From a virus: 47,125 bases of DNA. A program made the position numbers and the translations under genes. A model generated the notes under the pieces. It saw only the letters and a list, made by a program, of their open reading frames with translations, did not search any database and was not told the DNA's origin. How positions within the stretch are numbered: the first letter of the stretch is position 1; each line of letters starts with the position of its first letter. Shown here one piece after another: positions 1 to 47,125 of this stretch. The stretch spans positions 1 to 47,125 of the IMG/VR virus record IMGVR_UViG_3300047121_000094; one strand, given 5' to 3'.

Positions 1-80
1 ATTTAAACCCCCCCCCCCCCCCCGCGGGGGGTTTTTGGGCCGGCCCCGGCGGGGGGGGGGGGGGGGGGGGGGGGGGGCGG
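1..80. repeat. GC-only low-complexity window edge
   Basis: The first 80 bases are almost entirely runs of C and G with short palindromes (for example CCCGCGGG and GGGCCGGCCC), in a genome that is otherwise AT-rich. They encode the poly-proline and poly-glycine end of the leftmost gene. The abrupt composition change at a sequence end suggests an assembly or sequencing artefact, although the proline-rich tract just inside it (bases 77-125) looks like normal coding sequence. The true 3' end of the gene should be treated as unknown. Confidence 0.6.
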
Positions 81-1388
81 GGGTGGTGGAGGGTTTTTCG
101 GTGGCTGTGGTGGAGGAGGAAGTTCAACTGGGGGACTTGCAGGAGGTACTATAGTACCTATTATTTCTTTGATCTTAGGACTTACTAACTGTGGATTCAA
201 TTCATCATTGATGAAAAGTAAATAATAAGTTTTTGAATTAGTAGGTCCGGGAGAAGTATTATATATTGGTACCGTTAATGTTCTGTAACTTAAAGGGAAC
301 AATTTTTTAATACTTAGTAAATCAGCGAGACTAACGACATTTTTGGTAGTGCAATTTAATATTTGTAATATTGTATTTAAATCATCACCTACTATTACTA
401 AGAACGCTCCGTAAAGTTTTTGTTCTTGTAATGTAGTAGGTGTCACGTTGCCGGTGGCTATTTCAGTGATTTCTTGTTGGGATAATCCTGAGGCTAGACA
501 CGCTAACGCAACTGATTGGGTAATAGCGTTATTATTATTTAATATCTTTAACAAGTTTGAAGGTAATCCAAAATTCTTAATATATTGAAGATTTATTGCT
601 TTGCCTAAGTTGATTAAATCTTGTCCGAATGCTCTAGCAGATAAACTCACTCCTGTTATATCTGCGCTAGCAAGATCATCTTGATTACTATACGTACCTT
701 GCAAAAATGTGAAAGAATCTTGAACTGCAAATAATGCTTTGTTACTATAATTTACAAAACCATCCGCTTGAAGTAATGAATCTGTAAAGTCTTTATAACT
801 TGGATTAACATCAATTGTGGTTCCGTCTGTTTCTGCGTTGAAATAAAATTCGTTATAGGCTTGTAATGCTATAGCACGGACCCAACCCCACTTAGTAACT
901 TCGCTATTAGGATTGGTTCCTGCAGGATCTCCGCTGTCCCATGGATCCCAACTTGCTTGTTGTCCGTGATCAACGTTTCCTGAAATAGCGAAACCTGTAT
1001 TTGCAGGTCCGCCGAATTTCGTCCATACACCGCTAGGGTCATCAACCTGGTATGTAGGAGGTTTACTATTACCTAATGCCGCTATACGACTTTGTCCTAT
1101 GTTCAACATAGCATCATAAGTAGCATTTGTTATTTCTCCGGGACCTGAGGGAGGTAGGTCTGTTCTAGCCCATGCTTCTTTCAATGCATATGTTACCCAC
1201 TTTAGGCAAGTATCGTTGACGATTTTACCTGGATCATACTCAGCATTGTTTATACTTTTACCGAAATAACTTTCTGCTATAGGATTAATGTGAAATGTAT
1301 TATCATTTGGTGTGGCAATATCATGGCCGGCTAATATTGAGCCATAAACATTAACTCCTAAGGGACTTTGCTTTCCTGTATCGGCCAT
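3..1388 (-). CDS. putative virion protein with proline-rich C-terminus
   Basis: 461 codons; I do not recognise the family. The first ~400 residues look like a globular, soluble protein rich in Asn, Thr and aromatic residues, with no signal peptide or membrane helix. From about residue 413 it turns into proline-rich sequence (ELPPPPQPPKNPPPP), then a poly-Pro run and a Gly-rich end that falls in the suspect GC-only edge, so the C-terminus is unreliable. It starts 3 bases after the PAAR gene ends, in the same operon, so a role in the baseplate, central spike or a spike-associated effector is an inference from context only. Start ATG at 1386-1388. Confidence 0.55.
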   Translation of the reverse strand: MADTGKQSPLGVNVYGSILAGHDIATPNDNTFHINPIAESYFGKSINNAEYDPGKIVNDTCLKWVTYALKEAWARTDLPPSGPGEITNATYDAMLNIGQSRIAALGNSKPPTYQVDDPSGVWTKFGGPANTGFAISGNVDHGQQASWDPWDSGDPAGTNPNSEVTKWGWVRAIALQAYNEFYFNAETDGTTIDVNPSYKDFTDSLLQADGFVNYSNKALFAVQDSFTFLQGTYSNQDDLASADITGVSLSARAFGQDLINLGKAINLQYIKNFGLPSNLLKILNNNNAITQSVALACLASGLSQQEITEIATGNVTPTTLQEQKLYGAFLVIVGDDLNTILQILNCTTKNVVSLADLLSIKKLFPLSYRTLTVPIYNTSPGPTNSKTYYLLFINDELNPQLVSPKIKEIIGTIVPPASPPVELPPPPQPPKNPPPPPPPPPPPPPPAGAGPKTPRGGGGGV

Positions 1389-1391
1389 GTA

Positions 1392-1670
1392 TTATTCGAC
1401 AAACACGTTGTCGCTACCTTCTACTATCTTATGACCGCAAGTGTTGCCACTACCTACTCTTAATACAGGATCTCCATCTGCAAATACAGTAGGACTACCC
1501 TCTGTCGTTTTTGCAGAATTGTGTGGCTTCTTATTTTTCTTAGGCTCATGCGGTGTGATGTCGCTTGAATGTAAACCTACAGGAATATTATTGCAAAACA
1601 CAGTACTTGCGCCGCGAACTATCTTACCGCCTGTAGTATTTTTATCACCCTTACGACTCAATTGTGGCAT
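1392..1670 (-). CDS. PAAR-domain spike tip protein
   Basis: 92 residues, the usual size of a free-standing PAAR tip. It has the repeated G-(S/A)-x-(T/N)-V-F pattern (GASTVF, GSPTVF, GSDNVF) that forms the three faces of the PAAR cone, plus His and Cys residues (GLHSSD, ITPHEP, NTCGHK) suited to binding the single metal ion. PAAR proteins cap the trimeric cell-puncturing spike (gp5.4 on gp5 in T4) and sharpen it for outer-membrane penetration. It lies at the end of the ribonucleotide reductase operon, 3 bases from each neighbour, away from the other tail genes in this window. Confidence 0.85.
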   Translation of the reverse strand: MPQLSRKGDKNTTGGKIVRGASTVFCNNIPVGLHSSDITPHEPKKNKKPHNSAKTTEGSPTVFADGDPVLRVGSGNTCGHKIVEGSDNVFVE

Positions 1671-1673
1671 GTT

Positions 1674-1973
1674 TTATCCTAATATCATTTTCTTGCTAGG
1701 TACTTGTATACCTGTAGTCGCTTCGAGGTATTTCAACTTAACTGATTCCTCAGTATCCGCGACCAACGAAACGCTACTAGTATTTAGTCTGACTTTTCCA
1801 CGCTGGTCGTTAGTGAACAAACTAGGCATCAATCCCATTCCTTGCGGACCTGGGGCTATAGAAACCGGGGTGTCTAGCAATACATAGTTATCGTTGACTT
1901 CTGTTACTTTAGCGACTAACTCTTCACCGCTATTTAATTTAAATGTGTATGTCTCATCTGTCTTAAGATTCAT
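1674..1973 (-). CDS. small beta-barrel-like protein, unknown function
   Basis: 99 residues. The start reads like a small SH3/Sm-like barrel: TYTFKLNSGEELVAKVTEVN, then YVLLDTPVSIAP. The 'LxSGEELVAKV...D..V.L..P' pattern resembles short conserved proteins of marine T4-like phages that have been compared to LSm folds; I recognise the pattern, not a named family. Start ATG directly abuts the glutaredoxin stop, with AGGAGA upstream. It sits between glutaredoxin and the PAAR tip in one operon. Function unknown; nucleic-acid or protein binding are both possible. Confidence 0.6.
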   Translation of the reverse strand: MNLKTDETYTFKLNSGEELVAKVTEVNDNYVLLDTPVSIAPGPQGMGLMPSLFTNDQRGKVRLNTSSVSLVADTEESVKLKYLEATTGIQVPSKKMILG

Positions 1974-2204
1974 TTATTTCTCCTGATCAAATCTCTGTTT
2001 AAGGTCATCGAACCCACCTACATATTCCTCACCTAAGAAAATCTGCGGTACTGTTCGTGCTGTGGGTACACTTTCTAATAGTTGTTCTTTTGTCCAACTA
2101 TGTCCAATCTTGCGTTCTTCAATCTCTATCCCTTTTTGTGTAAGCAATGCTTTGGCTTGAACACAATAAGGGCAGTGGTCTTTAGTCCATATAAGGGCTT
2201 TCAT
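1974..2204 (-). CDS. glutaredoxin
   Basis: 76 residues from the chosen start, typical for a phage glutaredoxin. The active site CPYC is near residues 11-14 (DHCPYCVQAK), and the cis-proline/GSH-binding segment is RTVPQIF followed by GGFDDL, as in the family. It would reduce the class I ribonucleotide reductase (the job of T4 NrdC), matching its place 21 bases after nrdB. An ATG two codons upstream (2208-2210) lies only one base after AAAGGAGA; the ATG at 2202-2204 has ideal spacing to that Shine-Dalgarno, so I chose it. Confidence 0.92.
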   Translation of the reverse strand: MKALIWTKDHCPYCVQAKALLTQKGIEIEERKIGHSWTKEQLLESVPTARTVPQIFLGEEYVGGFDDLKQRFDQEK

Positions 2205-2225
2205 AATCATTCTCCTTTATTATAG

Positions 2226-3338
2226 TTATAGTGACGGAAGGTCGTCGTAATTTAATTGATCGCTCATGACACCTATGACGTAATTGGTGCTTTCGCTTTC
2301 TTGTAGTGCAGTCTGCTTCTTGCTAGTTTCGCTATGTTTATTGAACCATGGTATAGGAGTACTCTTAGGAGCAGGATTTTGATACTTGATACCAATATCT
2401 TTTAATGCGCTTGCCGCAGTATAATCGACAAAATCTTTTAAGATGTTCGCATTCAGGCCTATGACTGATCCTTTCTTGAATAGATAGTCAGCCCATTCTT
2501 TCTCTTCACGTATGACATCTAAGTACATAGAGTATACTTCTTGTTCACACTCTTGTTTTGCTTTTGCAAATCGTGGATCTTCTTTGACTACTTGATTGAT
2601 CATCCAAGCAGTCCATTCTTTGTGTAATAGTTCGTCTTGTAGAATCAAACTGATGATATTGCCATTACCGATAAAGATTTTGTTCTCGACCATAGCCAAA
2701 CTTGTAGCAAATGATACCATAAAGCGGAATGCTTCTAATGCGTAACTAGCATTGAGTGCTAACCAAATTGCTTTGATATGCACTGTTTCTAATACTGTTT
2801 CCTTTGTTGGGTCAGCAATTTCTTTCAGACAATTTAATCTGTGCAAGTCGTCATAATACTTACCCACACTACTAGCCATGTCAACAATCTCATTAGTGTC
2901 ATGGATAGTATTGAATACTTCTTTAGGTACATTATAGATGTTACGAATGATATGACTATAACTACGGCTATGAATGTTAGTCTCAAAGAAACTCCAATTA
3001 TACATCAGTGCTTCTAATTCAGGCAGGCTAACGATAGGTGTGAATACTTGCGCGGGACCGCGTCCTTGTAAACTATCAAGTGCTGTTTGTCTTAATAAGT
3101 TACTAGTAAAGATATGTTTCACCGCATCACTTGCTTCTTTAAAATCGTTGGCATCTTTAGTAAGACTAATTTCTTCTGGAACCCAAAAGAAACCACGTGC
3201 TGTCTGTTCAATTTTTTGTAGTTTGTTATACTTTACTTCTTCAAATCGTTGAATGGTTACAGGACCCTGTGGATCCAAAAACATCTTGCGATTTAGGTAG
3301 TCTGTTTTTGTTTTTAAATTATATTGTGCTTTGCTCAT
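2226..3338 (-). CDS. nrdB: ribonucleotide reductase class Ia, beta subunit
   Basis: 370 residues, standard NrdB length. It holds the diiron centre and tyrosyl radical that start catalysis in NrdA. Visible ligand motifs: LDSLQGR (first Asp), FFETNIHSRSYSHIIRN (Glu, His and the radical Tyr), LEAFRF (Glu) and DELLHKEW (Glu/His). The first Glu and His are separated by three residues, one more than the E-x2-H of the E. coli enzyme. The C-terminal tail ending NYDDLPSL matches the peptide that docks on NrdA. It is separated from nrdA by the iscU-like gene. Confidence 0.95.
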   Translation of the reverse strand: MSKAQYNLKTKTDYLNRKMFLDPQGPVTIQRFEEVKYNKLQKIEQTARGFFWVPEEISLTKDANDFKEASDAVKHIFTSNLLRQTALDSLQGRGPAQVFTPIVSLPELEALMYNWSFFETNIHSRSYSHIIRNIYNVPKEVFNTIHDTNEIVDMASSVGKYYDDLHRLNCLKEIADPTKETVLETVHIKAIWLALNASYALEAFRFMVSFATSLAMVENKIFIGNGNIISLILQDELLHKEWTAWMINQVVKEDPRFAKAKQECEQEVYSMYLDVIREEKEWADYLFKKGSVIGLNANILKDFVDYTAASALKDIGIKYQNPAPKSTPIPWFNKHSETSKKQTALQESESTNYVIGVMSDQLNYDDLPSL

Positions 3339-3385
3339 TGTTTTTCCTTAAATAATTTTTCAAGAAATTGTTTTACATTTATCAC

Positions 3386-3766
3386 TTAATGTTTTTTCCT
3401 ATAATCTTCTACGGCTGCTTTGATAGCATCTTCTGCTAATATAGAGCAATGTATCTTAACTGGCGGTAATGCTAGTTCTTCGGCGATTTGACTGTTTTTG
3501 AGTTGTCCTGCTTCGTCAAGGGTTTTGCCTTTGACCCACTCTGTAACAAGACTGGAACTTGCGATTGCCGAGCCGCAGCCATACGTTTTAAATTTTGCGT
3601 CTGTAATAATACCTGTAACATCATCTACCTTTATTTGTAATTTCATCACATCACCGCATGCCGGTGCACCTACCATTCCAGTACCTACACTATCATCGTC
3701 TTTTGCAAAACTACCTACATTACGAGGATTCTCGTAATGGTCAACCACTTGTGCGCTATAGGCCAT
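3386..3766 (-). CDS. IscU/NifU-like Fe-S cluster scaffold
   Basis: 126 residues from the ATG at 3764-3766, which has AAGGATG just upstream; a longer reading (to 3802) would run into nrdA and has no better start. It begins YSAQVVDHYENPRNVGSF, a typical IscU opening. The three cluster-binding cysteines are present: GAPACGD, YGCGSAIASSS and KIHCSILAEDAI. The last lacks the LPPVK-downstream variation seen in non-binding homologues (LPPVKIHCS is intact). IscU builds [2Fe-2S] clusters on a scaffold; here it sits exactly between nrdA and nrdB, 14 bases after nrdA, suggesting it supports iron cofactor supply for the phage reductase or repair of host Fe-S enzymes. Confidence 0.93.
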   Translation of the reverse strand: MAYSAQVVDHYENPRNVGSFAKDDDSVGTGMVGAPACGDVMKLQIKVDDVTGIITDAKFKTYGCGSAIASSSLVTEWVKGKTLDEAGQLKNSQIAEELALPPVKIHCSILAEDAIKAAVEDYRKKH

Positions 3767-3780
3767 TATATCATCCTTTC

Positions 3781-6093
3781 TTAAAGTTTGCAAGCCTCGC
3801 AATCATCATCTTCTGATGTTGCTACTTCTTGTGCTAACGGTTTTTCTTCTACTGATTTTGATCCAGCCTTATTGATGAGACTGTAGTAGAATGTCTTCAG
3901 TCCCCAACTATGTGCCAACATCAAATTCTTAGCGATTAATGTTGTTGGAACTTTACGATCTGTGAAGTGTGCAGGATTGTAGAATGTGTTGGTTGATATA
4001 CTTTGATCTACATATGCGGCTAATACTGCGGCAGTCTTTAAATAACCATCACAGTCTTTCTGTTCCCACATCAATTGATATTTATTTTTTAACTTTTGAT
4101 ATTCGGGTACAACTTGTGTAAAAGACCCGGCCTTGCTTTCTTTAGTTGAGATAAGTGACATGGGCATTTCAATACCATTAGTGCTGTTAATGACCACGCT
4201 ACTAGACTCAACAGGAGCGATGGCCATAAGCGTTGCATTTCGTACCCCATACTTTAACATATCTTGTCTTAGTGGTTCCCAATCCAATTCAGTATTGAAG
4301 TCTGCAAGTTGGTTCACACCTTTACTACGTAACTCCCAAGGGAATATACCTTGACCATAACGTGTCTTATCACTATCTACACACTTGCCACGTTCTTTAG
4401 CAAGTTCAACTGTTGCTTCAGTCAGATAATATGCTTGATGCTCCATCCAACTTTTAACATCTTGAAGTGCATCTTTCTCTCCATATCTATAGCCGCGCTT
4501 GGCATGCCAGTATGCTAGATTAGTTACACCGATGCCTAATGGACTAATCTCGTCATTGCTTAGTTTGCTTTGAATACTTAGGAAGTCCTGGTAGTCAAGA
4601 ATATTACAGAGGCTGCGCTGAAGAATGCGGCAAGCCCTGCGCATGTCCTCAGGGTTTCGGAATGCCCCCCAATTAATGGACCCCAAAGTGCAAAGTGCGA
4701 TTCGACCACTAGGATCATCAAGACGCTTAAAAGGTTTAGTAGGTAAAAGTATCTCACAGCATAAGTTTGACTGATAGATCGGATGATATTCAGGATCAAA
4801 GGATCCTTGATTCATCACATTGTCAATAAAGACAAGATAGATACGACCCGTGTCAGTTCTCTCCTTTAAAATTCCGCCCTTGAATACATCTTCAGCATTC
4901 ATAGTTTTCTTACGCAAATCTTTGCGCTTCTCATATTTGACGTAAAGTTCTTCAAACTTCGCACAATCTGAATAGAAAGCCTCATATAAGTCTGGGACTT
5001 CGTTAGGATCGAAAAAAGTTATGTTTTCTTTGTTTTTGAATCTTCTCCAGAAGAAAGCACTAAGCACAACCCCATAATCCATATGACGGACTCGGGTTTC
5101 TTCGGTTCCTTGGTTGTTCTTGAGTACAATAAGGTCGTCAAACTGGTGATGCCAGATTGGATAAAAGATAGTAGCACTTGCATTGCGAATTCCTCCTTGT
5201 GAACATGAACGCAGGTCTCCAAACCATTTCTTTAAAAATGGAATCATACCTGTATGCATGATTTCGCCGCCCCTAATGGGACTTCCTAAAGGACGTAGTC
5301 GCCCAATTTCTAAACCAATACCAGCTCGTTTGCTGGCATACTTTGCCATCATTTCTCCGGACGCAAAAATTGAGTCCAGATCGTCGTCGCTTCTGATGAG
5401 TACGCAAGAACTAAACTGTTTGGTGGGAGTACCAAGGCCAGCAAGTACAGGAGTAGCAAGAGTAAAAAGACCGTCACTAGCCGCGTTGTAGTATTCTTTA
5501 ATATAACGCATACGAGCCGTGTTAGGTTCTTCCTTATGGAACACAGTAGCGGCTGCAACCATGTATCTAATCTGAGGAGTTTCATAAGTTTCTTTCGTTG
5601 CTCTATTCTTTACTAGATATTTTTCAATAAGTTGCTCAATAGCGGCATAACTATACTGCTCATCTTTATCATGCTCTAGCATATCGTTCATCTTATTCCA
5701 ATCGTCTTCGCTATACCACTCTAGTAGTTCATGCGAGTATAGTCCAGCCTTTACATTTTTTTGTACTATCTGGTAGAGAGACAATGGTGTATAACTTCCA
5801 TAAACATCTTTACGCAACATACTGAGACGTTGTTTGCCAGCCACATATTGATAATTAGTATGACCGATGTCCGGATTACTTTCTACGTCGATTAAATCTA
5901 CTATGGCTCGTAATGTAATTTCATCTATGGTTCTAGTTGTGATACCATCATAAAAATGGGGCTGTGCTTTGATTTCAATCATCGACTGACTTACATCTGC
6001 AATACCTTTACATATTTTTGCAACCTGTGCTTGCCATTTTTCAACGGCTAGAGGTTCTTGTGCGCCTGAGCGTTTAATAACGTTTAATTTCAT
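3781..6093 (-). CDS. nrdA: ribonucleotide reductase class Ia, alpha subunit
   Basis: 770 residues, close to E. coli NrdA. It reduces ribonucleoside diphosphates for phage DNA synthesis. An N-terminal ATP-cone (KRSGAQEPLAVEKW) occupies about residues 1-95. Catalytic elements: FSSCVL (first redox Cys), SNLCCEI (Asn, radical Cys and Glu of the active site), IALCTLGS (second redox Cys), the KTFYYSL tyrosine pair of the radical path, and a C-terminal CEACKL tail cysteine pair that is re-reduced by glutaredoxin. AGG lies upstream of the ATG. It is 2 bases from the 146-aa gene and co-transcribed with iscU-like, nrdB and glutaredoxin. Confidence 0.96.
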   Translation of the reverse strand: MKLNVIKRSGAQEPLAVEKWQAQVAKICKGIADVSQSMIEIKAQPHFYDGITTRTIDEITLRAIVDLIDVESNPDIGHTNYQYVAGKQRLSMLRKDVYGSYTPLSLYQIVQKNVKAGLYSHELLEWYSEDDWNKMNDMLEHDKDEQYSYAAIEQLIEKYLVKNRATKETYETPQIRYMVAAATVFHKEEPNTARMRYIKEYYNAASDGLFTLATPVLAGLGTPTKQFSSCVLIRSDDDLDSIFASGEMMAKYASKRAGIGLEIGRLRPLGSPIRGGEIMHTGMIPFLKKWFGDLRSCSQGGIRNASATIFYPIWHHQFDDLIVLKNNQGTEETRVRHMDYGVVLSAFFWRRFKNKENITFFDPNEVPDLYEAFYSDCAKFEELYVKYEKRKDLRKKTMNAEDVFKGGILKERTDTGRIYLVFIDNVMNQGSFDPEYHPIYQSNLCCEILLPTKPFKRLDDPSGRIALCTLGSINWGAFRNPEDMRRACRILQRSLCNILDYQDFLSIQSKLSNDEISPLGIGVTNLAYWHAKRGYRYGEKDALQDVKSWMEHQAYYLTEATVELAKERGKCVDSDKTRYGQGIFPWELRSKGVNQLADFNTELDWEPLRQDMLKYGVRNATLMAIAPVESSSVVINSTNGIEMPMSLISTKESKAGSFTQVVPEYQKLKNKYQLMWEQKDCDGYLKTAAVLAAYVDQSISTNTFYNPAHFTDRKVPTTLIAKNLMLAHSWGLKTFYYSLINKAGSKSVEEKPLAQEVATSEDDDCEACKL

Positions 6094-6095
6094 TG

Positions 6096-6536
6096 TTAAC
6101 CTATCTTATTATATAGTGGGGAAATATCTAGTGTTCTAGTTATCTTAAAGTCTGTGATGAGATTATTTACTACCGTATCAGGCCAATAATTCAGCACATA
6201 TTTTGCATCATCAACTAGGACTAATACCACTTCATTGCTATTATCGTCTATTGCTTCTACAAGTTCAATATTTTTGGTATCCGACAAGATAAGGGTGTAA
6301 ATCATACCCAATGCTCTACCATAATAACAATATAGATTGTCTGATATCAATTGCCATGGATCAGGCCAATCATTGATATAGTCGGTATGTAGATAATGGG
6401 TCATCAAAGGTACCCGTTGCCAGAAATTGTCTATTTCAACACATCTCTGATCAATGGGTAATTGAGGGATTTTCTCTCTGAGGGTAGCCCACGCCCTAAG
6501 GCGCGTCTCGTAGTCGAGTATAAAAACGTTAGTCAC
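6096..6536 (-). CDS. conserved-looking hypothetical protein, first gene of RNR operon
   Basis: 146 residues, soluble, rich in Tyr, Trp and Asp (for example NFWQRVPL, DWPDPWQL and YCYYGRALGMIYTL). No catalytic motif or known domain is recognised. It ends 2 bases before nrdA starts and follows the fibre terminator, so it is probably the first gene of the nrdA-iscU-nrdB-glutaredoxin operon. Similar short proteins are common in T4-like phages, but I cannot assign a function. Confidence 0.6.
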   Translation of the reverse strand: MTNVFILDYETRLRAWATLREKIPQLPIDQRCVEIDNFWQRVPLMTHYLHTDYINDWPDPWQLISDNLYCYYGRALGMIYTLILSDTKNIELVEAIDDNSNEVVLVLVDDAKYVLNYWPDTVVNNLITDFKITRTLDISPLYNKIG

Positions 6537-6559
6537 GCTTTTACTTATCGCAGGAAAGA

Positions 6560-6587
6560 AGTCGATAGATATTAGAATCTACCGACT
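6560..6587 (-). terminator. hairpin terminator after the fibre locus
   Basis: On the minus strand an 11-bp stem (AGTCGGTAGAT pairing with ATCTATCGACT, one G-U pair) with a 6-base loop is followed by TTCTTTCC. It overlaps the stop codon of the 1220-aa fibre gene. The G-U pair forms only in the minus-strand RNA, which fits the direction of transcription. It separates the late fibre genes from the downstream nucleotide-metabolism operon. Confidence 0.6.
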
Positions 6588-9500
6588 GCTACTTCGATTA
6601 CGCCTGAACCACCTTCAAAGTTTTCTAGTGCTTTACCTAATATAGTACCTGCACGTGCCATATTATTTGCAACAGCACGACCATCTGCACCGCTTACCAT
6701 TAAATCGCCTTTAGCAATCGGGCCGTGTACTTTAACTGGAACACGACCTTGTAGTGCTATTGTAGCGATATGTGCGCCTGCACAGTCATTATTCATAGTG
6801 TATGCTGGGTTAGTTGATACAACTCCTGCTACACGATGTGAATCATAATCTGTTGATAGTGTTACTTCATGGGCACCGCCGAATATCAATACTGTACCGG
6901 CTTCATAATCTGCATCAGCAACATATTTTTCTGCCAAGTCAGCGTAAGTAGCATTCAATCTTGAACCAGCACTTAATGACCAGTTACCAGTAATTGTACC
7001 TGCAGTAGAGTTTGCACCGGTTGTTAGAGTCGTACCAAAGTGAGTTGCTGTACCTGTACCAATTTGAACTGCTCCGGTCAATGTACCAGATAATGTTAAG
7101 CCAGTCAATGTACCGACTGATGTGATGTTTGGTTGTGCCGCAGTTGTTACAGTGCCTGCTGTAGTTGCAGTTGGAACTGTTCCAGTTACGCTAACTGTGA
7201 CTCCGCCAGTTGCGGCGCTGACTGCAATGTTAGTACCTGCACTAATACTAGTTACACCAGTATTAGTAATAGTTACACCAGTACTACCGTTATAACTTGT
7301 GCCACCAAGACCTGTACCAATTGTGAGTGCATTAGTTGCTGTTGCAGTAATAGTACCAGATCCACCAAGTGAAATTGATGTGCCGTTAACAGTTAATGAA
7401 CTATTGGCAAGTCTTGCTTGTGCTAATGTACCAGAACTGATATTACTTGCATTTAGTGCAGTTAATGCACTACCGTTACCAGTAAACACACCAGTGTTTG
7501 CTGTGATATTTGCAGCCGTTATAGTGCCGCTTACGCCCAATGATGTTAAAGTACCAACACTAGTGATCTGTGACTGGCTTGCGTTTACGCTAAATGTTAG
7601 ATTAGAAAGAGTTAGGCCGGTGCCTGCAAGATAAACTTGTGAACTACTGAACTGAGCGAATGTAATATTAGAAGTACCAAATGTGATTGTCCCAGTAGGA
7701 GCATCAAGAACATATGCGCTACCTTTATTCACGTCACCGCCGCTTACAAAGAAGTAATTATTGAGACTCAATTCTCCGGCACCAGGACCGTATGAATCAG
7801 CATCAGTTGCACGGGTGATAACTGTCGTGCTTGTGTAAGTATAGACACCGTTATGCGCGGCGTTTGCTTCGTTCTTGACTAATATACGAGCACCAACTGT
7901 TTGAACGTTTGCTGTATCAATCAAGTTGAATGTACCAGTAGTTGTCAATGTTGCACCAACACCTGCTGTACCGTTGTTATAAGTGATTGTTCCGCCAGTA
8001 GCACTAGCCAATGTACCAGTTGTGGCTGCTATTACACCTTCGTGGTATACAAGAGCAGTACTTGCTAAATCATCAACATATTGCTTAGTTGCCGCGTCAG
8101 TACCTGCTACCGGAGTTGCAAGGTTAATAATATTGTTGCTGGTCATATCTAGATTACCAGCAATACTGCTTACACCTGTACCAGTTACACTTAGTACACC
8201 TGTAGTTGTTAAGTTACCGGCTGCTACGTTACCAGTCACGCTTAGTGATGACAATGTACCGACACTAGTGATATTTGGCTGAGCCGCAGTTGTTACAGTA
8301 CCTGCTGTAGTAGCCGCGCCACTTAGTGCGCCTGTAAATGTAGTTGCACTTACATTCCCAGCACTAATATTTCCTGTTACTGCTAAACTTGTTAGTGTAC
8401 CAACTGATGTAATATTTGGCTGTGCGGCTGTGGTTAATGTGCCAGTCAATAAACTTGCACCGATCGTACCGCTATTAGCATAAATGTTACCAGCAGTAGC
8501 ATTACCTGTTACTGCTAAACTTGTTAGTGTACCAACACTAGTGATATTTGGTTGCGCGGCTGTTGTTACTGTACCGGCTGTTGTGGCACTTGGTACTGTA
8601 CCTGTTACGTTAGCACCAGTAATTGCACTTAATGATGAACCATTGCCTGATACGTTAGTGAATACACCATTTGTAGCACCGATGTTACCAACGTTTGCAT
8701 TGCCAGTTACACTTAATGCACCACCTGTTGATATATTGCCTGCACTTGCGTTACCTGTTACAGTAAGTGCTGATAGTGTACCAACACTTGTAATATTTGG
8801 CTGAGCCGCAGTTGTCAATGTACCTGTTAGTAATGAAGCACCAATTGTACCTGAGTTAGCATAAACATTACCTGCAGTAGCATTACCTGTTACTGCTAGT
8901 GAACTTAATGTACCAACACTAGTGATGTTTGGCTGAGCCGCTGTTGTTACTGTACCGGCTGTTGTGGCTGCGCCACTTAATGTTGCTGTGATGATGTTTG
9001 CACTAAAACTTCCGTCAGTATCACGAATTACTACTGTATTTCCTGTTGCCGCAGTTGCTGTGCTATAACCATCAAGTAGGTCAGCATTCAAGTTTGTTAC
9101 CTTAGTAGTACTTGCTACTACGAATGGGGCAGTACCTGTTGTTACGTTTGATTCTAATGATGAAGCAACTACTTTACCTGCTGTATTAACATTACCTGCG
9201 CTTGCATTACCTGTTACAGTTAAATCAACAAGGGTACCAACACTAGTAATGTTTGGCTGTGATGCGTCTGTAACTTCGGCTGCAAAGGCAGCAAAATTGG
9301 CATTTGTAATATTACCACTAATATTACCAGTAATATTTCCGCCAGGAATATTAGTTAATCCTGCACCGTTACCATAAAATGCTCCGGTATTTGCATTGAT
9401 GTTTGACGCAGTAAGGTTACCATTAACACCTAATGCTGATAGTGTACCTACGCTTGTAATATTTGGTTGTGAGGCTGTTGATAACGTACCTGATACTGTA

Positions 9501-10234
9501 GTGAACACACCGTTGTTTCCGCCAATATTACTGACGTTTGCATTACCTGTTACAGTCAATGAAGTTAATGAACCAACACTAGTGATGTTTGGTTGAGCGG
9601 CTGTGCTTAGTGTCCCTGTCAATACGCTTGCTCCAATTACGCCTGAGTTAGCATAGACATTACCTGCTGTTATATTTGCTGTTACTGCTAATGAACTTAA
9701 TGTACCAACGCTAGTAATATTTGGTTGAGCATCAGTTGTCAATGTACCGGTTACAGTTGTGAATATACCGGACGCGGCGCCGATATTACCTACGTTAGCG
9801 TTACCTGTTACGCTCAATGCACCGCCCATTGATACGAGATTGCTTGATTTGTTGAAAGTAAATGCTGATGAGCCACCAAATGATTCATCATCATTAAATT
9901 GAATTTGAGTGTTGCTACCACCTGGATCGCTTAGATCCCAAGCAGTACCGTTAGCATATAATAGGTTATCAGTTTTTACATTACCGGCAGCGACATTACC
10001 ACTAATGTTCAATACATTATTATTAAAGTCATATGTAAGTGCGGCTTCGCCTGACAACGCAGTGCCGTTCATGAAAACGACTTGTGAGTTACTTGCGGCT
10101 ACTGTTGGAAACGTTTCAACATTACCGTCACTAGTTTTTACCGATAGTGTATCACTATCGTCTAAGAATATTGTACCTTTACCGGCTGGGGGTGTTGGTA
10201 CTGTATTTGCCGCGTTTTGTTTTAAGATTAGCAT
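6572..10234 (-). CDS. large repetitive tail fibre protein (1220 aa)
   Basis: A long fibre made mostly of beta repeats: about ten copies of [18 protein letters not shown] alternating with [20 protein letters not shown] blocks. The N-terminus (MLILKQNAANTVPTPPAGKG) differs from every other fibre here and may define a different attachment point. A module near residues 690-830 ([32 protein letters not shown]) recurs in three other fibres. The C-terminal ~130 residues (DLAEKYVADADYEAGT to VIEVAVGRF) form a distinct domain of a type seen at marine phage fibre ends, probably a trimerisation or autoproteolytic tip. It has its own late promoter box upstream and a terminator at its 3' end. Confidence 0.85.
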   Translation of the reverse strand: MLILKQNAANTVPTPPAGKGTIFLDDSDTLSVKTSDGNVETFPTVAASNSQVVFMNGTALSGEAALTYDFNNNVLNISGNVAAGNVKTDNLLYANGTAWDLSDPGGSNTQIQFNDDESFGGSSAFTFNKSSNLVSMGGALSVTGNANVGNIGAASGIFTTVTGTLTTDAQPNITSVGTLSSLAVTANITAGNVYANSGVIGASVLTGTLSTAAQPNITSVGSLTSLTVTGNANVSNIGGNNGVFTTVSGTLSTASQPNITSVGTLSALGVNGNLTASNINANTGAFYGNGAGLTNIPGGNITGNISGNITNANFAAFAAEVTDASQPNITSVGTLVDLTVTGNASAGNVNTAGKVVASSLESNVTTGTAPFVVASTTKVTNLNADLLDGYSTATAATGNTVVIRDTDGSFSANIITATLSGAATTAGTVTTAAQPNITSVGTLSSLAVTGNATAGNVYANSGTIGASLLTGTLTTAAQPNITSVGTLSALTVTGNASAGNISTGGALSVTGNANVGNIGATNGVFTNVSGNGSSLSAITGANVTGTVPSATTAGTVTTAAQPNITSVGTLTSLAVTGNATAGNIYANSGTIGASLLTGTLTTAAQPNITSVGTLTSLAVTGNISAGNVSATTFTGALSGAATTAGTVTTAAQPNITSVGTLSSLSVTGNVAAGNLTTTGVLSVTGTGVSSIAGNLDMTSNNIINLATPVAGTDAATKQYVDDLASTALVYHEGVIAATTGTLASATGGTITYNNGTAGVGATLTTTGTFNLIDTANVQTVGARILVKNEANAAHNGVYTYTSTTVITRATDADSYGPGAGELSLNNYFFVSGGDVNKGSAYVLDAPTGTITFGTSNITFAQFSSSQVYLAGTGLTLSNLTFSVNASQSQITSVGTLTSLGVSGTITAANITANTGVFTGNGSALTALNASNISSGTLAQARLANSSLTVNGTSISLGGSGTITATATNALTIGTGLGGTSYNGSTGVTITNTGVTSISAGTNIAVSAATGGVTVSVTGTVPTATTAGTVTTAAQPNITSVGTLTGLTLSGTLTGAVQIGTGTATHFGTTLTTGANSTAGTITGNWSLSAGSRLNATYADLAEKYVADADYEAGTVLIFGGAHEVTLSTDYDSHRVAGVVSTNPAYTMNNDCAGAHIATIALQGRVPVKVHGPIAKGDLMVSGADGRAVANNMARAGTILGKALENFEGGSGVIEVAVGRF

Positions 10235-10283
10235 GTTTTTTCTCTCCTACTATGGTAGACACTCTCTTGCCATATGTGTAATG

Positions 10284-10291
10284 TATTTATC
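10284..10291 (-). promoter_or_regulatory. T4-type late promoter box GATAAATA
   Basis: GATAAATA on the minus strand, with 49 bases to the ATG of the 1220-aa fibre gene; a good AGGAGAG Shine-Dalgarno lies between. It fits the T4 late consensus TATAAATA, read by the gp55 sigma factor. A second match, AATAAATA, lies at 10318-10325 and could be a tandem promoter. Confidence 0.65.
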
Positions 10292-10367
10292 ATTTCACCC
10301 AAGTTTAGCATATACACTATTTATTTTAGTTCCATATATTATTAAACTTATGGACTCTGTAACCCTG

Positions 10368-10649
10368 TTATGTAGATATAAATGATGTGTTTCCTATACT
10401 AGAAGCATATGCATCTATATCATTTCGTCTTTGGACGACACTTCTAACATTAGCACCTAAAACTACATCTTCTATGGAAGTACCCTCAGTTACTAATCCT
10501 TGTCGTATTTGATAATCAGCGATTTCTTGCATAGCAAGAGTAGCGCGTTCTTTTAAAGCAGATTCTATCCAGTCCTGTGGACTATAAAAGACATATTCCA
10601 GTGCTTTTTGTTCTGCATCTGATATTGTAATTGTGTATGTTTTTGACAT
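10368..10649 (-). CDS. small fibre-locus protein
   Basis: 93 residues. The opening (KTYTITISDAEQKALEYV), followed by DWIESALKERATLAMQEIADYQ, resembles a small protein often found beside phage tail-fibre genes, mostly helical, with no enzymatic motif. It lies 13 bases after the 551-aa adhesin and ~130 bases before the 1220-aa fibre. A fibre-assembly or structural role is inferred from position only. Confidence 0.65.
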   Translation of the reverse strand: MSKTYTITISDAEQKALEYVFYSPQDWIESALKERATLAMQEIADYQIRQGLVTEGTSIEDVVLGANVRSVVQRRNDIDAYASSIGNTSFIST

Positions 10650-10662
10650 AATTTTTTCCTTA

Positions 10663-12318
10663 TTATCTTACGTAGACTTCTACTCTGGCACTACGATTTA
10701 TACCCGTATTATCTTGGCAGCAGTTTATACGATCACCCGCTGAATAATCTCCAAAACTTGAGTCCATACCTATACCACCGCTTACGTCATCTGAACCCGG
10801 GGCTCCTCCGATAGCAAGTGACGATGGGTCTACATAAAGCCCTTCACCATTTTCATTCCAACCAAAGCCCCATCTGACTTTAGCGGCGAAATTGTAGTAA
10901 CCCGCCCTAAAATTTTGAAAGTTAAATCCATAAAAACGAATATCTACTTGACTTGAAAATACACTACTGCTCCATCCACTAAAGGTTTTTGCGTCTTGTA
11001 TAAAATATCCACCGTAATTAGTGACGTTGTACAAGTATGTTCCGGCAGTTGTGAAGAAGTTTAATAGTGAAATTTTTGCTACTGTACTTCTTTGTCTATT
11101 AAAACTCTTTTCCATCCATGTCCAAACCCCAACACCGGGTATACTTCCTCCGCTTGTAGTTATATCAGGCCATCTGGCCATAATATCTGCGCCTTCATAA
11201 TAATTAAAAACATCATATTTGGCATCGCCGTCATCAAGATTTAAAGCAGTAGGATTCAATGTATTTGCTGTCGTCCAATAATTTGCAGAGTAATTAAATG
11301 TTGTCCCTCTAGTTGCTTTCATAGCAAGCATCCAGCCGCCACCATTATAAGCACTATCCATTATACAATAGACTTTAGTTGAACCTACTGTAGGTATGTT
11401 AATATAATATACTCCATCGGGAGCATTCGTATTCATTGCTTTAATAACAGATGCCGAATCAGCAGGATTAAAAGCAGACCCGAGTGGTGCGGTAACGTTA
11501 TATCGTCCTCGTTGGGCATTGAATACTTGACCTATTTCGTCATCAGTTAATGCTCTATTATAAATTAAAACAGAGCCCATGTTCCCTATGAATAATTCTC
11601 CTGTATTGCCTTCACCTATACGTAACTCTTCCGTATTACTTGGAGTATTGATAACAGTTGTTTGATAAGCACATCGTATAGTATTAATAAATGTTGACTT
11701 TGATGTGCCATCAAAACGTATAGCCATCTGTTGCCAAGTGTTTAATGTAATACTATTTGCCGGAGTATTAATAGCATTGTTGGCCGGAGATTCATAATGC
11801 AAATACAAACTTGGTCTATTAACGGCAACAGAATACTGTTGGTCATTTCCTTTACTTACTAGTCCATGCCATGTACCGCCGCCACCAGCTGGATTAAACC
11901 AACATAATACAGTATATTGTTGTGTGCCTGCGAAATTTAATGTAGAACTGTTGGGGATACTAATTCTGTTTGTACCATCAAATTGAAATGAACCATTGCC
12001 AACAGTACTATATGTTACACCACTACCGGGCAATGTTCCATTATTATTATTTCCACTCAAATCAGTAACAGTTGTACCGCTACCACTATATGTGCCAGGC
12101 ATTCCTGGATCCATGTATAGTACTAATCCAGATGTAGGGATAGTTTCTGCACGTTTTTGTTCGCTTACCCAAGTTGATCCATCATTAAATTCCATCTCTG
12201 ATCTACTTGAATTATAGCGTAACATACCTGCTGATGCGCTAGGTCTTTGTGCACCTGTACCAGACGGTAGTGCAACAAAACCTGTATCATCAATTGTTGT
12301 ATTTTTAAGTGTTGCCAT
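10663..12318 (-). CDS. adhesin with LamG and fibrinogen-like domains
   Basis: 551 residues in three parts. Residues 1-~52 are the shared attachment module (MATLKNTTIDDTGF, then QRPSASAGMLRYN and FNDGSTW). Residues ~60-272 form a LamG/concanavalin-like domain that ends RALTDDEIGQVFNAQRGRYNV. Residues ~285-551 resemble a fibrinogen C-terminal domain, with DGVYYIN, VYCIMDS and GGGWMLAMK near its start and RVEVYVR at its end. Both folds bind carbohydrates, so this is probably a receptor-binding tip. Its ATG overlaps the previous stop as TAATG, implying translational coupling. Confidence 0.82.
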   Translation of the reverse strand: MATLKNTTIDDTGFVALPSGTGAQRPSASAGMLRYNSSRSEMEFNDGSTWVSEQKRAETIPTSGLVLYMDPGMPGTYSGSGTTVTDLSGNNNNGTLPGSGVTYSTVGNGSFQFDGTNRISIPNSSTLNFAGTQQYTVLCWFNPAGGGGTWHGLVSKGNDQQYSVAVNRPSLYLHYESPANNAINTPANSITLNTWQQMAIRFDGTSKSTFINTIRCAYQTTVINTPSNTEELRIGEGNTGELFIGNMGSVLIYNRALTDDEIGQVFNAQRGRYNVTAPLGSAFNPADSASVIKAMNTNAPDGVYYINIPTVGSTKVYCIMDSAYNGGGWMLAMKATRGTTFNYSANYWTTANTLNPTALNLDDGDAKYDVFNYYEGADIMARWPDITTSGGSIPGVGVWTWMEKSFNRQRSTVAKISLLNFFTTAGTYLYNVTNYGGYFIQDAKTFSGWSSSVFSSQVDIRFYGFNFQNFRAGYYNFAAKVRWGFGWNENGEGLYVDPSSLAIGGAPGSDDVSGGIGMDSSFGDYSAGDRINCCQDNTGINRSARVEVYVR

Positions 12319-13031
12319 TATCTAATCCATACTTGTACGTGTGTGAGGTAAGCGGCCTCGTCTGCCTGAGCTTGATCTATTCCCATATAATTTCTTGCAC
12401 TAAAAGTTGTTAGAGCATGATTATAAAAACCAGTATCTATAGTTATATAGCCATCGTTATTATATGCTCCTTGGGCCCATGGTCTATAAGAATATGTTCT
12501 TGGTCCACTCCAAACAGCAGTAGCACCGGATAATAAAACATTTATAGATGGTGCTGTATTATATACTTTTGTAAAATTTAAAATTTCTGTTTCTCCGCCG
12601 GCGGCATTTGTGCAATATAAATTATTTGTTTCGTTATCAAAACTATCAACACAATGCCATAGTACACAGTATCTAATTTGTGTATGTGTTGGTAAATTGC
12701 TTAGTGATAGTGTGTAATTCACTGGGCCTGTGTTATAACCATGTGCATTAACACATCCTAATTGACCAAAATCTAACATTGTAAAGTTTGTGGTGTTATT
12801 CCAATTTCCTAAATACAAATTTGCATCTCGTCCTTCATAATAATGAAGTGTTGGTTCATTAGGTGTAAAACTTGTATTAGCCCAACTTGAACCATTAGCA
12901 AATTCTATTTGACTTGTAGTGTTGTTAAAACGAATACTACCGGCAGTAGTCGCAGGTCTTTGCGCCGTACTACCAGTGGCAATTTTAATAAAGCCAGTAT
13001 CATTTATTGTTGTATTTTTAAGATTTGCCAT
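12318..13031 (-). CDS. adhesin with shared N-terminal module and unknown C-terminal domain
   Basis: 237 residues. The first ~52 residues (MANLKNTTINDTGF, then QRPATTAGSIRFN and FANGSSW) are the same module as in both neighbours. The rest is a single beta-rich domain with several Cys (GCVNAHG, RYCVLWHCVDS, LYCTN) that I do not recognise; it ends LTHVQVWIR, similar to the RVEVYVR end of the 551-aa neighbour. TAATG overlaps at both ends couple it to the genes on either side. Likely an alternative or accessory receptor-binding head on a common attachment site. Confidence 0.75.
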   Translation of the reverse strand: MANLKNTTINDTGFIKIATGSTAQRPATTAGSIRFNNTTSQIEFANGSSWANTSFTPNEPTLHYYEGRDANLYLGNWNNTTNFTMLDFGQLGCVNAHGYNTGPVNYTLSLSNLPTHTQIRYCVLWHCVDSFDNETNNLYCTNAAGGETEILNFTKVYNTAPSINVLLSGATAVWSGPRTYSYRPWAQGAYNNDGYITIDTGFYNHALTTFSARNYMGIDQAQADEAAYLTHVQVWIR

Positions 13032-14290
13032 TATACATTAAACCTTGATCTTTGAGCATTAAAATTTTGTGTGATTTCTGATTGTGAAAGCACACGATTA
13101 TACATTCTTGCAATTGCAATATCACCCGTAGCACTTGCGTATATAGGAATACCATAGGTTGATCCTACATTAAATTGTCCAGAACCAGTATATTGATTTT
13201 GCACACTTGCACTAGGAGTTTGTAATACTGCATTGGCATAAAACTGTTTGGCAAAAGTTGAATTATTGTATGTGAATACCCAATGATACCATACGTTATT
13301 TGATGGTCTATAGTTATCACCATAATCATTATCATTACCATACATGCCAAATACCATGCCTCTTGACCCAGAATTATACAATATGTGTAATCCTTGATTT
13401 ATTGCAGTAATGCCTTGTCCAAAAATGCCAAAACTTGTACTATCAGTCATACGAGCCCATACTTCAAGTGTAAAATTCTGTTGTAAATTTATATTGCCTG
13501 CATTAATGTGCGTATTCAAGCCAGTAAATGCTAACGACCCACCGTTGCTTGAAGACCAACTCATATTATTTGTACGCATTCCATCAACGAAAGGAGTAGA
13601 ATATGCACCTAATTCAAGTTGCATATTTCTTACTTGAGGATTTATTCCTGAACCATAACCTGTATAAGTCGCTAACATTGCTCTATTATCACTTGGACTA
13701 TTTTGTAACCAAGTAGCGTTTGGTCCGGCTGGTGTTATATTCTCAATTTTATAACGTGCCCATGAAGTTGTAGCATTAACTGAAGTGTTAACAAAACTAT
13801 ACTTTGTATACGATCCATTTTGCATATACCACAAAACACCACCCGGAACATCTGCTCTCATATCAAAACTCAAACTATATGGCAATAATCCGTTTGCTTC
13901 AAAAATAGGTCTTAAATCATAGTATTGTGCAAACTCTCCACTATTAAATTGTTGTGTTGGATTGCTTAACAAATTTATAGTAGGTGCGCCAAATCTACCA
14001 TGTTTATTATTTCCTGATATATCATAAACAATTTGTCTACTAGGATAGTAACTATCCGTGTTGCCAAAATCATAATATAATCCTAAACCAGATGTTACTA
14101 TGGCGCCATCTACTGGTGCGTTAGTAGCAGGATCTATCCAAAGTGAACCATTGTAAACTTCTGTTCTAGCAATAGTAGAATTATATCTCATCATACCGAG
14201 TGTGGGACTACCCGGGCGTTGTGATAACGTACCGTTAGGGAGTGTTAAAAATCCTGTATCGTTGACTGTAGTGTTTTTTAGTGTTGCCAT
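13031..14290 (-). CDS. adhesin with LamG domain
   Basis: 419 residues. Shared attachment module at 1-~52 (MATLKNTTVNDTGF, then QRPGSPTLGMMRYN and YNGSLW), then a carbohydrate-binding-like segment (about 70-230) and a LamG/concanavalin-type domain with NFTLEVWARM, WYHWVFTYN and IAIARMYNRVLSQSEITQNFNAQRSRFNV at the C-terminus. The end is nearly the same as the middle of the 551-aa adhesin, which therefore looks like this architecture with a fibrinogen-like domain added. Good Shine-Dalgarno (AGGAGA) upstream. Confidence 0.82.
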   Translation of the reverse strand: MATLKNTTVNDTGFLTLPNGTLSQRPGSPTLGMMRYNSTIARTEVYNGSLWIDPATNAPVDGAIVTSGLGLYYDFGNTDSYYPSRQIVYDISGNNKHGRFGAPTINLLSNPTQQFNSGEFAQYYDLRPIFEANGLLPYSLSFDMRADVPGGVLWYMQNGSYTKYSFVNTSVNATTSWARYKIENITPAGPNATWLQNSPSDNRAMLATYTGYGSGINPQVRNMQLELGAYSTPFVDGMRTNNMSWSSSNGGSLAFTGLNTHINAGNINLQQNFTLEVWARMTDSTSFGIFGQGITAINQGLHILYNSGSRGMVFGMYGNDNDYGDNYRPSNNVWYHWVFTYNNSTFAKQFYANAVLQTPSASVQNQYTGSGQFNVGSTYGIPIYASATGDIAIARMYNRVLSQSEITQNFNAQRSRFNV

Positions 14291-14313
14291 ATTCTATCTC
14301 CTAGAACATGGTT

Positions 14314-18558
<4,245 letters not shown>

Positions 18559-18593
18559 TTAACTAAACCAGATTTTTTAAGACTAGTTTAATA

Positions 18594-21500
18594 TTATGTT
18601 TTAATATAACTGCTTACTAGATTTACAACACAACTTGCGCTGTTTGTAGTCGCGTAAACAGATACGTTTCCTGATACTCCGTTGATATTTGCACTTAGTT
18701 CAATAATGTCTGCACTTACGTTTGAGGATATTGAACCATATATCGTTATATAAGCATCTGTACCATCGTGTACAAGCAATGTTTCAACTGACTGATAGCC
18801 ATTAGTTCCGCTTGCGCTGATTACATACTTAGCAGTTCTATAATCGCTTGGAGCAAAACTATCAATTAGTGTTGCTGTCGCTGTTGGTACATTGACATTT
18901 GCACGATTGCTTGTCACACCTACTTGTAGTTTAGCAACGCCACCTACAACCGCATTACCTGAAACAGCAAGACTTGTTAATGTACCTACTGATGTGATAT
19001 TTGGTTGTGCCGCAGTTGTTAATGTACCAGTTAGTGTTGCACCGCTTACGTCGCCGGTAGCACTTATGTTACCCGCACTTGCATTACCTGAAACAGCAAG
19101 GCTTGTTAATGTACCAACACTAGTGATATTCGGTTGAGCATTAGTGTATACTGTACCGGCTACAAGAGCATTTGCTACTTGACCAGTGACGTTAGCACCT
19201 GTAAGATTTGTTAATCCACTACCGTTACCAGTAAACACACCTGTGTTTGCTGTGATATTGGCAGCAGTGATGTTGCCGTTTACAGCAAGACCAGTCAATG
19301 TGCCAATACTAGTGACGTTAGGCTGTGCCGCTGTAGTCAATGTACCTGTGACTAAAGTAAACACCGCGTTATTAGCACCGATGTTACCAACGTTAGCATT
19401 ACCTGTTACAGATAATGCACCACCTGTTGATAAGTTACCTGCACTTACGTTAGCAGTGAAGATACCAGCACCGCCACCGATATTACCGACGTTAGCATTA
19501 CCAGTTACGCTTAATGCGCCACCAGTTGTTAAGTTACCACCTGATACGTTACCGGTTGCGGCTACTGTAGTTGAGAATACGCCTGCACCTGCTCCGATGT
19601 TACCAACGTTAGCATTACCAGTTACAGATAATGCACCACCTGTTGATAAGTTACCACCGGTAATATTACCAGTTGCAGTAATTAAGCCACCTGTACCTAA
19701 ATTACCTACGTTAGCATTACCAGTTACACTCAGTGCTCCAGCAGTAGTTAAGTTACCACCACTTACGTTACCAGTTGCTACTACTGCACCAAGTGTAGTT
19801 AAGTTACCACCACTTACGTTACCAGTTGCTACTACTGCGCCACCTGTAGTTAAGTTACCACCACTTACGTTACCTGTTGCAGTAATTAAACCACCTGTGC
19901 CTAAGTTACCGACGTTAGCATTACCAGTTACGCTTAATGCACCACCTGTTGATAAGTTACCTGCACTTACGTTAGCAGTAAACACACCTGCGGCTGCACC
20001 GATATTACCTACGTTAGCATTACCTGTTACACTTAGTGTTGATAGTGTACCAACGCTAGTGACGTTTGGTTGACTTGCAGTAGTCAGTGTACCAGTCAAT
20101 AATGAAGCACCGATAGTACCGCTATTAGCATATACGTTACCTGCCGTTACATTTGCTGTAACTGCTAATGAGCCTAATGTACCAACACTTGTTAAACTTG
20201 AATTAACAACAGTTGATGAAAGTGTTGTACCTGATAGATTTGCGGCATTTGGAGTTAGTGCTACATTGGCAGCCGCAGTCAATTGACCTTGACTATTAAC
20301 CGTAAATGTAGCATTGTAATCACCATTACCATATGAGCCGGCTGTTACAGTAGTATTAGTGATACTGAACGTATCTCCGGTTAACGTTAATCCTGTACCT
20401 GCTAAGTATGTACCTGCACCTGAGAATTGTACCCAATCGATTGGATCAGTACCAACTGTAGTTACGTCATCAATTTGCACCCAACCAGTTGAGTTGTATA
20501 GTGTACCTGCAGTAACGAATGTAAAGTCTCCACCTTGAATCTCGGCAGCAGTATCAAAGTCGGTAGCACGGGTCAACACAGTTGTGCTTGTACGGACATA
20601 GATACCGTTATGTGCTGTGTTGGCTTCGTCCTTGACAAGAATTCGCATACCATTTGATAGTGCAACACCATCAATAGTTGTATAAGTACCGGTTGTAGTA
20701 AGAGTTGCGCCAACACCCGCTGTGCCATTGTTATATGTAACAGTACCACCTGAGATAGATGCAAGAGTATTGGGAGTTGCGGCATCGCAACTTGCATGTA
20801 CATGTAAACCTTGTGCAATGTCATCAACATACTGTTTAGTTGCCGCATCACTTGATGCAACTGGAGCACTAACGTTAGAAATAATAAAGTTACCAACGTT
20901 AACTGTACCAGTACCTGTAGGAGTTAAATTGATATTTTGATTTGAACCAGTTGCAGTAATTGTCACACTTGATGTTTTACCAACAATCAAATCGGTTACA
21001 ACGTTTGCACTTGAAACTATATTACCTGTCACATCTAATGATGAAAGTGTACCAAGGCTAGTTACATTTGGTTGTGCCGCTGTTGACAATGTACCACTGA
21101 TGTTATTACCAGTAATGTTTGCATTAGCATCACGAACAACAACTGTATTTGCTGTTGCCGCTGTTGCAGTATCATAACCGTCTAATAAATCAGCATTTAA
21201 ATTCGTTACTTTAGTAGTTGATGCTACTACGATTGGTGCTGTACCAGTTGCAACGTTTGATTCTAATGCACTTGCTACAACTTTTCCAGCAGTAGTTAAG
21301 TTACCACCTGATACGTTACCAGTTGCGGCTACGAGACCTGCTGTTGTGATATTTCCACCACTTACATTACCAGTTGCTACTACTGCGCCAGCAGTAGTTA
21401 AGTTACCACCACTTACATTACCAGTTGCTACTACTGCGCCAGCAGTAGTTAAGTTACCACCACTTACATTACCAGTTGCAGTAATTAATCCACCTGTGCC

Positions 21501-22172
21501 TAAATTACCGACGTTAGCATTACCTGTTACGCTTAATGTTCCACCGGTTGATAAGTTACCACCTGTTACTGTACCTGTAGCAGTAACAATTCCGGCTGTG
21601 CCTAAGTTACCAACGTTAGCATTACCTGTTACATTTAATGTTCCACCGGTTGATAAATTACCACCAGTAACAGTACCGGTTGCAGTAATTAAGCCACCTG
21701 TGCCTAAGTTAGCAACGTTAGCATTGCCTGATATATTTGCATATCCAGTGATGTTTGCACCAGTGGATGTGATAACCATTGTTGTATTGCCATCAACGTT
21801 TGCAATGATATTACCATTTGCTACCGGTACGCTTACGCTTGAATTGCCGTTACTGATACCTGAAGTACCAACTGTTACCCAACTTAAGTTACCTGAACCG
21901 TTAGTCTGCAAGAATTGTCCTGAAGTACCACCGGTGATTATCACGTTACCGTTTGCACCTAAATTGCTTACGCCGTTAACTGTGAGTCCAGTCAATGTAC
22001 CTACACTAGTGATGTTAGGTTGAGCGTTAGTCGTTAACGATCCTGTAAAGAAATTTGCAGTAGCCAGATTACCGAGATTAGCGTTACCTGTAAATAAATT
22101 ACCAGAAACCGCATCGATATTTGCGTTACCTACTGTTAAACCATTTTTGACTACGAAATTTTTTATACTCAT
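18594..22172 (-). CDS. repetitive tail fibre protein (1192 aa)
   Basis: Begins MSIKNFVVKNGLTVGNANID, the same N-terminal type as the 1408-aa fibre. Two blocks of tandem repeats (GNVSGGNLTTAGAVVATG and [18 protein letters not shown]) flank the shared [22 protein letters not shown] module, which lies near residues 430-560. The C-terminal ~100 residues (LIDSFAPSDYRTAKYVISAS, then VETLLVHDGTDAYITIYGSI) are homologous to the end of the 774-aa fibre, so two fibres with different N-termini carry the same tip type. No promoter box or terminator is visible between this gene and its neighbours. Confidence 0.85.
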   Translation of the reverse strand: MSIKNFVVKNGLTVGNANIDAVSGNLFTGNANLGNLATANFFTGSLTTNAQPNITSVGTLTGLTVNGVSNLGANGNVIITGGTSGQFLQTNGSGNLSWVTVGTSGISNGNSSVSVPVANGNIIANVDGNTTMVITSTGANITGYANISGNANVANLGTGGLITATGTVTGGNLSTGGTLNVTGNANVGNLGTAGIVTATGTVTGGNLSTGGTLSVTGNANVGNLGTGGLITATGNVSGGNLTTAGAVVATGNVSGGNLTTAGAVVATGNVSGGNITTAGLVAATGNVSGGNLTTAGKVVASALESNVATGTAPIVVASTTKVTNLNADLLDGYDTATAATANTVVVRDANANITGNNISGTLSTAAQPNVTSLGTLSSLDVTGNIVSSANVVTDLIVGKTSSVTITATGSNQNINLTPTGTGTVNVGNFIISNVSAPVASSDAATKQYVDDIAQGLHVHASCDAATPNTLASISGGTVTYNNGTAGVGATLTTTGTYTTIDGVALSNGMRILVKDEANTAHNGIYVRTSTTVLTRATDFDTAAEIQGGDFTFVTAGTLYNSTGWVQIDDVTTVGTDPIDWVQFSGAGTYLAGTGLTLTGDTFSITNTTVTAGSYGNGDYNATFTVNSQGQLTAAANVALTPNAANLSGTTLSSTVVNSSLTSVGTLGSLAVTANVTAGNVYANSGTIGASLLTGTLTTASQPNVTSVGTLSTLSVTGNANVGNIGAAAGVFTANVSAGNLSTGGALSVTGNANVGNLGTGGLITATGNVSGGNLTTGGAVVATGNVSGGNLTTLGAVVATGNVSGGNLTTAGALSVTGNANVGNLGTGGLITATGNITGGNLSTGGALSVTGNANVGNIGAGAGVFSTTVAATGNVSGGNLTTGGALSVTGNANVGNIGGGAGIFTANVSAGNLSTGGALSVTGNANVGNIGANNAVFTLVTGTLTTAAQPNVTSIGTLTGLAVNGNITAANITANTGVFTGNGSGLTNLTGANVTGQVANALVAGTVYTNAQPNITSVGTLTSLAVSGNASAGNISATGDVSGATLTGTLTTAAQPNITSVGTLTSLAVSGNAVVGGVAKLQVGVTSNRANVNVPTATATLIDSFAPSDYRTAKYVISASGTNGYQSVETLLVHDGTDAYITIYGSISSNVSADIIELSANINGVSGNVSVYATTNSASCVVNLVSSYIKT

Positions 22173-22192
22173 TTTGTTTTGATCCTATTTTT

Positions 22193-24517
22193 TTAGTCAG
22201 GAACATATGTCCCGATCAAATTTATTTTTGTATTTGTGGACAACCCAGTCGCACGTAACTCTACATTTCCGCTACTAACCCCTGTAGTGATAGAGACTGT
22301 GTTGCCTCCACCATCGTTTATCGCCGCGTACACTGTAATATAACTATTTATGTCATCATGTATCAAAAGCACTTCTAGGCTCTCATAACCTATATCACTA
22401 CTACTTCTTACCACATACTTTGCTGATCTATACTTACTGACAGGAAAACTATCAATAATCGTATCTGTAGTAACTGCTATATTACCGCGCTTACTTGCGA
22501 TAGAATTAGTAATAACTGTGTTTGCATTAGCAATATTTGATGTAACATTTCCTGTTACATTCAAACTAGTCAATGTACCTACACTTGTAACATTTGGTTG
22601 AGCATTGGTAGTTAGTGTACCAGTAACTAAATTTGCGCTAACATTACCTGTCACAGAGATATTATTATTAGCAATTAAATTACCCTGTACAGTAACGTTT
22701 GCAGTAGTACCGCCCATCGTGATGTTTGATACAAGGCCTAAATTAATATCATCTACGAGTGACGCAAAGATACCTGCATTATTTCCGGTAACTGCTATAG
22801 TGGCGCTACCGATAGTTACGCATCCACTGTTTGATACTAGATAATTACCTGCTAAAGTATTAGCGCCGGATACGTTACCGGGTGTAACATTACCAGTTAC
22901 AGATAATGATCCTAATGTTCCTACCGTAGTGATGTTTGCTTGACTTGCGGTTGTCAAATTACCACTAATAGTAGTCGCTTCAATATTACCCTTAAATGTC
23001 TGGGCGCGAACATTACCGAGTGTAGTAAATGTAACTATTTCACCCGTAATACTTGATTGGCTACTAAATGCAAATTCAGCATTGCTAGTATCCCAACCCA
23101 TAAATGCGATACGTGCTTGTGTATCGTAATAGTTTAATGCTGTACCGATATCCTTACCGGTATTTGCTACAGGAGGTACCCCGTTTGGACCAGTGTTTAA
23201 GTTGACTATCGGATCTTCTACGCTGAATTCTTCAACGTTGATATAAATTAAATTACCGTTTACTTGTAGATTTCCACCTACTACAGCATTTCCTGACACA
23301 GCCAAATCAGTTATATTTGCTGTACCAGTAACACTAATATTTCCGTTTATACTTAATCCGGTTAATGTACCTAGACTTGTGATGTTTGGTTGTGCGGCAT
23401 CGGTCACAGTGTTTGCAGTACCGGCATGAACTGCATTAGAAATATTACCTGTGATGTTACCGACAATATTAGCACCAGGAACGTTTGTCAAGCCGGCTGC
23501 ATTACCGTAGTATGCGCCGGTATTAGTAACGATATTTCCTGTGACTGTTAAATTGTTTGTTGTACTGTTAAAAGTAAAATTGGCGCTTGCGCCAAAGTCA
23601 CCGTTGTTATTAAATTGAACTTGTGTATTACTGCCGCCTGGATTGCTTAGGTCCCAAGCAGAACCGTTAGCATAGTAAAGATTATCTGTCTTTATGCCAC
23701 CAGCAGTCAAATTACCTAATAGATTAGCACCTGCAGTCGTTACTACAAATACATTAGAAACACCTGATACAGTAGTTGCTACGTTTCCATTAGCATAAAC
23801 TTTTACATTACTAGTACCGTTTTCTATTTCTGTAGTACTAGTCTGTTCAGTACCTTCAACAGCAAATGTTCCACCTAATTCATTACGAATAACAACGGAA
23901 CCATTAGCGTCTACACTAATAGTCGCTGTGTCTAAGTAAATCGTATTGCCACCAAAATAACCATTACGCCAACGAGCATTTGCGCGACCTAGATCATATA
24001 CATCATCTGCACCAGGTATGATGCTTCCTGTAGCATTTATATTACCGGGAACATTTAAATTACCGTTATAGTTTAAAAATGTGAATCCAGTATTACCGGT
24101 CGCAGTTCCATTAGTGTCAAATAAAACTTGAGTAGGGCTAGATTGTATGCTATCTTGTATTTCAATGAGCATACCGTCAACTGTCAATTCACCGTCAATC
24201 GTTATTGCTTGCGTGTAAAGACCTTGAAAATTGTTATTGACAATATATGACGCACCAGTAGGAATCAAATACGGCATAGGAGCCGCACGATTGCTTTCTG
24301 TGTTTATTGTGCTGAAAGTTAGATTGCCGTTACCATCAGTAGTCAATGCTTGACCACTACTACCACCTGTAATTTTAAAATTACCGACATTACCAACATT
24401 GCTTATGCCATTGGCTGTAAAGTTGATAGTAGTTATATCGGCATTAGCCTGAATAACTGTAATGGCAGGATCCCCTGCCGAGAATCCTGCTATCGAATTT
24501 AATGGTCGAACAGCCAT
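22193..24517 (-). CDS. tail fibre protein (774 aa)
   Basis: Starts MAVRPLNSIAGFSAGDPAI, an N-terminal module shared with the 1271- and 962-aa fibres. The middle has FKITGGSSGQALTTDGNGNL, a GELTVDGML segment also present in the 1408-aa fibre, and three repeats of QPN(I/V)TS type. The C-terminal ~100 residues (IIDSFPVSKYRSAKYVVRSS, then LEVLLIHDDINSYITVY) match the tip of the 1192-aa fibre. Its start follows the 1271-aa gene stop by 21 bases, within one transcription unit. Confidence 0.83.
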   Translation of the reverse strand: MAVRPLNSIAGFSAGDPAITVIQANADITTINFTANGISNVGNVGNFKITGGSSGQALTTDGNGNLTFSTINTESNRAAPMPYLIPTGASYIVNNNFQGLYTQAITIDGELTVDGMLIEIQDSIQSSPTQVLFDTNGTATGNTGFTFLNYNGNLNVPGNINATGSIIPGADDVYDLGRANARWRNGYFGGNTIYLDTATISVDANGSVVIRNELGGTFAVEGTEQTSTTEIENGTSNVKVYANGNVATTVSGVSNVFVVTTAGANLLGNLTAGGIKTDNLYYANGSAWDLSNPGGSNTQVQFNNNGDFGASANFTFNSTTNNLTVTGNIVTNTGAYYGNAAGLTNVPGANIVGNITGNISNAVHAGTANTVTDAAQPNITSLGTLTGLSINGNISVTGTANITDLAVSGNAVVGGNLQVNGNLIYINVEEFSVEDPIVNLNTGPNGVPPVANTGKDIGTALNYYDTQARIAFMGWDTSNAEFAFSSQSSITGEIVTFTTLGNVRAQTFKGNIEATTISGNLTTASQANITTVGTLGSLSVTGNVTPGNVSGANTLAGNYLVSNSGCVTIGSATIAVTGNNAGIFASLVDDINLGLVSNITMGGTTANVTVQGNLIANNNISVTGNVSANLVTGTLTTNAQPNVTSVGTLTSLNVTGNVTSNIANANTVITNSIASKRGNIAVTTDTIIDSFPVSKYRSAKYVVRSSSDIGYESLEVLLIHDDINSYITVYAAINDGGGNTVSITTGVSSGNVELRATGLSTNTKINLIGTYVPD

Positions 24518-24538
24518 ATTAGGTACATCCTATTAATA

Positions 24539-27500
24539 TTATATCAATCTATACTGAGTTACCCATAAAGTTGAATTAGAACTTGCTGGGGTTACTTGTA
24601 ATTCTATGTTGCTTCCTGCTATGTTTACTGCAAGAGTACCCGTGCTTCCTCCTAATGTTACTCCACCGAACACTGCCCAATCTACAGCACTACCGTTTGT
24701 AACTGCCTGTACAGTTGCTACACTTTGTTTGCCGCCTGAATCGAGTCCTTTGACTAACCATTGAACTCCGGTCACTCCTGTGACTGTGAACGTTGATATA
24801 GTTTGGTTTGCAGTTATCGCAGTTGTAGTAACTTCATCCCATGTAATAGTAGTATTACCTACATTTACTTGAGTATTTGCTGTGATAATATTTGCTGTGT
24901 AATTATTTGACTGTAGATTTCCGGCAATTGTTAGATTACCTGAAGCGTCAATATTACCTGCGTAGACATTTGCCCAACGCTGAGTACTTGTGCCCAAATC
25001 AAGTGTCAAGTTAGCGTTTGGATTCAATGCTGATGTGACATTCGCTTGTACATTCAAGTTACTGACGTTTGCAAGACCTGCTGTAGCAAAGTTGGCTGCA
25101 ACAACATTACCTGTGAAGTTTGCAGTATTACCAGCAAGTTCTAAGTTTACGCTTAGATTTGGTACGATGACATTGCCGCTAAAGTTTGCTGTGTTACCTA
25201 ACAATGCATTACCAACTGTTACATTTGCTCCATTGAATACAGCATTACCACTAAAGTTTGCAGTATTACCAGCAAGTGCTAGATTTACAGTTAGATTTGG
25301 TACTACGACATTACCACTGAAGTTTGCTGTGTTGCCAGTCAATGCATTAATAATGTCTATGTTACCAGCATTGACGATATTTGAGATGTTAGCAGTTGGT
25401 ACAACGATCAATGTGTTTGCATTGACATTGTTTGCTAGTACGTTACCACTTGCGTGAACATTACCTGATGTAGTTAAATTCAATCCACTTACGTTAGCAT
25501 TTGAACTGATAGTACCATTAGCCGCAATATTACCGCCAACTGTTAGGTCGAGTGTGATATTAGCAATATTACTAATGCTCAAGTTGTTTGCAGTAACGTT
25601 GCCGTTGCTTAGTGTATTCCAAGTTAGACTGCTAAATGTTGCATCACCAATGTTTGGTGTCACAAGATTTGCGCTTGTCTTGACGACGATGTTGCCTGAA
25701 CTGATAGCAGTGGTGTCATTATCAACATTTGCGCTGATTACTGTACCAGTGATAGCAATACCATTACCTGCACTAAAAGTGCCGGCTGCGCTAAACTGGC
25801 TAAACTGAATGTTTGTCAATCCAAACAGTATTTCAGTTACCGGATCAGTCAATACATAACTTGAACCAGCATAGTTTAGGCCTTCTAATACAAAGAAGTA
25901 GTCGCCATAACCTAATGCCGTTGTCTCTACTGGGCTATATGTATCTTCGTCTGTTGCTCTTGTCAATACCCACGCAGTTGAACCATTACCCACTGTTGTT
26001 ACAGTATAGACACCGTTCTCAAATTGATTTGTCTGACCTTGAACAAGAACTCTGTTTGTTGATACTAATGCAATACTATCAATAGATAGTGCGGCGTTTG
26101 CACCTGCGTTTGTTAGTGTTGCTCCAACGCCCGTGTTTGCTCTTGCTGTCTGTGATAATCCAGTACCGTTAGTCAATGTAGTGACTTCAGCACCGAAATA
26201 CCCTGCCTTGACTGTTATAGTATCGGCTCCTGGGGTGCTGTAGACAAAGTATGGGTCATTGCCGATGATACCATTGAAACTGTTATCCCAAGCAAGTTCA
26301 TCACCTATGCTTAGATTGTGATTTGCACCAAACTGTATTGTTTTACCACCAGTGATTGCGATTGTAGTCAATACGCTACCACCGTTTGCGTAAGTAGCAT
26401 TCAAGTTAGTTACACTTGTTACTCTTACTGCCGTGTGTATTGTTAGACCTTGTGCAGTGCTATCAACATATTCTTTTGTTGCCGCATCGTTTGGTTGTGT
26501 TGGTCCACCGACTTGTGCGATACGAGCCAATGATGCTTCGATCACACCATTAGGGCCGCCAGGAACAAGATTGATATTGACATTTGAACCTGAAGCAGTA
26601 ATCGTTAGATTACCATTTGCTGTGATGTTTGAAGTTAGTAAACTACCAACATTTGCTTCGCCGGTTACTGCAAGATTTGCACCAACTAAGAAACTGTTTG
26701 CAGTCACGTTACCATTTGCTATGATATAACCTGCTGTTGCGTGAATATTACCTGATGTGAACAATCCAGTATCGGATATTGTCACAATGTTAGATACAGC
26801 ATTTGAACTGAATTCAATGTTAGCATCTTGGAATATTCTTACATTACTATTACCGTTTGCTAATGTACCAACTAAGTTACCTGCATTTACATTTCCAATA
26901 ACGTTTAGATCGTTAGCAACGTTTACATAGTTTGCAAGAGCCAAATTACCTAAATTAGCGTTTAGTGATGTTAGGTTACCAGTAAAGTTTGCAATGTTAC
27001 CGTTTAAATCATTAGCAACGTTTACATAATTAGCAGTTGCTAAGTTACCTAAACTTGCATTTAGTGATGTTAGGTTACCAGTAAAGTTTGCAATGTTACC
27101 ATTTAAATCATTAGCAACATTTACATAATTAGCAGTTGCTAAGTTACCTAAACTTGCATTTAGAGCAGTGATGTTACCTGTAAAATTAGCAGTATTACCA
27201 TCAAGTTGTAGATTTACAGTTAGGTTTGGTACTACAACATTGCCGCTGAAGTTAGCAGTGTTACCACTAAGTGCCGCATTTACGTTTACGTTGTTTGATA
27301 TTAAGTTGCTTGCAACATTGATGTAATTTGCATAAGCAAGATTACCGAGATTTGCATTCTCAGATTGTAAGTTACCACCTAATGTAAGAAGATTTGATGT
27401 CTTGTTAAATGTGAATGCATTGCTACCATCTACCAAACCATTGTCTGAGAAAAGAACAGTTGTATTTGGCGCAGTGATTGTAATGTTGGCTTGTACGTTA

Positions 27501-28354
27501 CCTACGAATGTACCTGCTGTTACATAGCCACCGGCAGGGAATGTGACGTTACCTGTATTATCATAAACAGTACTGGAGCCGTTTGACGTTAGTGTTAAGT
27601 TACCGGTACCGCTGTTGATATTTGGTGTCAATAATGTGTTTGTAACATTAGCATTACCATTTACAGTCAATACGTTTGTTGTATCATTGAATGTAAAGTT
27701 TGCACTGGCTGCAAAATTATCACCTAAGTTATATTGAATTTCAGTATTTGAGCCGGCTGCTTCTTGTAAGTCCCAAGGATTGCCGTTAGCATATAATAGA
27801 TTGTCTGTACGTACATTGCCTGCTTGCATCGTGTTAGTAACGTTGACATTTGATGATACGTTTACAAAGTTAGCACTTGCTAGATTTCCAAGATTAGCAT
27901 TTAAGGCAGTGATGTTACCACTAAAGTTTGCTGTGTTACCAGCAAGTTCTAAGTTGACAGATAAGTTATTTGTAACAGTGTTTGAAGCAATATTAGCAAA
28001 ATTTGCGGTTACAATATTACCAAGATTAGCATTGTTAAATTGTACGTTACCTACAACTGTCAATAAGTTAGTGGCATTATCGAACGTAAAGTTTGCACTC
28101 GCACCAAAATTATTACTATTATTAAACTGAATCTGTGTATTAGAACCAGCCGCTTCCTGTAAATCCCAGGGTTGACCGTTACTATAATATAGATTGTCTG
28201 TTAAGATACCATACGCGGCATTAGTGTTGCTTACTGCAACGTTTCCTACGAACGTACCTTTATTTGCTGTGATATCTGCGTTTGCAAGTATCACATTTGC
28301 TGGGACTTCTCCTACTGAGAAGCCGCCTACTGAATTAAGTGGTTTAAGTGCCAT
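24539..28354 (-). CDS. repetitive tail fibre protein (1271 aa)
   Basis: Starts MALKPLNSVGGFSVGEVPA (shared module). Unlike the other fibres it lacks QPNITSVG repeats and instead repeats NLxVNLALAGNTANFSGNV and [19 protein letters not shown], parts of which are near-identical tandem copies (about 26900-27170). It also carries a variant of the common adhesin module (TKEYVDSTAQGLTIHTAV to RVLVQGQTNQFENGVYTV). The C-terminal ~110 residues (ITWDEVTTTAITANQTI to LWVTQYRLI) form a separate beta domain. A late promoter box lies 24 bases upstream and GGAG precedes the ATG. Confidence 0.85.
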   Translation of the reverse strand: MALKPLNSVGGFSVGEVPANVILANADITANKGTFVGNVAVSNTNAAYGILTDNLYYSNGQPWDLQEAAGSNTQIQFNNSNNFGASANFTFDNATNLLTVVGNVQFNNANLGNIVTANFANIASNTVTNNLSVNLELAGNTANFSGNITALNANLGNLASANFVNVSSNVNVTNTMQAGNVRTDNLLYANGNPWDLQEAAGSNTEIQYNLGDNFAASANFTFNDTTNVLTVNGNANVTNTLLTPNINSGTGNLTLTSNGSSTVYDNTGNVTFPAGGYVTAGTFVGNVQANITITAPNTTVLFSDNGLVDGSNAFTFNKTSNLLTLGGNLQSENANLGNLAYANYINVASNLISNNVNVNAALSGNTANFSGNVVVPNLTVNLQLDGNTANFTGNITALNASLGNLATANYVNVANDLNGNIANFTGNLTSLNASLGNLATANYVNVANDLNGNIANFTGNLTSLNANLGNLALANYVNVANDLNVIGNVNAGNLVGTLANGNSNVRIFQDANIEFSSNAVSNIVTISDTGLFTSGNIHATAGYIIANGNVTANSFLVGANLAVTGEANVGSLLTSNITANGNLTITASGSNVNINLVPGGPNGVIEASLARIAQVGGPTQPNDAATKEYVDSTAQGLTIHTAVRVTSVTNLNATYANGGSVLTTIAITGGKTIQFGANHNLSIGDELAWDNSFNGIIGNDPYFVYSTPGADTITVKAGYFGAEVTTLTNGTGLSQTARANTGVGATLTNAGANAALSIDSIALVSTNRVLVQGQTNQFENGVYTVTTVGNGSTAWVLTRATDEDTYSPVETTALGYGDYFFVLEGLNYAGSSYVLTDPVTEILFGLTNIQFSQFSAAGTFSAGNGIAITGTVISANVDNDTTAISSGNIVVKTSANLVTPNIGDATFSSLTWNTLSNGNVTANNLSISNIANITLDLTVGGNIAANGTISSNANVSGLNLTTSGNVHASGNVLANNVNANTLIVVPTANISNIVNAGNIDIINALTGNTANFSGNVVVPNLTVNLALAGNTANFSGNAVFNGANVTVGNALLGNTANFSGNVIVPNLSVNLELAGNTANFTGNVVAANFATAGLANVSNLNVQANVTSALNPNANLTLDLGTSTQRWANVYAGNIDASGNLTIAGNLQSNNYTANIITANTQVNVGNTTITWDEVTTTAITANQTISTFTVTGVTGVQWLVKGLDSGGKQSVATVQAVTNGSAVDWAVFGGVTLGGSTGTLAVNIAGSNIELQVTPASSNSTLWVTQYRLI

Positions 28355-28378
28355 GTTTGATAATCTCCGCTAATTTCG

Positions 28379-28386
28379 TATTTATC
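28379..28386 (-). promoter_or_regulatory. T4-type late promoter box GATAAATA
   Basis: GATAAATA on the minus strand, ending 24 bases before the ATG of the 1271-aa fibre and overlapping the extreme 3' end region of the 962-aa fibre. No further box is seen before the 774-, 1192- and 1408-aa fibres and the three adhesins, so it may drive that whole unit. Confidence 0.65.
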
Positions 28387-31275
28387 TCAATATACATAAA
28401 AAGTAGTCACTTGCATCCTATGAGTCATCAAATTTGCGCTCTGAGGTGTCATGACTACTCGTACTGTAGGCTCTACTATAACGTTTCCTGCATTGTATTC
28501 TATAGCAAAGTCTCCAGTGTACCCGTTTACTGGCAGTGTGCTATATTCCGCATAGTTAACTGTGCTTCCTTTCACAACTGCCGAAATTTTTATAAAGTTT
28601 CTTATAATGTCATCATCACTGATGATCGTTAAATCTATTGCCGCAAGATCGTCTGCTGGAATACTCAATAAGACTTGCGAACTAGTGCTGTTCGTAGTAG
28701 CAAAATAAACATTTGCTTTACTAAACTCATAGACACCAGAACCCATCTGAAATGAGTTCGCTATCAAGTTGCCTGCTACATTGACTTCATTTGTAACATC
28801 ATTGAAAGTCAAAAATGGACTTCCAGCAAACGTACCTGCACTGTTATATTGAATCTGTGTATTGCTACCGCCCGGTGTGCCACCGCCGTTGCCGCCACCG
28901 GCATTTTTCCAACTTAGATTACCTAATCCGTCTGTACTGAGTACATACCCATTAACGCCACCTGGTATATGTATATTAGCGATATTACCTAGATTTACGT
29001 TTGCTGAACCTTGTGTGTTTAAATTACCTGCAACCGTCAATGTGCTAGATGCTAATATCGTAGTGTTACTTAATGATACCGTTCCGCTTAAGTTTGCTGT
29101 TCCAGTAGCAGTAAAGTTTGCACTATTCAATGTAGTCAATACATTCATTGTACCTAGAACGTTTGCATTACCGCCTAGATACAGGTAATTAATAGTTTTG
29201 TTCCAAGTCAGTGTATTGTCGCCACCGAATGTGTCGTTATCGTTAAACTGAATTTGTGTGTTTAATCCACCGGGTGTACCACCATTGCCGCCGCCGTTAC
29301 TCTGTGGTACCCAACTTAAATTACCTATACCGTCTGTGCTGAGTACGTAATTAGCATTGCCACCCGTGATAGTAATGTTGCCTACGTCTCCTAAATTACT
29401 AGTACCTACTACTGTTAATGATGTAAGATTACCTATGTTTGTGATATTAGGTTGACTAGCAGTGGTTAATGTTCCTATTAAGTAATTTGCTTCTACGAAA
29501 TTTCCTGCATTTAGGTTACCTGTGATAGTAATATTACTACCTAAACCAGTACCACTCATGCTACCATTGAATGATATATTACCATTACTATTTGGTATCG
29601 CTGTATCAACATTTAACCAACCAATATTTCCTAGATAATTGATATTTTGCTGTGCGTTGGTTGTCAACGTACCTGATATGAAATTTGCTGTTAATAGATT
29701 TCCAGCGTTTATATTTCCTGCAGTTACATTACCAGTTACTGCTAATGAAGTCAACGTACCAACACTAGTGATGTTGGGCTGTGATGGAGTTAATAGTGGT
29801 CCTGAAATTCCTGATGCAGTTACAGTTCCTGATACTGCTAAGGAAGTTAGTGTGCCTACACTAGTGATATTTGGCTGAGCATTAGTTGTTACTGTGCCAG
29901 CAAATGTTGCATAGTTTGCGTTAGAAATATTACCTACAAAATTACCTATAAAGTTTGCGGCTGTAACATTTCCTGTTACAGTTAAACTTGTTAGATTGCC
30001 TACGCTTGTAATATTTGGTTGAGCATTTACTGTGACTGTACCAGCTACGTTAGCGGCATTGGCTAAATTTGCTGTATTGGCAAATGTTGCTAGATTGGCT
30101 GTGTTTGCTATAGTAGCACTATTTGCTACTCCATATAAATTACCAATAAAGTAATTCGATGTAACACTATTACCTAATGTTGTATTACCACTTACAGTAA
30201 GTGATGTCAATGTACCGACACTAGTGATATTAGGCTGAGATGCTAGTGTTACATTTCTTGCAAGATTGGCTGTACCAAATAAATTACCTATAAAGTAATT
30301 TGATACGACTTGATTTCCTAATGTAGTGTTGCCAACAACAGTTAAACTTGTTAGATTGCCTACGCTTGTGATATTTGGTTGTGCTGATGTGTAAACAGTA
30401 CCGGCTATCAATGCGTTTGCAACTTGACCACTGACATTAGCACCCGCTACATTATTTGCTACGTTGGCAAAACCTACTGCCCCACTAACATTAGCGCCTG
30501 CTACATTATTTGCTACATTGGCAAAACCAACTTGACCTGTGACATTAGCGCCTACTAATCCAAATAAACTATTTCCATTACCTGCAAAATAATTAGCATT
30601 GATCCAGTTAGCACTTGTTATGTTGGCTGATAGTGTTATATTTGATGCTATAATATCTGTGGCTGATAAAGTTCCATAAATTGTAGCATCCGTTACTGAT
30701 AAGTTTACACCGGTAATAGCATTGCCGGAAGATATAGTATTTGCTACTGAAAGAGTATTGCTGACCTTGTTATAAGTGAATCCTGCATCTCCGCCGAATA
30801 CACCTGCATCATTAAACTGAACTTGTGTGTTTGCACCACCGGGCACACCGTTACCTGTGTTTCCACCGTTACCTGCAGGTGCCCACGTTAGATTACCTGC
30901 ACCGTCAGTCTGTAAGAAATAACCATTGGTACCACCCAAGATCACAACGTTTGATACGTTTCCTAAGTTGGCATTACTACCTACTTGTAATTTTGTGACT
31001 GTTAATAAACTAGTAGCACTATTAAATGTGAATGCCGAACTCGCACCTAGCAATCCAGCATTGTTATATTGAACTTGTGTATTAGAACCTGATGCGCCTA
31101 TGCTTAGTGGTTGACCGTTAGCATATAGATATGCGTTGGCAAATATACGATTTGCCGTGACGTTGGCATTGGGAGCGTTGACGTTGTTAACAACATTTCC
31201 ATTCGCATCTATTACTAATTCAGGTGGAATTCCTACGGAATATCCACCTAACGTGTTAAACGGTTCAGCACTCAT
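28387..31275 (-). CDS. repetitive tail fibre protein (962 aa)
   Basis: Starts MSAEPFNTLGGYSVGIPPEL, the third member of the xPLNSxGGFSVG group. Repeats of QPNITSVG(T/N)LTSLTVxGN type fill residues ~300-600, interrupted by Ala/Asn-rich ANTANLATFANTANLANAA sequence. Several 'PGG(S/A)NTQ(V/I)Q(F/Y)N' segments mark domain joints. The C-terminal ~115 residues (VYFATTNSTSSQVLLSIPAD to HRMQVTTFYVY) are a beta domain that may act as the tip. GAGGA lies before the ATG and a late promoter box upstream. Confidence 0.85.
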   Translation of the reverse strand: MSAEPFNTLGGYSVGIPPELVIDANGNVVNNVNAPNANVTANRIFANAYLYANGQPLSIGASGSNTQVQYNNAGLLGASSAFTFNSATSLLTVTKLQVGSNANLGNVSNVVILGGTNGYFLQTDGAGNLTWAPAGNGGNTGNGVPGGANTQVQFNDAGVFGGDAGFTYNKVSNTLSVANTISSGNAITGVNLSVTDATIYGTLSATDIIASNITLSANITSANWINANYFAGNGNSLFGLVGANVTGQVGFANVANNVAGANVSGAVGFANVANNVAGANVSGQVANALIAGTVYTSAQPNITSVGNLTSLTVVGNTTLGNQVVSNYFIGNLFGTANLARNVTLASQPNITSVGTLTSLTVSGNTTLGNSVTSNYFIGNLYGVANSATIANTANLATFANTANLANAANVAGTVTVNAQPNITSVGNLTSLTVTGNVTAANFIGNFVGNISNANYATFAGTVTTNAQPNITSVGTLTSLAVSGTVTASGISGPLLTPSQPNITSVGTLTSLAVTGNVTAGNINAGNLLTANFISGTLTTNAQQNINYLGNIGWLNVDTAIPNSNGNISFNGSMSGTGLGSNITITGNLNAGNFVEANYLIGTLTTASQPNITNIGNLTSLTVVGTSNLGDVGNITITGGNANYVLSTDGIGNLSWVPQSNGGGNGGTPGGLNTQIQFNDNDTFGGDNTLTWNKTINYLYLGGNANVLGTMNVLTTLNSANFTATGTANLSGTVSLSNTTILASSTLTVAGNLNTQGSANVNLGNIANIHIPGGVNGYVLSTDGLGNLSWKNAGGGNGGGTPGGSNTQIQYNSAGTFAGSPFLTFNDVTNEVNVAGNLIANSFQMGSGVYEFSKANVYFATTNSTSSQVLLSIPADDLAAIDLTIISDDDIIRNFIKISAVVKGSTVNYAEYSTLPVNGYTGDFAIEYNAGNVIVEPTVRVVMTPQSANLMTHRMQVTTFYVY

Positions 31276-31304
31276 TATTGTACAGGTCCTCTATCATCTT
31301 ATTA

Positions 31305-31312
31305 TATTTATC
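31305..31312 (-). promoter_or_regulatory. T4-type late promoter box GATAAATA
   Basis: GATAAATA on the minus strand, 29 bases before the ATG of the 962-aa fibre, with an AGAGGA ribosome binding site between them. It is the rightmost promoter of the fibre locus. Confidence 0.65.
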
Positions 31313-31333
31313 AAATATATTCTTACTAAGCCA

Positions 31334-31365
31334 TAGAAAAAAGATCCAATTAGAACTTTTTTCTA
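31334..31365. other. perfect AT-rich inverted repeat
   Basis: A 10-bp perfect inverted repeat (TAGAAAAAAG and CTTTTTTCTA) around a 12-base spacer, in the gap between the divergent 962-aa fibre and HNH-like genes. The right arm overlaps a TCTAAATA box that sits just before the HNH-like start codon. It may be a regulatory hairpin, a terminator remnant, or one boundary of the accessory island. Confidence 0.4.
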
Positions 31366-31374
31366 AATATAGTC

Positions 31375-31743
31375 ATGCTTACTAAACAAAAATCAAGACC
31401 TATATGTAGTCATTGTGGTATAGTGCCGGCCAAGCCCAACGGTATAAGTAAGTTAGGATTCAAAAAATGGCACAAGTATTGTATAGATTGCAGTAAGTTA
31501 TTGTATAGCGAGAAGCACAAGTACCTACAAAACAAGCAAATGAAGTGTGAGTTCTGTGGCTTTAAAGCGCAGGACAAATGTCAGATGGATGTAGTATTTA
31601 AAGATGGTAATAAGAAGAACAAGAAAGAAAGTAATCTAAAAACACTATGTGCTAACTGCGCCAGGTTGTTTCAAAAACGCTTGAAGAAAGGGCGCAAGTC
31701 AGTCATGAACATGACTGTTGATGCTGATATAAGGATTAGTTGA
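31375..31743 (+). CDS. degenerate HNH-type zinc protein
   Basis: 122 residues with two Cys-pair zinc sites: CSHCG with YCIDC, and CEFCGF with LCANCA. The second half follows the phage HNH endonuclease pattern (CEFCGF..D.CQMDV..DGN.KN..SNL.TLCANC), but the catalytic histidines are missing: the usual DVDHIDGN reads DVVFKDGN and CANCHR reads CANCAR. It may thus be a nuclease-dead DNA-binding protein. Lys-rich. It has no Shine-Dalgarno; a TCTAAATA box ends 5 bases before the ATG. Its stop overlaps the next start (TGATG). Confidence 0.75.
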   Translation: MLTKQKSRPICSHCGIVPAKPNGISKLGFKKWHKYCIDCSKLLYSEKHKYLQNKQMKCEFCGFKAQDKCQMDVVFKDGNKKNKKESNLKTLCANCARLFQKRLKKGRKSVMNMTVDADIRIS

Positions 31744-32408
31744 TGAAAGTTTTAATAGCAGGTGATAGTTGGGGTTGCGGGTGTTGGGATAAGACCGGAA
31801 ATACACATAGAGGTCTAGAGTTATTTCTACAGATGAAGGGTCACATAGTGACTAATTTATCTGTGTGCGGTTATTCAAATACAGAAATTTATAGGTCATT
31901 AAAAACAGTTGACTTATCAGAATTTGATTATGTTTTTGCATTTTATACCAATCCATTTAGAGATATAATATCTGATAATTTATATTCCAAATATTTCGAT
32001 GTTCCTGATTACACTATAACATACAAAGATGTTTTAAAAATGTATGATGAATTGTGGTGCAATTCATATCTGATGTTTGATAGTCTGAATTATCCGATAC
32101 ACATGATAGGTGGGCACCACAAATTAGAAGAGATAGAATCGACCAAAAATCTAATTAGTTTTATACCTAGTATACGGGAAATGTTTTATAAAGATTATGT
32201 GCAACCTAAAATCGTTTATATTTCTACTGTTTTTAAAAACTACTTAAAAAAATTTGATAGAGATACTATAGATTTTCTGTATGAAACATATAATGTATAT
32301 CTAAATCTACAAAACATACAGCAAGAATATTTTTACCCTGACGGATATCATTTGAATGCAAAGGGGCATTTAATCTTATCTAGTCGTATAGAAGAATTCA
32401 TGAAGTAG
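31743..32408 (+). CDS. SGNH/GDSL-hydrolase-like protein
   Basis: 221 residues from the ATG at 31743, which has AAGGA upstream and overlaps the previous stop; a TTG three bases earlier is less likely. Block I is IAGDSWGCG (Ser nucleophile in GDS), a GYSN segment follows, and block V is DGYHLNAKGH (Asp and His of the catalytic site). Such enzymes are esterases, often deacetylating polysaccharides. Beside the fibre locus, it could modify surface glycans or be carried on the virion, but no secretion signal or attachment module is present. Its stop lies 8 bases from the convergent desaturase stop. Confidence 0.68.
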   Translation: MKVLIAGDSWGCGCWDKTGNTHRGLELFLQMKGHIVTNLSVCGYSNTEIYRSLKTVDLSEFDYVFAFYTNPFRDIISDNLYSKYFDVPDYTITYKDVLKMYDELWCNSYLMFDSLNYPIHMIGGHHKLEEIESTKNLISFIPSIREMFYKDYVQPKIVYISTVFKNYLKKFDRDTIDFLYETYNVYLNLQNIQQEYFYPDGYHLNAKGHLILSSRIEEFMK

Positions 32409-32416
32409 ATGCTGAT

Positions 32417-33124
32417 TTAAGATTGCTTGATCTTGGCTAAATGCAGTTTACTTAATATAACTGTATAAACCCAACCTATATCTATCTCAAACCATCTACG
32501 ACTGAGTTTGGCACTTGCAGGACTGAGGTGGTGATTGTTGTGCAACTCCTCTCCACCAATAATAATGCCCCAAGGACTAATGTTTCTACTGTGATCTTTA
32601 GTTTCACCATTACGATATCCCCAATAATGTCCTATGCCATTGATGATTCCGGCGGCCCAGAACGGAATCCATATCATCTGTACGCCCCACACCAACAGTC
32701 CCCACCATGAAAATAAAAGTAAATTTATCAATAATAACAAAACTATTCCTAGACGAGAATGTTTACTGTATACATTCTGTTCCACCCAATCATCAGGAGT
32801 GCCAACACCATATTGTTTAATCATTTCTTTATCTTTACTTGCAATATGATATAGTAATGCACCTTTGAATACTACATTGTATATACCATACACATGTGGT
32901 GTATGTGGATCTCCTTCAAAATCACTGTATCTATGATGTTTGCGATGTATTGCTACCCACTGTCTTGTAACCATTCCTGTAGTTAACCATAACCAGAATC
33001 GCATGAAATGTGAGACAGCAGGATGAAACTCTACTGATTTATGTGCTTGACTTCTGTGGAGATAAAGTGTGACACACAATATTGTGATGTGTGTGACTAT
33101 GAGGGTATATAGGATTTCAATCAT
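32417..33124 (-). CDS. membrane fatty acid desaturase
   Basis: 235 residues with the three histidine boxes of the membrane acyl-CoA/acyl-lipid desaturase family: HRSQAH (residues ~23-28), HRKHH (~60-64) and HNNHH (~200-204), plus hydrophobic segments at the N-terminus, about 40-55 and 135-170. It would place a double bond in host acyl chains and change membrane fluidity, an auxiliary metabolic gene. It is short, beginning directly before box 1. Located between the capsid-gene terminator and the fibre region. A CATAAATA box lies 4 bases before the ATG and no Shine-Dalgarno is seen. Confidence 0.88.
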   Translation of the reverse strand: MIEILYTLIVTHITILCVTLYLHRSQAHKSVEFHPAVSHFMRFWLWLTTGMVTRQWVAIHRKHHRYSDFEGDPHTPHVYGIYNVVFKGALLYHIASKDKEMIKQYGVGTPDDWVEQNVYSKHSRLGIVLLLLINLLLFSWWGLLVWGVQMIWIPFWAAGIINGIGHYWGYRNGETKDHSRNISPWGIIIGGEELHNNHHLSPASAKLSRRWFEIDIGWVYTVILSKLHLAKIKQS

Positions 33125-33128
33125 AATT

Positions 33129-33136
33129 TATTTATG
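33129..33136 (-). promoter_or_regulatory. late promoter box CATAAATA at desaturase start
   Basis: CATAAATA on the minus strand with only four bases (AATT) before the desaturase ATG. T4 late transcripts start a few bases after the box, so the RNA would begin at or next to the start codon. Confidence 0.55.
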
Positions 33137-33142
33137 CCCGAC

Positions 33143-33163
33143 AAAAAGGGGACCGAAGTCCCC
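33143..33163 (-). terminator. strong UUCG terminator after capsid gene
   Basis: On the minus strand GGGGAC-TTCG-GTCCCC is followed at once by TTTTT. This is a textbook intrinsic terminator with the very stable C(UUCG)G tetraloop used often in T4. It lies 34 bases after the major capsid gene and closes the head module. Confidence 0.92.
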
Positions 33164-33196
33164 TGATTGTTCTTCCCATCCCGAAAGAAGATTTGA

Positions 33197-34393
33197 TTAT
33201 TGGAATGTTAAGTTCTGTACAGCAATCTCACCAACGTAATCAGCTGCGTTACCGAACGATGACGCAGTGTTAGTTAATTCGATGTAACCATAACGAGTCA
33301 TAAATGACACGACTGGTTCGAATGTTGATGGATCTAGAACAACACCACTGCTCATCAATGGAATGTATGGGCAGTAGAATGCGGCTGCGTCAGTCTCACT
33401 TGAACCTTTATAACCAACCAATACTGGCTGGGTATCTGGTGCATATGAGTCAACGAATACGCGCATTGCACCGTTCAATGTACCAACAAACTTAGTGTTA
33501 GTTGGTGCTTCGAAAGTGCCTTCAGTAGTTCTTGCGAATGCTGAAGTTGTTGCTGACTGTAGAACAGTCAATGATGCTGGTGATACAACTGCCCAGTTAC
33601 CTGCACCGCGACGTGTGCGCTGTGCAATCAAGTTTGCTACGCGGTTGATTAGAACTGCTAAGGCAGCATGTTCGTCACCAACGTATGTTGCAGTACCTGA
33701 TACTGTTGCTTGGTTGTATGTGAACTCAGTTGAAGCAAGAGTACGCAATGACAACAAGATTTCTTGATCGATTTCAGCAGTAATTTCTTGGGCAAGTGCT
33801 GCCATGATTTCTGCTTCGATGTCGATACCATGCTGTGACTGAGCATCCTGAGCTGCTTCAAATGTCCAACGTGCTTGCAACTTACGTGATTTGGCTTCAA
33901 CAGCCTGACGTAAGATTTGTACGCTGATCTGCTTACCGCCGTTACCTTCTAATGCCGCAGTATCATTACCTGTGTAGTAATTTGATGATGTTGCATTTTG
34001 AGGTGAACGTGAATAGGCCTGAGCAATTTTGAATGGGCTCAATGCTTCTTCACCAGCAACAACGCTAGTAGCGGCTGCTGAGTTGTCAGTCAATGACTGA
34101 GCATAACGTACACGCAATGTGTGTATCTGACCAACTGGACCAGTCATTGGCTGAACGCCGACTAGTTCGTTAGCAATAACAGTTGGCATAACACGACGGA
34201 TTACTGGAAGAATCACGCGGTTTAATGTTGCGATATTACCAGCAGTCGTTGTGCCTGCAGTAGATTCTGCGAGCAACTGTTTTTTGGTGTTTTCTAGAAT
34301 AACACCCATCGTTGAACGGCGAGTTCCCTTTAAGCCTTCTAACAGGGCCTCTTTGGTCTCGTCCCAACGGCTTTCTAAGAGTACTTTTGACAT
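33197..34393 (-). CDS. 23: major capsid protein (gp23-like)
   Basis: 398 residues, shorter than T4 gp23 but usual for marine relatives. The segment LPVIRRVMPTVIANELVGVQ with PMTGPVGQIHTLRVRY is the conserved hallmark of T4-type capsid proteins. LAE at residues 41-43 followed by STAG fits the prohead protease consensus (L/I)-x-E, so the mature protein probably starts near residue 44. AGGAGAA precedes the ATG. It is last in the head operon, 22 bases after the scaffold gene, and followed by a strong terminator. Confidence 0.93.
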   Translation of the reverse strand: MSKVLLESRWDETKEALLEGLKGTRRSTMGVILENTKKQLLAESTAGTTTAGNIATLNRVILPVIRRVMPTVIANELVGVQPMTGPVGQIHTLRVRYAQSLTDNSAAATSVVAGEEALSPFKIAQAYSRSPQNATSSNYYTGNDTAALEGNGGKQISVQILRQAVEAKSRKLQARWTFEAAQDAQSQHGIDIEAEIMAALAQEITAEIDQEILLSLRTLASTEFTYNQATVSGTATYVGDEHAALAVLINRVANLIAQRTRRGAGNWAVVSPASLTVLQSATTSAFARTTEGTFEAPTNTKFVGTLNGAMRVFVDSYAPDTQPVLVGYKGSSETDAAAFYCPYIPLMSSGVVLDPSTFEPVVSFMTRYGYIELTNTASSFGNAADYVGEIAVQNLTFQ

Positions 34394-34415
34394 TTTAATA
34401 TTCTCCTAATATGTC

Positions 34416-35528
34416 TTACTTAAGCCCTGCCAGACGCTTGAAATCGATCAAATTGTTTTCAACGCTTGGATCTTCTTCAATTTTCTTTTTGGCAGTTTCT
34501 TTATCACCAGTTACTTCTTTTACAACACTTTCAGTGAGAGCAGTTTTAGCGCCTGACTTCTCAATTCCTGTGTTAAGAACTGCTGGTAGATACTTATCGA
34601 AAGCGGACTTCAATTTTGGTGTCTGTACGCTTTCAAGTAAAGCCTTCATCACATCAGCCTTCTCTTTGTTTAGAGGAGATAGAAGTTTTTCCATTTCCTT
34701 TTCACGCTGAGTTGATTCTTTAATGATTCTAACTTCACGATCCTTTGACTCTACAAGCTTATGTGCTTCAATAGCCTTTGCTGTAGCCTCAGCCAACGCC
34801 TGATCTTTCGCAGTAATTACTGACATTAACTTGCGGGCTTCTGCTTTATCATTTAGATAAGTTACAGAATACTCACTAGCAAATGCTTCGAATAACTTAC
34901 GTCCGAAACTGTTTTCGCGGGCTGTTTTGATGTCTTCTTTGAGTTGTGATAGTTCACCCTTCAAATGAGATGATATTGCATCGCTGACTCTCTTTGCGCT
35001 TTCGGCAACAAATTTTTGCTTAAGTGCTTCAAGTTTCTGGCGACCTTCTGTGACCAACTTAACGCGAGCCTCAACAACTGCTTTCTTATCCGTTGAAAAT
35101 TCCCTGATCTCTTTTGCAAGAGCATGGACAACGAATTTTTCTAACTTTTGTTGATTCTCCATTTGAGCCTTACGATCATTGCGCAATTCTTTGATTTCTT
35201 CGGATAGTTTAGTAACCATGAAACCATTGAATTTGGCTGCATTTTCTTGCATTTTAATTTTCGCTTGTACTCGGTCTTCGTTTAAAGCCTTTCTCTCATC
35301 ATGAAATTCTGCAATTTCAGTTGAGAGGCTTTCTGTTATCATCTTATCTAGGGCTTCTACCATAACGCTACGATCATGCTCGTAACGGTGTGCAAATTCC
35401 TCGCGGAGTTCAGCACGTACTTGATCACGGGCTTCAGTCAACTTTCCTTCCCAAACTTTATTAATTTCGTTTGAGATGTCTTCGCTGATGAGACCGCTTT
35501 CAACTAATGGTTTGATAGCATCTAACAT
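34416..35528 (-). CDS. 22: prohead scaffold protein (gp22-like)
   Basis: 370 residues, almost entirely charged alpha-helix with long Lys/Glu/Ala heptad patterns (for example DERKALNEDRVQAKIKMQEN and KQKFVAESAKRVSDAI), as expected of an internal scaffold that is degraded during head maturation. Its position between the protease and the capsid gene is the same as T4 gene 22. A long coiled-coil covers about residues 25-290; the C-terminal ~80 residues (TPKLKSAFDKYLPAVL to DFKRLAGLK) form a separate end that may contact the capsid protein. Confidence 0.85.
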   Translation of the reverse strand: MLDAIKPLVESGLISEDISNEINKVWEGKLTEARDQVRAELREEFAHRYEHDRSVMVEALDKMITESLSTEIAEFHDERKALNEDRVQAKIKMQENAAKFNGFMVTKLSEEIKELRNDRKAQMENQQKLEKFVVHALAKEIREFSTDKKAVVEARVKLVTEGRQKLEALKQKFVAESAKRVSDAISSHLKGELSQLKEDIKTARENSFGRKLFEAFASEYSVTYLNDKAEARKLMSVITAKDQALAEATAKAIEAHKLVESKDREVRIIKESTQREKEMEKLLSPLNKEKADVMKALLESVQTPKLKSAFDKYLPAVLNTGIEKSGAKTALTESVVKEVTGDKETAKKKIEEDPSVENNLIDFKRLAGLK

Positions 35529-35544
35529 GCTCTTATCCCCTATT

Positions 35545-36183
35545 TTATATTTTAAGTTCCTTGATGAGGCGCTTTACTTCCTCAGCCAAGTAACTTTGTA
35601 CCTTCTTGTCGCCTCTTGCTTCTCTAGCGATATCTATGACTTTATGACCATGCTTCATATTCATGAGGCTTTCGTATATTGCTTTAGGATATGCGTTAGG
35701 TGCGCTAGGTTGTGCGACTATATCTACAGTGATTATTTCAAAATCACTTACTTTGCCATCTAAGTCGCTTACATTACCTGATCCACGACTTGAAACGCCT
35801 AGTTTCACACCACTTTCCAACATTGTCTTTACTAATTGACCCATTGGAGTTGGTAGAATTTTTAATTTACCGAAACCGTTTGCGCCATCCATCCACATAT
35901 TTGTGATCATATGGCTGACACGGTCTAAGTTAATTTTTAAATCGTCTGGGTGATCAACTTCACCCAACACTGAATAACCTTCTTGGATTTGCTTGTTTAA
36001 CGTATCTACTGCGGTCTCTATTTCAGAAACGGGGTAAACACGCTCGTTTGCGTTTTTAACCCCGCCCTGAATAAAGATGCCCTTCATATAGAGGGTCTTT
36101 AACTCGTCGTTGCCTTCCTTGACGGACTCAACGACCATGTTCGCTCTATCGAACGTTAAGTGCTCCTTGAGATACAAAGCCAT
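35545..36183 (-). CDS. 21: prohead core protease (gp21-like)
   Basis: 212 residues, the size of T4 gp21. It has GEVDHP (catalytic His, near residue 97) and GVSSRGSG (catalytic Ser) in the order expected for this herpesvirus-protease-like serine peptidase, and the SVLGEVDHPDD and SAPNAYP segments typical of T4-type relatives. It cleaves scaffold, core and capsid proteins after (L/I)-x-E during head maturation. The position before scaffold and capsid genes is conserved with T4. Confidence 0.92.
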   Translation of the reverse strand: MALYLKEHLTFDRANMVVESVKEGNDELKTLYMKGIFIQGGVKNANERVYPVSEIETAVDTLNKQIQEGYSVLGEVDHPDDLKINLDRVSHMITNMWMDGANGFGKLKILPTPMGQLVKTMLESGVKLGVSSRGSGNVSDLDGKVSDFEIITVDIVAQPSAPNAYPKAIYESLMNMKHGHKVIDIAREARGDKKVQSYLAEEVKRLIKELKI

Positions 36184-36204
36184 TTGTCTCCAAGTTCCTC
36201 TTAA

Positions 36205-36984
36205 TTAACCTTTGGCTACCGGGCTCTTGCTATTTGCTGAACCGTCCTTAGTCACTGGCTTAGGAGCGGCTGACAAATCAACTTTTGCCTTGCCACCTGG
36301 TACGTTCTTGAATGAACCTGCACCTGGTAGATCGCCTTCTTTCTTGCTGTACTCATTTGATGGACCTTTTGGACCATTTGGTACAGATTCAGTACCGCCT
36401 GCGAATTTGACAGGCTTGCTGTCCATTCCTTTAGCGCCTGAGTTTGCTGTTACCGGGCTCTTAGTCTGAGCACCGTTATCACCGTGAGTTACAGATACTT
36501 TTTGTAACTGTACGGCTTCCATCATTTCTTCGCCGTCAACTTCTACGTCAACCATTTCTTCTTCGCCGTCGCCCATATCAGCGTCACCGCCCATGAGTGC
36601 TTCGAATTCTGCCATCAAATCATCTAACTTGTCTTTGATGTCACCTAAATCTTCTTTGTCTACTGAACCTTCAGCATCGTGATCTGCTTCTAGATCAGCG
36701 GTCATGTCGTCTCCGGCTTCTTCTGCTTCATCGTCAAAATCGATGTCTGCTTCGTCTTCTTCGGCTTCTACAACGTCACCTGATTCTTCTGCTGAAATCT
36801 CGTCCATTAGATCGCCTACTTCGCCAACCATCGAACCTTCTTCGTCCATCATTTCTTCGTCCATGATAGATTCATAAATTTCGCGTGACTTTTCAACCAC
36901 GATCTCGTGGAATAATTCTTTTGCTTTGTCTTCGTTCTCATTGATGATCAAATCAATAAGTTGTTCAAATTTTTTGTTATCCAT
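36205..36984 (-). CDS. acidic prohead core-like protein
   Basis: 259 residues. The first ~155 are strongly acidic (EEDEADIDFDDEAEEAGDD, with long Asp/Glu runs); the remainder is Lys/Pro/Gly-rich and probably disordered. It lies where T4 has the small core proteins gp67 and gp68, between the portal and the protease, so an internal head core role is likely, but no direct homology is claimed. Good Shine-Dalgarno (AGGAGAT). Confidence 0.65.
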   Translation of the reverse strand: MDNKKFEQLIDLIINENEDKAKELFHEIVVEKSREIYESIMDEEMMDEEGSMVGEVGDLMDEISAEESGDVVEAEEDEADIDFDDEAEEAGDDMTADLEADHDAEGSVDKEDLGDIKDKLDDLMAEFEALMGGDADMGDGEEEMVDVEVDGEEMMEAVQLQKVSVTHGDNGAQTKSPVTANSGAKGMDSKPVKFAGGTESVPNGPKGPSNEYSKKEGDLPGAGSFKNVPGGKAKVDLSAAPKPVTKDGSANSKSPVAKG

Positions 36985-37018
36985 TGTATATCTCCTGGGT
37001 TAAATGGCTTTGTAGATT

Positions 37019-37026
37019 TATTTAGT
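37019..37026 (-). promoter_or_regulatory. possible late promoter box ACTAAATA
   Basis: ACTAAATA on the minus strand, 34 bases before the acidic core protein ATG, differs from TATAAATA at two positions. Placement is right for a promoter of the core-protease-scaffold-capsid unit, but the match is weak. Confidence 0.35.
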
Positions 37027-37089
37027 GCGTAGTTATAAAAAGCACTCAATAAGTACTATTTTTTTACGTTTTTGTTAAAAATGTAACAA

Positions 37090-37111
37090 TTTTAGATATT
37101 AGTATCTAAAA
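37090..37111 (-). terminator. AT-rich hairpin after the 75-aa gene
   Basis: A perfect 9-bp stem (TTTTAGATA and TATCTAAAA) with a 4-base loop, just after the 75-aa gene stop on the minus strand and followed by TTGTTACATTTTT. It could be a weak terminator or a transcript-end stabiliser between two head sub-units. Confidence 0.45.
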
Positions 37112-37115
37112 TCGA

Positions 37116-37343
37116 TCAAGCGGTTGCTTCTTGAGGTTGATTTGCCGCACCGTATTGTTCACGGACTTTCTTTAAATGTTCTTTCTTTTCATAGTTTCGA
37201 ACATCTAGCATTTTGCGCAATTTGCGTAATTGTTTAAGTGTGAGTTTAGTTTTACGTGAGGTTCTCCACACAGGTTTGCTGTTATCGGCATTAACATCTT
37301 GCATCCCATTAATGGGTGGATCAAACATCTCAAATAGTTTCAT
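37116..37343 (-). CDS. small basic conserved head-cluster protein
   Basis: 75 residues, basic, with KLTLKQLRKLRKMLDVRNYEKKEHL then REQYG. I recognise this pattern from short proteins beside the portal gene in marine T4-like phages, though it has no assigned function. It lies at the T4 gene 67 position. No Shine-Dalgarno is visible; a GATAAATA box ends 6 bases before the ATG. Confidence 0.7.
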   Translation of the reverse strand: MKLFEMFDPPINGMQDVNADNSKPVWRTSRKTKLTLKQLRKLRKMLDVRNYEKKEHLKKVREQYGAANQPQEATA

Positions 37344-37349
37344 AGTTAT

Positions 37350-37357
37350 TATTTATC
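37350..37357 (-). promoter_or_regulatory. late promoter box GATAAATA at small head gene
   Basis: GATAAATA on the minus strand, six bases before the 75-aa gene ATG and directly after the portal stop codon. The predicted transcript start falls on or beside the ATG. Confidence 0.5.
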
Positions 37358-39133
37358 TTATGCCGGTGGACTTGCTGGAGTTGCTGGAGCCGCTGGTGCT
37401 GATGCACCTGCAGGAGCCGCGCTTACTGGACCTGCTACTTCAGCACCCATTTCTTCTTCAGGCGGTGCTTCCATCTCGTCTCCGGTTTGTTCATCTGTAT
37501 CTATGTCTGCGGCGCTTACGCCTACGCTACGTAAATCGCTACCTTTTGGTTCGTCTAACGGCTCTTTATTATTTTCTTCACGCCATAATTTTTCGTTCTT
37601 TGTAATCTCTTCTTCAGTCAATCCTAAGAAACGTTCCATAGCAAAACGTTTACTCATATAAGGAAACGCTTCTATAGCCTGAAATGTACCTACTCTTGCT
37701 GTATCAAGTTCACTTTGACGATATGCCGCAAAGTTCTGTGGCGGATTGAATTCTATATTAAACAACCCACTATCAATATTGAATCCTCTCCAACGTAAGA
37801 ATAGTTTAAATTCTTCGTCTAACTTGATTGACAAGTAGTTTTGTAGTCGTTCACAATATTGATTGAAACGATATTCTTGTATCAATGCTGTACCGACACG
37901 ACCATCACTTAATGGACGATCACTATCGTCTGGACCAGTTGGTAGATATGAACTTGGTACACGTAATCCACGTGCTAATCTGTTGTTGAAGTAACGCAAG
38001 TCATCGATCTCACCTAGATTCTGTCCACCGGGCATGACTTCAACACTACTTCCACGACCGTCGGCAGTGACTGGAAAGAAGTAATCTTCATTCATACTCA
38101 ATGGATTATATGAAGCATCAACAATACTTGAACCACCATATACGCTAGGAATTCTACGTTGATGTATTTCATTTTTGATACGTTCAACAAATGCCATAGC
38201 CAAATGACTCGGCATGTTACCAACGTCAATCTTGAACAATCTACGTTCAGGAGCACGTTGTACACGATAGATAAGAACAGCATCTTCAAGCAATTCTTTT
38301 TGCTTGTAAACTTTGAAAATATTTTCTAATATACTCTGACCAAAAGGCCAGAAACGGTCAAGACCTTCTGTCAGGCTAAGATGTACTATGTGTTTCGCAT
38401 CGATAGCGGCTTCGCTCTGACCTAATGTAAAACGGCTACCTGATGTATTATATGGCATAGCAGGAACAGTGTAAGGAGTATTTGTTCCGCCCCCACTACC
38501 GCCTAAACCAGTTGCTGGATTTGCGGCAAAATCTGTATTTGTTTTTTGTGCTACAGATAAATTCTGTAAATTGATGTTCAAGTCTTTGATAACATACTGC
38601 TCAGGTTTCTTACCTTCACTTTCGTTAACAATAACTTTAATAACTTTAACCATATCAACCCAGTATAACTTAAAGTTTTCTGGGTCACGTACAAACACTT
38701 GATCACCGTATTTTACAGTGTTACGAAATATCTTAAACAATCTCTGATCAAACTGATTTAGTTTGCACCATTGCTGTAACTGCTGTTTTAATATATTAAC
38801 TTCATGAGGAGTAGGCTCTTCGCTAAAATTTATATTGAATGGAGTTCCATTATGTTCATTCTTTTGTGTGCTGAACTCAGCAAGAATATCTAAACATGCA
38901 TTGATTTCAGCATCGACATCCATCATTTCATATTGATTATAACGTTCAATCCTATTAGGGTGCCCTGTGTAAACTTCAGGCAGTCTACTCATGTAATTGC
39001 GGTATCCCCAATCAGCATTATTGTAGCCGTCATTGGACCCGTTGCCGGAATTCCATGCACCGGCATTGCTGTTTATACCTGATATCGGGCTAGTGACGCC
39101 GGATTTGTTTAAGAATCGTTTAGTGTATGGCAT
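37358..39133 (-). CDS. 20: portal vertex protein (gp20-like)
   Basis: 591 residues, near T4 gp20 (524) plus a longer Ala/Pro-rich tail. Portal family segments are visible: YNQYEMMDVDAEINACLDILAEF near the start, KYGDQVFVRDPENFKLYWVD, the crown/wing part with VLIYRVQRAPERRLFKIDVG, and GGQNLGEIDDLRYFNNRLARGLRVPSSYLP. It forms the dodecameric DNA-entry ring and the initiator of prohead assembly. It begins 16 bases after the tape measure stop. No clear Shine-Dalgarno; ACTAAATA lies 7 bases before the ATG. Confidence 0.93.
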   Translation of the reverse strand: MPYTKRFLNKSGVTSPISGINSNAGAWNSGNGSNDGYNNADWGYRNYMSRLPEVYTGHPNRIERYNQYEMMDVDAEINACLDILAEFSTQKNEHNGTPFNINFSEEPTPHEVNILKQQLQQWCKLNQFDQRLFKIFRNTVKYGDQVFVRDPENFKLYWVDMVKVIKVIVNESEGKKPEQYVIKDLNINLQNLSVAQKTNTDFAANPATGLGGSGGGTNTPYTVPAMPYNTSGSRFTLGQSEAAIDAKHIVHLSLTEGLDRFWPFGQSILENIFKVYKQKELLEDAVLIYRVQRAPERRLFKIDVGNMPSHLAMAFVERIKNEIHQRRIPSVYGGSSIVDASYNPLSMNEDYFFPVTADGRGSSVEVMPGGQNLGEIDDLRYFNNRLARGLRVPSSYLPTGPDDSDRPLSDGRVGTALIQEYRFNQYCERLQNYLSIKLDEEFKLFLRWRGFNIDSGLFNIEFNPPQNFAAYRQSELDTARVGTFQAIEAFPYMSKRFAMERFLGLTEEEITKNEKLWREENNKEPLDEPKGSDLRSVGVSAADIDTDEQTGDEMEAPPEEEMGAEVAGPVSAAPAGASAPAAPATPASPPA

Positions 39134-39149
39134 TATCTAGTATTTAGTA

Positions 39150-42821
<3,672 letters not shown>

Positions 42822-42853
42822 ATCTCTACTTTTTTCTGGTGGGTTTTTGTGTC

Positions 42854-42861
42854 AATAAATA
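42854..42861 (+). promoter_or_regulatory. late promoter box AATAAATA for hub operon
   Basis: AATAAATA on the plus strand, 50 bases before the hub assembly ATG, which has GAGG upstream. It faces the opposite-strand TATAAATA at 42868-42875. Confidence 0.6.
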
Positions 42862-42867
42862 CACTTG

Positions 42868-42875
42868 TATTTATA
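42868..42875 (-). promoter_or_regulatory. consensus late promoter TATAAATA for tape measure
   Basis: An exact T4 late consensus, TATAAATA, on the minus strand, 46 bases before the tape measure ATG. The box lies inside the predicted start region of the divergent hub transcript, and the hub box lies inside this one. Confidence 0.75.
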
Positions 42876-42911
42876 ATTGGAAAACCAATCAGATTTTAAC
42901 GAGGACAAAAC

Positions 42912-43736
42912 ATGGACAACAACCCACTAAGACAGTATTTCCGTAGACCAGCAGTACATTTTAAACTACCTAGCGGGGGCAAAGGATACTCACCCGGGGT
43001 ATTAGATATGCCACCTAACGGTGAGATTCCAGTTTATCCTATGACTGCTATCGATGAGATCACTGTAAGAACTCCTGACGCATTGTTCAACGGCGCGGCT
43101 GTTGTAGACTTGATCAAGAGTTGCGTACCAAGTATTAAAGATCCATGGCAAATTAATTCAAACGATTTAGATGCTGTATTGATTGCTATCAGAGCCGCAG
43201 GTGGACAACAGCAATTAGAGATCAGCACACAGTGCCCTAAATGTCAGAATGAATCTACTTATGGCTTGAACCTTGTAGCCGTACTATCACAATTAAAGCA
43301 CGGCGACTATGATACTGAATTAAAAGTAAATGATCTGAAAATAAAATTTAGACCTCTTTCTTATAAAGAAATGAATGAGGCCGGGTTAGAGCAATTTAAG
43401 ATACAAAAGGCTTATGGCGACTTAGATAAGATAGAGAATGATGATGACCGTAACAAAAAGACACAGGAAGCAGTACGTGTAATTACGGAAACTACAATGA
43501 AAATCATTTCAACAACTGTTGAATATATCGATACGCCCACTACTAGAGTTGAAGAAAAACAATTTATTGATGATTTCTTGCATAATTGCGATGGAAGTGT
43601 TTATATTGCTATACGTGATTATAATTCCCAACTCAAGGCCAGCACAGAATTAAAACCCTTAGACATCAAGTGTGACAACTGCACACACGAATACGTTCAG
43701 CCTTTCACGTTGAACGCCAGCGATTTTTTCGGCTGA
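42912..43736 (+). CDS. T4-type baseplate hub assembly protein (gp26/gp51 family)
   Basis: 274 residues. PLRQYFRRPAVHFKLPSGGK, then NGEIPVYPMTAIDEITVRTPDALFNG and IKSCVPSI are typical of the T4-type hub assembly proteins of marine phages; I cannot separate gp26 from gp51 by eye. Two CxxC pairs (CPKCQNE near 112 and CDNCTHEY near 256) suggest a zinc ribbon. It helps build the baseplate hub around the tape measure, which is the divergent neighbour. The last codons GAT TTT TTC GGC TGA contain a T_TTT_TTC slippery site two codons before the stop, leading into the next ORF. Confidence 0.82.
   Translation: MDNNPLRQYFRRPAVHFKLPSGGKGYSPGVLDMPPNGEIPVYPMTAIDEITVRTPDALFNGAAVVDLIKSCVPSIKDPWQINSNDLDAVLIAIRAAGGQQQLEISTQCPKCQNESTYGLNLVAVLSQLKHGDYDTELKVNDLKIKFRPLSYKEMNEAGLEQFKIQKAYGDLDKIENDDDRNKKTQEAVRVITETTMKIISTTVEYIDTPTTRVEEKQFIDDFLHNCDGSVYIAIRDYNSQLKASTELKPLDIKCDNCTHEYVQPFTLNASDFFG
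43724..43730 (+). promoter_or_regulatory. candidate -1 ribosomal frameshift site T_TTT_TTC
   Basis: The heptamer T_TTT_TTC is read in frame as x-TTT-TTC by the hub gene and obeys the X_XXY_YYZ rule. Slipping back one base passes the TGA at 43734 and enters the open frame that ends at 43960. Possible downstream pairings (GGCT 43731-43734 with AGCC 43751-43754, or CTTC 43739-43742 with GAAG 43757-43760) are short. The fused product would be 349 residues. Confidence 0.6.
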
Positions 43737-43960
43737 AACTTCTTACTGCTAGCCCTGAAGCCGTACAGAAGTATATTGAAAGTTTAGAAAAAGAAACAGA
43801 GGGCATACGTAAGGCAGCACTCACCTTGGCTTGGTATATGAGAGGTGGTGCTACTTATGAGGATGTCCTTAACATGTCTACTTTTGAACGTGAATCCATA
43901 AGCAAACTAGTTGAAGAACATATGGAAATCACAAAGAAGACACAACTTCCATTTTTCTAA
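43730..43960 (+). CDS. start-less hub-assembly ORF, -1 frame extension
   Basis: Open in the -1 frame from 43676 to the TAA at 43958-43960. The translation after the slip reads RLKLLTASPEAVQKYIESLE, then LAWYMRGGATYEDVLNMSTFERESI and a KKTQLPFF end. This WYMRGG small protein follows the hub gene in T4-like phages. No ATG, GTG or TTG precedes the conserved part; the only ATG before the core is the Met inside WYMRGG, and CTG at 43733 is the one near-cognate codon. Frameshifting from the hub gene is therefore the simplest way to make it. Confidence 0.7.
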   Translation, partial: RLKLLTASPEAVQKYIESLEKETEGIRKAALTLAWYMRGGATYEDVLNMSTFERESISKLVEEHMEITKKTQLPFF

Positions 43961-43987
43961 TATACAAATCTTTTAATCTTTATCTGG

Positions 43988-44420
43988 GAAGACAAACTTC
44001 GTTTGTCTAAGTCTTCGCTTTCGCTCAGACTTATTATTTTTCTTAATCTTTTTATTAAGGGAATCATATTGCCGCCTTAGAGTCCATGGTAGTGCTATTC
44101 AGCACCACCATTGGAAAAAGCACATTGCCATGCCCTATCACCCATGTCGTCTGTTCCCCGACATACTAGCCCTATCGCTGTATATCGCCACCGGTTGCCC
44201 TATAAAGTTTATGGGACTGTAGTGAGATACTGTTACATATCTCGGCAACGCATGTTCTATAATCGCAAGACAAAGTAGATTATAGACTCATTGAGGGTTC
44301 GCAAACCTGTCGATTGCCCTCTCGGTATTCCGTAGATGTTACTCTACGCTTACTCCAGAATCTGACGGCACAGCACTATCTGTACAATCTCAAGGAGGGT
44401 CGAGCACCTCGACCAAACAA
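43988..44420 (-). ncRNA. candidate large structured non-coding RNA
   Basis: A gene-free stretch of ~430 bases that folds into at least ten hairpins. Examples (plus coordinates): 44256-44286, 9-bp perfect stem; 44084-44114, 13-bp stem with one bulge; 44398-44414, 7 bp; 44144-44164, 6 bp; 44331-44348, 6 bp; 44194-44199 with 44244-44249, a long-range 6-bp helix enclosing two hairpins. Minus strand is favoured: there the 44084 stem has G-U instead of A-C, 44120-44133 makes a GCAA tetraloop with G-U pairs, and 44009-44032 gives GC-GAAA-GC with tandem GA. I see no tRNA, tmRNA, RNase P or group I core. Confidence 0.55.
43990..44050 (+). terminator. double-hairpin terminator after hub operon
   Basis: Two adjacent hairpins on the plus strand, AGACAAAC-TTC-GTTTGTCT (43990-44008) and AAGTCT...AGACTT (44009-44032), are followed by TTATTATTTTTCTT. 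They start 30 bases after the last hub ORF stop and would end that transcript. The same hairpins could equally be the 3' end of the minus-strand RNA candidate. Confidence 0.5.
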
Positions 44421-44426
44421 ATTGTT

Positions 44427-44984
44427 TTAAACGCTAATTGATGTATCTATGATTAGATTTGAGTTGGTCTCTGCTTTACCGGAACAATATGATTTAAGTA
44501 GGTCTTTGTTTAATCTGAAAAAATGTTCGAACTCTATGATGAGCCAATCTTTGTGTTTTGATGATGTGTAATATAAAAAGTTGTCTGTGACCCAGGTCAC
44601 AGTAGTTTGCACTGCTACGAACTTACCTTTTCTGTTGAACTTCATGAATAACACATTGATGTCATCAGATTCGGCAACGTCCATCATTTGATCTATCCAA
44701 CCATCTAATACTTTGCAAGAACCTGCAAGCACTAGATGAAAAGGAAAATCAGCATAACTTTTACATTCTGCGTTGAGTTTAGAGAAACTTTCTCCCGGGA
44801 CTATATCTCCCTTGAAACTACGTATCTGCCCTTCATGTAAGAATTGTGTTCTTACTTGATTTTTCCCACCTACGTAGGCTCCCGATCCCGGGGCGCGAAT
44901 AAAACTCTCATTGTATAATTGTGAAAGGTAATTTGCAACTTCGCGTTCATAACTATTACCTTTGGCTTTCTGTGGACTAGGCAT
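44427..44984 (-). CDS. PD-(D/E)XK nuclease, Hjc-like resolvase
   Basis: 185 residues from the ATG at 44982-44984 (an upstream start would overlap the radical SAM gene). It opens KAKGNSYEREVANYLSQLYN and RAPGSGAYVGGKN, then FKGDIVPG and LNAECKSY, which matches the E...GSG...GD...ExK layout of archaeal-type Holliday junction resolvases and related PD-(D/E)XK nucleases. Beside a gp46-like gene, a junction-resolving or DNA-end-processing role (a stand-in for T4 gp49) is likely. The Shine-Dalgarno is poor, so the start is not certain. Confidence 0.72.
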   Translation of the reverse strand: MPSPQKAKGNSYEREVANYLSQLYNESFIRAPGSGAYVGGKNQVRTQFLHEGQIRSFKGDIVPGESFSKLNAECKSYADFPFHLVLAGSCKVLDGWIDQMMDVAESDDINVLFMKFNRKGKFVAVQTTVTWVTDNFLYYTSSKHKDWLIIEFEHFFRLNKDLLKSYCSGKAETNSNLIIDTSISV

Positions 44985-45000
44985 GTTTATATGTATTCTC

Positions 45001-46014
45001 TCACCACTCAGTGGCATAATTTTTATCGACATATTTGGATGCACACTTAGTAGAACACTCATAACTGCCGTTCATAAAATCTTTATTCCAAAAACTGTCA
45101 CTGACCACAATCGATAATAGGTTCTCATGCAAGTTATATTTCTTTCCTAACTTGCCCCAATGATCGTTGTGACCATATCTGTTGGCTACCCAACAGCAAG
45201 GATAAAACTCTCCCCTGCTATTGATGAATAATCCCTTATTTCCTATATGACATATAGGCGTGATACTATCTATCGTTTTAACCTGTGCTAACAATTCGTT
45301 GTTTTTGTTTTTCCATTGTTCAGGAACAGGTCTACTATTAAAATACCATAATCTACGTTCAAATCTATGGCTAGTGCTGATCAAGTCTTTTCTAGTAGGC
45401 TCTAGTATATCATCTTTACCATAATGCTCATACTTGCTACCGAACTTTGTGCTTTTAGTCAACTGAAAACTATCAAAACCTAACTTCTTAGCCAGGCTTT
45501 TCATATATTCTATTCGTTGTTCATTGAACCTAAATCCAATACAGTCCCATAACATATAGACTTCGCTGTTAGCGCGAATCGTGTTCACACCGATCATGAT
45601 GCTATCCCAATCACTATTCACACGATATTGTTCGTTACTATCTTGATCCCAACCATCTAGGCTGAAATGTATCTGATCAACATTGTTCAATGTCTGTGCT
45701 AACTCTAGCCACCACTCTTGTTTCTTATAACTACCATTGGTCACTATAATGATGCTGACATTCTTGACGGACTTGATATACTTGATAACATCTATCAATT
45801 CATGCGCATAGATAGGATCACCGTCATCACCGCAGAAAGTTATTTTTTCTACGTTTTTAGAAATAAACTCTGGAGTGAAATTTCTTTTAAAGAATTCTAA
45901 ATCTAGTTCGGTGTTAATCAAACTATCAGGCACTTCGGTACGTGCGCAACGAGGACAGCGTAATGTACACTTACTGCTGATTTCAATGTGCCAGTGCCAA
46001 AGTGCTAGACTCAT
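45001..46014 (-). CDS. radical SAM protein with SPASM-like domain
   Basis: 337 residues. The [4Fe-4S]-SAM motif CTLRCPRC (Cx3Cx2C) is at residues 16-23, followed by FCGDDGDP (SAM-binding GGE-like) and HFSLDGWD. The C-terminal part has PICHIG, YPCCWVANRYG and SYECSTKCASKY, a cysteine pattern of SPASM/twitch type that binds an extra cluster. SPASM enzymes modify peptides or RNA-linked substrates. It overlaps the end of the gp46-like gene (ATGA) and precedes the nuclease gene by 16 bases. No short precursor peptide gene is seen nearby; the substrate is unknown. Confidence 0.85.
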   Translation of the reverse strand: MSLALWHWHIEISSKCTLRCPRCARTEVPDSLINTELDLEFFKRNFTPEFISKNVEKITFCGDDGDPIYAHELIDVIKYIKSVKNVSIIIVTNGSYKKQEWWLELAQTLNNVDQIHFSLDGWDQDSNEQYRVNSDWDSIMIGVNTIRANSEVYMLWDCIGFRFNEQRIEYMKSLAKKLGFDSFQLTKSTKFGSKYEHYGKDDILEPTRKDLISTSHRFERRLWYFNSRPVPEQWKNKNNELLAQVKTIDSITPICHIGNKGLFINSRGEFYPCCWVANRYGHNDHWGKLGKKYNLHENLLSIVVSDSFWNKDFMNGSYECSTKCASKYVDKNYATEW

Positions 46015-47125
46015 GCCATGTCTCGGCTAGTGCTGTATGTAGTAAAGCCATTCTCTTTAATAACTTTGAGTACGCTAGGCACACGCCCTGCTAACTCTTC
46101 TCGGTGCGATACTAACCACACACTCTTATTACGATTGCGGCTCATGTCTTTCAAGATAGCCATGCTGTTCTCAACACCTATGCTATCCATACCACTATCA
46201 ATCAATTCATCGATGAACAATGTATTGATCGGGCTGTATAGGCTTTCCCATACATCACGGAACGCAAACGATAGACCTAATATCAGTCGATTGCGTTCGC
46301 CGCGAGAAAGATTATCGAAATCTAATTCACGACCCAACTCTGTGATTTGAACAGAAAGATCGTTTAAGAAAATCACTTGATGAGGTAATCCGATCTTGTC
46401 AAGGTAGTGTGTGAGCCTTGCATTGAGGTAACTTAGATTTTGATCGATAATCTTCTTGCGGACGAAACTATCTTTGCTTGTCAATAGATCAAGCAGGAAC
46501 TTTTGATGATCATGAATTCGTGACAACTCATTAATCTTATCAAAATTTATTTCTTGTAATGCTTGATTTTCCATCTCACTGATTTGATCGGTGTATGGGT
46601 TTAACTCTTTGTCTTTCTCATCTATCTTTGATACTAATGCATCCACTAGGCTACGATGTTGAAATGCTTCTTGCTCGGTATCATAATATAGTTTCGGTTG
46701 CTTGCCGACAGGACCCAATTCATCTTTAGCAGATTTTAATTGCTCAAGTAAGTCATTGAATTCCTTGATGTTTCTCTCATTCTCTTTCTTACTCTTTTCT
46801 TTTTCTTTTGTTACTTTGGCGTGCTTTTCATCGTGGAAGTCTTGACCACAAGTATGACACTTGTGTTCTTTCAACTGCGCTAGTTCCTTTTCCACTTTCT
46901 TTAATGATTTTTCTTCTTTATCTAAATCATCTTGGGTTCGGGAAATAGTCTTGTCTAAGTCAGCGATATCTTTTTTCTTTTGGTTGTACGCAGCCAAATC
47001 CTTATGACCCTGTAACTCTTTATCGATATCTAACTTTTGCAAATCTTCGAGGTCATCTTTGAGTTTCTTTAGATCCTCATCATGCTTAGTATCCCATAGT
47101 TTTGCTCTACGCTTTAGATTATCGA
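46011..47125 (-). CDS. 46: gp46-like recombination nuclease subunit, 5' part missing
   Basis: The frame is open to the right edge, so the N-terminal part with Walker A is outside the window; the TTG at 47042 is not the true start. The visible 371 codons show coiled coils around a zinc hook (KCHTCGQDF), then the ABC-type C-terminal lobe: signature LSRGERNRLILG, Walker B LFIDELIDSGMD and switch His in VWLVSHRE. This is the Rad50/SbcC-type ATPase that with gp47 resects DNA ends for recombination-dependent replication. Confidence 0.93.
   Translation of the reverse strand, partial: DNLKRRAKLWDTKHDEDLKKLKDDLEDLQKLDIDKELQGHKDLAAYNQKKKDIADLDKTISRTQDDLDKEEKSLKKVEKELAQLKEHKCHTCGQDFHDEKHAKVTKEKEKSKKENERNIKEFNDLLEQLKSAKDELGPVGKQPKLYYDTEQEAFQHRSLVDALVSKIDEKDKELNPYTDQISEMENQALQEINFDKINELSRIHDHQKFLLDLLTSKDSFVRKKIIDQNLSYLNARLTHYLDKIGLPHQVIFLNDLSVQITELGRELDFDNLSRGERNRLILGLSFAFRDVWESLYSPINTLFIDELIDSGMDSIGVENSMAILKDMSRNRNKSVWLVSHREELAGRVPSVLKVIKENGFTTYSTSRDMA

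Follow-up and report, generated by a model that had tools for sequence, protein, structure and literature searches.

The window analyzed here is the whole of a 47,125-base IMG/VR virus record, which carries T4-like genes for the portal, the major capsid protein, and the baseplate hub and in which the RNA candidate region spans positions 43961-44426. The sequence-only reading had described this region as a gene-free stretch between convergent genes, and the ends of the flanking ORFs confirm this description: a small plus-strand ORF stops at 43960, and the minus-strand ORF of a PDDEXK nuclease ends at 44427. The longest ORF fully within the region has 55 codons, and the longest ORFs do not exceed the length found in shuffled sequences, on which ground a coding region is rejected. 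ARAGORN found no tRNA genes in the 47-kb window. Elsewhere in the window, positions 14314-18540 (minus strand) encode a protein of 1408 aa that contains collagen repeats and ends in a Peptidase_S74 chaperone; it is probably a tail fiber. Below, we use T1 for RNAs of the window type and T2a and T2b for relatives with a different core, of which T2b has an RF01718-type 5′ part. The neighboring genes and the predicted parts of the RNA are as follows.

42912-43736, plus strand: T4-like baseplate hub gene on the convergent side (Pfam PF12322, phrog_150)
44427-45062, minus strand: PDDEXK nuclease gene, immediately upstream of the RNA (Pfam PF24608)
43985-44425, minus strand: whole structured RNA gene, class T1, predicted from IMG/VR homology, the consensus structure, and an R2 model match at 44188-44332 on the minus strand
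Near 44425 and near 43985, minus strand: predicted 5′ and 3′ ends of the RNA, respectively, both approximate
44398-44414, minus strand: 5′ hairpin GGUCGAGGUGCUCGACC, common to T1 and some T2a RNAs (alignments, consensus fold)
44394-44397, minus strand: CUCC strand of the helix closing the 5′ domain, pairing with GGAG at 44353-44356 (RNAalifold pair table)
44353-44356, minus strand: GGAG strand, the partner of 44394-44397 (RNAalifold pair table)
44331-44348, minus strand: hairpin CGUAGA...UCUACG (two-sided change in four of six pairs, five sequences)
44323-44326, minus strand: ACCG strand, pairing with CGGU at 44190-44193 (T1-core helix 1, in which four of five pairs never vary)
44293-44321, minus strand: hairpin with the stem GAGGG (44317-44321)/CCCUC (44293-44297) (T1-core helix 2)
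44252-44291, minus strand: hairpin 44281-44291/44252-44261 (T1-core helix 4)
44245-44249, minus strand: GUUGC strand of the family signature helix, pairing with GCAAC at 44194-44198 (invariant in T1)
44190-44198, minus strand: GCAACCGGU, of which GCAAC (44194-44198) pairs with 44245-44249 and CGGU (44190-44193) with 44323-44326
44124-44129, minus strand: copy 1 of the direct repeat (GGCAAU), preceding the 3′ hairpin
44088-44109, minus strand: 3′ hairpin GGUGGUGCUGAAUAGCACUACC (consensus fold, pair table)
44068-44073, minus strand: direct-repeat copy 2, GGCAAU, after the 3′ hairpin
43990-44033, strand not assigned: two 3′-terminal hairpins (sequence, MFE folds)

The earlier claim that this region encodes a structured RNA is strengthened by its folding energy. 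The minus strand has an MFE of −146.4 kcal/mol compared with a shuffled mean of −117.3 (z = −5.3; none of 100 shuffles was as good), while the plus strand gives a z of −4.4. Read on the plus strand, the two 3′-terminal hairpins are followed by a T-rich run, and they may also end the late-gene transcript; they are absent from the output of the terminator scan. A promoter scan gave no promoter able to start the window copy of the RNA. The related motifs GCGATAGGGC and GTGATAGGGC, to which attention had been drawn as a pair, are both in the window but are not conserved among the relatives compared.

Using the hub protein, we retrieved 29 distinct IMG/VR loci. Homologs of the window stretch have DNA identities of 75-100% over 278-466 bases: 99-100% in six loci, 77-78% in L009 and L012, and 75% over 278 bases in L007, L008, and L011. 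In L029 and L030, the match is limited to 63 bases of the 5′ part of the stretch, and further loci have, in the same convergent gap, an RNA of ∼420-460 nt with a different core. Pattern scans of IMG/VR yielded at least 120 T2 stretches and 54 and 73 stretches for two T1 patterns; the full-length distinct sequences comprise 98 T2 and 34 T1 RNAs, and a wider T1 set holds 53 distinct and 43 dereplicated sequences. Some T2 RNAs (L036, L044, L029, L034, and L017) bear the T1 5′ hairpin, and the RNA therefore seems to be mosaic; this mosaicism perhaps arose by recombination in the 5′ domain. By blastn, the DNA of the window, T2a, or T2b had no match in phage records, and T2a DNA had none in plasmid records. 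In cellular genome contigs, 17 pattern matches were found; because they align with the T2 profiles over only ∼20-40 bases around the pattern (best E 4e-5, among the best eight rows per profile), we take these matches as chance and do not count cellular genomes as carriers.

RNAalifold consensus structures have energies of −166.2 (T2b, n = 41), −153.4 (T2a, n = 56), and −159.9 kcal/mol (T1, n = 24), and the corresponding energies on the opposite strand are weaker (−148.8, −124.6, and −143.2 kcal/mol). We assessed T2b, T2a, and T1 with an R-scape-like covariation test, in which a G-test with APC was compared with 60 null alignments generated by redistributing the substitutions of each branch on the tree. 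Significantly covarying pairs fall within the predicted structure in 15 of 21 cases for T2b, 10 of 14 for T2a, and 4 of 5 for T1; thus, covariation in homologs, the absence of which would have refuted the sequence-only reading, is found in the T1 alignments. The T1 core consists of five helices that RNAalifold predicted without guidance. Of the 621 cells of this core, 99.2% are paired, and two-sided change is seen in 13 of 27 pairs (none of 500 shuffles was as high), whereas the count of pair types alone is not above that of the shuffles (228/500). Helix 2 (44293-44321) has two-sided change in four of five pairs and 99.1% of cells paired, and helix 4 (44252-44291) has two-sided change in eight of nine pairs and all cells (100%) paired.

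Strand assignment is also supported by the distribution of G-U pairs. It had been noted that G-U pairs replace would-be mismatches only on the minus strand of the window, and this preference recurs at the level of the family: G-U cells outnumber A-C cells by 446:76 (T2b), 724:71 (T2a), and 230:37 (T1) on the assigned strand, compared with 296:138, 272:152, and 114:95 on the opposite strand, counts that are biased by the structure having been predicted on the same strand as that counted. Altogether, sequence comparison leads us to conclude that 43961-44426 encodes a conserved, folded non-coding RNA of ∼430 nt on the minus strand.

By capsid protein, jumbo T4-like phages make up most of the isolates nearest to the window, among the 15 listed of 2486 records that matched. 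Unannotated gaps adjoin the hub gene in E. coli phage 121Q (836 nt) and in BF (803 nt), and XaC1 has an unannotated gap of 792 nt two small ORFs further on from this gene. The 121Q stretch matches 40 phage records, 121Q included, at 161 BLAST places, many of which are unannotated while several lie under hypothetical proteins; the hypothetical proteins annotated over the RNA in L298, L301, SD-15_S21, 7t3, and PHA46 are probably spurious. We refer to these RNAs as class T3. Based on whole-record searches, there are four copies per genome in 121Q and Hallingskeid and five each in BF, XaC1, GAP32, CBB, XbC2, Kaldavass, and Munch, counts that omit a few extra matches of ∼30-50 bases. For RaK2, the whole-record search gave no copy, the 121Q query matched two places, and one copy was aligned. 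The T3 alignment contains 40 copies from ten genomes, with near-identical copies from related genomes kept.

Upstream of the T3 RNAs, an exact TATAAT is present in 26 of 31 anchored copies (mean 2.8 and maximum 8 in 500 base shuffles), as searched in the 75 bases upstream of a conserved CCUGAU by which 31 of the 40 copies could be anchored. By eye, several T3 copies also have TGAAAC-like −35 boxes. For phage CBB, the genome paper describes a promoter class with the −35 element TGAAACG and names DNA-synthesis genes there (PMC5259590); the terms intergenic, non-coding, ncRNA, and Rfam do not occur in this paper. The strand of T3 is assigned because of the TATAAT boxes; by energy, T3 is the exception among the classes, the opposite-strand consensus being slightly stronger (−129.8 versus −124.5 kcal/mol). 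The earlier suggestion that the RNA is transcribed behind a nuclease/radical SAM operon, by read-through, stays a suggestion; most of the anchored T3 relatives have a TATAAT box before them, while the scan gave no promoter able to start the window copy. In several T3 copies (L280, L319, L324, L331, and L333), a short hairpin with a T-run lies between the TATAAT box and the RNA, an arrangement like that of an attenuator or of the terminator of the preceding gene.

The long-range helix 44194-44199/44244-44249, proposed from the letters of the window, exists in the predicted structures and is the most conserved element of the whole family. In T1, it consists of GUUGC paired with GCAAC plus one C-G pair; the corresponding strands in T2 are GUUGN and N′CAAC. 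The GCAA at 44195-44198, which had been taken for a GNRA tetraloop, is better read as part of one strand of this helix. In 131 of 132 sequences of T1 and T2, the 150 nt upstream contain a CGUUGN that is complementary to N′. Across 136 rows (96 of 98 T2 and 40 of 40 T3) and five pairs, 679 of 680 cells are standard pairs. N and N′ are paired in 135 of 136 rows, compared with a shuffled mean of 60.6 and maximum of 75, and occur as U-A, A-U, G-C, and C-G. Compensatory changes in T3 extend to other pairs of the helix, with GUUAC/GUAAC in the copies that GAP32 and CBB carry at the hub gene and GUCAU/AUGAC in one copy of 121Q. In T1, the helix is invariant (23 of 23 rows), and its support in this class therefore comes from homology and RNAalifold. 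We conclude that this predicted signature helix is kept in all four classes and links T1, T2a, T2b, and T3.

The genes around the RNA vary between classes and between copies. Upstream of T1, the PDDEXK nuclease gene is found in all 33 cases with an ORF (of 34). Upstream of T2, 73 of the 94 cases with an ORF (of 98) have a gene of one cluster, the tested member of which encodes a SegE-type GIY-YIG nuclease (Pfam PF19835); three T2 RNAs are preceded by the PDDEXK gene and the remainder by other genes. The PHROG closest to this SegE-type gene, phrog_447, is labeled NAD synthetase and looks mislabeled. Of the 116 RNAs for which a convergent ORF was found, 58 (30 T1 and 28 T2) have the baseplate hub as that gene, and one copy is adjacent to the hub gene in 121Q, BF, Munch, Hallingskeid, GAP32, and CBB. 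The five BF copies adjoin five different gene sets. Because the upstream genes differ and the BF copies adjoin five gene sets, we conclude that the RNA is not tied to one gene. In 17 IMG/VR records, which were picked for holding a match, may be fragments, and were searched with T1 and T2 core models, there was one T1 match in 11 and one T2 match in 6; no record had matches to both classes or more than one match.

The 3′ hairpin is flanked by direct repeats. In T2, a word of 7 nt stands on each side of it, the two copies being separated by 47-64 nt. The word follows the fixed pattern xGATyAz, with x, y, and z open, in 90 of 98 rows, and the two copies agree at all three open positions in 90 of 90, even as x, y, and z changed 19, 12, and 11 times, respectively, by parsimony on a tree built without the word. 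The bases adjoining the word show no agreement between the copies except for one invariant A. Judged by eye, seven of the other eight rows have copies identical in 7 of 7 positions, and one has copies agreeing in 6 of 7; the words, each present twice, are TGGTAAT, ATGAAGA, ACGAAAT, ACATGAA (two rows), AGACGAA, and GGATAAT. In T3, CGUCAG or CGUCAA stands on either side of the hairpin in nearly all copies, and CUUCAA stands there twice in RaK2; the repeats are identical in 39 of 40 copies, compared with a shuffled mean of 19.3 and maximum of 30. The repeat shuffles include no correction for relatedness, which is corrected for in the T2 parsimony count only. Comparison of the sequences thus supports that the two repeats are held identical in at least two of the four classes.

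In T1, the window's own class, repeat identity is only a trend in the sequences compared. The window has GGCAAU twice, and GGCAAT is the word common to 16 of 42 rows; some T1 rows are changed in both copies (AGCAAT, GGCATG, and GGTAAT), and other rows mismatch. The mean shared word is 5.60 versus 5.10, with 5.5 as the highest of 300 permutations, and the aligned words are identical in 19 of 40 rows (shuffled mean 9.6, maximum 15), while the count of identical cells, 150 of 240, is within the shuffle maximum of 151.

No partner of the two copies was found in cis. In a comparison of entropy across the columns of T2a and T2b, each position of the word is fully predicted by the other copy only, the next best column accounting for at most 0.58 of the entropy; position z in T2a (44 U, 4 A) was set aside as uninformative. 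Within 2.5 kb, no third copy or complement of the repeat is found at a recurring place. In 875 kb of flanks, matches to an RNA's own word number 9 versus 6.4 in sense and 8 versus 5.0 in complement, a small apparent excess. With no co-varying site in the RNA and no recurring site within 2.5 kb, we reject a cis partner of the repeats.

The window RNA represents the T1 class of a family of large, structured T4-like jumbo-phage RNAs, and on balance we think it somewhat more probable than not that it is a trans-acting scaffold with two docking sites for one partner. According to this model, the core would form a rigid fold around the long-range GUUGN/N′CAAC helix, and the RNA would act in trans as a stable scaffold. 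The two identical repeats would be docking sites for a single partner encoded elsewhere, either a phage protein or an RNA, and because the specificity of this partner would drift, both sites would have to change together. By analogy with the TATAAT boxes of T3, the window copy would be expressed during infection as an RNA of its own. Two docking sites for one trans partner are proposed because no cis partner was found, and trans action because isolates carry several copies of the RNA, most of them behind TATAAT boxes, and because its neighbors change. More tentatively, and with rather less confidence than doubt, we speculate that the jumbo-phage RNA presents the same variable address of 6-7 nt twice, flanking a hairpin, to a trans partner that has been re-specified many times. 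Repeats that are identical within a genome and drift between genomes along with a trans factor are familiar from lambdoid nut sites and plasmid iterons; the likeness lies in identical yet drifting repeats, whereas here both repeats are in one structured RNA and flank a hairpin.

The known RNAs that come closest are Polynucleobacter-1, GOLLD, and ROOL. An Rfam cmscan of six loci with E up to 5 gave one match above the gathering score: in the T2b RNA of L014, the 5′-terminal 137 nt align to RF01718 (Polynucleobacter-1; 111.8 bits, E 2e-23). This family is over the cut-off in 4 of 12 records and has no match in the window RNA, either at the gathering score or with E up to 5. Polynucleobacter-1 is described as a motif of Burkholderiales and of fresh water or estuary (PMC2864571). 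The 5′ part of T2b is alike, but the model covers only 141 nt compared with the RNA of ∼430 nt, and it excludes the phage context, the rest of the RNA, and classes T1, T2a, and T3. Other Rfam families gave no match. In particular, neither GOLLD nor ROOL matched the window at the gathering score, the six loci with E up to 5, or five isolate loci with E up to 1. Thus, the sequence-only reading is supported in proposing a phage RNA that is large, ornate, and structured, with ∼430 nt on the minus strand, whereas identity with GOLLD or ROOL is not supported.

GOLLD and ROOL also suggest an alternative to a scaffold with a trans partner. GOLLD and ROOL are often found near tRNA islands, and the window RNA differs in this respect, with no tRNA gene in 47 kb, although the trait is one that holds often rather than always. 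GOLLD is a large, ornate orphan RNA of phages and prophages, ROOL is a phage RNA that is likewise large and ornate, contains pseudoknots, and has no known function, and the structures of both are RNA-only assemblies without protein (PMC12286853). The window RNA is like GOLLD in size, ornate style, and phage origin but is shorter, and it is like ROOL in being an ornate phage RNA but has no Rfam match to it. By extension, the RNA could form a cage or ring of copies in which the repeats are contacts between protomers, and its size, ornate fold, phage origin, and high conservation fit this idea, as does the protein-free assembly of GOLLD and ROOL. However, such contacts would be expected to have a co-varying docking site within the same RNA, and none was found for the T2 repeats; together with the lack of an Rfam relationship and of a tRNA gene in the window, this makes an RNA-only assembly unlikely.

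We regard it as distinctly improbable that the RNA is a cis element, i.e., a bidirectional terminator or 3′ UTR by which the nuclease mRNA and the convergent late transcript are ended or stabilized. The RNA starts just past the upstream stop codon in a convergent gene pair, two plain hairpins are present at its 3′ end, and its position at the 3′ end of an operon would fit as well. However, the conserved structure goes far beyond the needs of a terminator, the upstream genes differ between classes, most anchored T3 copies have a TATAAT box in front of them, and in BF the four copies that are not at the hub gene sit between genes of the same direction.

The spacing of the T3 copies raises the idea of a replication-origin pre-primer, a structured transcript that stays on the DNA as an R-loop and primes replication, for which ColE1 RNA II and the T4 origin transcripts are models. 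In eight isolates (121Q, BF, GAP32, CBB, XbC2, Kaldavass, Munch, and XaC1), the four to five copies per genome all lie on one strand, ∼34-112 kb apart, and their spacing is more even than chance (smallest-gap P of 0.002-0.07 per genome, in eight genomes that are related and not independent). However, the common orientation means little because most coding in BF and 121Q is on the same strand, so that one orientation is expected; GC skew in both phages is unchanged at the copies and tracks the coding strand; and the 17 IMG/VR records have one copy each, leaving this explanation very improbable. Least probable of all is that the repeats are a DNA feature, with a hairpin cassette removable by a site-specific recombinase between crossover-type overlaps: recombinase overlaps do combine free sequence with exact identity, as the repeats do, and nuclease genes adjoin the RNA in most cases, but the repeats are just 47-64 bp apart, the three bases preceding them always differ (CTC versus TCT), and an AAUCU before copy 2 is common to many T2 and T3 RNAs, favoring one RNA architecture.

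If the speculation about a variable address presented twice is correct, RNA scaffolds would have a new means of recognizing a partner, and this partner could be read from co-variation across phage genomes. The locked repeat pair is a strong and simple clue to function. A single hairpin-rich gap becomes a phage RNA family with more than 100 members, and we conclude that the family is large, mostly unrecognized, and carried by big T4-like phages. The Rfam orphan Polynucleobacter-1 gains the two thirds that it lacked and a place in phages, and several unannotated copies of the RNA are found in jumbo phages that grow on laboratory E. coli; the record of one Asteriusvirus, Sharanji, gives K-12 MG1655 as host. 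Among the titles and abstract openings listed from open-access literature, none reports the complete RNA, any of the classes T1, T2a, and T3, or the locked repeats. Among the large phages with unannotated gaps near the hub gene, PA5oct and Sinorhizobium phage Phosso are not claimed as family members, with no match by four profiles and no signature helix by pattern. The gaps themselves are large (L263:6233-7246 in Phosso and L264:6526-7188 in PA5oct) and possibly represent further RNA classes.
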